Shown piece by piece: positions 1 through 64,000 of a DNA stretch of 64,000 bases. The stretch spans positions 124,001 to 188,000 of the forward strand of contig SUZJ01000002.1 in assembly GCA_015059945.1 (NCBI GenBank). The letters run 5' to 3'. The notes under the pieces are model-generated. The model was not told the DNA's origin and ran no database searches. It worked only from the letters and a program-made list of their open reading frames with translations. The translations under genes were made by a program, and so were the position numbers. Each line of letters starts with the position of its first letter. Within the stretch, counting starts at the first letter, position 1. This stretch comes from Rikenellaceae bacterium. Lineage in GTDB: Bacteria > Bacteroidota > Bacteroidia > Bacteroidales > Rikenellaceae.

Positions 1-1573
1 GTCTGTTTTCGAGTGCTCCGAGTGCCCAATCGTAGGCAAAATTACGATAATTTACCATAATTTCATCAAAAGCGGCCTCCAAATCTTCGGCCGAGGCAAT
101 TTTGCCCTCGTCTACTCTCTCCAAAATGGCGTTCATCTGCGCCAGGGGCATAAACTGACCTGCGCAGTCAATCCACTCGCCCCTGCCATCAACTTTGGCC
201 GTACACCCCTGGGCCAGTGCGTGGGCTATGTATTTGTCGGCGGCCGAGCGGTAGAGCTCTGCCCCCTGCCAAGCCGACTTGCGCGTGAGCTTCATACGGC
301 CCCAGTTGATAATCTCGGGGCCATCTTCGGCTATCAAGTTGCCCAATATGTTGAGCGCTTTCAGAAAGCGACTGCCAACGTAGGGGTTGCACTCCTCGAA
401 GTTGATGTTGTCCCTCTTGCTACCCACGCGACGGTCGCGGTTGGCCCACTTGCCCAGGTCGCGCACTGTGCCATAGCTCATCAGGTTGCGCCCAGGCATC
501 AGATACGAGGCCCCCTCTTTGTCTACAAGGTACGAGTAGGGGAAGTCGTCGGTGTCGGCGTGGTTGCGGTGGCGCCCCACGATGACCGTGAAGGCTCCGT
601 TGCGACAGGGCAACATTGTGTAGGCATCGCTGCCGAACTTAACACCCCTGAGGTGTATGCCCTGATGCACCGCACCTGTGCGGAAGAGGTGGTTGCTCTG
701 GTTGGTGCCACTGCCCGCGTTGAAGAACGAGAAGAGGCCCGCAATCAACAGCGACGACGAGTGGTGCGACACCGTAAAGGGGCCCGCAAAGATGCTGCAC
801 GCCTCGCAATTCTCCAGGTGCGAGTTGGCAAACATCAGCGAGTCGGTAGCCGTAAGGTTTTCGATTATAACGCTTTGGCCCACAAAGCAGCGGTGCAACA
901 GCGAGCTATTGTCGATGTGGCTGCCGTCGCAGGCAATGAAGTCGTAGAGTTTGGCATCGATGCCCACCACAGCGGGCGAGGTGGGGGTTGAGAGAATGGT
1001 GCCGTTTGAGAGAATAGAGGCACCCACAACCCTGGCCGACTGGCCTATGCGCACATTGCGCACAATCTTGCAGTCGCTCACCACTGCACCCTCGCCAATG
1101 GTGCCCATATCGGAGCGCACACTCTCGGCATAGCGCAGGGCTATGGCTTCGAGCGCCTCGACAGTCTGGGGCCTGTGGCGGTAGAGAGCGGTGACATAGG
1201 CGGCCTGGGCGGTCAGCTGGTCGTAAATGCTTATGCTGCGGCCACCGTTCTCGTTGATGGTAGCCACCTTTGTGCCGTTGCCAAAAGTAGAGGATGTGTT
1301 GGTTTCGAGCACGCCTACGTTGATAATCTGCGCCTCGTCGAGAATGTTGTAGTTGGCTATGTATGAGCCGATATCTTTGATTGTTACCCCGCGACCTATA
1401 TTCACACGACCTTTGAAGCGGCAACGACAGATGTTGTCGGCCGTAAAGTCGTCAGTAACCTGTATGAGCGACCAATCTTCGGCGCTACAACCGTTGGCTT
1501 CGAGAACATCGATTTCGGCCAGCGAGAGCGCTCTGAGGGTCTTTTTACCTTCTAACTGCATCAAGTGGTTCAT
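1..1573 (-). CDS. DUF4954 family protein (5' part; C-terminus runs off the window start)
   Basis: Open minus-strand frame from ATG at 1573 (MNHLMQLEGKKTLRALSLAEIDVLEANGCSAEDW...) to position 1 with no stop; absent from the ORF track because it is truncated. Hexapeptide-like repeat composition. Confidence 0.8.
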   Translation of the reverse strand, partial: MNHLMQLEGKKTLRALSLAEIDVLEANGCSAEDWSLIQVTDDFTADNICRCRFKGRVNIGRGVTIKDIGSYIANYNILDEAQIINVGVLETNTSSTFGNGTKVATINENGGRSISIYDQLTAQAAYVTALYRHRPQTVEALEAIALRYAESVRSDMGTIGEGAVVSDCKIVRNVRIGQSARVVGASILSNGTILSTPTSPAVVGIDAKLYDFIACDGSHIDNSSLLHRCFVGQSVIIENLTATDSLMFANSHLENCEACSIFAGPFTVSHHSSSLLIAGLFSFFNAGSGTNQSNHLFRTGAVHQGIHLRGVKFGSDAYTMLPCRNGAFTVIVGRHRNHADTDDFPYSYLVDKEGASYLMPGRNLMSYGTVRDLGKWANRDRRVGSKRDNINFEECNPYVGSRFLKALNILGNLIAEDGPEIINWGRMKLTRKSAWQGAELYRSAADKYIAHALAQGCTAKVDGRGEWIDCAGQFMPLAQMNAILERVDEGKIASAEDLEAAFDEIMVNYRNFAYDWALGALENR

Positions 1574-1666
1574 TTAGTAACCCACAAATGTAGCAAAAAT
1601 TTGGCAAAAGATGCCATTTTTGGTAGTTATTTTACATAGGTGGGCCATATTTCCGAAAAGATTTAA

Positions 1667-1674
1667 TACATTTG
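1667..1674 (+). promoter_or_regulatory. Putative Bacteroidota -7 element TACATTTG upstream of asnS
   Basis: Matches TAnnTTTG, 33 nt before ATG; no convincing -33 TTTG. Confidence 0.45.
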
Positions 1675-1706
1675 CACAAATTCTAAAAGTAAGAACGAAT
1701 AAGACT

Positions 1707-3092
<1,386 letters not shown>

Positions 3093-3133
3093 TAGAGTAG
3101 GGCTGCGGAATATAATCAACTTATATGACTTGG

Positions 3134-3160
3134 AGTTGGGCAGGCGTTGTCTGCCCAACT
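3134..3160 (+). terminator. Hairpin after asnS
   Basis: AGTTGGGCAG-gcgttgt-CTGCCCAACT; only a short T tail. Confidence 0.55.
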
Positions 3161-3258
3161 TTGAGTTACTAAAAACTACCCCATAACTAATTATATGATG
3201 AAGAAACTACACAATGAATGTGGTTTTTTATTCGTTTAACATCATTAAATAAGTAGTT

Positions 3259-4686
3259 ATGAGTTCATCATTCAGTCAAAGACAAGTCCTCAAGCTTCAA
3301 CAGAAGCTCTCGCCACAGCAAATCCAGATGATTAAGCTGTTGGAGCTCCCTTCGCTCCAACTCGAACAGCGTATCAAGCAGGAGATAGAGGAAAACCCCG
3401 TGCTCGAAGAGGAGCGCCACGATGAGAGCGGCGAGGAGCAGGAGCCCAAAGAGATTTCGGTCGATGAGTACCTCAAAGAGGACGACACGCCTTACTATAA
3501 ACTCCGCGCCAACAACTACTCCAAAGACGACAAACAGCCCACCGTAACTATGTCGGGCGGCCAGTCATTACAGGAGTTTTTGGAGGAGCAACTGGGCTAT
3601 AAGGAGCTGTCGAACAGAGATTTGGCTGTGGCCAAGTACCTTATTGGCAGCCTCGACGACGACGGCTACCTAAGGCGCGACCTGCTGTCGGTGTCCGATG
3701 ATATTGCTTTCAGTGTGGGGCTCGATATAAGCGTGGCCGAGTTGGAGCGTGTGCTGGCTGTTATACACCAGTTGGAGCCTGCGGGTGTGGGTGCTCGCGA
3801 CTTGCAGGAGTGCTTGGTGCTGCAACTCGATGCTCAGGCCCCTCTGAACGAGAGCCAGCAGCTCGCAAGGCGCATCCTGACCGGCTACTTCGACGACTTT
3901 GCCAAGAAACACTACGACCGCTTGCAGAGCCGCTTGGGGGTAGAGCGCGATGAGTTTGCCGAGGCTATCGAGGAGATTCGCCACCTGTCGCCCAAGCCTG
4001 GCAACCTCTATGGCGACGCGCCCGACGACGCGGCTCCCTACGTGGTGCCCGACTTTGTGCTCGACTACGACGATGGCGAGTTCGACCTGCGACTCAACTC
4101 CTATAACATTCCCGACTTGAAGGTCAATCGCCGCTATATGGATATGATTCGCCAGTCGATGTCAGGTGGCATTACGGGCGAGCAGGACCAAGAGGCCTTG
4201 AAGTTTGTGAAGAGCAAAATCGAGTCGGCCAAGTGGTTTATCTCGGCCATCAAGCAGAGGCACGATACCCTGCTGGGCACGATGACCGAGATTTTTGAGT
4301 ACCAGAGGGAGTACTTTGCCGATGGTGACCCCAAGAAGCTCAAACCAATGATTCTGCGCGACATAGCCGACCGCACGGGACTCGATGTATCGACCATCTC
4401 GAGGGTGGTGAACAGCAAGTATGTGCAGACTCACTTTGGCATAATTCCTTTGAAGAGCTTGTTTTCGGAGGCTATGCAGACCGACAGTGGCGAGGAGGTG
4501 TCGTCGCACCAGATTAAGCAGATACTATCGGACTGCATTGCGGGCGAGGATAAGCAACACCCCCTGACAGATGAGGCGCTGATGGATATACTGAACGACA
4601 AGGGCTTCCACATTGCGCGTCGAACGGTGGCCAAGTACCGCGAGATGCTCAAGATTCCCGTAGCGCGCCTGCGTAGGGAGATTTAA
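3259..4686 (+). CDS. rpoN: RNA polymerase sigma-54 factor
   Basis: QRQVLKLQQKLSPQQIQMIKLLELPSLQLEQRIKQEIEENPVLEE N-terminus and C-terminal RpoN box ARRTVAKYREMLKIPVARLRREI. Confidence 0.97.
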   Translation: MSSSFSQRQVLKLQQKLSPQQIQMIKLLELPSLQLEQRIKQEIEENPVLEEERHDESGEEQEPKEISVDEYLKEDDTPYYKLRANNYSKDDKQPTVTMSGGQSLQEFLEEQLGYKELSNRDLAVAKYLIGSLDDDGYLRRDLLSVSDDIAFSVGLDISVAELERVLAVIHQLEPAGVGARDLQECLVLQLDAQAPLNESQQLARRILTGYFDDFAKKHYDRLQSRLGVERDEFAEAIEEIRHLSPKPGNLYGDAPDDAAPYVVPDFVLDYDDGEFDLRLNSYNIPDLKVNRRYMDMIRQSMSGGITGEQDQEALKFVKSKIESAKWFISAIKQRHDTLLGTMTEIFEYQREYFADGDPKKLKPMILRDIADRTGLDVSTISRVVNSKYVQTHFGIIPLKSLFSEAMQTDSGEEVSSHQIKQILSDCIAGEDKQHPLTDEALMDILNDKGFHIARRTVAKYREMLKIPVARLRREI

Positions 4687-4691
4687 TCGCT

Positions 4692-5345
4692 ATGAATACC
4701 TACCAATCGACAACTCGAACTAAACCTACTGCGTGGCACCTCATATCGCTGCTCTTCCACCCACTGGCTATGCCTCTGTGGGCGGTGGTGTTGGTGGTGC
4801 TGTGTAATGCTACGTCGGTACGCTATGTTGCCGAGCTGAAACCCTTTGTGATTTGGTCGGTGGCGGGTATGACTCTGGCCACACCGCTCTTGTTTTGGAC
4901 GGTGCTGCGAGGTTTTGGCATTGTGGGGCAGGGGAGTAGAAGTGGCCCGCTGGGCGAGAATGTGCGCCGCCAGAGGGTGCTGATGCTTGTGGCTACGGAG
5001 CTCTGCCTTGTTGGGTGCGGAGCGGTCTTTGCCAAGTTTATGATGCTCTTTGTGGTGCGCAAGGTGCTCTATACGGCAGCCGTTGTTGCGCTGGTGCTGA
5101 TGATTATGGAGTACCTGTGGCCACTGAACTATCACCTTGTGGCTGTGGGTGCGCTGCTGGCGGTGGAGTGGGTACTGCTCTATGTGGGCAATGTGGCTCT
5201 GCTGTGGCCCTTTGTGGCGACCATTGTGGTGGCAGGAGTGCTGTGGAGCGCCCAACTGCATCTGTCAAAACTGCCGCCCAAGCAAATATGTTGGAGCCTG
5301 CCGTTGGGCTTGGCCGTAGGAATGGTTACGTTTATGCTGCTATAA
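4692..5345 (+). CDS. Hypothetical multi-pass membrane protein
   Basis: 217 aa, multiple hydrophobic segments, starts 5 nt after the rpoN stop. Confidence 0.8.
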   Translation: MNTYQSTTRTKPTAWHLISLLFHPLAMPLWAVVLVVLCNATSVRYVAELKPFVIWSVAGMTLATPLLFWTVLRGFGIVGQGSRSGPLGENVRRQRVLMLVATELCLVGCGAVFAKFMMLFVVRKVLYTAAVVALVLMIMEYLWPLNYHLVAVGALLAVEWVLLYVGNVALLWPFVATIVVAGVLWSAQLHLSKLPPKQICWSLPLGLAVGMVTFMLL

Positions 5346-5386
5346 ACGAAAAAAGGGTTGCACTCGTGCAACCCTTTTTTCGTTTC
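5346..5386 (+). terminator. Bidirectional intrinsic terminator between convergent genes
   Basis: aaacgaaaaaaGGGTTGCActcgTGCAACCCttttttcgttt. Confidence 0.9.
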
Positions 5387-5395
5387 TTAATCTTA

Positions 5396-6991
5396 TTACT
5401 TAACTCTCACCCAGTCGACATCCATCCAACCGCCATCGTTGGTTTTGCCGCTCGTTACGGCAAACAGGCCAAACTTGGCGCCAATCCACTTGCCCTCTTT
5501 GGCCTTGAATGGCTTACCTATGGGGCGGAATTTGCGCCCGTCGGTCGAGTAGGCAAAGCGGCACATTGCCCCCTCGCTAACCTCTATGCGCAGGTACAAC
5601 TGGTTGTCCTCGTTCCACAGCACCTGCTCAACCACCTCCTCGGCCTTGCCCTTGTCGGCGCCGTAGCAGACACTCTGCTGCAAGTAGGTGTTGGTGCCGT
5701 CGTAGTAGAATGCCAACGTGGCAATATCCCTGCCGTGAATGGTCACTCCTGCGCGGTCGCCCGCCACTCCGCCATAGAAGTCGCACTTGGCCGTAATGGT
5801 CTGGGCTGGGGCTGTGAGCTTTTGGGCCAGAATGTTTCTGGCCTCCCACAGCGAGGTGTAGGGCTGGCAGTAGAACCTGCGATAGCCCTCGGGCGAGTGC
5901 ATTGTCCAATCCCTCTGGGGGTTGCCAAACCACTGCCATTGCAACCCTATGACGGCCGAGTCGAACTCATCGCCCTCGGCAGGGGTAGTTATGGGCATAG
6001 GCTTGTTGGTGTGGGGCTTGCGGTAGGTCGTTACGGGCTCGCCAATGCCGTCGCCATTGGTGTCGATGCCCATTGTGCACCACCCATCGGCTGTCCACTC
6101 CATAGGTTGCAGATGTACCACTCGGCCATAGGCGTAGCGGTCCTCGAAGTGGATAAACCAGCTATCGCCCGCGGTGTCGGTTACCCATCCGCCCTGGTGA
6201 GGGCCGTGAATGTCGCTATCGCCTTGGTGTAGCACCTTGCGCCACTCGTATTGGCCCAACGGCTCGCGCGAGCGCATAACCAGCTGCCACCCCTCCTTAA
6301 CTCCACCTGCGGGGGCAAAGATGTAGTACCACTCGCCACGCTTGTAGAACTTGGGCCCCTCGATTGTGGGGTTGGCGGCGTGGCCGTCGTGTATGAGTAC
6401 CTCGGGGCCAATCAGTCGCTTACCATCGGCCGACATTTCGCTTGCCGAGAGTATGCTCTTGAATCCGGCCCTCGAACCTGCCCAACTGTGTACCAAGTAG
6501 GCCCTGCCGTCATCATCCCAGAGTGGGCAGGGGTCAATCATTCCCACTCCTGCCTCGACCAAGTGGGGCTCGCTCCAAGTGCCGCGCGGATTGTCGGTGC
6601 TGACCATATAGATGCCCACATCGGGGTCGCCCCAGTAGATGTAGTAGAGGCCGTTGTGATAGCGAATCGCGGGGGCCCACACACCGTTGCCGTGCTGCTC
6701 CTGAATGGCGTTGGGGCGATAGCTATCCACAGCACCCACCAACTGCCAGTTTACCAGGTCGGTAGAGTGGAGAATTTGGAGTGCGGGCAGACAGTCGAAC
6801 GACGACGAGGTCATCCAGTAGTCGTCGCCCACGCGGATAACATCGGGGTCGGAGTAGTCGGCGTGGAGTATGGGGTTGCGGTAGGTGCCGTCACCCTGAT
6901 CGGCCACCCACACTCGGCTTACGCCCTGTGCCGATAGGGTAGTGACAGCTGCCACCACCACTGCGGCAAATATGGTCGCTAATCGCTTCAT
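5396..6991 (-). CDS. Glycoside hydrolase family 43 (beta-xylosidase/arabinofuranosidase-like), secreted
   Basis: Signal peptide; YRNPILHADYSDPDVIRVGDDYWMTSSSFDCLPALQILHSTDLVNWQLVG...HGNGVWAPAIRYHNGLYYIYWGDPDVGIYMVST; C-terminal beta-sandwich region. Confidence 0.92.
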   Translation of the reverse strand: MKRLATIFAAVVVAAVTTLSAQGVSRVWVADQGDGTYRNPILHADYSDPDVIRVGDDYWMTSSSFDCLPALQILHSTDLVNWQLVGAVDSYRPNAIQEQHGNGVWAPAIRYHNGLYYIYWGDPDVGIYMVSTDNPRGTWSEPHLVEAGVGMIDPCPLWDDDGRAYLVHSWAGSRAGFKSILSASEMSADGKRLIGPEVLIHDGHAANPTIEGPKFYKRGEWYYIFAPAGGVKEGWQLVMRSREPLGQYEWRKVLHQGDSDIHGPHQGGWVTDTAGDSWFIHFEDRYAYGRVVHLQPMEWTADGWCTMGIDTNGDGIGEPVTTYRKPHTNKPMPITTPAEGDEFDSAVIGLQWQWFGNPQRDWTMHSPEGYRRFYCQPYTSLWEARNILAQKLTAPAQTITAKCDFYGGVAGDRAGVTIHGRDIATLAFYYDGTNTYLQQSVCYGADKGKAEEVVEQVLWNEDNQLYLRIEVSEGAMCRFAYSTDGRKFRPIGKPFKAKEGKWIGAKFGLFAVTSGKTNDGGWMDVDWVRVK

Positions 6992-7004
6992 AGTTCTTTT
7001 TTTT

Positions 7005-7045
7005 GTCTAACGTCTAACGTCGAGAGTCCTAAGTCGTTAAGGGCT
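7005..7045. repeat. Composite intergenic element: 7-mer array (GTCTAAC)2 + junction CCTAAGTCGTTAAGGGCT
   Basis: GTCTAACGTCTAACGTC-GAGAGT-CCTAAGTCGTTAAGGGCT; the same architecture occurs at 61600-61659 and 62727-62786. Confidence 0.75.
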
Positions 7046-7049
7046 GTAA

Positions 7050-7247
7050 TGATTTACACACGCCCCCGCCTTGCGGGCACCCCCTCTGCGCGAGGACGCG
7101 CAGACAATTTCGACCACCCCTCCGACTGCTTGGGCAGTCACCTCCCCTTTCGTAGGGGAGATTGAGGTGGGGCTTGGCGAGGTTGTACAATTCCTTTTAC
7201 AGACCTCTCCGCCCTTCGGGCACCCCCTCTAACTTAGAGGGGGATTT
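7050..7247. repeat. Dispersed two-hairpin GC-rich intergenic module, about three copies
   Basis: Three segments each read CCnCYCCG + small hairpin + CACC + C/T-rich hairpin (e.g. cctctccgcccttcgggcaccccctctaacttagagggggat). Related copies at 40691-40837. Confidence 0.6.
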
Positions 7248-7263
7248 TTTCAATTTTCAACTT

Positions 7264-8751
7264 TTACAGCGTAACACCGGTTTTGAATATCGCAACCTCT
7301 TTGAAGCCAATCTCTTCGTGTTTCAGCTTGGCGCCACTAGCTGTGTCGAGCACCTTGTCTACAAAGCGTGCCAACAGAGCCTCGGGCTCCTCGTCCTCCA
7401 CCAGAGTACCTGCATTGAAGTCGATCCAGCCGTTCTTGAACTCATAGAGCTTGGTATTGGTCGAAATCTTCATTGTGGGCACAAAGCTGCCAAAAGGAGT
7501 GCCTCGGCCGGTGGTGAAGAGCACCATCTGACAGCCACTCAGAGCCAGTGCCGACGATGCTACCAAGTCGTTACCGGGTGCTTGCAGCAGGTTGAGTCCC
7601 CTGCGCACTACGGGCTGGGTGTAGTCCAAAACGTCTACCACTGTGCCCGCTCCGCCCTTCTGAACACAGCCGAGCGACTTCTCTTCGAGGGTGGTGATGC
7701 CGCCCTTCTTGTTGCCCGGCGAGGGGTTCTCGTAGATGGGCTGGTTGTAGCTCTTGAAGTAGTCCTTGAAGTTGTTGATAAGCAGCACGGTGTTGTCAAA
7801 AATACCCTTGTTCTCGGCCCTATCCATCAGTATAGTCTCTGCACCAAACATCTCGGGCACCTCGGTCAGTATCGTTGTACCGCCCTGAGCAATGAGCCAG
7901 TCGGAGAAGAGGCCTACCAGAGGGTTGGCCGTAATGCCCGAAAAGCCGTCGCTGCCACCACATTTAAGACCAATTTTTAGCTTTGACAGGGGCTGTGGAG
8001 TGCGCTTGTCGCTACGGGTAATCTCTACCAGCTCGCGACAAACCTTTACACCCTCTTCAATCTCATCTTCGACCTCCTGAGCGATGATAAACCTCACCCT
8101 CTGGTCGTCCCAGGTGCCAATCTCTTGCTTGAACTCGGCCACCTGATTGTTCTCGCAACCCAGACCGAGCACCAATACGGCACCTGCGTTGGGGTGCTTG
8201 ACCATTGCTGCCAGAGCCTTGCGGGTGTTGGCGTGGTCGCCACCCAGCTGCGAGCATCCGTAGGGGTGGGTGTATACCCTCACATCGTCCAAGTGAGAGC
8301 AGTCCTCCTCGGCCCTGATGCGCTTGGCAATAGCCTCGGCCTGACCATTCACGCAACCTACAGTGGGGATAATCCACAACTCGTTGCGTATGCCCATATC
8401 TCCATTCTTGCGCTCGTAGCCCATCACCTTGCGCTCGTCGGCAGGGTAGGCTTTGGGGGCAATCTTGGGGGCGTAGGTGTACTCCAAGTTGTCGTGCAGG
8501 TTGGTCTTGATGTTGTGGCTGTGAATCCACGCTCCCTCGGCAATAGGCTCGGTGGCGTGGCCAATGGGGTAGCCATACTTAATCACGTTGTCGCCCTGGG
8601 CAATAGGGTGGAGAGCCACCTTGTGCCCTTTGGCAATATCCTCTACGAGGGTTACGGTGCGACCACCCACCTCGATAGCCGTACCTTTGGGCAGGTCTAC
8701 CAGCGCGATGGCCACATCGTCGGCCTCGTTAATCCTCAAATATGTTTTCAT
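7264..8751 (-). CDS. uxaA: Altronate dehydratase
   Basis: SAF-like N-terminus plus GYERKNGDMGIRNELWIIPTVGCVN...GLKCGGSDGFSGITANPLVG. Confidence 0.96.
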   Translation of the reverse strand: MKTYLRINEADDVAIALVDLPKGTAIEVGGRTVTLVEDIAKGHKVALHPIAQGDNVIKYGYPIGHATEPIAEGAWIHSHNIKTNLHDNLEYTYAPKIAPKAYPADERKVMGYERKNGDMGIRNELWIIPTVGCVNGQAEAIAKRIRAEEDCSHLDDVRVYTHPYGCSQLGGDHANTRKALAAMVKHPNAGAVLVLGLGCENNQVAEFKQEIGTWDDQRVRFIIAQEVEDEIEEGVKVCRELVEITRSDKRTPQPLSKLKIGLKCGGSDGFSGITANPLVGLFSDWLIAQGGTTILTEVPEMFGAETILMDRAENKGIFDNTVLLINNFKDYFKSYNQPIYENPSPGNKKGGITTLEEKSLGCVQKGGAGTVVDVLDYTQPVVRRGLNLLQAPGNDLVASSALALSGCQMVLFTTGRGTPFGSFVPTMKISTNTKLYEFKNGWIDFNAGTLVEDEEPEALLARFVDKVLDTASGAKLKHEEIGFKEVAIFKTGVTL

Positions 8752-8753
8752 AC

Positions 8754-10193
8754 CTAAATCATTTTTTTAAGAGCGGCAGCCATACCCTCGGCCAAGATAG
8801 CCTTAACATAGCCTGCGGCCTTCTCTACAAATGGAGCAACCTCGGTCAGGTCTACGGTCCAGATGTTGCGGTTCTCTACGATGGCCTTGATGGTTGCGTC
8901 GATGTCGTCGTTGTTCCACACCTTGCGGATAAACTCAACGTGCTCGGCGGTGTCATCGGGGCAGAAATCTACCTGACCGCTGTAAAGCACCATCAGTGCA
9001 GCAAAGGTGAACATCTCTTTCTCGGCCACCTTGCCAGCCTTGTTCCAGTTGTCCAGTACGGTGGGGAAGTTGCGAGTCTCCCACTTGCTGAGCGAGTTGA
9101 GCGAGATGGTCTTGAGCATGTGGCGGATGTAGGGGTTGTAGAAACGCTCCAAGATACCTGCGGCAAACTCTTTCAGCTCGGCCTGGTCCTCCTCAATCAT
9201 AGGGATAACCTCCTCCTCGACCATAGTGTTCACGAATTTCTCCAAGTCGGGGGTGTTGAATGCGTCCATAACGGTCTCGCAACCGAGCTGCAAACCGATG
9301 GGCACCATACCTGTATGCGAGCCGTTCAGAATACGTACCTTCTTGTCCCTGAACTGCTTGATGGTGGGCATAAAGATAACGTGCAGACCAGCCTTGTCGA
9401 GTGGCAGACGGCGCTGTACCTCCTGGTAGCCTGGGCCACCAATAGCCCACAGGTGGTAGAACTCGGCCTTCACAACCAGGTTGTCGTCAAAGCCCAACTC
9501 GGCCTTAATCTCGTCGATATTCTCGCGGGGGAAGCCGGGAACGATGCGGTCTACCAGAGTATCGCAGAAGTGGCAGTGATTCTCTACCCAAGCGATAAAG
9601 TCCTCACCCAGCTTGTTGTACTCGGCGTGACGCAATACATACTCCCTCAGGGTTGAGCCGTTGTTCTCAATCAGCTCGCAGCAGATGATGCAGAGGCCCT
9701 TGGTGGGGTCGCCGCCAAAGTGTTTGAAACGCTTGTAGAGCAGGGCGGTCATCTTTGCAGGGTAGCTCTTTGGGGGTAGAGCCCACAGGTCGTCGCCCTC
9801 TTCGTAGCGGATGCCAGCCTCGGTGGTGTTTGATACGGTAGCCTCCAGGTCGGACGAGAGGAAAATCTGCTCGTATGCGGCATAGTCCTCATAGGGGTTT
9901 ATGGCGCACTGAACGCTCTTTACAAGGCGAACATCCTTCACGGGCTTTTTGTCCTTTACGCCCTCCAAGTAGACGTGGTACAAGCAGTCTTGCTGCTCCA
10001 ACATACCGGCCATACCCTTGTCGATGGGCTGTACGATAGCCACACCGTGGTTCATAATGCCTGCCTCGTTGGCCTTGTCAATCTGCCAGTCTACGAATGC
10101 GCGCAGAAAGTTACCTTCGCCAAATTGCAGAATCTTAATGGGCAGGATAGGTTTTTCTACATTCTGTTTATTGAGTGATTTAAGAGTTGCCAT
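8754..10193 (-). CDS. uxaB: Tagaturonate reductase (altronate oxidoreductase)
   Basis: PIKILQFGEGNFLRAFVDWQIDKANE...RILNGSHTGMVPIGLQLG; 2 nt upstream of uxaA. Confidence 0.96.
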   Translation of the reverse strand: MATLKSLNKQNVEKPILPIKILQFGEGNFLRAFVDWQIDKANEAGIMNHGVAIVQPIDKGMAGMLEQQDCLYHVYLEGVKDKKPVKDVRLVKSVQCAINPYEDYAAYEQIFLSSDLEATVSNTTEAGIRYEEGDDLWALPPKSYPAKMTALLYKRFKHFGGDPTKGLCIICCELIENNGSTLREYVLRHAEYNKLGEDFIAWVENHCHFCDTLVDRIVPGFPRENIDEIKAELGFDDNLVVKAEFYHLWAIGGPGYQEVQRRLPLDKAGLHVIFMPTIKQFRDKKVRILNGSHTGMVPIGLQLGCETVMDAFNTPDLEKFVNTMVEEEVIPMIEEDQAELKEFAAGILERFYNPYIRHMLKTISLNSLSKWETRNFPTVLDNWNKAGKVAEKEMFTFAALMVLYSGQVDFCPDDTAEHVEFIRKVWNNDDIDATIKAIVENRNIWTVDLTEVAPFVEKAAGYVKAILAEGMAAALKKMI

Positions 10194-10401
10194 AGTCGTA
10201 TAAAATTTTAGTTAGTTTAATGTACTTAGCGGAAAATGCTTATTCTTCCCAGCTTATTTTAATAAGTTTTCACATTCCCCCTAAATCCCCCTTTGACAAA
10301 AGTGGACTTGGTCAAAGAGCCAGCTGGCTCTTTGAGGGGTGGTGCTGTCTAACGTAGGTTGGTTGGGGTTATAAAACTACTGTTAAACGTGTGCGTTATG
10401 A

Positions 10402-11811
10402 TTAGAACTTGAAGAAATTTTTGGCATTGTTGTAGCAGATGTCCTCTACCATCTTGCCGATGAACTCCAACTCGCTTGCGGGCAGCAGACCCTGCTCAAC
10501 GTCGTTACCGAGCAGGTTGCACAGCGTGCGGCGGAAGTACTCGTGGCGAGGATAGCTCAAGAAGCTGCGGCTGTCGGTGAGCATACCCACAAACCTGCTG
10601 AGCAGGCCCAACAGCGACAGAGCGTTCATCTGCTTCTCCATACCGTCTTTCTGATCGAGGAACCACCAGCCGCTACCAAACTGAATTTTGCCGGGGCCGT
10701 AGCGACCATCCTGGAAGTTGCCCAACATAGTGGCAATCATCTCGTTGTCGCGTGGGTTGAGGTTGTAGATGATGGTCTTGGTCAGCTTGTCGTTGCGGTC
10801 GAGCATATCGAAGAATTTAGACATATTCTTGGCCACCGTAAAGTCGCCAATCGAGTCGAAACCTGTGTCGGGGCCCAGCTGGGCGAACATACGGCTGTTG
10901 TTGTCGCGGATTGCGCCATAGTGGAACTGCTGTGTCCAACCGCTTGCGTGGTCCATCACAGCAAACTCGACCATCATTGCGGTCTTGTATTTCCTTATCT
11001 CCTCGGGGCTGAGTTGGGTGCCGCCATATACCTTCTGGAAGAGGGCCTCCACCTCGGCGTGGGTGTAGTCCTCGGCATAGAACTCCTCGATGCCGTGGTC
11101 CGACAGACGGCAGCCTACGCTCTCAAAGAAGTCGTGGCGTACTTGCAGGGCCTCAATCACGTCGTCAAACGACTTAATCTCTATACCGCTCACCTCGGCC
11201 AGACGGTCAATGTAGGCGCGGAAGTTGGCAGGGTTGTCAACAGCCATAGCCTTGTCGGGGCGCCAGGTGGGCAACACCTTTACGCCAAAGTTGTCGGCAG
11301 CGCATTTCTTGTGGTGCTCGAGCGAGTCGATAGGGTCGTCGGTGGTGCAAACGGTCTCTACGTTGTAGTGCAACATCAGTCCGCGTGCCGAGCGCTCGGG
11401 GGTCTGGAGCATTGCCGAGCAGTGGTCGTAAATCTCGCGTGCGGTCGAGGGGTTAAGCAACTTGTCTACGCCAAAGGCTGTTTTGAGCTCCAAGTGAGTC
11501 CAGTGGTAGAGGGGGTTGCGCATAGTGTAGGGCACGGTCTCGGCCCACTTCTCAAACTTCTCCCAGTCGGTTGTGTCCTTGCCTGTGCAGTAGCGCTCGT
11601 CTACGCCATTGGTGCGCATTGCACGCCACTTGTAGTGGTCGCCCTCGAGCCAAATTTTCGACAGGTTCTCAAAGACGTGGTCATTTGCCACATACTCGGG
11701 TATGAGGTGGCAGTGATAGTCGATGATAGGCATCTTTTTGGCGTGCTCGTGATAGAGCCTTTGAGCCGTTTCGGTCTGGAGAAGGAAGTTCTCGTCGTTA
11801 AATGCTTTCAT
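10402..11811 (-). CDS. uxaC: Glucuronate/galacturonate isomerase
   Basis: MKAFNDENFLLQTETAQRLYHEHAKKMPIIDYHCHLIPEYVA...GSGWWFLDQKDGMEKQM...SFLSYPRHEYFRRTLCNLLG. Confidence 0.97.
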   Translation of the reverse strand: MKAFNDENFLLQTETAQRLYHEHAKKMPIIDYHCHLIPEYVANDHVFENLSKIWLEGDHYKWRAMRTNGVDERYCTGKDTTDWEKFEKWAETVPYTMRNPLYHWTHLELKTAFGVDKLLNPSTAREIYDHCSAMLQTPERSARGLMLHYNVETVCTTDDPIDSLEHHKKCAADNFGVKVLPTWRPDKAMAVDNPANFRAYIDRLAEVSGIEIKSFDDVIEALQVRHDFFESVGCRLSDHGIEEFYAEDYTHAEVEALFQKVYGGTQLSPEEIRKYKTAMMVEFAVMDHASGWTQQFHYGAIRDNNSRMFAQLGPDTGFDSIGDFTVAKNMSKFFDMLDRNDKLTKTIIYNLNPRDNEMIATMLGNFQDGRYGPGKIQFGSGWWFLDQKDGMEKQMNALSLLGLLSRFVGMLTDSRSFLSYPRHEYFRRTLCNLLGNDVEQGLLPASELEFIGKMVEDICYNNAKNFFKF

Positions 11812-11965
11812 AAGGTTTTTGGTATTTTTGGTTATTGTTTAGTTTGTTCGGTTTTATGCATCGTAAAATTACAAAAAAACCTCGGGCCTACAATGTGAAA
11901 ATTTGCCACATTGGTACGATTTTTTGTCAAAACTCCATTTTCTGGCCCCATCGGCCTCTGCCACA

Positions 11966-11998
11966 CAAAAAGGGCTACCGAATTTCGGTAGCCCTTTC
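11966..11998 (-). terminator. Intrinsic terminator downstream of the 12035-20783 susC/D operon
   Basis: GGGCTACCGAA-at-TTCGGTAGCCC followed on the minus strand by a T-rich tract. Confidence 0.85.
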
Positions 11999-12034
11999 TG
12001 CTTTTTGTAGTGTTTCGATATCTCTGCTTACACA

Positions 12035-15000
12035 CTATTTGGTGTAGGTGTAGTCAATCGAGAAGAGGTTAATGCCGCTGTTACCGCTGTAGATGTAAAT
12101 CTTCGAGCCGGCAACTGCAGTGGTACAATCTACCTCAAATACCTGAGGAGTACCGGTCTTGTCGGGGGTGTCGAGCGAAGCAACCTCGGTGCCATCAACA
12201 GCCACTTTCAGAGGACGAGAGGTGTCGCCCGAGCTGATGGCCTCTACCTTGAGGGTACCGGCTGCAGGAGCCTCGAAGATAAGCACCTGTTTGCCAGTGT
12301 TACCGCTACCGCCAAACTGTACGCGGGTAACCTTCTCGCCTGCAGCGTTGTTGTTCTGACCGAATTTGAACTTGCCACCGCCCAGCACGAACTGCAAACC
12401 GTCGTAGGTGAAGCCATCGGCATCAACGGTAAGTTTGCCACCTGCGGTCATATTGGTAGTTACAAATGCAGCGTCGATATTGCCGGTGTTGCTTGCGCAA
12501 CCGTTTACCCAGATGTCGTCAAATGCAGCGTGGCCCCAGCTGATATTTTGCTCTACTGGAGCAGAAACATAAGTATACTCAACCGAGAAGAGGTTAATGC
12601 CGCTGTTGCCGCTGTAGATGTAAATCTTCGAGCCGGCAACTGCAGTGGTACAATCTACCTCAAATACCTGAGGAGTACCGGTCTTGTCGGGGGTGTCGAG
12701 CGAAGCAACCTCGGTGCCATCAACAGCCACTTTCAGAGGACGAGAGGTGTCGCCCGAGCTTATGGCCTCTACCTTGAGGGTACCGGCTGCAGGAGCCTCG
12801 AAGATAAGCACCTGTTTGCCAGTGTTACCGCTACCGCCAAACTGTACGCGGGTAACCTTCTCGCCTGCAGCGTTGTTGTTCTGACCAAATTTGAACTTAC
12901 CGCCGCCCAGCACGAACTGCAAACCGTCGTAGGTGAAGCCATCGGCATCAACGGTAAGTTTGCCACCTGCGGTCATATTGGTAGTTACAAATGCAGCGTC
13001 GATATTGCCAGTGTTGCTTGCGCAACCGTTTACCCAGATGTCATCAAATGCCTCGTGGCCCCACTTGAGGGTTACCTCGCCGCCAACAACGGGTTTAACA
13101 ATTGTCAAGATAGCTTCGCCAGCCTCCGATACCAGATACTTGCTCGAAGTCTCAACGGGTTTGGCAACAACCGACAAGGTATACTCACCAGCCGACAATG
13201 CAGCAACCTCGTCTGCGGCAATGGTGAACGAAGTAGTAGTGGCATCCAGAACGGTGGTCTGGCCTTTCCACATTACCTCATAGGTGTTGGCATTCTCTAC
13301 TGCTGCCCAGCTTGCTACAACTGCCTGTGCGGTGCCAAGATCAACTTTGCGAGGATCGAGCGATACGCCAGGAGTCTTCAGAGCGGTAGCGGTTGCATCG
13401 GGAGTGGTGCTGTTGTTCCACTCAATCTGTTTGATGGTTACGCCACCTGCACCTACGATGTAGATGTTGTTTTGGCCTACCAAGTCACCGAAGAGCACCT
13501 TGTGGGGTTTGCCATCGGCCAGAACAGTGTAGCGGTCGCCACCTGCCATAACCTGTACACCCTCAACACCGTTGTCGCCAGTGGCGGTAACAACTACTGC
13601 ACCATAGCCCTCGGTCAAGATACCGATTGCGCCATACATAGGAGCACCGTCGGCACCCAAGATACCGGCCTCGGCAAAGTATACACCCTCGCCCAGCTTA
13701 ACCTCGGTGGGAGCCTCGGCCGATGCGTAGATGCGTGCGTTGCCAATGATGGTGGTAGCGTTCAGGGTCTCGCCATCGTAAACCGACTTCAAGGTGAAGT
13801 CCCAAGTGTAGGGCTGCTCGGCAACCTCCAACTCGGTAGCCCTTACTGGGGGCTCGGGAATTGCAGCATTCCACCAGCGGGGGTCACCAGCTTTGGCAGC
13901 TGCGATGGGGCTCTCCTCGTTGAGGTACAGCTTACCTGCGCCCGAGCTCTGGCAGGGGTCAGCCTCCAATAGGTTGGTGCTTGCCAGTGGTTTGTTCTCG
14001 GCATCGAGCAGTACGCTGGTCAAGGAGGTACCACCGGTTGCGGTGTGCTTGCGGTCGGCCGACTCGGTTACGGCCTCGCCGCTACCGATTACGTTAGCAG
14101 CACTAACCATAAATGCTGGGCTCACGTTGTAGAAGAAGTTGTTCGACATAACGGGAGCGTAGTTCTGGGTAGAGTTACGTACCAGACGTACATACTCCGA
14201 GCCTGCGGGCTCTTTGTCGTTGTACATATTCATAAATACGTTGCTGTCGCACACAACCGAGGTGGGCTCAGCGCCAACCATAACGTGAATAATACCGTTG
14301 TTGTTCGAGCTGCTGATGGTCGAGCTTACGAAGTTGAAAGTACAGTTCGAGAGCTCAACAGCACCTACGGTGTTGTCGTTGTCTACACCTGCACGCAAGA
14401 ATGTACGAGCGCAAGCGTAGAAGGTCGAATTGGTGATGGTAATCACAGGGTTTGCACCGCCACGAAGGTCGATAAAGTCGCCACTTACCGAACCTAAGGG
14501 GTTGATATCGTGGGCATATACGCCGTCGATAATCAGTCGGCCGCAACCTGCACCTGCACCCGACGAGCTATACAGACCTTTGGTAAAGCCGTAAGCCTCG
14601 CAGTTGATAAGCTCAAATGCCTCGATGCCAACTTTGTTGGTAACGATATAGCCTTTGTTCTCGGTTGCTGCGCTGTCGTAGATAACGCCATCCAGTACAA
14701 CATCCTCAATGTGGATTACACCTGCGCCTGCTGCGGGCTGGAGGTCCATACCGGTGATGATGGGTTTCTTGCCGTCGGTGGTAGCCTCGCCATAGATGTA
14801 GAGGTCGCCGGCGGGAGTAAAGGTGGTACTGGTAGCGGTGGTGAAGTTGTAAGCGTTGCCCTCGTTGTAGGCCAGCTTAATCTTCAGGTCGCCGGTTGCG
14901 CCGGTCAGGGCAGCTACCAGAGCGTCGATCGAGGCAACCTCGGTTGCACCCTCGGTCGAAGGACGGGTCCAAGCGGTTACGCTACCGCGGTCGCAAGCCT

Positions 15001-15676
15001 TGCCATAAATCAGGGTGAACTTGTAATCGGTGCAAGCGTCCAAACCGCTAACGGTAACCTTGCGAGCCGAAATCTGCTCGTCGCTAAGCTCTACGCTCAC
15101 GCTCTTCTTGCTCTCATTCGATACGGGCACAGCCTTGATGGTAGTCAGGTCGGCAGCATCCTCGCCCTCGGCCCAAGTTACGGTCACGCTGCTGGCGGTA
15201 CGGTCGGTAACGCTCAGTTTGAACTGCGAGCGAACGGCCGAGGTGGCAAATGCCTTCTCCAATACGGTCCAGTGCGAATCCTCCAAGTTGGTGGTCGAAC
15301 CTTTTACTCGTACAAAGTAGCTCTTATCAACCTCCAGACCGCTCACAACGTGAGGAACCTCGGTAATGTTGGTCTCGGTCTTGAAAGGCTCTACTGCGTC
15401 GAAATCGGGAGCTGCGGCAACCTCGTTGCCCTCCTCGTCGGTAGTGGTCGAGGTCGATTCGTAGACCTCTACGGTGTAGTACTCGGTGCCCTCCATTGCA
15501 TCCCAGGTCAGCTTGACGTCTGTACCTACCGATGCAACAATCTCTGCTTCGAGGTTGGTGGGAGCAAGGCAGCGGTTGAGCTGGATGCTGTCAACCACGT
15601 CGGCAGGCTCGGCAACACAGCCAACCATTGCCGCCATCGAAGCAAACAGTGCTATATTTTTGATAAACTTTTTCAT
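12035..15676 (-). CDS. SusE/F-position surface glycan-binding lipoprotein with FnIII domains, a pectin-associated DUF4957/DUF5123-like beta-helix region and two nearly identical C-terminal modules
   Basis: Lipobox-like MKKFIKNIALFASMAAMVGCVA; located after susC/susD; C-terminal WGHxAFDDIWVNGCASNTGNIDAAFVTTNMTAGGK... module present twice. Confidence 0.85.
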   Translation of the reverse strand: MKKFIKNIALFASMAAMVGCVAEPADVVDSIQLNRCLAPTNLEAEIVASVGTDVKLTWDAMEGTEYYTVEVYESTSTTTDEEGNEVAAAPDFDAVEPFKTETNITEVPHVVSGLEVDKSYFVRVKGSTTNLEDSHWTVLEKAFATSAVRSQFKLSVTDRTASSVTVTWAEGEDAADLTTIKAVPVSNESKKSVSVELSDEQISARKVTVSGLDACTDYKFTLIYGKACDRGSVTAWTRPSTEGATEVASIDALVAALTGATGDLKIKLAYNEGNAYNFTTATSTTFTPAGDLYIYGEATTDGKKPIITGMDLQPAAGAGVIHIEDVVLDGVIYDSAATENKGYIVTNKVGIEAFELINCEAYGFTKGLYSSSGAGAGCGRLIIDGVYAHDINPLGSVSGDFIDLRGGANPVITITNSTFYACARTFLRAGVDNDNTVGAVELSNCTFNFVSSTISSSNNNGIIHVMVGAEPTSVVCDSNVFMNMYNDKEPAGSEYVRLVRNSTQNYAPVMSNNFFYNVSPAFMVSAANVIGSGEAVTESADRKHTATGGTSLTSVLLDAENKPLASTNLLEADPCQSSGAGKLYLNEESPIAAAKAGDPRWWNAAIPEPPVRATELEVAEQPYTWDFTLKSVYDGETLNATTIIGNARIYASAEAPTEVKLGEGVYFAEAGILGADGAPMYGAIGILTEGYGAVVVTATGDNGVEGVQVMAGGDRYTVLADGKPHKVLFGDLVGQNNIYIVGAGGVTIKQIEWNNSTTPDATATALKTPGVSLDPRKVDLGTAQAVVASWAAVENANTYEVMWKGQTTVLDATTTSFTIAADEVAALSAGEYTLSVVAKPVETSSKYLVSEAGEAILTIVKPVVGGEVTLKWGHEAFDDIWVNGCASNTGNIDAAFVTTNMTAGGKLTVDADGFTYDGLQFVLGGGKFKFGQNNNAAGEKVTRVQFGGSGNTGKQVLIFEAPAAGTLKVEAISSGDTSRPLKVAVDGTEVASLDTPDKTGTPQVFEVDCTTAVAGSKIYIYSGNSGINLFSVEYTYVSAPVEQNISWGHAAFDDIWVNGCASNTGNIDAAFVTTNMTAGGKLTVDADGFTYDGLQFVLGGGKFKFGQNNNAAGEKVTRVQFGGSGNTGKQVLIFEAPAAGTLKVEAISSGDTSRPLKVAVDGTEVASLDTPDKTGTPQVFEVDCTTAVAGSKIYIYSGNSGINLFSIDYTYTK
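12050..13061 (-). repeat. In-frame tandem duplication, period 525 bp, two copies (about 12050-12536 and 12575-13061)
   Basis: Copies align at constant offset 525 with only a handful of substitutions by eye; 525 = 175 codons. Confidence 0.95.
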
Positions 15677-15729
15677 ATCTACAAAATCTATTATTTTAAT
15701 AGGTATCTCTCTGTGTGCTTTGTAGCGGA

Positions 15730-17523
15730 CTACTGGTTGTAGCCGTAGTCGTTAACCAGTGAGCCCTGCGAGTTGGTAATGGTGCTCAAGAAGATGGGCC
15801 AGAACTGGTGGGTGTTGGGATCGTTGGTGTAGACGGTCGTAGCCCTCTCTTCGGTCTGACCATCGCTATCCTTGGTGATGTAGCCACCCTTCTTGGTCCA
15901 CTCCTCGCCGTCGGGGCTGTCCTGCTCGCCGTTGAAGCCGTAGAACTCCAACTCGTTGCCATTCACGCGGTACCAGATGTTACCCTCCTGGTTCAGATAG
16001 CTGTACTTGCCGCTAACCGATTTCAGGTTGCGATAGTCGGCAATCGACTCGTCGAGTTTCTCTTTGAGCAGATTCCAGCGAATAAGGTCGCCCTTACGCA
16101 AGAACTCGCCCACAAACTCCAACTTACGCTCCAGCACGATAGCCTCAAACATCTTCTCCTTGTTGGTCAGGGTGTTTACGTAGGCGGTAGCCTCGGCCTC
16201 GCCTGTTGCCCTTGCGCGTACCTGTTTGAAGTAGCCCTGTGCTACGCTCAACTGCTCCAATTCGTTGGCAATCTCGGCAGCCATCAGCAGAATGTCCGAG
16301 TAGCGCATAACGATAGGTTTGGCACCGTCGTCGTTACCACCGGTGTAGGGCACCTTCTCCATCCACTGGAAGCGGTATTTACCAAAGTACCAGTTCTCGA
16401 TGTTGGCGGGCAGAATCTCGTCATCTTTGTCGTACTTGAAGTTTACGCAGCTCAAATCCCTACGCTGGTCGCCCTGTTTGTAGTCGAAGTAGAGCGAAGG
16501 TGCGGGACCTACGGTACCTGCGCGGTTGCTACCATTTATAACGCTGCGGATTGCGAAGGTGTAGTTCCAACGGCCACGGCTGTCGCTGAAAGGAATTACC
16601 CACAGCACCTCTTTGCCGGCGGTAAGGTCAAAGTTGTTAAAATCTTTCCACAACTGCTTGTAGTCGCTATACAGCGAGCCACCATTGTTTTTGATAACAT
16701 CCTCCAATGCGGCCAGAGCCTTAGGATAGAGCACATCTTTGCTCAGGTCGGGGTCGCTGGTGGTGCGGATGCTACCCATACCACCGGTGCCAATCTCGCC
16801 ATCGTTGGGCCTCAGTGCAAAGCCCGAAGCGGCCAGTGCAATACGAGCATACAGACCTTTGGCAAACGCCAGGTTCACGCGGTCGGTAGTCATAGTTGCG
16901 GGGGTGGTGGCGGGCCAAGGCAGATAGGCAAACGACTCTTCCAAGTCGGCCAAAATCTGTTTGAAGATAACATCGCGGCTGCTCTTGGGCAGATAGATGG
17001 TCTCCGAATTGATAGGCTCAAAACGTGCAGGAACATCGCCCCAAGCTTTCACCAACTCGTAGTACAGGAATGCCCTCAGAGTCAGAGCCTCGCCCAACAG
17101 ATAGGCCATATCCTTGTCGTTCTTCACATCGCCATAGGTGCGCAGACCTTTGATACAGATGTTAGCCCTCTCGATACCGGCATAAATCTCGTTGTAAGGG
17201 CCGTTGTCGAGGTTGAGCTGCGAGTTGTTTACGGTAACATCATAGGTTGCAATCTCCGACTTTGCGTCGAGGGTAGTCGAAACATACCACTCGGCATCGG
17301 TGTTGAAACCATACCAAGGGAGGAAACGACCACGGTAGTTGTTGGTGTGGCCGAAGGTCTCCGAAATCGAGAAGATATTATACTCTGCCAAAGTATAGTT
17401 CGAGAATACGACCGACTCGTCGAATGCCGACTGAGTCTCGCTCTCCAATATGTCGCCACACGAAACTAGTGCGCTCGACAAGGCAATCATAAGTATGTAT
17501 GCAAATTTTTTCATCTCTTTCAT
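15730..17523 (-). CDS. susD: SusD/RagB family nutrient-binding lipoprotein
   Basis: Lipobox ALVSCGD; TLAEYNIFSISETFGH..., YLLGEALTLRAFLYYELVKAWGDVPARFEPI, RYSDILLMAAEIANEL, LERKLEFVGEFLRKGDLIRWNLLKE. Confidence 0.96.
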   Translation of the reverse strand: MKEMKKFAYILMIALSSALVSCGDILESETQSAFDESVVFSNYTLAEYNIFSISETFGHTNNYRGRFLPWYGFNTDAEWYVSTTLDAKSEIATYDVTVNNSQLNLDNGPYNEIYAGIERANICIKGLRTYGDVKNDKDMAYLLGEALTLRAFLYYELVKAWGDVPARFEPINSETIYLPKSSRDVIFKQILADLEESFAYLPWPATTPATMTTDRVNLAFAKGLYARIALAASGFALRPNDGEIGTGGMGSIRTTSDPDLSKDVLYPKALAALEDVIKNNGGSLYSDYKQLWKDFNNFDLTAGKEVLWVIPFSDSRGRWNYTFAIRSVINGSNRAGTVGPAPSLYFDYKQGDQRRDLSCVNFKYDKDDEILPANIENWYFGKYRFQWMEKVPYTGGNDDGAKPIVMRYSDILLMAAEIANELEQLSVAQGYFKQVRARATGEAEATAYVNTLTNKEKMFEAIVLERKLEFVGEFLRKGDLIRWNLLKEKLDESIADYRNLKSVSGKYSYLNQEGNIWYRVNGNELEFYGFNGEQDSPDGEEWTKKGGYITKDSDGQTEERATTVYTNDPNTHQFWPIFLSTITNSQGSLVNDYGYNQ

Positions 17524-17540
17524 CTTATTTTAAGCAAGGT

Positions 17541-20500
17541 TTAGAAAGTGAGATTCAGACCAAATACCACACCGGTGCTCCTTGGATAAGCCGAGTAATC
17601 AACACCAGGGGTAAGAGGAGTTGCACGACGAGTATCAACCTCGGGATCGAAGCCCGAATAGTTGGTCCACAAGAAGAGGTTGGTGCCCGAAACGTAGAGG
17701 CGCAGATTCTCGATGCCTACACGTTTGGTCAGAGCCTCGGGAAGGGTGTAGCCCAGAGTTGCGCTGCTCAGACGGATGAACGAGCCATCCTCAATAGCTG
17801 CATCGCTAAATACGGCGTTGCCAATGAAGGGCGAACCTACCTCTTTGCCGGCGTTGGCTGCTGCCAAGGCCTCAGGGTCGGTAATCATCTCGCCGGTAGT
17901 CCAGTCGATGTTGCTCCAACGCTGGTCGGTAGACATCGACGAGAGCAGGTTGCGGTTGTTGAACTTACGGGTCGAGGTGAACTCAATCAAGTTTGCATTG
18001 TAAATCTGGTTGCCATATACGGCATTGAAGTTGGCCGAGAAGTCGAAGCCGCCTACATAACCGCTGATGGTCAAACCACCGGTTACGTCGGCCAGAGCGT
18101 TACCAATGATGGTCTTGTCGGCTACGGTCAGTTTGCCGTCGCCCTCATAACCAACCACGTTACCCTCCTCGTCGAGTACCTCAACGGTGGGCTGGTCTTT
18201 GTACTTGCGAGCACCGGGCAGCAGATAGGTCTTGCCAATGATGTCCGAGCAGTCTACAACGCCCTCTTTCAGCACCCAAGCGCCATCTACATAGTTGAAG
18301 TCATCAACGGTGTAGTAGCCGTCGCTCTGGTAGCCGTACATATTGCCCAGAGGCTGACCTGCCTCAACAACATAGTCGGTACCAACCTCGGTCGAAGCCC
18401 AAGTACTCTGCGACTCGATGCGATCCAAGCCACCCAGGGTTACGACTTTGTTCTTGTTGTAGCTGGCGTTGGCCGAGATGGTCAGGCCTGCCTTCTTGGT
18501 CTGGAATACGTTCCAGGTCAAGGTTACCTCAGCACCCTGATTCTCGGTCTCACCCATATTGCGGTACTGGTTTGCGTAACCACTACCTGCGGTGGGGAAC
18601 TGAATCAGCAGGTCTTTGGTGTTGTTCTTGTAAACCTCAATCGAACCGCTCAGCACGCCGTTAGCAAACGAGAAGTCCAAACCGAGGTTGTGTGAAATGG
18701 TGGTCTCCCACTTCAAATCGGGGTTAGGCATAGTGTTGCCGGCCGACCAGTAGGTAGTACCCTGCGAAATCCAAGCGGTTGTGTTGGCCTTGAAGGTCTG
18801 CGAGGTCTGGCCCGAGGGGATGTTGTTGTTACCTGCGGTACCATAGCTATAACGCAGTTTCAGGTTGTCGAGCGACTCAACATCTTTGAGCGAGCCAATC
18901 TCCGACAGACGCAGTGCAACTGCTGCCGAGGGGAAGTAGCCCCAACGGTTGGCACCCAAGAACTTCGACGAACCATCGGCACGCATTGTCGCGCTGGCCG
19001 AAACGATACCCTTCCAGTCGTAGTTTACACGACCAAAGAACGAGAGCAGCTTGTCGTCGGGGTTGTAGTACTGGTTGGTCGAGGTGGCGGTACCCGAAGC
19101 CATAAAGTTCCAAGCCATATCGGCATCGAAGAATACGGGCAGACCCTCAACCATTGCGGTCAGCTTGTTCGACTTGGCAATCAGGTACTCCTGACCTACC
19201 AGTACGTCGAGTTTGCTGTCGTCCCAGTTCATTGCCTCACCAATGTTGTAGTGAATGGTGTTGGTATTGCGCAGTTTGGTGCGATCGTAGTCGGTATACT
19301 GGGTTGCGGGCTGAGCCTTGATGGTTGCGTTATTATTAACGTAGTAGGTGGTCAGACCATAGTACCTGTTGTCTACCTGTGCGTAGGTGTCCAGACCGCC
19401 GTCAACCTTCACGGTAAGGCCCTTTGCCAGTTTGAGCGATACGGCACCATTTACGTTCCAGTTCTGACGGCTGCGCTTGCTGTCGTTGTCGGCAACCGAG
19501 AGCATTGGGGGAGCGTTGTCGCCATAGTCCTCCTCGAGGTCGCTGCTCTCAACCGAACTCTTCAGGGGCACGGGAGCATAGCCAATGGCGTGTTTCAGAC
19601 GACCGTTACCCGAGGTCGAGCCGCTATCGTTAATCGAGTTGGCGCCACTACCCCTTACCTGGGTATCCGAGAAACGGGCCGAGAAGTCGAAAGACACCTT
19701 GTCGCTGGGTTTGAACTTGGTTTTCAGGTTGAGGTTGTCACGGGTGTATGTCGAGCCCTTCATAATTGCGTTATCGCCCATGTGAGCATAGCTGGCGGTC
19801 CAGTTGAACTTGTCGCTACCGCCCGAGAGCGATACGTTGTGGTTCATATTGCTGCCCTGATTGCCAAATACCTGTGCTACATAGTCGTTTTTGGGCTGGC
19901 CTGCGTAGAGGTCGATATCGCAGAACTTACCGAAGATAGGCTCGTAAGCGCTCTCCACGTTGTTGCGAATCATTGCCAACTCATACTGCAACTTAACAAA
20001 CTCCTCGGTGTCGAGGGTGGTCAGAGCATCTTTGTTAGCCATCGATTTCCAACCCATATAGCCGTTGTAGTTTACGGTCAGTTTACCTTTCTGGCCGCTC
20101 TTGGTGGTAACGATAATTACACCATTTGCACCACGCGAACCGTAGATAGCGGTCGAGAAGGCATCTTTCAGTACGTCGATCGACTGGATGTCGCTCGATG
20201 GGATGTCCGAAATGCTCTCAACGGGGAAGCCATCGACGATGTACAGAGGCGACGAGTCCTGAGTAATCGAACCGCCACCACGCACGCGGATTTTAATCTC
20301 GGCGTCGGGGTCACCCTCGGTGGTGGTTACCTGCACACCGGCCATCTTACCTGCCAGAGCCTCGGTAACGCTGGTAGTAGGCTGCGACGAGAGAGTCTCG
20401 GCGCTAACCGACGATACCGAACCGATAAGGTCTTTACGTTGAACTGTTGCGTAGCCCACAACAACCACATCTTCGAGCATCTGCGAGTCGTTCTCCAGAA

Positions 20501-20783
20501 CTACCTCGATGTAGGTCTGGTTGCCAATGGCCACTGTTTTGTCTTTCATACCGAGGTACGAGAAGACCAAACTTTTCTGCGATGCGTTAGGCACGTCGAG
20601 GCTCCAAGCACCGCTCACGTCGGTCGACGTACCGGTGTTGGTACCTTCAACGATAACCGATGCGCCAATGATAGGCTCACCTGCTGTATCCTTAACAGTA
20701 CCGCTAACCTTTTGAGCTTCGGCTGTGAAAGTGAGGCTCAACCCTAAGAGTAATAGGGCAAACTTCTGAGTAAAGTTTTTCAT
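17541..20783 (-). CDS. susC: SusC/RagA family TonB-dependent outer membrane transporter
   Basis: CarboxypepD_reg-like plug extension (VSGTVKDTAGEPIIGASVIVEGTNTGTSTDVSG), ALAGKMAGVQVTTTEGDPDAEIKIRVRGGGSI, IYGSRGANGVIIVTTKSG. Confidence 0.97.
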   Translation of the reverse strand: MKNFTQKFALLLLGLSLTFTAEAQKVSGTVKDTAGEPIIGASVIVEGTNTGTSTDVSGAWSLDVPNASQKSLVFSYLGMKDKTVAIGNQTYIEVVLENDSQMLEDVVVVGYATVQRKDLIGSVSSVSAETLSSQPTTSVTEALAGKMAGVQVTTTEGDPDAEIKIRVRGGGSITQDSSPLYIVDGFPVESISDIPSSDIQSIDVLKDAFSTAIYGSRGANGVIIVTTKSGQKGKLTVNYNGYMGWKSMANKDALTTLDTEEFVKLQYELAMIRNNVESAYEPIFGKFCDIDLYAGQPKNDYVAQVFGNQGSNMNHNVSLSGGSDKFNWTASYAHMGDNAIMKGSTYTRDNLNLKTKFKPSDKVSFDFSARFSDTQVRGSGANSINDSGSTSGNGRLKHAIGYAPVPLKSSVESSDLEEDYGDNAPPMLSVADNDSKRSRQNWNVNGAVSLKLAKGLTVKVDGGLDTYAQVDNRYYGLTTYYVNNNATIKAQPATQYTDYDRTKLRNTNTIHYNIGEAMNWDDSKLDVLVGQEYLIAKSNKLTAMVEGLPVFFDADMAWNFMASGTATSTNQYYNPDDKLLSFFGRVNYDWKGIVSASATMRADGSSKFLGANRWGYFPSAAVALRLSEIGSLKDVESLDNLKLRYSYGTAGNNNIPSGQTSQTFKANTTAWISQGTTYWSAGNTMPNPDLKWETTISHNLGLDFSFANGVLSGSIEVYKNNTKDLLIQFPTAGSGYANQYRNMGETENQGAEVTLTWNVFQTKKAGLTISANASYNKNKVVTLGGLDRIESQSTWASTEVGTDYVVEAGQPLGNMYGYQSDGYYTVDDFNYVDGAWVLKEGVVDCSDIIGKTYLLPGARKYKDQPTVEVLDEEGNVVGYEGDGKLTVADKTIIGNALADVTGGLTISGYVGGFDFSANFNAVYGNQIYNANLIEFTSTRKFNNRNLLSSMSTDQRWSNIDWTTGEMITDPEALAAANAGKEVGSPFIGNAVFSDAAIEDGSFIRLSSATLGYTLPEALTKRVGIENLRLYVSGTNLFLWTNYSGFDPEVDTRRATPLTPGVDYSAYPRSTGVVFGLNLTF

Positions 20784-20938
20784 AAGTTTTTTTGGTTAAT
20801 TGTTGTTAGATTGATTAGTTATTTGGATTGTTTATGTTGTTTGCATTGCGCAATTGGGGTCGCATTATGCAAGGTTACATTTTGGTTTTAGGTTGTCTGT
20901 TCTTTTTGTTAGTTCTGTTTAGGCGCTTCTATCCAATG

Positions 20939-20946
20939 CAAATATA
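20939..20946 (-). promoter_or_regulatory. Putative -7 element (TATATTTG on the minus strand) for the susC operon
   Basis: Plus-strand CAAATATA about 155 nt upstream of the susC ATG; no clear -33 element, which is plausible for an activator-dependent promoter. Confidence 0.35.
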
Positions 20947-21058
20947 AAAATTACCTATAAATATAAATAGTAAAAATTGTTGTATTATGCGGATTTTTTA
21001 TCACTCCGTTAGCGTACACGAATACTGCTTTTTCGCTCTATTTTACCCATTTAGCCCC

Positions 21059-23590
21059 TTATTTGGCCAAACTGTGAAGATATAATTCCAAGTTCGTGTA
21101 GCCCGAGGGGGTGATTTTTGCTCCATCGGTGGGGTCTTTGCGGTCCATTCCGTTGCGCCTTTCCCACTTGTCGGGCATTCCGTCGCCGTCGCTATCTTTG
21201 GGGGCGCGTTTGGCTTTGAGTTTGGGCCATCCGCCCACCTCTTCCTGCGAGTTGATGATGCTGCCGCTGCCCGACAGCATCTCGCAGAGAACCCTTTGGT
21301 CCACTGCATCGGCAGGCTGTGCACCAATTCCGCCCGACACAATCATCTTCTCGTATGCCGACCACGCAGGCTCGCCGAACATCTTGCGAGGTGCGGCCAT
21401 CTCTATATCCTCGCGCGAGGCTCCGCCCTCGATGCCTACTCCCTGCCAGTTATCCTCATTGACCTTCTCGTTGTCCACAATCACGTTACCGCTTATGTGA
21501 TAGTGACCATTGTAGGCTGTGGGCTTGTGGTAGACCGACGACTCCAAAAACTCGCTCGTGTCTTTGGTGTTGGGGCCGGGCATAAAGAGGTTGTTGCACA
21601 CGATCCACCAACCCTCTTCGCCACCATAGCAGGCCTTGTCGCGCCAGTTGTAGACCACATTGTTGTAGAGCTCTACGGTGCCTCGGTAAAGCAGCAGGTC
21701 GCTGCCCCAGTAGAGGAATGGGTGGTCGAGTCGTGGGTTGCGACTTGTGTGGTGGGCCAGCAGATTGTGGTGGAAGGTGGCGTTGCGACCGCCCCAAATG
21801 CCTCCGTAGCCGTGGTTGCCCTTCTTGTGAGTTGATTTGTTCAGACTCTCGCTAATGAGGCAATACTGCATCGTGAAGTTGCGGTTGCCGTAGCACGAGG
21901 CGCACTCGTCTACGCTCCAACTCACCGAGCAGTGGTCCACGATAGCCCCCGTACACTTGCGAAATTCGAGCGCATCTTCCTGCGTCTTGGTCTTGTCGCC
22001 AAGGCGGAAGCGCAGGTGGCGCACGATTATATTGTCGGCCTCGAAGCGGGTGTCGTGCCCTGCTATACATATACCTTCGCCCGGAGCACTCTCGCCCGCA
22101 AGGGTAAAGTTGCCCTCGGTGACGTGCAACATCTCGCTCAGCTCTATGGTGCCGCTAACCTCAAAGAGTATCATTCGGGGGCCCTTCTGTTCCAGTGCCC
22201 AGCGCAGTGTGCCCTCGCTACCGTCGTCGGCCAACGAGGTTACTTTCAGCACCTTGCCACCTCGGCCGCCCGTAACGTATGCACCTCCGCCCTCGGCACC
22301 CGGGAAGGCCACCACAGCAGCCTCGGCAAGTGGTTGGCGGTAGTCGATATTGTGGTATGCCTCATATTCGAGCGATGCCCAGATGAAGGGGCCTATGCCC
22401 TTGCAGTCGTTCTCGATAATGGGCTCCGAAAGGTAGTAGGCAAAGTCGCCCATACGATTTTGCTTGCCACCCAGACCGCCCACAGCGCAGCAGTCGATGA
22501 GCGACAGAGTGCCGTCGGTATTCTCCCTTACGAACCTATCGACCAGCTTTTCGTAGAGCTCTACGGCTTTGGCCCTCTCGGTACGGGGCAGATAGCCGTT
22601 GCGCACCGCTTTGAGCATTGCATATACCAGCATTGCCGAGCCGGTAGCCTCCTCATAGTTGCCCTCTCTTTCGGGGCAGTCCATCACTTGGTACCACATA
22701 CCGCTCTGGGGGTTGGCCCAACGGGGCACAGTGGTGTAGATATGTTTCAGTATCTCAACCAGTTTGGCTCGCCCCTCGTAGCGTGCGGGCAGATAGTCCA
22801 ACACCTCTACAATGGCCACCGTATACCAACCCACAGCTCTCAGCCAAGCGTGCTGACTGAGGCCCGTCTGCTTGTCGCACCAGAACATCTGCTTCGATGA
22901 GTCCCAGGCGTGGCGGAAGAGGCCCGTTGCGGGGTCATAGGTCTTTTGGGCCACTAGTACGAATTGATTTACAATATCATCCCAAGCGTGGCCCTCGTCG
23001 ATGCCGCTATCGCCACCGCCATAGCGCCTAACATACTCGGCCTTGAAGGGCTCGGCCATATACAGACCATCGAGCCACATCTGGTGAGGATAGATTTTCT
23101 TGTGCCAGTAGCCCCCTTCGACTGTGCGGGGCTGACCTTCGAGCTGCTCCCACAGCAGTCGCAGGGCTCGGCGGTAGCGCACATCGCCCGTGCGGTCAAG
23201 AGCGTGGAAGAGCACTCGGCCCGGGCAAATGTGGTCGAGGTTGTAGTTGCTCTGCTTGTAGGTCAAAATCGAGCGACCATCATCGGCAACCATCAGATCG
23301 GCCCAGTCGAGGGCATACTGCCTCAACCCATCCATCTCGTAGCGCTCGGCCACGTCGATTATCGACAGCAGTTCCAACCCCGTGGTGTAATTCCACTTGG
23401 GCTTGGCCACTCCGTCGAGGGTTGCGGCATTGGGGTTGCGGGCTATTTCGCTCTCGGCCATACGGATCGACAGGGGCTTGTCGCCTCTGATTGCGGGGGC
23501 GGGGCGAGTGTCGCCTTGTGCCCACGAGTGGGGGAGTGCCGAGCCCAGCAGGGCCACCACAGCCACCATATATTTCAGAGCCTTGTTCAT
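21059..23590 (-). CDS. Two-domain enzyme: N-terminal GH105 (unsaturated rhamnogalacturonyl hydrolase) + C-terminal PL1 pectate lyase
   Basis: GH105: YNLDHICPGRVLFHAL...GGYWHKKIYPHQMWLDGLYMAEPF...QHAWLRAVGWYTVAIVEVLDYLP. PL1 from about residue 428: FPGAEGGGAYVTGGRGGKVLKVTSLADDG...IVDHCSVSWSVDECASCYGNRNFTMQYCLISE; C-terminal DSDGDGMPDKWE. Confidence 0.93.
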   Translation of the reverse strand: MNKALKYMVAVVALLGSALPHSWAQGDTRPAPAIRGDKPLSIRMAESEIARNPNAATLDGVAKPKWNYTTGLELLSIIDVAERYEMDGLRQYALDWADLMVADDGRSILTYKQSNYNLDHICPGRVLFHALDRTGDVRYRRALRLLWEQLEGQPRTVEGGYWHKKIYPHQMWLDGLYMAEPFKAEYVRRYGGGDSGIDEGHAWDDIVNQFVLVAQKTYDPATGLFRHAWDSSKQMFWCDKQTGLSQHAWLRAVGWYTVAIVEVLDYLPARYEGRAKLVEILKHIYTTVPRWANPQSGMWYQVMDCPEREGNYEEATGSAMLVYAMLKAVRNGYLPRTERAKAVELYEKLVDRFVRENTDGTLSLIDCCAVGGLGGKQNRMGDFAYYLSEPIIENDCKGIGPFIWASLEYEAYHNIDYRQPLAEAAVVAFPGAEGGGAYVTGGRGGKVLKVTSLADDGSEGTLRWALEQKGPRMILFEVSGTIELSEMLHVTEGNFTLAGESAPGEGICIAGHDTRFEADNIIVRHLRFRLGDKTKTQEDALEFRKCTGAIVDHCSVSWSVDECASCYGNRNFTMQYCLISESLNKSTHKKGNHGYGGIWGGRNATFHHNLLAHHTSRNPRLDHPFLYWGSDLLLYRGTVELYNNVVYNWRDKACYGGEEGWWIVCNNLFMPGPNTKDTSEFLESSVYHKPTAYNGHYHISGNVIVDNEKVNEDNWQGVGIEGGASREDIEMAAPRKMFGEPAWSAYEKMIVSGGIGAQPADAVDQRVLCEMLSGSGSIINSQEEVGGWPKLKAKRAPKDSDGDGMPDKWERRNGMDRKDPTDGAKITPSGYTNLELYLHSLAK

Positions 23591-23626
23591 AACGGGTGTG
23601 TGTTTTAGGGGGTTATAGAATAGTGT

Positions 23627-26600
23627 TTACGATTGCTTGATATTCAGTTTTTTGAGGTACTCGACGGGCGAACTCTTGTACTGCTCCTTGAAGCAGCGAC
23701 TGAAATAGCCCGGGTCCGAGAAGCCCACCTTGTAGGCCACCTCCGAAACCGAGAATTGGCCCGTGCGCAACAACATCTCGCTCTTGGTCACTCGGTACTC
23801 CTTTATCAGCTCAACGGGCGACTTACCCGTCAGCGACTTAATCTTGTTGTACATAGTCGTGCGGCCCAGGCGCAGGTGGGTTGCCAGGTTATCTATCGTC
23901 AGGTCCGAGTTTTCGATATTGGCCTCTATCCACTCCATCAGCTCGTGCAGGAACTCCTCGTCGCGGTTTGTAACGACCACATCTTTTGGGTGTACCTGAC
24001 CAGTGGTGGCGGTGCGGTTGCCTGCCGTGAGGGTTTGTATCTTGTCGAACAACATCGAGCGCTGCGAGAGCAGGTTGTCTATGCGGGCCTGCAAGAACTC
24101 CATACTGAACGGCTTGGTTATGTAGGCATCGGCACCATACTTCATTGCCAAAATGCTGTCGGCAGGGGTCTGCTTGGCGGTGAGCATAATCACAGGCAAG
24201 TGGCTCAGCTCAAAGTCTTTGCGTATGTGGTCCACCAACTCTATGCCATCCATTCGGGGCATCATAATATCCGTTACGACCACATCGGGCATATCCTCTT
24301 TGAGCCTTTCGAGTGCCTCCACTCCGTCGGCAGCCTCAATCACCTCATAAGTGTCTATCAGGTTGTTGTAGATGAAGGCCCTCACCTCGCTGTTGTCCTC
24401 TACGAGCAGTATCTTCTTGGCATCTTTGGGGCGGTTGACCACTGCGGCACGGCGCTCGCTCTGTGGCTTGTCGGCCCCTGCCTGACCTGCGCTCTGGAAG
24501 TCAATCTGCTCCATCGAGAAGTGTGAGTTGCCCAGCAGCAGGTGTATGGTGAAGGTAGAGCCTTTGCCCACCTTGCTCTCGACCTCGATGTGGCCTTTGT
24601 GGAGCTCCACTATCTCTTTGCTCAGTGCCAGACCAATGCCACTGCCACTGCTGCCACTGCCACCCTTGACGGCTGCCGAGTACTGGGCAAAGCGCTCGAA
24701 AATCTCGCCTATGCGCTCCTTGGGTATGCCTATGCCGTTGTCTTTGACCACAATGGTCACCTCGCCCTGCGCTTCGTGCAGAGCTATGGCCAGCTCGATG
24801 GTGCCCTTGTCGCGCGTGAACTTCATTGCGTTAGAGAGCAGGTTGTACAGCAGGCTCTCGATGCGCTGCGGGTCGGCCCAAAGGGGTATGTTGTTGCGCG
24901 AAAGGCTGAAAATCAGCTCGATATTGCGCTCCTGGGCCAAATCTCTGAAATCTTCGAGCACCCCACGTGCCACCTCTACTATGTCTATGCGGCTCACTCG
25001 CAACTCCATCTTGTTCTTCACGACCTTGCGGAAGTCGAGAATCTGGTTTATGAGCGAGAGCATACGCTTTGAGTTCTTGTACGATAGGTCCAGACTGCTT
25101 TCGCCCCTCTCGCTGAGGGTTTCGCGGCGCTGCACCTCCTCAATGCCGCCCATAATGAGCGTCAGAGGGGTGCGCAACTCGTGCGATATGTTGGTGAAGA
25201 ATTTGAGCTTTATCTCGGCTGTGTCTTGCTCAATCTTGGCGTTGGCCCTTATGCGCGCCATGCGGGCATAGGTGCTTGTTACAAACCACAGCAGCGCCAG
25301 TGCAAACACCACATAGAGCACCCACGCCCACCACGAGGCCCAAGGTGGGGTAACAATGTGTATGGGCAGACTAATCTCTTCCGAGGCCATCTGGGGGTTA
25401 CCCACGTAGGCCTTCACGCGGAAGGTATAGTGTCCGTGGGGTACTTTTGAGTAGTAGACGCTGTTTATCGAGCGCGAGTCGGTCCAGTCCGAGTCGTAGC
25501 CTTCGAGCTTGTACAAATAGTTCACCCTGCCTTGCAAGCGGAAGTTCAGCGCAGCAAACTCGATGCGCATCAGCAAGTAGTTGTGCCTGAGTGTTATGGG
25601 ACTGAGGGTATTGTCACTCTCCGAGTCGTCGAGCACTATGCGGCCATCCTCTACGGCCTGGCTGTTCTGTACCTCAAAGGCGGTTATGCGCAGCTTGTAG
25701 TTGTGGCCGCTCTGGCTCATCTGCTTGGGGTTGATGACCTCGATGCCGTTGTTTGAGCCCACAACCAGTTCGCCGCGGCTGTTGGTTATGGCTGCCGCCT
25801 CGTTGTAGAGCGTGGGGCGGAAGCTGTCGTAGCGGCTATAATTGGTAAATATCCCCTGCTTGGTGTCTAATTGGGTTAGGCCACTCTCGGTTGTGAGCCA
25901 TAGCGAGCCCTCGTTGTCCTCGGTGGTGGCCATAATGATATTGCTCGCCAGACCGTCGCTAACGGTATAGTTCTCCATTTGTGGCACACCGCTCTGGTCG
26001 TAGCCCACAATGCGGCTCAGACCACCTCCATAGGTCGAGAGCCATACCCTCTGGGCCGAGTCTTTGAGTATGTGTATCACATCGTTGGCCAACAGTGCCT
26101 GCTGATTGCCGGCCTCACGCTGCGCTACGGTGAAGGTCATCAGCTCGGGGGCCTCCTGTGGGTTGCAGACCAGCAGACCATCGGATGTGCCTATCAGCAA
26201 CCTATCAGTGCCATCGACCAACAGATAGCGAGCCCTTGCACCCGACTGGCTCGGATAGCTGCCGAAGCTCCAATTGGTGTTGTAGAACTTGGTGCTTTGG
26301 CTGTCGGAGAGCATATTTATGGCGCCGCCAAAGGTCGCAAACCAGATGCGCCCGTCGTGGTCCTCGGCAATGCAGTATACCTGGTCGTTGGAGAGCGAGT
26401 AGGGGTCGTGCTCCGAGTGGACAAAGTGCTTGAAGTCATAGCCACCCTTGCCACCAGTGCGTGGGCTCATTCGGTATACGCCATCGCCCTTGGTGCCTAC
26501 CCAGATGTTGCCCTGCGAGTCCTCGGTGATGGTGTAGATGGGGCCCATTGCACCACCTTGTGGCAGTCGGTCGTAACTTGCAACCAGTTCGTCCTTAGTG

Positions 26601-28015
26601 TTGTAGCAATACAGTTTACCCTCTTTGGTCCCCACCCACATACTGCCGTTGTGGTCTTTGGCCAGGGCCCTCACCTCGTCGGTGTAGGTATCTTGGTCGG
26701 CATCTCCCAGAGGTTTGTGGCTGCCGTCTGGCTGTTGCAATACTATGCGTTTGAGGCCTCGCTCGTAGTAGGTAGAGAGCCACATAACATCGTCGTCATC
26801 AATCTCAAAGGTGGCCACGCCATTGGTCATACGGCAGTCCGAGCTGGCCAAGTCGTTGTAGAAGGGTAGCAGGCGGTCGCTCTGGCGGTCGTAGTAGCCA
26901 AAGCCCACGTGGTTCATTTTCACCCACAGCCCCTCGCCGTGCTCGACCACCATACTTGTCGTGTCGGAGTAGTACTTGACGGTGTTGCGCTCTTGGCTGA
27001 AATGTTTGTAGTTGCCCCTGCGGGCATCATAGCGGGTTATGCCCTCGCGGGTGTCGGTAATCCACACCGTACCGTGACTGTCTACAACCATATCGCGTAC
27101 CCTTGTGGGCTTGCCTGCCCCCCTGATGTGGTCTATTTGGCTCGTTGAGGGGGCAAAGGTGTAGAGCCCGTTGTGCAGGGTGCCTATGTAGAGGGTGCCT
27201 TTGTTGGCATCCCAACTGAGGGCCGTTATGGTGTCGTGGCCAAAGCGCTCGCGACTTACGGCCACCTGATTGGCTACGCTTGCCGCACCAATAATGTTGT
27301 CGGTGGCGTAGAATACCAACTCGTCGGCCACCACCAAGTCTACAATGGGGGCTCCCATACGGGCCACCTCTTTGACCACCTCGCCCTCGTGGGTTACAAT
27401 AGCCAGATTGCCCTGCTCCGAGCATACCCACAAGTTGCCCTCGCGGTCGGTTGCCATATGCGAAATGCTGCTGCCAATAAGCGTGTTGCCTATGTAGTTG
27501 GTGTGCTCCAAGCGGTTACCCTCGCCCGTGGTGTAGCCCACCAGGCCAAAACCCTGATACTCAATCCACACCTTGTCGCTCTGGCGGGTGCAGAGCATAT
27601 TGTCGGTGCGGAACAGGCGGCCCTCGAGCTGCTCTATGCCCTCGCATACATCCTCAAACTCTTCGGTCAGTCGGTTGAAGCGATAGATGTGGTCGTCGTA
27701 GGTGCGGAACCAGAGGTTGCCCGCCTTGTCCTCGTCTACGCTGCGGAATCGGTTGTTCCTTACGGGCATATTCTTTGGGTCGGTGCAGTAGTTCTTGAAG
27801 GTGTAGCCATCGAAACGGCTCACACCGCTCCACGTGCACAACCACACATAGCCCTGCGAGTCGGTATAGATTTCGTGTATGTTGTTGTGGGCCATACCGT
27901 CAATGGCGGTGTACTCCGTAAAGATACCTTGCGGAGTAATAGAGCCGTACAACGAGCCGGCCGTGGTGAGCATCACCACCGCCAGTGTACCGAGTATTTT
28001 ACCAATCCGACTCAT
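23627..28015 (-). CDS. Hybrid two-component system regulator (periplasmic propeller/Y_Y_Y sensor, HisKA-HATPase, REC, AraC HTH)
   Basis: SHELRTPLTLIMGGIEE (H box), NLLSNAMKFT, DNGIGIPKERIGEIFERF, KILLVEDNSEVRAFIYNNL...VVTDIMMPRMDG, C-terminal AraC HTH VAYKVGFSDPGYFSRCFKEQYKSSPVEY. Confidence 0.97.
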   Translation of the reverse strand: MSRIGKILGTLAVVMLTTAGSLYGSITPQGIFTEYTAIDGMAHNNIHEIYTDSQGYVWLCTWSGVSRFDGYTFKNYCTDPKNMPVRNNRFRSVDEDKAGNLWFRTYDDHIYRFNRLTEEFEDVCEGIEQLEGRLFRTDNMLCTRQSDKVWIEYQGFGLVGYTTGEGNRLEHTNYIGNTLIGSSISHMATDREGNLWVCSEQGNLAIVTHEGEVVKEVARMGAPIVDLVVADELVFYATDNIIGAASVANQVAVSRERFGHDTITALSWDANKGTLYIGTLHNGLYTFAPSTSQIDHIRGAGKPTRVRDMVVDSHGTVWITDTREGITRYDARRGNYKHFSQERNTVKYYSDTTSMVVEHGEGLWVKMNHVGFGYYDRQSDRLLPFYNDLASSDCRMTNGVATFEIDDDDVMWLSTYYERGLKRIVLQQPDGSHKPLGDADQDTYTDEVRALAKDHNGSMWVGTKEGKLYCYNTKDELVASYDRLPQGGAMGPIYTITEDSQGNIWVGTKGDGVYRMSPRTGGKGGYDFKHFVHSEHDPYSLSNDQVYCIAEDHDGRIWFATFGGAINMLSDSQSTKFYNTNWSFGSYPSQSGARARYLLVDGTDRLLIGTSDGLLVCNPQEAPELMTFTVAQREAGNQQALLANDVIHILKDSAQRVWLSTYGGGLSRIVGYDQSGVPQMENYTVSDGLASNIIMATTEDNEGSLWLTTESGLTQLDTKQGIFTNYSRYDSFRPTLYNEAAAITNSRGELVVGSNNGIEVINPKQMSQSGHNYKLRITAFEVQNSQAVEDGRIVLDDSESDNTLSPITLRHNYLLMRIEFAALNFRLQGRVNYLYKLEGYDSDWTDSRSINSVYYSKVPHGHYTFRVKAYVGNPQMASEEISLPIHIVTPPWASWWAWVLYVVFALALLWFVTSTYARMARIRANAKIEQDTAEIKLKFFTNISHELRTPLTLIMGGIEEVQRRETLSERGESSLDLSYKNSKRMLSLINQILDFRKVVKNKMELRVSRIDIVEVARGVLEDFRDLAQERNIELIFSLSRNNIPLWADPQRIESLLYNLLSNAMKFTRDKGTIELAIALHEAQGEVTIVVKDNGIGIPKERIGEIFERFAQYSAAVKGGSGSSGSGIGLALSKEIVELHKGHIEVESKVGKGSTFTIHLLLGNSHFSMEQIDFQSAGQAGADKPQSERRAAVVNRPKDAKKILLVEDNSEVRAFIYNNLIDTYEVIEAADGVEALERLKEDMPDVVVTDIMMPRMDGIELVDHIRKDFELSHLPVIMLTAKQTPADSILAMKYGADAYITKPFSMEFLQARIDNLLSQRSMLFDKIQTLTAGNRTATTGQVHPKDVVVTNRDEEFLHELMEWIEANIENSDLTIDNLATHLRLGRTTMYNKIKSLTGKSPVELIKEYRVTKSEMLLRTGQFSVSEVAYKVGFSDPGYFSRCFKEQYKSSPVEYLKKLNIKQS

Positions 28016-28024
28016 CCCTCTTCG

Positions 28025-29689
28025 TTAGTGTACAGGTGTAAATTCGAGCCCGGGAACGGCTGTTTTGAGGGTCCATTCGAGAGCCTTCTTGTCCGATAGT
28101 TTGTCGGCCCACTTAACCCTCGCTTTGGGGTTTGCGCCCTCGCCTTTGGAGCGATACTCTGCATAGCGCACCGTCTTTTCGGCCTCGGGCTTCTTCCAGT
28201 TGTGCCACCCCTCGGGGCGGATGTGCGAGCCCAACTCGCAGTCGATAAAGTAGGTTTGGGCATATATCCTCCAGGGCCTTCCGAGGTAACACTTGGTCAC
28301 CCCCTCGGCGGCGGTCAGCTTGCAGTAGAGGAATGTAAAGCCGCGCTCCTGCCCCTTGCAGGTACTCGCAGCGGTGATGTACGAATCCTTCTTCGAGTGG
28401 ATGGTGCAGCTTATGAAGTCGGCCCTGCCCGAGCCGAAGATAAAGTCGGTTGTGCCCTCGATGTAGCAGTTGTCGAAGTAGCAGTTGATGTTCTCCTCGA
28501 CCTCTTCGCCATCGCGGTTGCCTACACCATATATATATAGTGTATCCTGATTGCCCAACAAACGGCAGTTGCGGTAGATCTGCGTACCAGTGCCTACGGT
28601 TTGCAGGGCCACAGCCTGGCCAACCTCGCCTGCCGAGTTCTCGATGGTGATGTTCTCCATAACTATGTGTCGGCCACAGTTGTAGAGCGTTGCGGTGCCC
28701 GAGGTGCCCAGCTCAACGCCATTGGGCCCCAGATCGCGTGCGCCATCGCCCCAAGTGATTACAACCTCGCCCTCGCCAACGAACTCAACGCTCTGCTTGG
28801 TGTAGGGGATTACCACCTTCTCCTCATAGCGCCCCTCGCGAATGAGCACCCTCAGAGGTTTCTCTTTGCCCTTGTAGAAGTTTGGCAGAGCAGCGATGGC
28901 CTCGCCAATGGTGAAAAAGTCTCCACTGCCATCTTTGGCCACCACAAAGTCGTAGTAGCGTATGTATTTGCCCAACTCGGGTATTACGCGCTCAATCTCC
29001 TGGCAAATCATTCGTGCCACGATGCGTGCTCCTGGGGTGGTGAAGTGGGTGTTGTCGTTTTTGCCGTCGGGGTGGCTGGGGTACTTGCCTGCGGGCAGGT
29101 TCATAAAGTACTTCCTGCTGCCCTCATCGCCCAGTGGCTCGAGCCACTGACGGGTAAGCTTTTCGGCATCAATGAATAGCACACCTGTCTGCTCGGCTAC
29201 GCGGTGGCACTCAACAAGGTAGTCGCCGTGTGAGTCGGCCAACTCGCCCTGCTTCCACCACCTGCGACACACCTGGGTGAGCAGTACAGGGGTGGCACCT
29301 TTGCTCCTGACCTTGTCGATGTAGGCCACAAGGTTGCGACCATACTGCTCGGGGGTGGTAAAGCGCAGTGTGTCATCTACTTTGGTGTCGTTGTGGCCAA
29401 ACTGTATGAACACATAGTCGCCCGGGCGCATACTATCCTCGACTGCCTGCCAGTGGCCCAGCGTAACGAACGACTTGGTGCTGCGGCCATTCTTGGCGTG
29501 GTTTTCGATAATCACCTCGGCCGGGTCGAAGAAGGGTTGTAGAACGTGTCCCCAACCTCTTTCGGGGCTCCCCTTTGAGATATCTTTGGTTGCTGCGGTC
29601 GAGTCGCCACAGACGAATATGCGTGTTTGGCTGCTTGCTCCCCAGAGGGTCAGCAGTGCGGCCAGAATGGTCAGTAGTGTGCGTTTCAT
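28025..29689 (-). CDS. Two-domain pectin esterase: CE12 rhamnogalacturonan acetylesterase (SGNH) + CE8 pectin methylesterase
   Basis: CE12: IFVCGDSTAA...GWGHVLQPFF...IIENHAKNGRSTKSF...VFIQFGHND...DNTHFTTPGA. CE8: FVVAKDGSGDFFTIGEAIAALP...GQAVALQTVGTGTQIYRNCRLLGNQDTLY...GTTDFIFGSGRADF...YLGRPWRIYAQTYFIDCELG. Confidence 0.95.
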   Translation of the reverse strand: MKRTLLTILAALLTLWGASSQTRIFVCGDSTAATKDISKGSPERGWGHVLQPFFDPAEVIIENHAKNGRSTKSFVTLGHWQAVEDSMRPGDYVFIQFGHNDTKVDDTLRFTTPEQYGRNLVAYIDKVRSKGATPVLLTQVCRRWWKQGELADSHGDYLVECHRVAEQTGVLFIDAEKLTRQWLEPLGDEGSRKYFMNLPAGKYPSHPDGKNDNTHFTTPGARIVARMICQEIERVIPELGKYIRYYDFVVAKDGSGDFFTIGEAIAALPNFYKGKEKPLRVLIREGRYEEKVVIPYTKQSVEFVGEGEVVITWGDGARDLGPNGVELGTSGTATLYNCGRHIVMENITIENSAGEVGQAVALQTVGTGTQIYRNCRLLGNQDTLYIYGVGNRDGEEVEENINCYFDNCYIEGTTDFIFGSGRADFISCTIHSKKDSYITAASTCKGQERGFTFLYCKLTAAEGVTKCYLGRPWRIYAQTYFIDCELGSHIRPEGWHNWKKPEAEKTVRYAEYRSKGEGANPKARVKWADKLSDKKALEWTLKTAVPGLEFTPVH

Positions 29690-29694
29690 TTTTA

Positions 29695-29725
29695 GTTATC
29701 AGTTGTCAGTTATCAGTTGTCAGTT
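29695..29725. repeat. 7-mer tandem array (TTATCAG TTGTCAG)x2
   Basis: gTTATCAGTTGTCAGTTATCAGTTGTCAGtt between the CE12-CE8 start and the PL1 stop. Confidence 0.85.
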
Positions 29726-29739
29726 TTTTCTGGGGGTGG

Positions 29740-31644
29740 TTAGCGCAGGGGGGCATAGTTGCCGCCCTCGGCCTGAGCATTTACGATGTGGCGTACCAGG
29801 TAGTGCATATAGATCTCCAAGTTGGTGTAGAGCCCCTCGGCATCCAGAGTGGTGGCGTTGCCGTCGGCTGCATCGTTGGGGTTGGTCTTGAACTCCTTTT
29901 CGAACCAGTCGGGCATACCGTCGCCGTCGCTGTCCTTCACCTTCGCGAGCTCCTCGTTGGTAGCCGAGAGGGTAGGCCAACCACCTGCGTCGTTGTGCGA
30001 GTCGATGATGCCGTTTGTGCCGCCATTTGAGCCCTTGTTGGTGTAGTTGCCTGCCTTGGCCTCGCCCACAATGCGGCTGTCTACGCTGTCGCGGTCGAGC
30101 GATGCACCCACGTAGGCCATCACTTGGTCAAAGGCCTGCTGAGCCGAGTGGGTAGTGGCATAACACTGCTGGGTGTCGTCTTTGCGGATTGGCAGCACCG
30201 AGGTGGACTTCCACGAGTTGTGGTTGCTGGGCTTGGTGCCGTCGTGCAGATAGATGCCTGCCCAGTTGTCCTCGTTGATACTCGAGGCGTAGGAACCTGC
30301 GTGGTAGTTGCCACTCACATACATAGTGGCATAGCCGTAGTCGGTCTTGCTCGAATAGATGCCATTCGAGTCTACAAAGTATTTGCGCTCGCGACTTGCG
30401 GGGCCGGGCTTGTAGTAGTTGCCCACCACATTCCACTTGCCGCCCTCGCCACCGTAGGTCGAGTTGCCGCCCCAGTTGTAGACCACGTTGTTGCGGTAGT
30501 CGCAGTTGCCACGATGGGTGGTGACATAGGTGTCATATACCTCGGGGTGGCAGAAACGTGGGTTGCGGCTGTCGTTGTGGGCCAACATATTGTGGTGGAA
30601 CGAGGCGTTCTTGCCTCCCCAAATACCTCCGTAGCCGTGTGCGCCCTTCTTGTGGCCCGCATTTTTTAGTGCCTCGGCCACCATACACCACTGCATCGTG
30701 AAGTTGCGGTTGGCATAGAACGACGAGCCCTCGTCAATCGACCAGCTCATCGAGCAGTGGTCCAGAATGATGTTGCTGTGGTAACGGCCCCAAATGGCAT
30801 CCTCCTGCGAGGTATCCTCGTTGCCCAGACGGAAGCGCACAAAGCGTATAATTACATTGTCGGCATCGACCTGTACGGTGCGCCCTGCAATGCAGATACC
30901 GTCGCCAGGGGCGGTTTGGCCTGCAATGGTCAGGTTGCCATTTTTGATGCGCAGGGTGCTTTTCAGGTGAATGGTACCGCTCACGTCGAACACGATTGTA
31001 CGGGCACCGCTCTTGTTGATGGCATCGCGCAACGAGCCCGAGCCGCTATCGTTCAGATTGGTGACGTGATAGACTGCGCCACCCCTGCCGCCTGTGGTGT
31101 ACATACCGCCACCCTCGGCACCTGGGAAGGCCCTCACTACACCGTCGTTCTCCCACTCGGGAAGCTCCCACTTGGCATTGTCGGGCTTCTCGGGCTTAAC
31201 CTCGGGGTCGTCGTTATTTGGATCGTCGTTATTTGGATCGTCGTTGTTTGGGTCATCATTGCCTGGCTCATCGCCACCCTCCGAGGTGGTTGCTACGGTC
31301 AGCCACTCGGTGTAGGTGCCGCCACCCGCCTCGTTGTTGGCCCTTACGGCAAACATATACTCCTTTTGGGGCGCAAGTCCCTCGATGGTTACGCTCACTT
31401 GGTCGGTGTTGTCGCTTATGTGCATCGTGCCCGCCACATCTTTGTACTTGTAGGTGTAGTCGGTGGCACCCATCACTGCATCCCAGCGCAGGGTGAGCGA
31501 CGAGGGGGTGGCCTCGATCAGCTGCAACCCTTTGGGGGCGGCAAGAGGCTCGACTGTGGGCTCCTCGATGGGGTCCTCGCCGCAAGCCGTTGCAAGCAGC
31601 GCAACCACTGCGGCCGACAATATGTAGAACAATCTTCTCTTCAT
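29740..31644 (-). CDS. PL1 pectate lyase lipoprotein with N-terminal FnIII domain and acidic Asn/Asp/Pro linker
   Basis: FPGAEGGGMYTTGGRGGAVYHVTNLNDSGSGSLRDAINKSGARTIVFDVSGTIHL...GICIAGRTVQVDADNVIIRFVRFRLG; lipobox LLATACGE; linker DDPNNDDPNNDDPNNDDP; C-terminal DSDGDGMPDWFE. Confidence 0.95.
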   Translation of the reverse strand: MKRRLFYILSAAVVALLATACGEDPIEEPTVEPLAAPKGLQLIEATPSSLTLRWDAVMGATDYTYKYKDVAGTMHISDNTDQVSVTIEGLAPQKEYMFAVRANNEAGGGTYTEWLTVATTSEGGDEPGNDDPNNDDPNNDDPNNDDPEVKPEKPDNAKWELPEWENDGVVRAFPGAEGGGMYTTGGRGGAVYHVTNLNDSGSGSLRDAINKSGARTIVFDVSGTIHLKSTLRIKNGNLTIAGQTAPGDGICIAGRTVQVDADNVIIRFVRFRLGNEDTSQEDAIWGRYHSNIILDHCSMSWSIDEGSSFYANRNFTMQWCMVAEALKNAGHKKGAHGYGGIWGGKNASFHHNMLAHNDSRNPRFCHPEVYDTYVTTHRGNCDYRNNVVYNWGGNSTYGGEGGKWNVVGNYYKPGPASRERKYFVDSNGIYSSKTDYGYATMYVSGNYHAGSYASSINEDNWAGIYLHDGTKPSNHNSWKSTSVLPIRKDDTQQCYATTHSAQQAFDQVMAYVGASLDRDSVDSRIVGEAKAGNYTNKGSNGGTNGIIDSHNDAGGWPTLSATNEELAKVKDSDGDGMPDWFEKEFKTNPNDAADGNATTLDAEGLYTNLEIYMHYLVRHIVNAQAEGGNYAPLR

Positions 31645-31710
31645 CTCTGTGTTGCTTTATCTTCTATGAAAATCCTAATCTCTCTCTAAACTTTCTGGTG
31701 GGGCAGAGGG

Positions 31711-33381
31711 TTACAAAATGGTAACCTCGCTTGCGGCCTTGTCGATTATGGCCGAGTTGGCAGCGCTGATAGCCTCCGACTCTACCACGATAGCCTTGTT
31801 GCGCGAGCCCGTAACTTTCAGTACCTGAGTAGACTCGGGGCAGGTGAAGCCTTTTACAACCACACTCTTGGCATTGTTTATTTTCAGAGCCTCGCCCTTC
31901 TGGGGTACTATGCACACGTTTTCCAAAACCACGTTGGTCGACTCGTTAATCTCGGCACCCACTTGGGCCTCGATAATCGAGTTCTTTACCACCACGTTCT
32001 CTACGTTCATCTCGGGTAGGCCATTGAACAGCATAGCCCTACGAGCCGAACGGCACACCACGTTGTCGACAAAGATGTTGCGGAATTGGGGAGTGGTTTC
32101 GTCTACGGGCTTGGCGGGCATATCGGTCGAGGGGTTGCCGTCGCCATCTTCGAGCGCCTCGGTGGCCGACTTGCCACCATAGAAGAGGTCAAACAGCAGT
32201 GCCTCGGTAGCGATGTCGTTCATCACTATATCCTCGATGTAGATGTTCTCCACTACACCGCCCCTGCCGCGAGTGCTCTTGAAGCGCAGACCTACGTCGG
32301 TGCCCGAGAAGCGGCACCTCTTGACATACACGTTCTTCACACCGCCCGACATCTCGCTGCCCACAACAAAGCCACCGTGACCGTGATAGCAGGTGCAGTT
32401 CTCTACGATAATATTCTCCGAGGGGATGCCGCGCTTGCGACCATCCTCATCCTTGCCGCTCTTGATGCAGATTGCGTCATCGCCCGCATCAATCCAACTG
32501 TTGGTCATCACCACGTTTTTGCACGACTCGATGTCGATGCCGTCGCCATTCTGGGCATACCAGGGACAGCGAATGGCAATATCGTTCACGGTCAGGTCGG
32601 TACATATTGCGGTGTGGATGTTCCAGCAGGGCGAGTTTTGGAATACGGGGCCTTCGAGCAACACGCGCTCGCAGTTCTTGAAATTGACCATCACAGGGCG
32701 CAGAAAGTCGCGAATACTCTCATAGTCCTCGCGAGTCTTGGCCCAGCGTGCAATGTTCTGGTCGGCATCGCCCGCACCATACTTGAAGTTCTCGGTGGGG
32801 TACCAAGTCTGCCCATCGTTGCTCAATACACCGCCACTCTTGACCAGCTTCTTCCAGTCCGAGGGGGCGATTTTGCTCTTCTTTACAGCCCTCCAAGGTG
32901 CGCCTTGACCGTCGATGATGCCCTTGCCCGTTACGGCTACATCGTGCTTGTCGAAGGCCGACAGCAGAGGCTGGCAACGGTAGGTGTCGCGCCCCTCGAA
33001 TATAGTCTCGATGACGGGATAGAGGTCGCGGTCGGTGCTGAATACGATAATTGCATCTTGGTCGAGGTGCAGCTCGGTGTGGTTTTCGAGCACGATGGGG
33101 CCGGTGAGCCAAACGCCCGCAGGTACCTCTACCTTGCCACCACCCTTGCTTGCAAGGTGTGCAAACGCCTTGGCAAAGGCCTCGGTGTTGAGGGTTACGC
33201 CGTCGCCCTTGCCACCAAACTCGGCTACCGAAACGGTGCGGTTGGGGATGTCGGGACGCTCCACGCGAGGCATATCAAACGGAACATTTGTGTAGGCCGA
33301 TTGGCCACAGTCGGTGCCACAGCAGCCCACTGCCAATGCGCAGATGGCGGCTGCTACGAAAGTGCGGAGAATAGGTTTCAT
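31711..33381 (-). CDS. GH28 polygalacturonase
   Basis: FGGKGDGVTLNTEAFAKAFAHLASKGGGKVEVPAGVWLTGPIVLENHTELHL...NGDGIDIESCKNVVMTNSWIDAGDDAICIKSGKDEDGR...CYHGHGGFVVGSEMSGG...RFKSTRGRGG. Confidence 0.97.
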   Translation of the reverse strand: MKPILRTFVAAAICALAVGCCGTDCGQSAYTNVPFDMPRVERPDIPNRTVSVAEFGGKGDGVTLNTEAFAKAFAHLASKGGGKVEVPAGVWLTGPIVLENHTELHLDQDAIIVFSTDRDLYPVIETIFEGRDTYRCQPLLSAFDKHDVAVTGKGIIDGQGAPWRAVKKSKIAPSDWKKLVKSGGVLSNDGQTWYPTENFKYGAGDADQNIARWAKTREDYESIRDFLRPVMVNFKNCERVLLEGPVFQNSPCWNIHTAICTDLTVNDIAIRCPWYAQNGDGIDIESCKNVVMTNSWIDAGDDAICIKSGKDEDGRKRGIPSENIIVENCTCYHGHGGFVVGSEMSGGVKNVYVKRCRFSGTDVGLRFKSTRGRGGVVENIYIEDIVMNDIATEALLFDLFYGGKSATEALEDGDGNPSTDMPAKPVDETTPQFRNIFVDNVVCRSARRAMLFNGLPEMNVENVVVKNSIIEAQVGAEINESTNVVLENVCIVPQKGEALKINNAKSVVVKGFTCPESTQVLKVTGSRNKAIVVESEAISAANSAIIDKAASEVTIL

Positions 33382-33414
33382 ATCTGTTTAGAGTTTTTAT
33401 TGTTAGTTCTATTG

Positions 33415-33422
33415 CAAATTTA
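33415..33422 (-). promoter_or_regulatory. Putative -7 element (TAAATTTG on the minus strand) for the GH28 gene
   Basis: Plus-strand CAAATTTA 34 nt upstream of the GH28 ATG. Confidence 0.35.
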
Positions 33423-33610
33423 CACCATCGCCCCCAATGCGAGTAGGATTTTTTGACGTTTTAGGCCGATTATTTGTCTGCATCGGCCAATTATGCCTGC
33501 TGCGAGGTGGTTTTGTGCGCTGTGCGGGTGGTGCAATTATATCATACAAATATATGATTTTTTGCCAAAAAGTGCTAATTTTGTCCTAAAACCATACCTA
33601 TTTTAACACT

Positions 33611-34174
33611 ATGACCAAAGATTTCGCCCCCATAGAGATTTCGACCGAGCGACTTGTGTTGCTCCCCTGGCGCCCGAGCGAGGCCTCCATTATGTTTCGC
33701 TGGGCCTCAAACCCCGCCATTGGCCCTGCCGCTGGGTGGCCACCTCACACCTCGGTCGAGGAGAGTAGAGAGATTATTGCCACCGTATTCTCGGCCCCCG
33801 AGACCTACGCCCTGGAACTCCGCACAGAGGGAGTGCCCATAGGTAGTGTAGCCCTTAAACGTGGCCCTGCAATGTCGCCTGCACTTCTCGAGAGTGGTAT
33901 CGAGGGTATCGAGGCCGATGCCGAACTGGGCTACTGGCTTGCCGAGCCATATTGGGGTAGGGGATTGATGAGCGAGGCTGTGAGGGCCGTCATTGCAAGG
34001 GCCTTTGAAGAGCTTGGCCACCGCCGACTGTGGTGTGGCCACTTCGAGGGTAACGGCCGCTCGCAGAGGACAATGACCAGTTGTGGTTTTGTTTACCACC
34101 ATACGGTCCATAACCGTCCAACCCTGCTTGGCGACCTGCGAACAGAGCACTTCTATGTGTTGGAGAGGGGGTGA
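33611..34174 (+). CDS. GNAT family N-acetyltransferase (RimJ/RimL-like)
   Basis: ISTERLVLLPWRPSEASIMFRWASNP...LGYWLAEPYWGRGLMSEAVRAVIARAFEELGHRRLWCGHFEGNGRSQRTMTSCGF. Confidence 0.92.
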   Translation: MTKDFAPIEISTERLVLLPWRPSEASIMFRWASNPAIGPAAGWPPHTSVEESREIIATVFSAPETYALELRTEGVPIGSVALKRGPAMSPALLESGIEGIEADAELGYWLAEPYWGRGLMSEAVRAVIARAFEELGHRRLWCGHFEGNGRSQRTMTSCGFVYHHTVHNRPTLLGDLRTEHFYVLERG

Positions 34175-34266
34175 GGATTTGTTGTGCGATTTGGTTGTGC
34201 GTTGATTTGTGATTACGTCGCTATGAGCCACTCAAGGCGGCTCTCCGCTCCGTGATCACTTCGGCC

Positions 34267-34403
34267 CGCAGAGGCGAATAAAAGGAAGACCTGCTTTGCA
34301 GGCTTTCTTTTGTTTTTGTGCTGGGTCTTATGAATAAATTCAACTCCCCAGCGCAAAAAACAAAAGACCACTCGCATATGCGAGTGGTCTTCCTTTTATT
34401 CTC
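34267..34403. repeat. Long imperfect inverted repeat carrying two terminator-like hairpins, next to tRNA-Pro
   Basis: Left arm gaataaaaggaagacc[tgctttgcagg]ctttcttttgtttttgtgctggg; right arm reverse complement gaataaaaggaagacc[actcgcatatgcgagt]ggtcttttgttttttgcgctggg. Confidence 0.85.
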
Positions 34404-34406
34404 TGT

Positions 34407-34480
34407 CGGGGTGAAGTGATTCGAACACTCGACCCCCTGCTCCCAAAGCAGGTGCGCTAACCGGACTGCGCTACGCCCCG
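34407..34480 (-). tRNA. tRNA-Pro (anticodon TGG)
   Basis: Minus strand CGGGGCGTAGCGCAGTCCGGTTAGCGCACCTGCTTTGGGAGCAGGGGGTCGAGTGTTCGAATCACTTCACCCCG folds as a cloverleaf; anticodon loop TTTGGGA. Confidence 0.95.
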
Positions 34481-34505
34481 AATTGATGCCACAAAAGTAG
34501 AAAAA

Positions 34506-35315
34506 TTATTTTTGAAATCCAAATGTTCGCCGTCTTAAAAAATCAACCACACGTCTGGGTAGCCGTCTAACCACCACTAAACCAATGCGATTGCCTACTC
34601 CTGGGGTTACGCTCCTGCGCCCCTTCGCAAGTGCCCCTATACATCTGCGGGCCACCCTTTCGGGAGTCATTATCACGCCCCAGCGCACACCCCTCTGTTG
34701 CCACCTCGGCGGCAGTCCATAGAGGTCGGTAGCCACGCCACCCGGCCTTGCCGAGCAGACCACAACCCCCTTATCGCCCACCTCGGCCGCCAGAGCCAGT
34801 GAGAAGTTGTGCACATAGGCCTTCGTTGCGCTATACATCCCCAATCCGGGTAGGGGCATCGCCTCGGCCAGCGACGACATATTCAGCACCCAGCCCCCTC
34901 CGTAGTCCACCATATCGGCCACAAACAATCGGCACAGAGTGGTCGTAGCCCTAACGTGAAGGGCCAAAATCTGCTCCACGCGCTCGGCCTCCAAGCCCAC
35001 CAAGTCCTTATAAATAAAGGTGCCCGCATTATTCATCAGCAGCCCCACATCCAATCCTCGCGTATGGCACTCGTTGTACAAGTTGCGAGGCCCTTCGGCG
35101 GTCGCAAGGTCGGTAGCAATGGTCATAACATCGGCCGCTCCCTCGCCACGCAGCACCTGCTCGGCTTGGGCAAGTCGCTGCTCGTTGCGCCCCACAATGA
35201 TAAGGCGTAAGCCACTGTGGGCCAATTCTTTGCCAATGGCCAGTCCAATGCCGCTCGATCCGCCCGTGATGAGCGCCCACCTATTACCTATATCTATCCG
35301 TCGTGCCATACTCAC
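34506..35315 (-). CDS. SDR family oxidoreductase
   Basis: RWALITGGSSGIGLAIGKELAHSG...LLMNNAGTF...LNMSSLAEAMPLPGLGMYSATKAYVHNFSLAL (Rossmann TGxxxGIG, NNAG, YxxxK). Confidence 0.94.
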   Translation of the reverse strand: MSMARRIDIGNRWALITGGSSGIGLAIGKELAHSGLRLIIVGRNEQRLAQAEQVLRGEGAADVMTIATDLATAEGPRNLYNECHTRGLDVGLLMNNAGTFIYKDLVGLEAERVEQILALHVRATTTLCRLFVADMVDYGGGWVLNMSSLAEAMPLPGLGMYSATKAYVHNFSLALAAEVGDKGVVVCSARPGGVATDLYGLPPRWQQRGVRWGVIMTPERVARRCIGALAKGRRSVTPGVGNRIGLVVVRRLPRRVVDFLRRRTFGFQK

Positions 35316-35368
35316 AACAAATTTATAAAATTTTTCGTCAAAAGTGTTGCAAAAGCGAAAAAATGATT

Positions 35369-35376
35369 TACCTTTG
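35369..35376 (+). promoter_or_regulatory. Putative -7 element TACCTTTG upstream of the SPFH gene
   Basis: Matches TAnnTTTG, with a TTG-containing element (gtTTGc-like) about 19 nt upstream. Confidence 0.5.
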
Positions 35377-35443
35377 TGATATTAAAATGATATTAAAACG
35401 AAACAAACAAATTTTTTCTAATAACCCTTAATAATTTACAACT

Positions 35444-36379
35444 ATGGAGAATAAGGAGTACAATTTCAGAGGCTCGAAGATGAACGGTTTTGTGGCCCTG
35501 TTGGTGATTTTGGCCATTACGGCTCTTTCGATTGGTTTTATCGTGCAGGATGCCTACAATGCTTTTAATATCGTTATGTTTGTTGTGGGCTTGTTGGTGG
35601 CCTTCATTATGTTGTTTGGTCTGATGACTTTGGAGCCTAACGAGGCCAAGGTGATGGTATTCTTTGGTAAGTATAGGGGTACCTTTACTCACGAGGGCTT
35701 CTGGTGGGTAAACCCCTTCTTTACCAAGAAGAGCGTGTCGCTGCGTGCCCGCAACCTCAATGCCGATGCTATCAAGGTGAACGACAAGACCGGTAACCCC
35801 ATTATGATTGGCTTGGTGCTGGTGTGGAAGCTGAAAGATACCTACAAGGCCCTCTTCGAGATTGACTCGCAGACTATGGCAGGTGCTACCAGTGCGGGTG
35901 TTGCAACTGTGGGTAGCCGTATGAATGCTTTTGAGAGCTTTGTGCGCGTTCAGGCCGATGCAGCTCTGCGCCAGGTGGCTGGCCACTATGCCTATGACAC
36001 CAATGGCGAGGGCGACGAGGTTACCCTGCGTAGTGGTGCCGATGAGATTAACGAGTTCCTGAAACAGACCATCAACGAGAGGCTTGCGATTGCGGGTATC
36101 GAGACCGTTGAGGCTCGTATCAACTACTTGGCCTATGCTCCCGAGATTGCTGCTGTTATGCTGCGTCGCCAGCAGGCCGATGCAATCATCAGCGCCAGGG
36201 AGAAGATTGTCGACGGTGCTGTGGGTATGGTTAAGATGGCTCTTGATAAACTTGCCGATGAGCAGGTTGTCGAGCTCGACGACGAGCGTAAGGCTGCAAT
36301 GGTTAGCAACTTGCTGGTTGTGCTGTGTGCCGACGAGCAGGCCCAGCCCGTAGTGAACACTGGTTCGCTCTATAACTAA
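35444..36379 (+). CDS. SPFH/Band 7 domain membrane protein
   Basis: N-terminal two TM helices, [30 protein letters not shown]...[26 protein letters not shown]. Confidence 0.93.
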
Positions 36380-36397
36380 TCGTTTGTTTGATAGGGT

Positions 36398-36451
36398 ATT
36401 AAGGTCCTCAGGGTCATTAAAGGCTTTAAGGGCCTTAAAGACCTTGATGAA
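36398..36451. repeat. 9-mer tandem array, six units
   Basis: ATTAAGGTC CTCAGGGTC ATTAAAGGC TTTAAGGGC CTTAAAGAC CTTGATGAA, between the SPFH stop and the small RHH ORF. Confidence 0.8.
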
Positions 36452-36463
36452 TAGAAATAAAGT

Positions 36464-36637
36464 ATGCCAAAGGAGAATACCACAAAGAGTTTTGTGCTGC
36501 GCGTTGATAGCGACACTTGGGAGGCCCTCGAAAGGTGGTCGGCCGATGAGTTTCGCTCGGTCAATGGCCAGTTGCAGTGGATTATTGCGGAGGCATTGCG
36601 CAAGAGTGGCCGCACTCCCAAGAAAAAAGATAAATAG
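36464..36637 (+). CDS. Arc-like ribbon-helix-helix DNA-binding protein (57 aa; not in the supplied ORF track)
   Basis: MPKENTTKSFVLRVDSDTWEALERWSADEFRSVNGQLQWIIAEALRKSGRTPKKKDK*; Arc-type beta strand FVLRVD and helix SVNGQLQWIIAEAL. Confidence 0.85.
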   Translation: MPKENTTKSFVLRVDSDTWEALERWSADEFRSVNGQLQWIIAEALRKSGRTPKKKDK

Positions 36638-36682
36638 TTAGTGAAAATGGGCACTTTGGGGCCCAAAAATTTGCAGGATTCG

Positions 36683-36702
36683 ATATATATATATATATAT
36701 AT
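36683..36702. repeat. (AT)n dinucleotide tract, about ten repeats
   Basis: cgATATATATATATATATATATtagccgcc, about 50 nt upstream of the TonB-receptor-like ATG. Confidence 0.95.
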
Positions 36703-36751
36703 TAGCCGCCTAAAAATTTTTGTTTCAACAACTTAATACGATTAGACTACG

Positions 36752-39166
36752 ATGAAGAGATTTTTTGTGCTGCTGCTTGTGGGTGCTGCCTCGGTGTGGG
36801 GTGCTATGGCCCAAAGTTTTACTCTTACCGCCACCGCCACCAATTCCGCAGGCGAGGCCGTGGCCTATGCTACCGCCCTGCTCGAAGCCGAGGGGGTGGG
36901 GCAGAGTGGTGCCCCTATCTATGACGTGGCCGACCAGGCGGGGCGCATAGAGATTGAGGCCCCCAAGGGGAGCTATACCCTTGTGATTACCTGCATCGGC
37001 TACGACGACAAGCGTGTGGCCGTCGTGCTCGACAAAAATGTAGAACTGGGCACCATTGTTATGGAGCAGGGCGAGGGGCTTGTGATTGAAGAGATTGGTG
37101 TGGCGGGCGGAATGATTACGCGCCAAGCCGACCGCTATGTGATGAACAACATTGCGGGCAACCCTGCGGCTGTGGGGCGCGATACCTACGAGATGCTGCG
37201 CTTGGCCCCGGGAGTCTTTGCCGATGAGAGTGGCAATGTGTCGGTCGGTGGCCGAGGTGCGGTGAAGATACTCATTGGCGAGCGCGAACTGCGCCTCTCG
37301 GGCGAGGATTTGCGCAACTATCTGAAATCTATCCCTGCCGAAAATCTGCAAAAAATCGAAATCATACCCCAAAGCGGTGCCGACTACGATGCCTCCTCGA
37401 CGGGTGGCGTCATACGCATCACCCTGCGCCGTCAGCGCGACGACGGTATGAACGGCTCGGTGGCACTTGGCTACAACCGCTCGATGGGCACCAGCTACTC
37501 GCTCGGCCCAAATGCAACGCTCAACTACAAGAGCGGCTCGCTGAGCCTCTATGGTAACCTGTCGTTGGCCGACTACGAATATAGCGCCAATATGACCGAG
37601 CATACCACCTACGATATGGGTGGCACCATCGGCTCTACCTCGCTGATGCAGAGCCGCAAGCGCTCGGGCAACGGTATGGTGGGCGCAATCTACGACCTCT
37701 CGGAGCGCAGCAGTGTGGGCGTTGAGTACACGCTGGCCTACTCGCCCGCTACGCCCGACTATGTGACCAGCACCCTCGACCTTGCCCACAACGACCTCAT
37801 CGAGCGCCACAAGAGCCTCTACGAGCAGCGCTCGCGCTCTCTGATGCAGATGATGACGGCCAACTATGTGCGCAAGCTCGACGACCAGGGCTCGACCTTC
37901 AAGCTGATTGCCGACTGGGCCTCGAATGTGACCAGTGGTGGCAACGATGCCCACGACCAGATGACCATAATCGACAGCTATGGGCCCACGACCACGACCA
38001 TCGACTCGCTCTACAACAACCGCAGCGAGGCCGATTACAGCTACTACACCCTGACGGCGGCGGTGGAGAAGAAGCTGTCGCCCACAACTGTTCTGCGCTA
38101 TGGTGCAAAATACACCCTTACGGACACTTACAGCACCACTCGCTACACCTATCAGCAGGGTGGTCAGACCGTTGCGTTGCCAACCTACGATACCACAACC
38201 GATTACAGCGAGCACATTGGCGCCCTCTATGGCGTTTATGCCACTACGTTTGCGAGTGGCCTCTCGCTCTCGGCAGGTCTGAGGGCCGAGTACACATCGA
38301 TACCCGTGCTGCGCCAAAACTACCTGAGTCTGTTCCCCAATGTGAGTGTGTCGTGGCCGCTCAACCCTATGCAGACGGTCATCTTGGCAGGTAACTACAA
38401 GCGCAGTATCCAGCGCCCCGCGTTCTGGCAGATGAACCCTGTGAGAAATCAGCTCTCGGAGTACTCCTACCAGGTGGGAAACCCCGACTTGAGGCCCGTA
38501 TATGTCGATGACCTGTCGCTGTCGGCTGTGTTGATGTATCGCTATACGGTTACGCTGGGTGCACTGGTGCAGCACGACAACATCTCGCAGTTGGCACTGG
38601 TAGACGAGGCCGACCCAACGGGCCGCACGCTCAAATACCTGCACAAAAACCTCGACAACCTCAATCAGTACTACATCCAGCTGATGCTGCCTGCGCAGCC
38701 CACCCCCTGGTGGACCATAAATGCCAACCTGATGGGTGTGTGGCTCCGTCAGCGCATCGCTCAGGGCGAGCCTATGGACAATTCGTTCACAGCCCAGGGC
38801 TATATGACCAACACCTTCACGCTGCCCCGAGGGTGGATTGTGGACCTTACGGGCCAGTTTATGACCGATGCGCACGTTGGTAACCTCACGCAAAAGGGCT
38901 CGGGCAACATCAGCCTGGCCGTAAAGAAACGTATGTTGAGCGACAAACTCACCCTCTCGGTGGGTGTGAACAACCTGCTCGACGTCGATAAGGTGGTCTA
39001 TGCCGAGGGGCCAGGCTTTAGCAAGAGGCTCGTCGAGGACAACATTTGGGTTAGGAGCGTAAACGTAGCCCTGCGCTACAACTTCAACGCAGGTAAGGCC
39101 TTCCAGAGCCGCAATGTCGAGAGTGGTGCTGCCGACGAGGCCCTGCGTATAGGAAATTCGAAATAG
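36752..39166 (+). CDS. TonB-dependent-receptor-like outer membrane beta-barrel protein
   Basis: Signal peptide, CarboxypepD_reg-like N-terminus, plug region RLAPGVFADESGNVSVGGRGAVKILIGERELRLSGEDLRNYLKSIPAENLQKIEIIPQSGADYDASSTGGVIRITLRR, C-terminal barrel strands. Confidence 0.93.
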   Translation: MKRFFVLLLVGAASVWGAMAQSFTLTATATNSAGEAVAYATALLEAEGVGQSGAPIYDVADQAGRIEIEAPKGSYTLVITCIGYDDKRVAVVLDKNVELGTIVMEQGEGLVIEEIGVAGGMITRQADRYVMNNIAGNPAAVGRDTYEMLRLAPGVFADESGNVSVGGRGAVKILIGERELRLSGEDLRNYLKSIPAENLQKIEIIPQSGADYDASSTGGVIRITLRRQRDDGMNGSVALGYNRSMGTSYSLGPNATLNYKSGSLSLYGNLSLADYEYSANMTEHTTYDMGGTIGSTSLMQSRKRSGNGMVGAIYDLSERSSVGVEYTLAYSPATPDYVTSTLDLAHNDLIERHKSLYEQRSRSLMQMMTANYVRKLDDQGSTFKLIADWASNVTSGGNDAHDQMTIIDSYGPTTTTIDSLYNNRSEADYSYYTLTAAVEKKLSPTTVLRYGAKYTLTDTYSTTRYTYQQGGQTVALPTYDTTTDYSEHIGALYGVYATTFASGLSLSAGLRAEYTSIPVLRQNYLSLFPNVSVSWPLNPMQTVILAGNYKRSIQRPAFWQMNPVRNQLSEYSYQVGNPDLRPVYVDDLSLSAVLMYRYTVTLGALVQHDNISQLALVDEADPTGRTLKYLHKNLDNLNQYYIQLMLPAQPTPWWTINANLMGVWLRQRIAQGEPMDNSFTAQGYMTNTFTLPRGWIVDLTGQFMTDAHVGNLTQKGSGNISLAVKKRMLSDKLTLSVGVNNLLDVDKVVYAEGPGFSKRLVEDNIWVRSVNVALRYNFNAGKAFQSRNVESGAADEALRIGNSK

Positions 39167-39189
39167 TTTTTAGTAATACAATAGACAAG

Positions 39190-40131
39190 ATGAAACGAGC
39201 AACTATATTTGCCATTGCGGTCTGCCTGGTGGGGTGGGCTGTGGCACTACTTTTTGGCGAGCTGTCGGGCGGTGTGAGCCCCCAGAGTTATACTATCTTT
39301 GGCTCGCTCTATATGTTCCTGCCCGCTCTGGTGGCACTGGTGATGCAACTCCTCTCGCACCGCAAAGGGCAGGGCAAGGTGCTCAGTCCAACGCAGTTGC
39401 AGCTGCTGCGCTTTCGCCCACGCTGGTCGTGGCTGGTGGGCGTAGTGGTGGCTGTTGTGGCGGTATTTCTGAGCCTTGGGGTGTCGGCCTTGTTTGTCGA
39501 TGTTGTGTCGTTCAAAGAGGGCACTATGGCCCAGATGGTTGCCTCGGGCGCAAGCCCCGAGCTGATTGAGCAGAGTATGGCGCAACTAAATATGGTGCCC
39601 GACTGGGCGATGCTGCTCGCAACGGTGGTGTCGGGCCTCTTGGCAGGCCTGACCATCAACGCTCTGTTTGCCTTTGGCGAGGAGTTTGGCTGGCGCTGCT
39701 TCTTGGTGGGCGAGCTGGCCGACAAGAAGTTCCTCACCTCGGCACTCTTTATTGGTGCTGTGTGGGGCATCTGGCACGCACCTATGATACTGCTCTTCGG
39801 CCATAACTACCCAAACGACAGGGCTTTGGGGGTGGCTATGATGGTGCTATTCTGTGTGCTGGCCGGAGCGATTGAGCTCTACTTTGTGCTCAAAGCTGGC
39901 TCTGTGTGGCCTGCGGCAATCTTCCACGGAGTAATGAACGCTCTGGGCGGTGTGACGGTAATTATGATTCCCAATGAGTCTAACATCGTACACTCGTTTA
40001 TGGGCCTCTCGGGTGCAGCAGCCCTGACAGTTGTGTGCATAGGGCTCTACTTGTGGGACCGCTACGTCAGTCGCGACAATATATTTGGCTCAACACTGGG
40101 TGCATCGCTCAGTAGGGCCGACAAGAAATAA
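39190..40131 (+). CDS. CPBP family intramembrane metalloprotease
   Basis: FGEEFGWRCFLVGEL (EExxxR), GAVWGIWHAPMIL, FHGVMNALGG motifs; multiple TM segments. Confidence 0.92.
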   Translation: MKRATIFAIAVCLVGWAVALLFGELSGGVSPQSYTIFGSLYMFLPALVALVMQLLSHRKGQGKVLSPTQLQLLRFRPRWSWLVGVVVAVVAVFLSLGVSALFVDVVSFKEGTMAQMVASGASPELIEQSMAQLNMVPDWAMLLATVVSGLLAGLTINALFAFGEEFGWRCFLVGELADKKFLTSALFIGAVWGIWHAPMILLFGHNYPNDRALGVAMMVLFCVLAGAIELYFVLKAGSVWPAAIFHGVMNALGGVTVIMIPNESNIVHSFMGLSGAAALTVVCIGLYLWDRYVSRDNIFGSTLGASLSRADKK

Positions 40132-40162
40132 TTAACCCAAAACTAATAGATTTTTATTGCGT

Positions 40163-40687
40163 ATGGAGTTACTCTACAAATACCGATTTCACTGGTTAGA
40201 CCTGTTGATTATGGCGCTGGTCATTGTGACCCTTATGGGATTTGCGGTACTGGCCTTTGCAGGTGTTGTCCCCCTCGAAGAGGGCGAAGAGGCGGCCCCC
40301 TGGGTGATTTGTGTCGTGGCGGTGGTTGTTGTGGCGCTTTTCTTTACCTTTACACCCCAGTATGTGGCCATTGGCTATGATATGTTGGTAGTTAAGTGTA
40401 CCCTGCGCACGTTGCAGATACCCCTGCGCGATATTGCTACCATCGAGTCTTTCGACAGCGCCCTGTTGGTGACCAAGAAGGCAACCCGCGTGGGTATGAG
40501 TGGTGCGAGTATGAGCGTGGGGCGCTACCGCATTGCGGGCCTTGGGCGCGTGGATGTCATCACCACCCAGAGGGCCGACCGAGTGATGATTACCACCAAA
40601 TTTGGCTACCGAGTGGTCATCAACTGCCCCATAGATGCTCTGCGCAACCACCCCCATATGCTGCGCGTCAAAGGTAATCACCAATAA
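40163..40687 (+). CDS. Bacterial PH-domain membrane protein
   Basis: Two TM helices then PH-like domain (YVAIGYDMLVVKCTLRTLQIPLRDIATIE). ORF track starts at TTG 40157; ATG 40163 preferred. Confidence 0.75.
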   Translation: MELLYKYRFHWLDLLIMALVIVTLMGFAVLAFAGVVPLEEGEEAAPWVICVVAVVVVALFFTFTPQYVAIGYDMLVVKCTLRTLQIPLRDIATIESFDSALLVTKKATRVGMSGASMSVGRYRIAGLGRVDVITTQRADRVMITTKFGYRVVINCPIDALRNHPHMLRVKGNHQ

Positions 40688-40690
40688 TGT

Positions 40691-40837
40691 ATTTCCCCCC
40701 CTCTAAATTAGAGGGGTGCCTGTTAGGGTGGGGGCGTGTGTTGACAGTGATAGTTCACAGTTTACAGTTTACAGTTGACAGACCCCTCCGCTGCTACGCA
40801 GCACCTCCCCTAATTTAGGGGAGGAGTTTGGGGTGAG
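40691..40837. repeat. Two copies of the two-hairpin GC-rich module in inverted arrangement, flanking a 7-mer array
   Basis: Module 1 (minus orientation) 40695-40735; module 2 (plus) acccctccgctgctacgcagcacctcccctaatttaggggaggagtttggggtgag. Confidence 0.6.
40741..40781. repeat. 7-mer tandem array TTGACAG TGATAG TTCACAG TTTACAG TTTACAG TTGACAG
   Basis: Direct reading; five 7-nt units and one 6-nt unit. Confidence 0.85.
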
Positions 40838-40855
40838 TTGGAAATCGAAGTATAG

Positions 40856-40890
40856 CAATTCTCAATTCTCAATTTTCAATTCTCAATTCT
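40856..40890. repeat. 7-mer tandem array CAATTCT x5 (one unit CAATTTT)
   Basis: CAATTCT CAATTCT CAATTTT CAATTCT CAATTCT, ending 6 nt before the predicted -7 of the sirtuin gene. Confidence 0.92.
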
Positions 40891-40896
40891 CTTTGT

Positions 40897-40904
40897 TATC
40901 TTTG
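40897..40904 (+). promoter_or_regulatory. Putative -7 element TATCTTTG upstream of the sirtuin gene
   Basis: TAnnTTTG match 23 nt before the ATG; the 7-mer array occupies the -33 region. Confidence 0.5.
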
Positions 40905-40927
40905 CTTTTTAATGCCGAGCAAAGATT

Positions 40928-41626
40928 ATGAAGAGAGTTGTTGTTTTTACGGGTGCGGGGGTGAGTGCCGATAGTGGCATTGCCACCTTCCGCGACAGCG
41001 ACGGCCTGTGGGCCAACTATCGTATTGAGGACGTATGCACCCCCGAGGCGCTGGTGCGTAACCGCGCAGGGGTGATAGAGTTCTACAACATCCGCCGCCG
41101 CGAGGTGCTGGCCAAAGAGCCCAATGCGGGCCACTATGCACTGGCGCGATTGGAGGAGTACTTCGATGTGGATGTCATAACCCAAAATATTGACAATCTG
41201 CACGAAAGGGCGGGCTCGCGGCGAGTGCTTCACCTCCACGGCGAGATTACCAAACTGCGCTCGGAACGCAACTCCGACCTTATAGTCCCCATCGAGGGGT
41301 GGGAGCAGAAGCTCGACCAACGAGGGCCCGATGGAGCCCTCCTGAGGCCCCACATTGTCTTTTTTGGTGAGAGTGTGCCTATGTTCGACAGGGCTACGCA
41401 GATAGCCTCGCAGGCAGACATTATGGTCGTTGTGGGTAGCTCGCTGGCGGTCTATCCTGCGGCCTCGCTGGTGCGCTACGTAAGGCCCGAGGTGCCAGTC
41501 TACCTCGTAGACCCCAACCTGCCACAAGGCCACGGTATCCGCAACCTGAAAGAGTACATACCCCTGCGCTCGGCCGAGGGAACTCCACTATTGGTAGACC
41601 GATTGATAGAAGAATACAAAGACTAA
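40928..41626 (+). CDS. cobB: NAD-dependent protein deacylase (SIR2 family)
   Basis: VVFTGAGVSADSGIATFRDSDGLW...VITQNIDNLHERAGSRRVLHLHGE...RPHIVFFGESVP. Confidence 0.96.
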   Translation: MKRVVVFTGAGVSADSGIATFRDSDGLWANYRIEDVCTPEALVRNRAGVIEFYNIRRREVLAKEPNAGHYALARLEEYFDVDVITQNIDNLHERAGSRRVLHLHGEITKLRSERNSDLIVPIEGWEQKLDQRGPDGALLRPHIVFFGESVPMFDRATQIASQADIMVVVGSSLAVYPAASLVRYVRPEVPVYLVDPNLPQGHGIRNLKEYIPLRSAEGTPLLVDRLIEEYKD

Positions 41627-41647
41627 CCAGATACTGCCTAAAACACT

Positions 41648-42592
41648 ATGAACCAGAAACTTGTTGTAATAGCCTTTGGCGGCAATGCACTGCTGCGCAA
41701 GGGCGAGAACCTCAGCTACCAAGAGCAGCTGCGCAATGTTGAACAGATTTGCGACCAACTGTCGGCAATGGCAGCCGATGGGGTACGAATGATTATTGGC
41801 CACGGCAACGGCCCTCAGGTGGGCAACGTGCTGTTGCAGCACGAGGCAGGCCGTCAGGTCTTTGGCTTGGAGGCTATGCCGCTCGACTTCTGCGTGGCCG
41901 AAACCCAGGGTGCTCTGGGCTATATGATTGAGCACGGTATGCGCAATATGACTCTGTCGAAGGGCATCGACCGCAGGGTGGTTACACTGCTCTCGCAGGT
42001 GATTGTAGACGAAAAGGATAGCGCCTTTGGTAACCCCACCAAGCCCGTGGGACCATTCTACTCAAAAGAGCAGGCGGTGGTATTTGCCCAGCGCAAGGGC
42101 GAAACCTACCACTGCGACCCCAAGGGCCGAGGTTGGCGCAAGGTTGTGGCCTCGCCAAAGCCTCTGGGAATACTGAACGTAGAACTTATTAAGCAGTTGG
42201 CCGACCAGGGCGACATTGTGGTTGCCGTAGGTGGCGGTGGCGTGGCCGTAGTAGATGAGGGGCGCCACTACCGAGGTGTTGAGGCGGTGATTGACAAGGA
42301 CTTGGCTCTGGCTTGCGCAGCCGTAGAGGTGGGTGCCGATGAGTTCTACATACTCACCGATGTGGCCAAGGTGTGCCTTCACTTCAACACCCCCCAGGAG
42401 CGCACGCTCGACCGCATAACCGTAGCCGAAGCCAAGCAATACCTGGCCGAGGGACACTTTGCCGAGGGGTCGATGGCGCCCAAGATTCGCGCAGCGATAC
42501 ACTACATCGAGGCGGGTGGCAAGGAGTGCATCATTACCGATGCGGCCGAACTGCACAACCCCTCGTGTGGCACACGCATAGTGGCCGAGTAG
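41648..42592 (+). CDS. arcC: Carbamate kinase
   Basis: VVIAFGGNALLRKGE...IIGHGNGPQVGNVLLQHEA...VVAVGGGGVAVVDEG...GSMAPKIRAAIHYIEAGGKECIITDA. Confidence 0.96.
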   Translation: MNQKLVVIAFGGNALLRKGENLSYQEQLRNVEQICDQLSAMAADGVRMIIGHGNGPQVGNVLLQHEAGRQVFGLEAMPLDFCVAETQGALGYMIEHGMRNMTLSKGIDRRVVTLLSQVIVDEKDSAFGNPTKPVGPFYSKEQAVVFAQRKGETYHCDPKGRGWRKVVASPKPLGILNVELIKQLADQGDIVVAVGGGGVAVVDEGRHYRGVEAVIDKDLALACAAVEVGADEFYILTDVAKVCLHFNTPQERTLDRITVAEAKQYLAEGHFAEGSMAPKIRAAIHYIEAGGKECIITDAAELHNPSCGTRIVAE

Positions 42593-42648
42593 GGTGGTGG
42601 GCCGAGTGCCGACCGAGAGGAAGAAACCGACAAACCAAACGATAAAAA

Positions 42649-44031
42649 ATGGCAAAACAAGAAAAAGTACGATTCTCCAAGGCCTTTTGGGTAGCCAATA
42701 TGGCCGAGATGTTTGAGAGGGCGGCCTACTATGGCGTCTTTGTGGTAATTACGCTCTACCTGAGCAACATATTGGGCTTTAGCGATATCGAGGCGGGTAT
42801 CATCAGCGGCTTGTATGCTTCGCTGCTCTACTTCCTGCCCCCATTTACGGGCGCTTATGCCGACCGCATAGGCTTCCGCAAGTCAATGCTGCTGGCCTTT
42901 ACGCTGCTTACGATTGGCTATGCAGGCTTGGCACTGCTGCCCACAGGGTTGGAGGCCGCAGGGCTGGTCGAGTATGGCGAGCGTACAACCTTCACGGGCC
43001 TTACCACAAGCGGCTACCGCTATGCCATTGTGCCCATTCTGGTGGTGCTGATGGTGGGTGGCTCGTTCATCAAGGGCATCATTAGTGGCAGTGTGGCCAA
43101 AGAGACCGACGAGAAAAATCGCGCGCGAGGATTTGCCATTTTCTACGCTATGATTAACATCGGCTCGTTCTCGGGCAAGTTCATTATCGAGCCTCTGCGT
43201 CAGGGCCTTGGCGATAGTGGCCTGATATATCTCAACTGGTTCTCGGTGGCTATGACACTGCTGGCTCTGGTGGCAATCTATATCTTCTACCGTAGCGACA
43301 ACGCACAGCCCGACAAGAGCAAGACTATGCGCCACACCATCGAGTCGTTTGGCAAACTGCTGCGCAACGGCCGACTCATTGCGCTGATACTCATCGTTAG
43401 CGGCTTTTGGATTGTCTACTACCAGCTCTACGCCACTATGCCCAAGTATGTTATCCGCTTGGCGGGCGAGGCGAGCACCATCGGCTGGTACACTATGCTC
43501 AACCCCCTGGTGGTGATACTCACGGTAAACGGACTTACGCGAATGTTGTCTAAACGCTCGGCCTTGTTCTCGATGATGCTGGGTATGTGCATCATCCCCA
43601 TCTCGGCACTCATTATGTCGTCGGGCCACCTGTTCAGCGAGCCCATTTTGGGCCTCCACCCCGTGGTGTTTATGATGCTATGCGGCATTGTGGTGCAGGC
43701 TCTGGCCGAGGCCCTCATTTCGCCCCGCTACTTGGAGTACTTCTCGTTGCAGTCGCCTAAGGGCGAGGAGGGTATGTATCTGGGCTTTGCGCAGTTGGAG
43801 TCGTTTGTGTCTACGCTGGTGGGCTTTGCAATGTCGGGCTGGCTGCTCGATAAGTACTGCCCCGATCCTGCGCGCTTTGCCACCCACGAGGAGTGGCTTG
43901 CCGCATCGGCCAATGCACACTATATATGGTACTACTTTGCCGCCATTGCGGCCGTTGCTGCTGTGGCGCTGGTCATCTACCAAATTGTGGTTAAACGCTT
44001 GGATGAAAAGAAATTGAAAATGGAAAATTAA
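42649..44031 (+). CDS. POT/PTR-type MFS peptide transporter
   Basis: FWVANMAEMFERAAYYGVFVVITLYLSNILGFSDIEAGIISGLYASLLYFLPPFTGAYADRIGFRKSMLLAF. Confidence 0.88.
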   Translation: MAKQEKVRFSKAFWVANMAEMFERAAYYGVFVVITLYLSNILGFSDIEAGIISGLYASLLYFLPPFTGAYADRIGFRKSMLLAFTLLTIGYAGLALLPTGLEAAGLVEYGERTTFTGLTTSGYRYAIVPILVVLMVGGSFIKGIISGSVAKETDEKNRARGFAIFYAMINIGSFSGKFIIEPLRQGLGDSGLIYLNWFSVAMTLLALVAIYIFYRSDNAQPDKSKTMRHTIESFGKLLRNGRLIALILIVSGFWIVYYQLYATMPKYVIRLAGEASTIGWYTMLNPLVVILTVNGLTRMLSKRSALFSMMLGMCIIPISALIMSSGHLFSEPILGLHPVVFMMLCGIVVQALAEALISPRYLEYFSLQSPKGEEGMYLGFAQLESFVSTLVGFAMSGWLLDKYCPDPARFATHEEWLAASANAHYIWYYFAAIAAVAAVALVIYQIVVKRLDEKKLKMEN

Positions 44032-44088
44032 GGTGTGTCTATCGACACAGAAATTTATAAATACTCGCACCGAAGGTGCACCAAAATT

Positions 44089-44197
44089 CTCAATTCTCAA
44101 TTGACCAAGCTGACGCTTGCTCTAAAATGCTCACGCTCGGCATAGCTTGCAAGCAATCTCTGCTCTCGCTTACTCGCATTTGCCTCAATTCTCAATT
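44089..44197. repeat. About 95-bp unit bounded by 14-bp direct repeats CTCAATTCTCAATT
   Basis: CTCAATTCTCAATT at 44089-44102 and 44184-44197, between the transporter and trmH-like genes. Confidence 0.8.
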
Positions 44198-44218
44198 CGT
44201 CATTAGACAAAAAGTAAT

Positions 44219-44776
44219 ATGCAGAAATTAACGCAACAACAGATGGGCCGCTTGACGGTCGACGAATTTAAGGCTATGGCCAAACTGCCCGTGGTGGCGG
44301 TGCTCGACAATGTGCGCTCGGCAGGCAATGTGGGTGCCTTCTTCCGCACCTCCGATGCCTTTGGTATGGCCGAGGTGGTGCTATGTGGCATTACTGCCCG
44401 ACCACCCCAAAAGGAGATTCACAAGACCGCTCTGGGGGCCGAGCTGACGGTTGCTTGGCGAGGTTTTGCCACCACATTGGAGGCGGTAGAGGCCCTGAGG
44501 GCCGAGGGCTACCGAGTGCTGGCCGTAGAGCAGTGCGAGGGGTCGACTATGCTGGGCGATTTTGTGCCAGAGGTGGGGCAGAGGTATGCACTGGTCTTTG
44601 GTAACGAGGTCGATGGCGTAGACCAGAGCGTGGTCGATGTCTGTGATGGAGCCATTGAGATACCCCAAGTGGGCACCAAACACTCGCTCAACGTGGCAGT
44701 TACGGGTGGCGTGGTGCTGTGGCACTTCTTTACCCGTCGACCGTCGACCGTCGACCGTCAACCGACAGAGGTCTAA
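44219..44776 (+). CDS. SpoU/TrmH family RNA 2'-O-methyltransferase
   Basis: VAVLDNVRSAGNVGAFFRTSDAFGMAEVVLCGITARPP...YALVFGNEVDGVDQSVVDVCDGAIEIPQVGTKHSLNVAVTGGVVLW. Confidence 0.95.
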   Translation: MQKLTQQQMGRLTVDEFKAMAKLPVVAVLDNVRSAGNVGAFFRTSDAFGMAEVVLCGITARPPQKEIHKTALGAELTVAWRGFATTLEAVEALRAEGYRVLAVEQCEGSTMLGDFVPEVGQRYALVFGNEVDGVDQSVVDVCDGAIEIPQVGTKHSLNVAVTGGVVLWHFFTRRPSTVDRQPTEV

Positions 44777-44787
44777 CGTCGAACGTC
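44735..44787. repeat. 7-mer arrays CGTCGACx3-CGTCAAC and TCTAACG-TCGAACG overlapping the 3' end of the trmH-like CDS
   Basis: CGTCGACCGTCGACCGTCGACCGTCAACCGACAGAGGTCTAACGTCGAACGTC. Confidence 0.9.
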
Positions 44788-44789
44788 AA

Positions 44790-44830
44790 AAGAAAAGGCT
44801 GAAAGGAAAACCCTTTCAGCCTTTTCTTTT
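44790..44830. terminator. Bidirectional intrinsic terminator (trmH-like / htpG, convergent)
   Basis: aaaagAAAAGGCTGAAAGGaaaaCCCTTTCAGCCTTTTctttt. Confidence 0.9.
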
Positions 44831-44851
44831 CAACTTTCAATTCTCAATTCT
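44831..44851. repeat. 7-mer array CAACTTT CAATTCT CAATTCT abutting the htpG stop
   Basis: Direct reading. Confidence 0.85.
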
Positions 44852-44854
44852 CCC

Positions 44855-46918
44855 TTACTGCTTGTGGATGAGCTCTACGCTGCGGCGGATGAAGGCGGTC
44901 AGTTGCTCGCCTTTGAGCATACCATTCGACAGTAGGGCCAAGTCTACCAACTGCTTAACCAGAGTGTTCTTCTTGCCCTCGGTGCGCAGGGTGGCCAAGC
45001 GGGCCTCTTGCAGGTCGGCAACACGCTTTTGGAGGTCATCCCTCTGGTTGCGCTCCTCGGTCGAAATCTCCTCTTCCTTCTTGTCTTTCAGCAGAGTGCG
45101 GATGCTTGCCAACTGGCTCTCGGCCGAGGCAATCTTCTTGTCCTGAGCTGCCAGACTCTCGCCACAAGCCTTCTCAACATCGCCCAAAATCTCGGCCACC
45201 AAGGGGTGGTTGGCGTTTACGGCAATGGTGTAGCTGTCGGGCATCTGGGCGTAGAACTGGCTCATACCGCCACCGCTAATCTGGGCCATCTCTTTCATAC
45301 GGCGCATATACTCGTCGCGAATAATCGACACGGGCACCTCGTTGGCCTCCATCGACTCGAACGAGATGTTGTAGTGAATCTTGTCGGTCTCGGGCAGCTG
45401 GCTCTCAAATACGGGGCGCAGAAGCTCCTGCTGGTCGGTCGAGAGGGCAATCTTCAAGTCGTTGTCCTTCTGGATGAGCTTCTCAACCACGTTTGAGTCT
45501 ACCCTCACGAATGAGGTCTTTTCGTTCTTGTTCTCGAACCAGTTGATAAAGTGGCTGTCCAGCGGGCCGTCCATCATCAGCACGTCATAACCCTTGGCCT
45601 TGGCACCCTCGACAAACGAGTACTTGTCCTCCACGTTGTCGGCATAGAGGTAGACCAGTGTGCCGTTTTTGTCGGTCTGGTTATCTTTGATGAGGGTTTT
45701 GTACTCCTCGGCTGTGAAGTACTTGCCCTCGCTGTTCTTGAAGAGCATAAAGCCCTGAGCCTTCTCGGCAAACTTCTCGTCGGTAACGATGCCGTACTCG
45801 ATAAAGATTTTCAAGTCATCCCACTTGCTCTCAAACTCGGGCCTCATAGTGTTGAACAACTCCTGCAGACGGTCGCCCACCTTGCGGGTGATGTAGCTCG
45901 AAATCTTCTTCACGTTGCTGTCGCTCTGCAAGTAGCTGCGCGACACGTTCAGAGGGATGTCGGGCGAGTCGATTACGCCGTGCAACATTGTCAGGTACTC
46001 GGGTACTATGCCCTCGACCGAGTCGGTAACATATACTTGATTGCAGTAGAGCTGAATGCGGTTTTTCTGCATATCGAAGTTGCTGCGAATCTTGGGGAAG
46101 TAGAGGATACCCGTCAGGTTGAAGGGGTAGTCGATGTTCAGATGGATGCTGAACAGGGGCTCCTCCGAGGCGGGATATAGGGCTGCATAAAAGTCCTTGT
46201 AATCCTGCTCGGTAAGCTCCGAGGGCTTGCGGCTCCACAGTGGGGCGGTGTCGGTGATGACGTAGTCGCGGTCGGTGTCTACGTACTTGCCATCTTTCCA
46301 CTCCTGCTGCTTGCCACATACAATCTCTACGGGCAAGAAACGGCAGTATTTGCTGAGCATCTCGCGGATGCGGCTCTCGCTGTTGAATTCCAGAGCATCC
46401 TCGGCCAGGTGCATAATAATGTCGGTACCGCGCTGACGCTTGGTAGGACTCTCGGCGAGGGTATAGTTGGGGGTGCCGTCGCACGACCAGAGCATTGTGG
46501 GTTCGTCGGCATTGTAGCTCTGGGTGAGGATCTCCACCTTGTCGCTGACCATAAACGACGAGTAGAAGCCCAGACCAAAGTGGCCAATGATGGCTTGGTC
46601 TTTGTACTTGGCCATAAACTCCTCGGCCGACGAGAAGGCTATCTGGTTGATGTAGCGATCAACCTCATCGGCAGTCATACCCACGCCATTGTCACTTACG
46701 GTGATGGTCTTGGCTGCGGTATCGACCTTAACACTCACGCGCAGGTCGCCCAGCTCGCCATCGTAGCCGCCACTGGTGGCAATGGTGTGCATCTTTTGGG
46801 TTGCGTCTACGGCATTGGCCACAATCTCGCGCAGAAATATCTCGTGGTCCGAGTAGAGGAATTTTTTGATTACGGGGAAGATGTTTTCGGTTGTTACCCC
46901 TATTGTTCCGTTTTTCAT
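44855..46918 (-). CDS. htpG: Molecular chaperone HtpG (Hsp90)
   Basis: MKNGTIGVTTENIFPVIKKFLYSDHEIFLREIVANAVDATQKM...SDNGVGMTADEVDRYINQIAFSSAEEF...IIGHFGLGFYSSFMVSDKVEI. The ORF-track start at 47092 is an extension; ATG 46918 preferred. Confidence 0.97.
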   Translation of the reverse strand: MKNGTIGVTTENIFPVIKKFLYSDHEIFLREIVANAVDATQKMHTIATSGGYDGELGDLRVSVKVDTAAKTITVSDNGVGMTADEVDRYINQIAFSSAEEFMAKYKDQAIIGHFGLGFYSSFMVSDKVEILTQSYNADEPTMLWSCDGTPNYTLAESPTKRQRGTDIIMHLAEDALEFNSESRIREMLSKYCRFLPVEIVCGKQQEWKDGKYVDTDRDYVITDTAPLWSRKPSELTEQDYKDFYAALYPASEEPLFSIHLNIDYPFNLTGILYFPKIRSNFDMQKNRIQLYCNQVYVTDSVEGIVPEYLTMLHGVIDSPDIPLNVSRSYLQSDSNVKKISSYITRKVGDRLQELFNTMRPEFESKWDDLKIFIEYGIVTDEKFAEKAQGFMLFKNSEGKYFTAEEYKTLIKDNQTDKNGTLVYLYADNVEDKYSFVEGAKAKGYDVLMMDGPLDSHFINWFENKNEKTSFVRVDSNVVEKLIQKDNDLKIALSTDQQELLRPVFESQLPETDKIHYNISFESMEANEVPVSIIRDEYMRRMKEMAQISGGGMSQFYAQMPDSYTIAVNANHPLVAEILGDVEKACGESLAAQDKKIASAESQLASIRTLLKDKKEEEISTEERNQRDDLQKRVADLQEARLATLRTEGKKNTLVKQLVDLALLSNGMLKGEQLTAFIRRSVELIHKQ

Positions 46919-47075
46919 AGTCTGAAAGTAGGTTTTATGTTTTGTTACGTTTTTGTTGTTTGTCGCTTTACGGAAAGGTAATTGAGCAAAGTGTGTGCCA
47001 CGCAGTCTGGACTGACATTTTGTCAGTTGCGGGTGGCAATAAGCGACATAAGAGTGGTAGTAGCTCCCATAAAAA

Positions 47076-47106
47076 CAAAAGGCCCGACACATTGTCGAGC
47101 CTTTGC
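47076..47106 (-). terminator. Intrinsic terminator downstream of tpiA
   Basis: AAAGGCcCGACA-cat-TGTCGaGCCTTT, T-rich on the minus strand. Confidence 0.8.
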
Positions 47107-47159
47107 TTATTGTTGGGTGTTGTCAGCCTACGACGGTACGGGGCTGCACAACCAATACA

Positions 47160-47912
47160 CTAAAAACCTTTGCCGATGCCGATGAAGTCCTCAGCTTTCA
47201 GAGCGGCGCCACCAATCAGGCCACCGTCAACATTCTCTTTGGCAAAAATCTCGGCTGCGTTGCTGGGCTTGCAGCTACCGCCATACAGAATTGCGGTCTG
47301 CTCGGCAGCAGCACCAAACTTCTCGGTCAGCACCTTGCGGATGTAGGCGTGGATCTCCTCGGCCTGCTCGGCAGTGGCGGTCTTGCCGGTACCGATAGCC
47401 CATACGGGCTCGTAGGCTATAACCAGCTTGCCAAACTGCTCGTCGGTAAGGTTGAATACAACCTCCTCCAACTGGGCCTTAACAACCTCAAAGTGTTTGT
47501 CGGCCTCGCGCTCCTCCAAGTTCTCGCCAACGCAGTAGATAGGGGTCAGACCATTGGCATAAGCCTGTGCCATCTTGGCGTTGAGGGTCTGGCTGGTCTC
47601 GCCATAGTACTGCCTGCGCTCGCTGTGGCCCAGGATTACGTACTCGATGCCGAGCGATGCCAACATAGCAGCGCTCACCTCGCCGGTGTAGGCACCCTTA
47701 GCCTCAGCTGCGCAGTTCTGTGCGCCTACGGCTACGCGGCTACCTTTGGCTGCCTCGGCAACCATCGACAAGTGGGTGAAGGGAGGGCATACAATAAAGT
47801 TTACGCACTCGCAAACCTCAGCGCTCTGTGCAATCACGTTCTTAACCAACTCCAAACCTTCTGCGGGGGTGGTGTTCATCTTCCAGTTACCCGCTACAAT
47901 CTTTTTTCTCAT
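47160..47912 (-). CDS. tpiA: Triosephosphate isomerase
   Basis: [21 protein letters not shown]...[16 protein letters not shown]...[22 protein letters not shown]...[12 protein letters not shown]...[10 protein letters not shown]. Confidence 0.98.
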
Positions 47913-47920
47913 AATTTTTA

Positions 47921-47951
47921 GTCTACCGTCTACCGTCCACCGTCTACCGTC
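47921..47951. repeat. 7-mer array TACCGTC TACCGTC CACCGTC TACCGTC upstream of tpiA
   Basis: gtcTACCGTCTACCGTCCACCGTCTACCGTC. Confidence 0.9.
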
Positions 47952-48001
47952 AATAGTAGCATGGAAATAGACAAATTAAAGTTTATAGTAATGTTTAATA
48001 G

Positions 48002-48358
48002 TTATTTTGTTTTGTTGCTTGTTAAGTATGTTATCAAGCTATGAATGTTTGCAGCAATGCGCTCACAATCATTGCGGATAACGTAGACCTTTGAGTTGTC
48101 AACTTGGAATAAGTCCATTATTAAATAGAGCATACTCCTAACCTCGCCACAACTACCATTGGCAATGTGTAGAAACTTTACAAAATTGGCATCAGAACCC
48201 GAAACAGAGCCTTCGGCTATGTTGTTCATTACGGAGATTGCTGCACGTCTGATTTGGTCTTTGAACGACCAATCGTTGATGGAGTCTGTGAGAGAATAAA
48301 TCTCTTTAACCATCTTGTGGGCATCTTGCCAAACTCGTAAATCTTCAAACCGTTTCAT
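48002..48358 (-). CDS. Four-helix-bundle protein (23S rRNA intervening-sequence protein family)
   Basis: MKRFEDLRVWQDAHKMVKEIYSLTDSINDWSFKDQIRRAAISVMNNIAEGS...FLHIANGSCGEVRSMLYLIMDLFQV. Confidence 0.92.
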   Translation of the reverse strand: MKRFEDLRVWQDAHKMVKEIYSLTDSINDWSFKDQIRRAAISVMNNIAEGSVSGSDANFVKFLHIANGSCGEVRSMLYLIMDLFQVDNSKVYVIRNDCERIAANIHSLITYLTSNKTK

Positions 48359-48380
48359 TCTTGCTAATATGTAAATTGTC

Positions 48381-48408
48381 GGTCGACGGTTGACGGTTGA
48401 CGGTCGAC
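48381..48408. repeat. 7-mer array GGTCGAC GGTTGAC GGTTGAC GGTCGAC abutting the lysS stop
   Basis: Direct reading; reverse complement of the CGTCAAC family. Confidence 0.9.
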
Positions 48409-48412
48409 GATG

Positions 48413-50143
48413 TTAAACGGTGGGTTCTACCCAGCGTTTCACATCATCCATAGTGGGGTTCTTCAGGCCCAGTTTGTTCTTCTTGTTGAAGCCGCAGAGG
48501 TCGTTGAAGAGTTTGCCAGCCGAGAGTTTCTGCAACATCTCTACCCTCACAAAGCTCATCTTCTGCAATACGGGAATCCACTCGGCAGGGATGCCCTTCT
48601 CGATGTACTTCTCGTCAGAGTCTTTCTGGGCACCCTTCTCGGGCTTCATCTGGGGGAACAACAGCACATCCTGAATGGTCTGCTGGCCGGTCATAAACAT
48701 CGTAAGGCGGTCGATACCGATACCCATACCCGAGCAGGTAGGCATACCATACTCCAATGCCCTCACAAAGTCCATATCGATAAACATAGCCTCATCATCA
48801 CCCTTCTCGCTCAGCTTCAACTGCTCCTGGAAGCGCTCGTACTGGTCGATGGGGTCGTTCAGCTCCGAGTAGGCGTTGCAGAGCTCCTTGCCATTGACAA
48901 ACAGCTCAAAACGCTCGGTCAGCTCGGGATTGCTGCGGTGACGCTTGCATAGGGGCGACATCTCTATGGGGTAGTCGGTGATGAAGGTGGGCTGGATAAG
49001 GTGCTCCTCGCAGTAGGTGCCAAAGATAGCATCAATCAGTTTGCCCTTGCCCATAGTGTCGTCAATCTCTACATTCAGCCTCTGGCAAGCCTCCCTGAGC
49101 TGCTCCTCGCTCTGGCCGGTGATGTCGTAGCCAGTCTTCTCCTTAATTGCATCGGTCATCGACAGGCGACGGAAGGGGGCCTTGAACGAAATCTGATTGC
49201 CACCAATGTTCACCTCGGTCGAGTCGTTCACAGCCACGCAAACCTTTTCGAGCATCTTCTCGGTGAACTCCATCATCCAGAAGTAGTCTTTGTAGGGAAC
49301 GTAAATCTCCATACAGGTGAACTCGGGGTTGTGGGTGCGGTCCATACCCTCGTTGCGGAAGTTGCGCGAGAACTCATACACACCGTTGAAACCGCCCACG
49401 ATGAGCCTCTTCAAGTAGAGCTCGTTGGCAATACGCAGGTATAGGTCGGTGTCGAGCGAGTTGTGGTGAGTGATGAAAGGCCTTGCTGCTGCGCCACCGG
49501 GGATGGGCTGCAATACGGGAGTGTCTACCTCCAAGCAACCAGCCTCGTTGAAGTACTCTCTCATAGTGGCCATAATCTTCGACCTCTTAACGAATACATC
49601 CTTTACGTGGGGATTTACAATCAGGTCTACGTACCTCTGGCGATACCTCTGCTCGGGGTCGGTGAAGGCATCGAATACCTGACCATCCTTCTCCTTGACG
49701 ATAGGCAGGGGGCGGATGCTCTTGCTCAGGATGGTGAACTCCTTGCAGTGAACGCTCAGCTCGCCGGTCTGGGTGATGAAGGCAAAGCCCCTTACACCGA
49801 TGATATCGCCAATGTCGAGCAGTTTTTTGAATACTGTATTGTAGAGAGTGGTGTCGCCCTCGGGGCACACCTCGTCGCGACGGATGTATACCTGAATACG
49901 GCCTGTGTGGTCTTGCAGCTCGAAGAACGAGGCGCTACCCATAATGCGTCGGCTCATCATACGGCCAGCGATGGTGATGTCGGCAAAGTTGCCCACCTCG
50001 GGGTTGTACTCTTGTGCCAACTGTGCTGCGGTAGCTGTAACGTCGTAGCGTGCTGCGGGATAGGGGTCGATGCCCAACTCGCGCAGGGCCTGCAACGAGG
50101 CTCGGCGCTGAATCTCTTGTTCGCTAAGATTGAGGTTGCTCAT
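48413..50143 (-). CDS. lysS: Lysine--tRNA ligase (class II)
   Basis: [27 protein letters not shown]...[45 protein letters not shown]...[30 protein letters not shown]. Start refined to 50143 ([14 protein letters not shown]). Confidence 0.97.
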
Positions 50144-50247
50144 AATGTGTTGTATCTTTATATTTTGTTCGCTTTGTTCGATATTATCCCAAATAACCCA
50201 CAAAGATACAAAAAGAATTTACAATGTAGAATGTATAATGGACAATT

Positions 50248-50319
50248 ATTAAGGGCCTTAAAGTCCTCAATGACCTTAAAGCCCTTAAACTCCTTAAACT
50301 CCTTAAACTCCTTAATGCT
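50248..50319. repeat. 9-mer tandem array, about eight units
   Basis: ATTAAGGGC CTTAAAGTC CTCAATGAC CTTAAAGCC CTTAAACTC CTTAAACTC CTTAAACTC CTTAATGCT. Confidence 0.92.
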
Positions 50320-50323
50320 CCTG

Positions 50324-51829
50324 TTACTCGTTTGGCTCCTGCTCCTCTATGGCGGCCAGTGCTGTGGAGTAGGTGCTCCACCCCTCGGCGGTGGTGTAGT
50401 CGGCCAGACTGGCGGCGGGAACGTAGATTGTGCGCCCCGAGCCGTTCTTATCCCAAGCGTGTATGGCCAGTGTGGGTGGCACTACACAGGGGCACACGAC
50501 CTCCACAAGAGCACTACACTCGTTAAATGCCCAACCACCAATGGCCCCAAGTGTTGTGGGCAGGGCCACGCTCACCAGCGAGGTACACTTGCAGAAGGAG
50601 TAGTCACCAATCTCCGTCAGCCCCTCGTTCAGCCCCACCGAGGCCAGCGCAGTGCAGTTGCGGAAGGCGTAGTCGCCCACCACCTCTACACTCTGGGGCA
50701 AGGTTATGCTGCCGAGGCTCTCGCAGTTGTAGAATAGTCCCGTACTTATGGCCGTCAGCCCCTCGGGCAGCGATATCTGCTCCAACTTTTCGCAGAAGTA
50801 GAAAGCATAGTCGTCTATCTGCTCAACGCTCTGTGGCAGGACTATGGTTTTGAGGGCAAAGCAGTGCGAAAAGGCCCTCTCGCCAATGATTTTCAGCCCC
50901 TCGGGCAGAGTTATGTCAGAGAGTGCATTGCACTGGTAAAAGGCGTTCAGCCCCAGAGTAGTTACCCCTGTGGGTAGCGACAGAGTGGTCAGTGCCTCGC
51001 AATATCTGAACGCATCTTCGCCAATGGCGGTCAGCGTGGTGGGCAGAGTGATTTCGCTGAGCGACGAGCAGTTCTGGAACACCCCTTTGCTGAGGGTTAC
51101 AATTCCCTCGGGCAGGGCTATGGCCCTGAGTCGCTCGCAGTTGTAGAACTCCTGCTCGGCCAGAGCGTTCAGCCCCGTAAAGTGTTTCAGCTCCCTGAAA
51201 GAGATAATGTCGGTGCCCTTGAATATACCTTCCAACGAGGTCACGGCTGCGGCCTCGTTATACGAGAGTTCTTGGTCGCCATCGGTGTCCCACGCCATTA
51301 CGCACAGCACTTTGGCGGTGTTGTCGAGAAATCGTATGGGGGCCTCGCCTGCATCGTAGTAGCCCTCCAAGGGTATTATGACAGTCTTGCCGCTGGTGAG
51401 TATGAAGGTCACGTCGGTGTCGGAAATGATGATTGACTCGATGAGCGTTTCGCCATCCTTGCCATCTTTGCCATCCACACCATCTTTGCCGTCGGCTCCA
51501 TTCTTGCCGTCAGCTCCGTCCTTGCCGTCAGCACCTGGGGCTCCGTCTTGGCCGTCTTTACCATCTGCACCATCCTTGCCGTTGGTGCCGTGTTTGACGG
51601 TCAGTGTCGAGCCATCCGAAAAGGTTACCACAAAGCCCTCGCTGCTCTCTGCTACCGAGGTGATTGTGAGTTTGTTGGCCGAGGCATTGAGCAGTGTTTC
51701 CACCTCTGCGAGCCTCTCTTTGAGCGAGGCTACTTCGCCTTTCAGTTCGCTATCGTCGTAGGGCTCGCCGCAAGCAGTCATCATCAGGGCAGCCATTGCG
51801 CCCAGAGCAAGTATGTGGAGTTTTCTCAT
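50324..51829 (-). CDS. Surface lipoprotein: coiled coil, collagen-like Gly-X-Y segment and BspA-type leucine-rich repeats
   Basis: Lipobox MMTACGE; NGKDGADGKDGQDGAPGADGKDGADGKNGADGKDGVDGKDGKDGE; LRRs such as ITLPTTLTAIGEDAFRYCEALTTLSLPTGVTTLGLNAFYQCNAL. Confidence 0.93.
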   Translation of the reverse strand: MRKLHILALGAMAALMMTACGEPYDDSELKGEVASLKERLAEVETLLNASANKLTITSVAESSEGFVVTFSDGSTLTVKHGTNGKDGADGKDGQDGAPGADGKDGADGKNGADGKDGVDGKDGKDGETLIESIIISDTDVTFILTSGKTVIIPLEGYYDAGEAPIRFLDNTAKVLCVMAWDTDGDQELSYNEAAAVTSLEGIFKGTDIISFRELKHFTGLNALAEQEFYNCERLRAIALPEGIVTLSKGVFQNCSSLSEITLPTTLTAIGEDAFRYCEALTTLSLPTGVTTLGLNAFYQCNALSDITLPEGLKIIGERAFSHCFALKTIVLPQSVEQIDDYAFYFCEKLEQISLPEGLTAISTGLFYNCESLGSITLPQSVEVVGDYAFRNCTALASVGLNEGLTEIGDYSFCKCTSLVSVALPTTLGAIGGWAFNECSALVEVVCPCVVPPTLAIHAWDKNGSGRTIYVPAASLADYTTAEGWSTYSTALAAIEEQEPNE

Positions 51830-51905
51830 AGTGAGTATGATGTTTTGTCGTTACGAAAGTTTGGCATAAAGGTAGCAAACTTTTGCTCCACAGCCAAATA
51901 TGCAC

Positions 51906-51948
51906 AAAAAAAAGACTCGCCAGGCGATTGATTTCACCTGCCGAGTCC
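51906..51948 (-). terminator. Intrinsic terminator downstream of the C1 peptidase gene
   Basis: aaaaaaaGACTCGcCAGGcG...CaCCTGcCGAGTC, T run on the minus strand. Confidence 0.85.
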
Positions 51949-51975
51949 TAAATGCTCTCTTAATAGTTTACAAAA

Positions 51976-53181
51976 CTATTTGATGCCGAGTTTCTTCTTG
52001 ATAGCTTTGGGAAGAGCGTCTTTGTGAACGATGATGTTCATAGTTTTGTAGCGTACAAAGGCTTTCGATGCGTACCAAATGCCGTTGTATTTGCCGCTCT
52101 CGCCCCACGAGTTCTTAACCATATAGTACTCGGTACCCTCCTGGTCTACAGCCTTGCCATAGATCTGCATACCGTGGTCGTCTGTGGTCTCCCAGTTGTC
52201 GTAAGCAATCTGGCGCTCCTCCTGGGTGCACCATTTCTGGGGCTGGGGTTTGGTGGTCAGCTTCTTCTCGGCGGGCGAGAGTTTGAGCCAGTGGGCCATA
52301 TCCGAGCCGCTCAGCTCCTGAGCCTTCTCTACGTCGGGCATTACGGCCACACCATCGCGGGTGAAGCCCTGCTCGCTAACGTCGCTACCCCAAGCGATGG
52401 TGTAACCCTGCTCGATAGCGTTGTCGAATACCTCCAACAGCTCGTCGATGGGCAGGTTGTACGACTCGGCCCAGCGCCAGTTGTCCTGAATCTCCAATAC
52501 GAACGACTCGTAGAAGGGGTGGTGGGTGTAGCTGGTGAGCGAAACATAGTCGTCGGCATTCAGACCGGTAGCCTCATAGAACGATGCGGGGGTGTACTCC
52601 TTGCCCTCGTAGGTGAAGGTCTCGGGGCAGTCGCCCAGATAGATGTCGTGAACAGCCTCGATAGCTTTTTTCCACAGGGGCTGACCATTGGGGTCTACCT
52701 GCAAGCTGCGGTGGTTGCCCTTTGCAATAGCCCTTACGACTGCATCGCTAACGGCCGAGAGCTCGTTGTGGTTGCTCAGGGTCTCGCCATACATAACACC
52801 GGGTTTCATCTCCTCCTCGGGTACCAGACCATAGTGCTCCATACCGTAGATTACGTCGTAGAACGAGCCACCCTGCGAGAACGAAATATCGCCGTGAGTG
52901 CGAACAGCCTTGTCGGCACGGTCGAGGTAGGTTTTGTGTACCAAGTACATCTCCGACAGGTCAAACTCGCCTTTGCCCATACGCAGCAGCTCCGACTCGA
53001 TGAATGCCAGCGACGAGTAGCACCAGCAGGTACCTGCGCGGTTCTGGTTTTTGATGCTGGTGATAGGGTTCTCTTTCACCACTGTAAACTGGAAGCCCTC
53101 CTCCTGCTTGGGAGCGCTCTCTTGTGCGTTAGCGCCATAGATAGCCGCCATTGCGCACAATGCTACAAAAAGTTTTTTCAT
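51976..53181 (-). CDS. C1-type (PepC/bleomycin hydrolase-like) aminopeptidase, signal peptide
   Basis: ITSIKNQNRAGTCWCYSSLAFIESELLRMGKGEFDLSEMYLVHKTY...DDHGMQIYGKAVDQEGTEYYMVKNSWGESGKYNGIWYAS. Confidence 0.94.
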   Translation of the reverse strand: MKKLFVALCAMAAIYGANAQESAPKQEEGFQFTVVKENPITSIKNQNRAGTCWCYSSLAFIESELLRMGKGEFDLSEMYLVHKTYLDRADKAVRTHGDISFSQGGSFYDVIYGMEHYGLVPEEEMKPGVMYGETLSNHNELSAVSDAVVRAIAKGNHRSLQVDPNGQPLWKKAIEAVHDIYLGDCPETFTYEGKEYTPASFYEATGLNADDYVSLTSYTHHPFYESFVLEIQDNWRWAESYNLPIDELLEVFDNAIEQGYTIAWGSDVSEQGFTRDGVAVMPDVEKAQELSGSDMAHWLKLSPAEKKLTTKPQPQKWCTQEERQIAYDNWETTDDHGMQIYGKAVDQEGTEYYMVKNSWGESGKYNGIWYASKAFVRYKTMNIIVHKDALPKAIKKKLGIK

Positions 53182-53219
53182 TGTCTTGTGTGTTGTTTGT
53201 GTTTATTGTTTGGTTTGTG

Positions 53220-53855
53220 TTACTTCTGCCTTGTCATCTCAAAGCCCAAGTTCATACCGTCGTAGCTCTTGGCCACTGCGCCAATGGTGGCAATGGTGGT
53301 GTTGGTCGAGCCCTCCGAGATGGTCTTGATGAGCTCCAACAGACCGTCGGCCTTGACCAGTATGTTTATGTTCTCGTGGCTTACGGTCATACGGGTTGCG
53401 AAATCTTTGCCGCCCTCTTTGAGTGAGAGATGTATCTGCTTGGCCTCTTTGTCGTAGATCCACTTGCCTTTGAGTTCTTTGCTACCCAGCAGCAGGCTCA
53501 CGTTGCCATCCTCTGCAAAGGTCATAGTGAACAGACCGGGTTTGATGCCCACCTTGGCAAACATAGGCTCCAACTTGCCCTCTACTGTCTCGGCTGCCAC
53601 AATGCCACCGGCATCGGTCAGAGCGTTCTCGCTCTCGAACTCAACTGCGGGCCTCTGGTAAACGTATGTACCTGGCACTTCGGCCTCTTTGATAAATGCG
53701 CCCAGAACGCCTTTTACCTCGTCGGGCAACACATCCTCTACAGCCTCGCTTGCGGCCTGTTTAACCGAGTTGAAGAGGTTTTTCAAATTAAACTGTGCGC
53801 TGGCCGAGGTACATACTGCTGCCACTGCCAACACTGTTACGATAAGTTTCTTCAT
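53220..53855 (-). CDS. DUF4923 family protein (putative)
   Basis: 211 aa, signal peptide MKKLIVTVLAVAAVCTSASAQ; family name by recollection. Confidence 0.65.
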   Translation of the reverse strand: MKKLIVTVLAVAAVCTSASAQFNLKNLFNSVKQAASEAVEDVLPDEVKGVLGAFIKEAEVPGTYVYQRPAVEFESENALTDAGGIVAAETVEGKLEPMFAKVGIKPGLFTMTFAEDGNVSLLLGSKELKGKWIYDKEAKQIHLSLKEGGKDFATRMTVSHENINILVKADGLLELIKTISEGSTNTTIATIGAVAKSYDGMNLGFEMTRQK

Positions 53856-53896
53856 AAAGGTTATAATTTTGAAATTTGACTCTTGAATTCTGAATT

Positions 53897-55120
53897 TTAC
53901 TCCTCTGCCCAGAGTTGTGCCAGGCCTACGATGGTGCGCACTGCGGCATACATACTCTCGAGCGAGATGAACTCAAACTTGCCGTGGAAGTTCTGGCCAC
54001 CCGTAAACAGGTTGGGGCAGGGCAGGCCCATATACGACAGCCTACTACCGTCGGTGCCGCCCCTGATAGGCTTGACGATGGGCGTTACACCGGCGTTCTC
54101 CATAGCCTCTTTGGCCTTGTCGATAATCTCGGGATGTGGCTCGACCATCTCGCGCATATTGTAGTATTGGTCTTTGAGCGTCAGTTTGACCTGCTCGGCA
54201 CCATACTTGGCGGCCATCCACTCGGCAGCCTTGGTCAGCAGCTCTTTCTTCTGCTCAAATTTGGCCCTGTCGTGGTCGCGCACGATGTAGCTCAGCTCGG
54301 CATACTCAACACTGCCCTTCATACCCACCAAATGGTAGAAGCCCTCGTAGCCCTCGGTGTGCTCGGGCCTCCAATGTGGGGGCAGCAGGCGGTCGAACTC
54401 CATTGCCAGGTGCATCGAGTTTATCAGCTTATCCTTGGCGGTGCCAGGGTGGATGTTGCGGCCGTAGAACTCTACTTTTGCACTGGCAGCGTTGAAGTTC
54501 TCGTACTCCAACTCGCCCTCCATACCTCCGTCTACGGTGTAGGCGTACTTGGCGCCAAAGGCCTCTACGTCAAAGTAATCCACGCCTCGGCCAATCTCCT
54601 CGTCGGGGGTAAAGCCAATGCGAATTTTGCCGTGTTTAACCTCGGGGTGAGTGAGCAGGTGCTCGGCTGCGGTCATAATCTCGGCCACGCCGGCCTTGTC
54701 ATCAGCACCCAGCAGCGTTGTGCCGTCGGTGGTGATGAGGGTGTGTCCCTCGTAGAATTTAAGGTCGGGGAAGTCGGCCACCCTCATCACTACGGGGCCT
54801 CCGCCCAGGGCGATGTCGCCACCATCGTAGCTTGGCACAAACTGGGGCTTAACCGCAGCACCGCTCATATCGGGCGAGGTGTCTACGTGGCTGATAAAGC
54901 CAATCACCGGGGCGTTCTCATAGCCCTCGCTTGCCTCGATGGTACCCATAACGTAGCCGTGCGAGTCCATCGTAACCTCGGTCATACCCAGCTCAATCAT
55001 CTCGTCCCTCAGTGCTCGGAGCAGTACCAACTGCTTGTCAGTCGAGGGGAAGGTTATGCTGTTCTCGTCGCTCTGTGTGTCAAAAGCAACGTATTTCAAA
55101 AATCTCTCTTTCAGTTCCAT
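53897..55120 (-). CDS. pepT: Peptidase T (tripeptidase)
   Basis: RFLKYVAFDTQSDE...GYVMGTIEASEGYENAPVIGFISHVDTSPDMSGA...TLLGADDKAGVAEIMTAAEHL...RIGFTPDEEIGRGVDYFD...PIRGGTDGSRLSYMGLPCPNLFTGGQNFHGKFE. ATG 55120 preferred over 55150. Confidence 0.96.
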   Translation of the reverse strand: MELKERFLKYVAFDTQSDENSITFPSTDKQLVLLRALRDEMIELGMTEVTMDSHGYVMGTIEASEGYENAPVIGFISHVDTSPDMSGAAVKPQFVPSYDGGDIALGGGPVVMRVADFPDLKFYEGHTLITTDGTTLLGADDKAGVAEIMTAAEHLLTHPEVKHGKIRIGFTPDEEIGRGVDYFDVEAFGAKYAYTVDGGMEGELEYENFNAASAKVEFYGRNIHPGTAKDKLINSMHLAMEFDRLLPPHWRPEHTEGYEGFYHLVGMKGSVEYAELSYIVRDHDRAKFEQKKELLTKAAEWMAAKYGAEQVKLTLKDQYYNMREMVEPHPEIIDKAKEAMENAGVTPIVKPIRGGTDGSRLSYMGLPCPNLFTGGQNFHGKFEFISLESMYAAVRTIVGLAQLWAEE

Positions 55121-55131
55121 ACTCTTTTTTA

Positions 55132-55158
55132 GTCGACCGTCAACCGTCAACCGTCAAT
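55132..55158. repeat. 7-mer array (CGACCGT CAACCGT CAACCGT CAA) upstream of pepT
   Basis: gtCGACCGTCAACCGTCAACCGTCAA. Confidence 0.88.
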
Positions 55159-55221
55159 TTTTAATTATTCAAAGTCTTTATTAGCACCACTGCCAAATAC
55201 ACTCGGAGTGCCCGTAGGCAC

Positions 55222-55242
55222 CAATTTTCAATTTTCAATTCT
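55222..55242. repeat. 7-mer array CAATTTT CAATTTT CAATTCT at the OPT transporter stop
   Basis: Direct reading; the last unit overlaps the stop codon. Confidence 0.88.
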
Positions 55243-57232
55243 ATTTCGCTCTCTTAGCGTCCCAAATGAAGTAGGCGATAAGGGCAACATAGGTAGCTAC
55301 GCCCAGCCACTCGGCACCGCTCGATGCGTACCACTCGGTCATAAATGGATCTACGCCCAAGTATTTGAGCACCGCACTCACTACACCCATCAGGGCGCCA
55401 CCTGCAATAAAGCCCGATGCGATAAGGGTACCCCTGTCGCCACGTTTCTTGTTCACCTCGGCATCCTTCGAGCGAGTGGTTACAAACCAGCTAATCAGAC
55501 CACCCACCAGCAGCGGAGCGTTCAGCTCCAAGGGGATAAACATACCCAGCGCAAAGGCCAGTGCAGGTACGCCAATCATAGTCAGTATGAGCGACAGTGC
55601 AGCACCTGCAAAGTACAGCATCCAGGGCGTAGTGCCACCCGTCATCAGGGGTTTAATCACCGCAGCCATAGCGTTGGCCTGGGGAGCCACCAGGGCACCC
55701 TCGCCCGTAAAGCCGTAGGTCTTGTTGAGCACCATCATTACGCCCGCAACAGTAGCGGCCGACACCAGTGTGCCGAGGAACTTCCAACTCTGCTGCTTTT
55801 TGGGGGTTGTACCCACCCAGTAGCCAATTTTCAAGTCGGTAATGAAGCCACCCGCCATCGACAGAGCTGTACAAACTACGCCACCGATAATCATTGCAGC
55901 AGTCATACCGCTTGTGCCCTCCAAACCGATGCTCACCAGCACCAACGAGGCCAAGATGAGTGTCATCAGAGTCATACCGCTCACAGGGTTGCTACCTACA
56001 ATGGCAATAGCATTTGCGGCAACGGTGGTAAACAAGAATGCAATTACAAATACCACTACCAGTGCCACAGCCGACATCCACCAGTTATCCAATACGCCTA
56101 TGCGGAAGAATACCAGCGTTGCAACCAACAGCGCAATCAGCACAGCCAAGATAGTACGCATCGACATATCCTTGTCGGTACGCTTGGTCTGGCCACCCTG
56201 CTTGCTCCCTTTTAGCTCATTTACGGCCATCGAGAGCGAGCTCTTGATGATGCCTGCCTGCTTGATGATGCCAATGATACCCGCCATAGCAATACCACCA
56301 ATACCCAGTGGCTTGCCAATGTAGGCAAACAGGTTCTCGGGTGTGAAGATAGCCTCTGGATTGGCCAACAGCTTTGCGTCGGTAATGCCCAACAGGGCTA
56401 CCAAGTTCTGCGCATCCACGCCGGCCTCGAACGAGCCCACCATAGGTACAATTACAAACCATACCAAGAACGAGCCCGCACAGATGAAGGCTGCATATTT
56501 GAGGCCCACAATGTAGCCCAAGCCCAGTACGGCAGCCGAGGTGTTCAGCTTAAATACGGTCTTGAACTGGTCGGCCATATGCGCGCCCCAAGCGGTCAGT
56601 CGGGTAGTGATAGTGTCGGTCCACAGACCAAAGGTGCTGACCACAAAGTCATACAAACCACCAATCAGTCCGCTCACTGCCAACAGCTTGGCCTGTCCCT
56701 TCTGGCCCTCGCCACTAACCAATACTTCGGTTGTAGCGGTAGCCTCGGGGAATGGGTATACGCCGTGCATCTCCTTTACGAAGTACTTGCGGAATGGTAT
56801 GAGCAGCACAATGCCCAGCAGACCACCCAGCAGCGAGCTGAGGAAAATCTGATAGAACTTGGCCTCCAGTCCGAGGATGTAGAGTGCGGGCAGGGTAAAG
56901 ATTGCACCCGCCACAATCACGCCACTACTTGCGCCAATGCTCTGGATGATTACGTTTTGGCCGAGCATATTCTTTTTGCCCGTCATAGTGCCCACGCCCA
57001 CTGCTATAATAGCAATAGGTATGGCGGCCTCGAATACTTGGCCAACTTTCAGGCCCAGATAGGCTGCTGCGGCCGAGAAGATGATGGCCATCAGCACACC
57101 CATACCCACCGAGTAGGGCGTAACCTCTTTGGGTTGTTCGGCAGGGCCCATTATGGGCTCATACTCTTCGCCCTTGGCCAGTGGCCTGTAAGCGTTGTCT
57201 GCCAGTTTTTTGATTTGTTTGTTTTCCGACAT
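55241..57232 (-). CDS. OPT family oligopeptide transporter
   Basis: YSVGMGVLMAIIFSAAAAYLGLKVGQVFEAAIPIAIIAVGVG...MHGVYPFPEATATTEVLVSGEGQKGQAKLLAVSGLIGGLYDFV. Confidence 0.95.
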   Translation of the reverse strand: MSENKQIKKLADNAYRPLAKGEEYEPIMGPAEQPKEVTPYSVGMGVLMAIIFSAAAAYLGLKVGQVFEAAIPIAIIAVGVGTMTGKKNMLGQNVIIQSIGASSGVIVAGAIFTLPALYILGLEAKFYQIFLSSLLGGLLGIVLLIPFRKYFVKEMHGVYPFPEATATTEVLVSGEGQKGQAKLLAVSGLIGGLYDFVVSTFGLWTDTITTRLTAWGAHMADQFKTVFKLNTSAAVLGLGYIVGLKYAAFICAGSFLVWFVIVPMVGSFEAGVDAQNLVALLGITDAKLLANPEAIFTPENLFAYIGKPLGIGGIAMAGIIGIIKQAGIIKSSLSMAVNELKGSKQGGQTKRTDKDMSMRTILAVLIALLVATLVFFRIGVLDNWWMSAVALVVVFVIAFLFTTVAANAIAIVGSNPVSGMTLMTLILASLVLVSIGLEGTSGMTAAMIIGGVVCTALSMAGGFITDLKIGYWVGTTPKKQQSWKFLGTLVSAATVAGVMMVLNKTYGFTGEGALVAPQANAMAAVIKPLMTGGTTPWMLYFAGAALSLILTMIGVPALAFALGMFIPLELNAPLLVGGLISWFVTTRSKDAEVNKKRGDRGTLIASGFIAGGALMGVVSAVLKYLGVDPFMTEWYASSGAEWLGVATYVALIAYFIWDAKRAK

Positions 57233-57269
57233 AGGTGTCTATTTTGAGGATTATACTTTTCTCAACCTA

Positions 57270-57301
57270 CAAATATACAAATTCAAAATGCAAAATTCAA
57301 A
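57270..57301 (-). promoter_or_regulatory. Putative OPT promoter: -7 TATATTTG (57270-57277) and -33 TTTG supplied by a 7-mer unit (57298-57301)
   Basis: Plus-strand CAAATATA, 20-nt spacer, CAAA inside ATTCAAA. Confidence 0.45.
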
Positions 57302-57318
57302 ATTGAGAATTGAAAATT
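57281..57318. repeat. 7-mer array ATTCAAA ATGCAAA ATTCAAA ATTGAGA ATTGAAA
   Basis: Direct reading, immediately upstream of the OPT gene. Confidence 0.85.
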
Positions 57319-57320
57319 AT

Positions 57321-57457
57321 TTATGGGATTTATAGGATTTATAGGATTTATAGGATTGGTATTACTCCTATATCTCTTATATCTCTTATATCTCTTATAT
57401 CTCCTATTACTCTTATTTTCCTTGTGGCCCCTTAAACTCCCTAAGGCCCTTAAAAAT
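57321..57457. repeat. Long 9-mer tandem array, about 15 units in two polarities
   Basis: TTATGGGAT (TTATAGGAT)3 ... CCTATATCT (CTTATATCT)3 CCTATTACT CTTATTTTC ... CTTAAACTC CCTAAGGCC CTTAAAAAT. Confidence 0.92.
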
Positions 57458-57475
57458 CTTGCATTTTGAATTACC

Positions 57476-57518
57476 AAAAAAAAGGCCCTCCGATTTCTCG
57501 GAGAGCCTTTTCTTTTCA
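57476..57518 (-). terminator. Intrinsic terminator downstream of ppdK
   Basis: aaaaaaaaGGCcCTCCGatttCTCGGAGaGCCttttctttt. Confidence 0.88.
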
Positions 57519-57533
57519 TTGCTAAACCTCGGC

Positions 57534-60257
57534 TTATTTGAGAGCAGCCTGTGCCGCAGCCAGACGAGCGATAGGCACGCGGAAGGGCGAGCAGCTAACG
57601 TAGTCCAGACCTGCGGTGTGGCAGAACTCAACGCTCGAAGGCTCGCCACCGTGCTCACCACAAATACCGCACTTCAGCTCGGCACGGGTAGTACGGCCCT
57701 TCATAACGCCCTCGCGTACCAGACGGCCTACGCCGTTGCGGTCGAGAATCTTGAAGGGGTCGGCCTTGATGATGTTCTTGTCCAAATATACGGGCAGGAA
57801 CTTGCCAATATCGTCACGCGAGAAGCCCAGAGTCATCTGAGTCAAGTCGTTGGTACCGAACGAGAAGAACTCGGCAACCTCTGCAATCTGATCAGCGGTT
57901 ACTGCAGCCCTTGGTACCTCAATCATAGTACCTACCATATAGTCGATGCGGTCGTTGCGCTCGGCAAAGATCTCACCAGCTACGCGGTCGATAATGTTCT
58001 TCTGGTAGCGCAACTCTTTGTGGTTACCAACCAGAGGAACCATAATCTCTACCTTCACGGGGGTACCTTTCTCGCGGATGTTCATAGCAGCCTCCAAGAT
58101 AGCCCTGGTCTGCATCTCGGTAATCTCGGGATAGGTGTTACCCAGACGGCAACCACGGTGGCCCAGCATTGGGTTAACCTCCATCAGCGACTCAACCTTG
58201 GCAGCAATCTTCTCGTAGCTTACGCCCAGTACCTCTGCCAGCTCTTTCTGCTCCTTCTCGGTGTGGGGAACGAACTCGTGCAATGGTGGATCCAACAGAC
58301 GTACGGTCACGGGCAGACCCTGCATAGCCTCGAAGATACCCTCGAAGTCCTCCCTTTGCATAGGCAGCAGTTTGGCCAGAGCCACGCGACGACCAGCCTC
58401 GTCGTCGGCCAAAATCATTTCCCTAACGGCCAAGATACGGTCGCCCTCGAAGAACATATGCTCGGTACGGCACAGACCGATACCCTGTGCGCCAAACTTG
58501 ATAGCCTGTTTAGCATCGCGGGGCGAGTCGGCATTGGTGCGAACTTTCAGACGAGCATATTTGGTGGTCAAATCCATCAGCTTAGCGAAATCACCGCTCA
58601 GCTCAGCCTCTTTGGTAGCAACCTGGCCCAGGTAAACCTCGCCAGTCGAGCCGTTGAGCGAAATCCAGTCGTGCTCTTTGATTACCAAGCCGTCAATCTC
58701 GATGGTGCGCTCTTTGTAGTCGATTTTCAACTCGCCAGCACCCGAAACGCAGCATTTACCCATACCACGGGCAACCACAGCTGCGTGCGAGGTCATACCA
58801 CCGCGAGCGGTCAGAATACCTGCAGCATCCAACATACCCTTCAAGTCCTCGGGCGAGGTCTCGATACGTACCAAGATAGCTTTGATGCCGTGCTCCTGGA
58901 AGTACTTCTCGGCATCATCTGCAAAGAATACTACGGGACCGGTAGCAGCACCGGGGCTGGCGGGCAGACCCTTGGTGATAACCTTAGCGCTCTTGATAGC
59001 CTGTTTGTCAAATACGGGGTGCAGCAGCTCGTCGAGTTTCTCGGGCTCCTGACGCAGAATAGCGGTCTGCTCGTCGATGCGGCCCTCGGCCAACATATCC
59101 ATAGCAATCTTCACCATAGCAGCACCGGTACGTTTGCCGTTACGGGTCTGGAGCATCCACAGTTTACCGTCCTGAATGGTGAACTCCATATCCTGCATAT
59201 CGGTGAAGTAGTTCTCCAGGTGGTCTTTGATATCGCAGAGCTCTTTGTAAACCTCGGGCATAACCTCCTCCAACGAGGGGAACTGAGCAGCCCTTACAGC
59301 CTCGTCGATGTTCTGAGCCTTAGCCCAACGGCGCGAGCCCTCGAGGGTAATCTGCTGGGGGGTACGGATACCTGCTACAACGTCCTCGCCCTGTGCATTT
59401 ACCAGGTACTCGCCGTTGAAGATGTTCTCGCCAGTAGCGGCGTCACGCGAGAAGCAAACACCGGTAGCCGAGTTGTCACCCATATTACCAAATACCATTG
59501 CCATAACGCTCACTGCGGTACCCCACTCCTGAGGAATGTTGTTCAGCTTGCGGTACAGGATAGCCCTCTCGTTCATCCAGCTGCGGAATACGGCGCAGAT
59601 AGCACCCCACAACTGCTCCCAAGGATCAGCGGGGAAGTCCTTACCGGTGGTCTCCTTAACAGCGGCTTTGAACCTTACAACCAACTCTTTGAAGTCCTCG
59701 GCGGTCAGCTCGGCATCGTTCTTAACGCCTTTAGCCTCTTTAACCTCGTCGATAATAGCCTCAAAGGGGTCTACGTCCTCTTTCGATGCGGGCTTCATCT
59801 CCAATACCACGTCGCCATACATCTGTACGAAACGGCGGTACGAGTCCCAAGCGAAACGAGCGTTGCCGCTACGTTTGGTCAGAGCCTCTACGGCTGCATC
59901 GTTCATACCCAGGTTGAGGATGGTATCCATCATACCGGGCATCGAAGCGCGAGCACCCGAACGTACCGACAGCAGCAGGGGTGATACCTCGCTACCGAAT
60001 ATCATACCGGTCGACTCCTCAATGTTTTTGATAGCGGCCTCGACCTCGTCTTTAATCAACTCTTTAACTTTCTCCTCACCCTCTTTGTAGTACTCGGTAC
60101 ATACCTCGGTGGTGATAGTGAAACCTGGAGGCACGGGCATACCCAACAGGTTCATCTCGGCGAGGTTAGCACCCTTACCGCCGAGCAACTCTCTCATCTT
60201 GCCATTACCCTCGGCTTTACGGTCGCCAAAGGTGTAGACTCTTTTTACGTTTGCCAT
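57534..60257 (-). CDS. ppdK: Pyruvate, phosphate dikinase
   Basis: VKRVYTFGDRKAEGNGKMRELLGGKGANLAEMNLLGMPVPPGFTITTEVC...GGMTSHAAVVARGMGKCCVSGAGEL...ECGICGEHGGEPSSVEFCHTAGLDYVSCSPFRVPIARLAAAQA-type C-terminus. Confidence 0.98.
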   Translation of the reverse strand: MANVKRVYTFGDRKAEGNGKMRELLGGKGANLAEMNLLGMPVPPGFTITTEVCTEYYKEGEEKVKELIKDEVEAAIKNIEESTGMIFGSEVSPLLLSVRSGARASMPGMMDTILNLGMNDAAVEALTKRSGNARFAWDSYRRFVQMYGDVVLEMKPASKEDVDPFEAIIDEVKEAKGVKNDAELTAEDFKELVVRFKAAVKETTGKDFPADPWEQLWGAICAVFRSWMNERAILYRKLNNIPQEWGTAVSVMAMVFGNMGDNSATGVCFSRDAATGENIFNGEYLVNAQGEDVVAGIRTPQQITLEGSRRWAKAQNIDEAVRAAQFPSLEEVMPEVYKELCDIKDHLENYFTDMQDMEFTIQDGKLWMLQTRNGKRTGAAMVKIAMDMLAEGRIDEQTAILRQEPEKLDELLHPVFDKQAIKSAKVITKGLPASPGAATGPVVFFADDAEKYFQEHGIKAILVRIETSPEDLKGMLDAAGILTARGGMTSHAAVVARGMGKCCVSGAGELKIDYKERTIEIDGLVIKEHDWISLNGSTGEVYLGQVATKEAELSGDFAKLMDLTTKYARLKVRTNADSPRDAKQAIKFGAQGIGLCRTEHMFFEGDRILAVREMILADDEAGRRVALAKLLPMQREDFEGIFEAMQGLPVTVRLLDPPLHEFVPHTEKEQKELAEVLGVSYEKIAAKVESLMEVNPMLGHRGCRLGNTYPEITEMQTRAILEAAMNIREKGTPVKVEIMVPLVGNHKELRYQKNIIDRVAGEIFAERNDRIDYMVGTMIEVPRAAVTADQIAEVAEFFSFGTNDLTQMTLGFSRDDIGKFLPVYLDKNIIKADPFKILDRNGVGRLVREGVMKGRTTRAELKCGICGEHGGEPSSVEFCHTAGLDYVSCSPFRVPIARLAAAQAALK

Positions 60258-60342
60258 AAAAATTAGTTAATTGTTTGAAAATGTGTTTATTGTTGTGTTG
60301 TAATTGTCTGTTTGTGTGTTTGTTGAGCCGACATACAGCCTA

Positions 60343-60373
60343 CAAATGTAATTATTTTTTCTCTTTTCCCAAA
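60343..60373 (-). promoter_or_regulatory. Putative ppdK promoter: TTTG - 19 nt - TACATTTG
   Basis: Plus-strand CAAATGTA 60343-60350 and CAAA 60370-60373; fits the Bacteroidota -7/-33 spacing. Confidence 0.6.
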
Positions 60374-60414
60374 AAAATAGCATATAAATATAGTGTGTTG
60401 GCCGATGACCGCCC

Positions 60415-60504
60415 TAAGAGTTATAAGAGAAATAGGAGTTATAAGATTTTTATTTCTCCCATAACTCCCATTGCTCCTATTGCTCCTATTGCTCCTATCA
60501 CTTT
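60415..60504. repeat. 9-mer tandem array, ten units, inverted about its centre, abutting the pdxB stop
   Basis: TAAGAGTTA TAAGAGAAA TAGGAGTTA TAAGATTTT TATTTCTCC CATAACTCC CATTGCTCC TATTGCTCC TATTGCTCC TATCACTTT. Confidence 0.92.
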
Positions 60505-61541
60505 TAGAAAAATTCCTCTCTCAGGGGGTATGTGTTGCGATGCTGGTCGAACTCGGTGGGGTGGCTGTAGAGCCACTCGGTCTCGGCTTCGAGGGGGCAG
60601 TAGTGGCCTATCTGTGCGCTCATCTCGGCCCAGCTGATGGGGCGTGGGGCAGAGGGAGTTACGCCACTTGGATACCAATCGGTAAGCGGCTCTATGCCAA
60701 AGTGTTGCGCCAGTGCGCGCACCACTATTGCCGAGGCGTTTGCCTTGCCTTGGAGCGAGTAGCCTGCAATGTGGGTTGTGGCCACCTTTGCACGACTCAG
60801 CAGGGTGGGGTTTATGGCGTGTGGCTCACCCTCCCAAACGTCTATGTAGAGGGCCAGTTTTTTGGCCTCGGGGCTGATGAGTGCAGCAGTGTCGGCCACC
60901 TCTCCGCGCGAGGCGTTCAGCAGGGTTGCCCCGGGCTTCATCGTGGCCACAAAGTTGCTGTCGGCCAGATGGTAGGTGGGCCATTGCCCCGAGCGAACCA
61001 GGGGAGTGTGTAGGGTTACAATGTCGGCCTGTGCGACCAGCTCGGCAAGGGGTACAAAGTCCTGCTCGGGACCTAAGTTTTCGGCCACCTCGCGAGGTGG
61101 GTCGCTGCACAAAACGCGGAAACCCCAACTGCGACAATAGTCGGCCACGAGCGAGCCCACATTACCCACTCCTACGACACCAATGCAGAGCCCCTCGGGT
61201 GAGGTGCGGCCCAACCTGCCGAGGGTGTGGGCTAATGCTGCGCTAACCCATTGGAGCACTCCTCGGGCGTTGCATCCTGCGGCGCTTACGGTGGTGATAT
61301 TGTGGGCGTTGCACCAGGTGCGGTCTATGTGGTCATAGCCTATGGTGGCGGTGCCCACGAACTGCACTGCCGAGCCTTCGAGTAGCGCCCCATTGCACCG
61401 TGTGCGGGTGCGAACAATCAGGGCGTCGGCATCGGCCACAGCGGCAGGGGTTATCTGGTCGGCGTGTAGCTCTACGACCTCGGCAAAGGGGGCCAGGGCC
61501 TGGGCTGCATAGGGGACAAAGTTGTCGATAATAATTTTCAT
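60504..61541 (-). CDS. pdxB: 4-phosphoerythronate dehydrogenase
   Basis: MKIIIDNFVPYAAQALAPFAEVVELHADQITPAAVADADALIVRTRTRCNGALLEGSAVQFVGTATIGYDHID...GVVGVGNVGSLVADYCRSWGFRVLCSDPPR. Confidence 0.94.
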   Translation of the reverse strand: MKIIIDNFVPYAAQALAPFAEVVELHADQITPAAVADADALIVRTRTRCNGALLEGSAVQFVGTATIGYDHIDRTWCNAHNITTVSAAGCNARGVLQWVSAALAHTLGRLGRTSPEGLCIGVVGVGNVGSLVADYCRSWGFRVLCSDPPREVAENLGPEQDFVPLAELVAQADIVTLHTPLVRSGQWPTYHLADSNFVATMKPGATLLNASRGEVADTAALISPEAKKLALYIDVWEGEPHAINPTLLSRAKVATTHIAGYSLQGKANASAIVVRALAQHFGIEPLTDWYPSGVTPSAPRPISWAEMSAQIGHYCPLEAETEWLYSHPTEFDQHRNTYPLREEFF

Positions 61542-61576
61542 ACCACAAATATAACCATTATTTTCAGAAATATGCT

Positions 61577-61584
61577 TACTTTTG
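61577..61584 (+). promoter_or_regulatory. Putative -7 element TACTTTTG upstream of pyrD
   Basis: TAnnTTTG match; the predicted start of transcription falls at about the first repeat unit. Confidence 0.5.
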
Positions 61585-61590
61585 CAACTG

Positions 61591-61659
61591 ACGTCGAACG
61601 TCTAACGTCTAACGTCCAACCGACCTAAGTCGTTAAGGGCTTTAAGGGCCTTAAGGAAA
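61591..61659. repeat. Composite element upstream of pyrD: 7-mer array + junction + 9-mer array
   Basis: ACGTCGA ACGTCTA ACGTCTA ACGTCCA - ACCGA - CCTAAGTCG - TTAAGGGCT TTAAGGGCC TTAAGGAAA. Confidence 0.92.
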
Positions 61660-61683
61660 CTTTTCCATTTTCAACTCGCAACT

Positions 61684-62754
61684 ATGAGTTTGTATAAGAT
61701 ACTTGTGCGACCTTTGATGTCGCTGTTGCCTGCCGAGGTGGGCCACAATTTTTCGTCGGCTGTGCTGCGCTTTATCGGGCGTGGCAATATGGGCCAGTGG
61801 ATGCTGCGTAAGCTTTACTCGTGGCGCCACCCCTCGTTGGAGCGCGAGGTCTTTGGTGTGAGGTTTGCCAACCCCATAGGTGCTGCTGCGGGCCTCGATA
61901 GGGATGCTACGCTCTATCGCCCTCTGGGAGCGCTGGGCTTTGGCTTTGTAGAGATTGGCACCATCACCCCCAAGCCCCAGGCGGGGGGCATCAAGCCGCG
62001 CCTTTTTCGCCTGCGTGGCGAGCGCGCGCTGGTGCACCGAATGGAGTTTCCCAACTGCGGCATCGAGAAGTGTGTAGACCATCTGCGCCGACGTGCCTAT
62101 GGCCATAAGGTTGTGGTGGGTGCCAACATTGCCCCCAACTCGGTGGTGCTGCCCGACCGTATGCCTGTCGAGTACCTCAAAACCTTCCGTCCGCTGTACC
62201 AGTATGTAGACTACTTTACCGTAAACGTGGCACCCATAATTGGCAGTGGCGAGAGCTACTGCGCCACCGATAAAGCGCTGGTCGAGAGGGTTTTGGATGG
62301 GCTGTTTGACTTCCGCCGAGGCCAGAACGACTACCGCCCTGTGCTGCTCAAAATTTCGCCCGACTGGCCTATGCACATTGTCGATGATATGGTGCAGATA
62401 CTCATCGATACCCCACTCGATGGACTGGTGGTGGCCGACTGCTCGGCACGACTGGGCAGCCGCCTGTCTAAACGCCAACTGAGCCGTATGAATGGCGGAG
62501 TTATGGGCGGAGCACCACTGCTGGAGCGCACCATCGAGCTGGTCGATTATGTGTGCCGCAAGATGAACTACCACTATCCCGTGATTGGTGTGGGCGGTAT
62601 TATGAGTGCTGCCGATGCCCAGAGGGTGCTCGATGCAGGTGCCAGCCTGGTGCAGTGCTACTCGGCCTTGCACTACGAGGGCCCTGCCTTTGCGGGCCGC
62701 GCTTGCCGCGAGTTGGCTAAAAAGGCGTCTAACGTCACCGACCAAAGTCTTTAA
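61684..62754 (+). CDS. pyrD: Dihydroorotate dehydrogenase (quinone, class 2)
   Basis: FANPIGAAAGLDRDATLYRPLGALGFGFVEIGTITPKPQAGGIKPRLFRLRGERALVHRMEFPNCG...YFTVNVA...VIGVGGIMSAADAQRVLDAGASLVQCYSALHYEGPAF. Confidence 0.97.
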   Translation: MSLYKILVRPLMSLLPAEVGHNFSSAVLRFIGRGNMGQWMLRKLYSWRHPSLEREVFGVRFANPIGAAAGLDRDATLYRPLGALGFGFVEIGTITPKPQAGGIKPRLFRLRGERALVHRMEFPNCGIEKCVDHLRRRAYGHKVVVGANIAPNSVVLPDRMPVEYLKTFRPLYQYVDYFTVNVAPIIGSGESYCATDKALVERVLDGLFDFRRGQNDYRPVLLKISPDWPMHIVDDMVQILIDTPLDGLVVADCSARLGSRLSKRQLSRMNGGVMGGAPLLERTIELVDYVCRKMNYHYPVIGVGGIMSAADAQRVLDAGASLVQCYSALHYEGPAFAGRACRELAKKASNVTDQSL

Positions 62755-62819
62755 GGACTTTAAGGTCATTAAGGACATTAAGGAAAATTCTCAATTCTCA
62801 ATTCTCAATTCCCAATTCC
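62727..62819. repeat. Composite element filling the pyrD-cinA junction: 7-mer + junction + four 9-mers + four 7-mers
   Basis: GTCTAACGTC-ACCGA-CCAAAGTCT-TTAAGGACT TTAAGGTCA TTAAGGACA TTAAGGAAA-ATTCT-CAATTCT CAATTCT CAATTCC CAATTCC. Confidence 0.95.
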
Positions 62820-62825
62820 CACTCT

Positions 62826-64000
62826 ATGACCGTTGACATCATAACCATTGGCGATGAGATACTCATTGGCCAGATTGTAGATACCAATTCGGCTTGGATG
62901 AGCCGCCACTTGGGCGATATTGGCGCCACCGTTAGGCGTAAGTACTCGATTGGCGATAGCGCAGAGGAGATACGTGCAGCTATTGCCGAGTCGCTTGCTG
63001 CGAGCAATGTGGTAATTACCACAGGCGGACTTGGCCCAACGAAAGACGATATTACCAAGCGTGTGCTGGCCGAGATGTTTGGCTCGCCACTGGTGCGCGA
63101 TGAGGCCACCTACGAGCGTGTGGAGCGCATTATGGCCCTGCGAGGCATCGAGTTTAACGAACTCAACAAGGCTCAGGCTCTGGTGCCCGCCTGCTGCCGC
63201 GTGCTGCCCAACCATAAGGGTACTGCGCCAGGTATGTGGTTTGACACCCCCGAGGGTGGGGTGGTGATATGCCTGCCCGGGGTGCCATTTGAGATGGAGG
63301 CGCTGATGGAGGAGAGCGTGTTGCCCCTGCTGAGGGAGCGCTTCGAACTGCGCAGCGTGGTACACCGCACAGCCATAACCTTCGGACTGGCCGAGAGTAT
63401 GATGGCCCAACTGATTGCCCCCTGGGAGGACGCCCTGCCCGAAGAGCTTCACCTTGCCTATCTGCCTTCGCCCAGCCAGTTGCGCTTGCGTCTGTCGGCC
63501 TACGATGTCGAGGAGAGCGAGGCTCGCAAGGCTATTGACCGCCAGTTTGAGCTGCTTATGCCCCTGCTGGGCGACTACTTTGTGGGCTGGGAGGGCGACA
63601 CTGTCCAGTCGGTGGTGGCCGACCTGCTGCTGGCCAGGGGCGAGAGCCTTGCGGCTGCCGAGTCGTGTACGGGAGGAGCGCTGAGTGCCAAGTTTACGGC
63701 TATGAGTGGCGCTTCGGCCTACTTTATGGGTGGCGTGGTCAGCTACTCAAACGAGGTCAAGAATCAGGTGCTGGGCGTAAGTGCCGACGACCTTAATAAA
63801 TATGGTGCCGTTAGCGAGCCTGTTGCCCGCCAGATGGCCGAGGGTGTCCGCCGAGTGTGTGGCACCACTTGGGGCGTGTCTACTACGGGCATTGCAGGCC
63901 CTACGGGTGGCACCCCCGACAAACCTGTGGGTACGGTGTGGATGGCGGTTGCGGGTCCCGATGGTACCGAGGCTTTGTGCCTCAATCACGGCCGCCTGAG
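62826..64000 (+). CDS. cinA: CinA family protein (competence/damage-inducible; nicotinamide-nucleotide amidohydrolase), C-terminus beyond the window
   Basis: MTVDIITIGDEILIGQIVDTNSAWMSRHLGDIGATVRR...VVITTGGLGPTKDDITKRVLAEMFG...SCTGGALSAKFTAMSGASAYFMGGVVSYSNEVK...TTGIAGPTGGTPDKPVGTVWMAV; no stop before 64000. Confidence 0.95.
   Translation, partial: MTVDIITIGDEILIGQIVDTNSAWMSRHLGDIGATVRRKYSIGDSAEEIRAAIAESLAASNVVITTGGLGPTKDDITKRVLAEMFGSPLVRDEATYERVERIMALRGIEFNELNKAQALVPACCRVLPNHKGTAPGMWFDTPEGGVVICLPGVPFEMEALMEESVLPLLRERFELRSVVHRTAITFGLAESMMAQLIAPWEDALPEELHLAYLPSPSQLRLRLSAYDVEESEARKAIDRQFELLMPLLGDYFVGWEGDTVQSVVADLLLARGESLAAAESCTGGALSAKFTAMSGASAYFMGGVVSYSNEVKNQVLGVSADDLNKYGAVSEPVARQMAEGVRRVCGTTWGVSTTGIAGPTGGTPDKPVGTVWMAVAGPDGTEALCLNHGRL

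Follow-up and report, generated by a model that had tools for sequence, protein, structure and literature searches.

Between two minus-strand genes, Rikenellaceae bacterium carries a block of short tandem repeats that raises three questions: what kind of element is it, how did it come to lie there, and does it act on the genes beside it? We approached these questions from a 64,000-nucleotide stretch of contig SUZJ01000002.1, hereafter the window. The two genes encode pyruvate, phosphate dikinase (ppdK, 57534-60257; TIGR01828, 1336 bits against a cut-off of 843) and an OPT family oligopeptide transporter (OPT, 55241-57232; TIGR00733, 261 bits against a cut-off of 182.5), which leaves a spacer at 57233-57533. 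The source genome, coded G000, is a draft assembly of 13 contigs; most of its relatives are likewise known from drafts, and the closest ones with a name are Tidjanibacter assemblies from the ruminant gut.

Taken from inverted end to inverted end, the element spans 57280-57472, both limits being deduced from the inverted repeat. On the plus strand it begins with five heptamers (AATTCAA, AATGCAA, AATTCAA, AATTGAG, and AATTGAA, 57280-57314; TRF 57279-57318, period 7, score 52), which run into a nonamer array at 57319-57357 (ATTTATAGG, 4.3 copies; TRF period 9, 96% matches, score 71) whose units read ATTTATGGG and then ATTTATAGG three times. A further nonamer array, CTCTTATAT/CTCCTATTA in six copies, occupies 57365-57418 in the orientation opposite to that of the ATTTATAGG array (TRF period 9, score 76). 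It continues in the same register into degenerate nonamers at 57419-57454 that alone fall below the TRF threshold, so that the units from 57365 onward are CTCCTATAT, CTCTTATAT three times, CTCCTATTA, CTCTTATTT, and then the degenerate TCCTTGTGG, CCCCTTAAA, CTCCCTAAG, and GCCCTTAAA. The total is five heptamers and about 14 nonamers in register, all within 57280-57454. Our own scorer gave repeat scores of 20.5, 27.5, and 31.5, whereas the region after dinucleotide shuffling never exceeded 16.5 in 500 trials (mean, 7.9). The sequence-only reading was right in its unit count and in that heptamers run directly into nonamers here, and no composite array in the window is longer; the extent it gave, 57281-57460, stopped slightly before the true end.

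The same reading described a 7-then-9 order and overlooked an inverted heptamer end on the right. The two ends mirror each other over 18 nt: the heptamer-built left terminal inverted repeat (AATTCAAAATGCAAAATT, 57280-57297, plus strand) is 94% complementary to the right one (AATCTTGCATTTTGAATT, 57455-57472, minus strand). Midway through the element the nonamers switch strand, and the two nonamer types stand in inverted pairing (57322-57355 versus 57366-57399, 71%). The full block is an imperfect palindrome of 193 bp with the order 7-9-9'-7', and RNA folding of 57275-57475 yields -45.7 kcal/mol (z of -3.15).

On one side, the element is bounded by the intrinsic terminator of ppdK (57476-57515, minus strand), an inverted repeat of 57476-57493 and 57498-57515 at 89%, and on the other by the OPT promoter. 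Because it comes after the terminator and before the promoter, it should be untranscribed spacer, not mRNA. A functional RNA hairpin at ppdK-OPT was ruled out on the basis of this position, and an RNA family search returned nothing above a gathering score. The terminator stem is unrelated in sequence among three species (57476-57515 of the window, G005, and L076) though ppdK is ∼94% identical, and terminators therefore appear to turn over too.

From its sequence and its orthologs, the OPT promoter looks like a sigma-ABfr promoter, with TAnnTTTG at -7 and TTTG near -33. The -7 box, TATATTTG (57277-57270, minus strand), matches the promoter consensus in PMC7366714, and TAnnTTTG is kept in 8/8 orthologs, each with TATATTTG or TACATTTG upstream of OPT. 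Six of the eight, including the OPT of the window, also have a TTG whose G precedes the -7 box by 20 to 21 nt. In the window this is a heptamer-derived TTTG at 57298-57301 (minus strand), whose G at 57298 lies 21 nt upstream. That a heptamer supplies the -33 TTTG of OPT had been proposed from the sequence and is correct, yet the match is weak evidence, because an array with TTTG every 7 bp fills every 7-nt window and would always supply one. Among TTTTGAA arrays, a correctly spaced TAnnTTTG adjoins in 4/27 cases. A scan for sigma-70 promoters, which is also the wrong sigma type, found no more sites than in shuffles.

Does the element belong to a family, and if so, what defines that family? No second full-length copy was found in the genus, where there are partial matches only, and this rules out a single MITE consensus for the repeats. 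Pieces of the element are present in 14/23 genomes of the genus and in 0/9 other genomes; among the 23, TCAAYTYT heptamer arrays occur in 11, TTAARG nonamers in 8, and hairpin modules in 11. The arrays are restricted in period. The G000 statistics cover 712 kb of 1.81 Mb (39% of the genome), with gene calls from a simple codon-usage model and thresholds that favor arrays with three or more units, and they include 60 intergenic arrays of period 7, 27 of period 9, and no more than 3 of any other period. Shuffled G000 intergenic sequence gave zero arrays. A count over four array-bearing genomes of the genus, made with a better gene model, put the non-coding arrays at 181 for period 7 and 119 for period 9, together with 21 and 11 for the multiples 14 and 18, and at no more than 4 for each remaining period.

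The arrays are unevenly distributed among genomes. Within the genus, G000, G005, G021, G022, and G025 class as array-rich and G001, G004, G007, G023, and G024 as array-free. None was found in 140 kb scanned outside genes in G009 or in 60 kb of G004, one was found in 60 kb of G001, and G028 has few. Elsewhere in the order, sampled members of other families contain few arrays, of mixed periods. In Alistipes at a greater distance, isolate L104 among them, arrays of periods 7 and 9 are built from different units. Within arrays, the mean Hamming distance between units grows with lag, from 0.69 through 1.01 and 1.20 to 1.66 for heptamers (2.06 between arrays) and from 1.42 through 1.97 and 2.42 to 2.73 for nonamers (3.18 between arrays). 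Units of separate arrays are nonetheless closer to one another than random intergenic DNA is (2.06 versus 3.08). Nonamer arrays are arranged as 16 inverted, 8 direct, and 24 undecided; for heptamer arrays (11 inverted, 13 direct, and 23 undecided), inversion is not the rule.

There is also a consistent layout relative to genes. The median distance to a gene end is 16 bp for heptamers and 83 bp for nonamers (p = 3e-14), and arrays occupy 9% of divergent gaps versus 28 to 30% of gaps in other arrangements. In the 712 kb of G000, 26 genes terminate inside an array or within 3 bp of one, and in many cases a TGA belonging to the array serves as the stop codon, giving array-encoded C termini such as ELKIEN and LRIEN. 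Different proteins share such an end (IEN, LRIEN, or ELKIEN) at G000 C2:59453, 77332, 102075, 112035, and other sites. Arrays at stop codons are oriented with stops in more frames in 48/64 informative cases (p = 8e-5); selection to keep a functional stop codon is enough to explain this orientation bias at gene ends. Before start codons, arrays of the GTCGAC/GTTAGAC type favor one orientation 18:1. We ruled out that the GTTAGAC-type arrays are an expanded general leader motif, as T.GAC precedes merely 3 to 6% of the starts of array-free genes. Both gene edges are occupied in the OPT-pepT gap of the window, where AATTTTC heptamers (55222-55240) touch the OPT stop and GTCAACC heptamers (55132-55157) stop 11 nt before the pepT start.

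Larger pieces recur along with the arrays. An 82-bp module, M1, is found at G000 C2:3708, 40611, 67979, and 168103 and at ∼17 more sites, nearly always inside heptamer arrays; one of its subfamilies sits in AATTCTC-type arrays and the other in GTTAGAC-type arrays, and the module and its flanking arrays seem to move together. Two perfect hairpins, CCCCTCTAACTTAGAGGGG and CCTCCCCTAACTTAGGGGAGG, account for 83 dispersed intergenic sites in G000. Elsewhere in the window, at 60415-60498, a pair of nonamer arrays in inverted orientation, TAAGAGTTA and then CTCCTATTG, has the architecture of the ppdK-OPT element; it lies immediately upstream of the ppdK start and adjoins the stop of a PdxB-like gene.

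How do such blocks change over time? At ppdK-OPT, gene order is kept in G005, where ppdK is 94% identical and a hairpin module shares the spacer with unrelated nonamers that span ∼400 bp, and also in L076, where the array is absent. The OPT promoter is conserved in G000, G005, and L076 despite this differing spacer content. In L076 (∼2780-3070), we noted by eye a piece resembling the C terminus of an AraC-family regulator, without the N-terminal part, between ppdK and OPT. The search of relatives for an exact empty site matching the 57280-57472 block found none; from the insertion history that relatives appear to record, we infer that the block arrived by insertion. The OPT-pepT gap is likewise conserved in the family, at 41 to 85 bp in several array-free species and with heptamer arrays of differing units in G000, L073-L075, L115, L095, L104, and L110.

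Insertion differences are directly visible at other loci. The L073 (G021) and L075 (G025) regions are 97% identical over 8.3 kb, and an AATTAGT-type array follows pepT in one of them and AGCGGTC x6 in L075, although the L075 contig ends soon after, which calls for caution. Across orthologous gaps of G021 and G025, species that are 95 to 97% identical, six arrays have equal length and one differs by 7 bp, these being comparisons between species. The remaining differences are, for the most part, whole blocks that were inserted or replaced. One array goes from ∼3 to ∼9 units with differing sequence, and an 87-bp module lies within one heptamer array. A 356-bp block in G021, which contains nonamers as well as hairpins and has a heptamer array at its end, corresponds in G025 to an empty site with a 3-bp GCT repeat. 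Near G021:C16 112600, there is also an insertion of 1.3 kb that opens with a reading frame and is missing at the matching G025 site (CTCCGGGTA).

What might mobilize these blocks? No Y1 transposase (PF01797) was found in G000, which is about 93% complete, or in any genome of the genus that carries the arrays; the only genome of the genus with one, G007, lacks matching arrays. A RAYT transposase as mobilizer is thereby ruled out, G000 having no Y1 domain. Reverse transcriptase occurs in G005, G021, and G026 only, and it was ruled out as the writer of the arrays because it is missing from array-rich G000 and its presence does not track arrays. No consistent target-site duplication, shared terminal sequence, or linked transposase was found.

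We read the element as a mosaic, MITE-like intergenic repeat. At a probability of roughly 0.58, our favored account is that this 193-bp non-coding composite repeat belongs to a family made by block insertion or replacement together with local unit duplication and tolerated between genes. Ready-made repeat modules would be inserted or swapped as blocks between genes, and single units would be duplicated locally, 7 or 9 bp at a time. Both routes appear to be needed, given the insertions and replacements, the likeness of neighboring units, and the apparent movement of M1 with its flanks. Arrays would then be tolerated wherever no gene is broken, whether downstream of a stop or terminator or upstream of a promoter or start codon. 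At ppdK-OPT, the outermost heptamer may simply happen to provide the -33 TTTG, in which case the OPT promoter was retained while the repeat took over its -33 half, and the block would have no regulatory function of its own.

Another explanation of the arrays is copying in place. Slippage of the polymerase that inherently favors 7 and 9 bp, with blocks that do not move, would account for the similarity of neighboring units, for the higher-order repeats of 14 and 18 bp, and for AGCGGTC x6 in L075 versus a single unit in L073, and it draws on the heptamer excess in bacteria and the polymerase-footprint slippage proposed for heptamers, as cited in PMC4692102. However, the same unit families stand at dozens of loci, block insertions contain arrays, and array-free sister genomes replicate with machinery of the same type; footprint slippage does not obviously give either period 9 or array-free sister species. 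We consider slippage alone improbable. Much the same standing, possible but doubtful, belongs to a lineage-specific process that writes or amplifies 7- and 9-nt repeats regardless of sequence, placing the 7-nt units at the margins of genes and the 9-nt units farther in, and whose factor the array-free sisters would lack. The possibility of an artefact comes from the draft state of the genome and most relatives, but chance or misassembly is extremely improbable, with scores far above shuffles, arrays conserved in two independently assembled species, and the isolate Alistipes muris DSM 112343 (L104) carrying heptamer arrays as well.

Could the arrays instead act on genes? A protein that binds DNA or RNA might recognize the units, making the arrays regulatory platforms, as proposed by MacGregor for TAACTGA repeats. 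Each genome does use few unit types, as the between-array distance attests, and orientation near starts is fixed for the GTCGAC/GTTAGAC type. But the units at one place differ by species, even between L073 and L075, the motif is missing from array-free genes, and the ppdK-OPT block lies where it should not enter an mRNA, all of which makes this role unlikely. Still less probable is a contingency locus in which slippage would tune OPT transcription by changing how many units there are, as the sequence-only reading had implied from tandem arrays beside a promoter with its -33 TTTG inside a heptamer. Gain or loss of 7 bp keeps the distance from TTTG to the -7 box, most array pairs are equal in length between species 95 to 97% identical, and arrays adjoin genes of all kinds, here of central metabolism; the tuning proposal is therefore unsupported. 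More generally, the guaranteed -33 match of a 7-bp period is a caution against reading promoter-side arrays as phase-variation switches.

That heptamers are over-represented among the tandem repeats of bacteria has called for an explanation ever since the excess was first reported. This system offers two unit lengths, a strict layout, and both array-rich and array-poor species in one genus. The origin of a fixed period can thus be tested through contrasts within a genus, including a pair that is 97% identical over ∼8 kb and has insertion differences.

How does the element compare with known systems? Our literature search found no description of a 7-plus-9 system. Like simple-sequence-repeat contingency loci, it has tandem repeats close to a promoter, but its 7/9-bp units are heterogeneous, lengths are mostly equal between close species, and a 7-bp step leaves the -33/-7 spacing unaffected. 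The hairpins CCCCTCTAACTTAGAGGGG and CCTCCCCTAACTTAGGGGAGG resemble REP/BIME in being dispersed intergenic palindromes, whereas the Y1 transposase that accompanies REP/BIME with RAYT is absent from G000 and array-bearing genus members. The closest known kinds are the heptameric intergenic repeats (PMC4679880, PMC4692102) and the BrickBuilt MITE of Porphyromonas gingivalis (PMC4596501). BrickBuilt is likewise an intergenic, multicopy, patchily distributed minisatellite array with inverted-repeat ends in the Bacteroidota, but it has one 23-bp unit and a constant leader and tail, whereas here the units are 7 and 9 bp, the heptamer ends vary, and there is no constant full-length element. Of the features of a MITE, the element has terminal inverted repeats (18 nt, 94%) but not many copies of one full-length sequence.

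The heptameric repeats include TAACTGA in Beggiatoaceae, Cyanobacteria, and Bacteroidetes, with indels in 7-nt steps (PMC4679880), and GGGAATC in Xanthomonas and Nostoc (PMC4692102). They too are short tandem heptamers, nearly all intergenic, near gene ends, and patchy by lineage, recurring between the same gene pairs with varying sequence and scarce between divergent genes. Here, by contrast, periods 7 and 9 are combined in one system with a fixed layout, units vary by species and position, composites include hairpin modules, and there is no G-quadruplex motif. Period 7 is enriched in non-coding DNA, as in heptameric repeats, but it is not the single period class, since period 9 is enriched as well (119 versus 181 arrays). 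In all, the element shares part of the definition of heptameric repeats and part of that of MITEs, and it thus fits neither kind fully.
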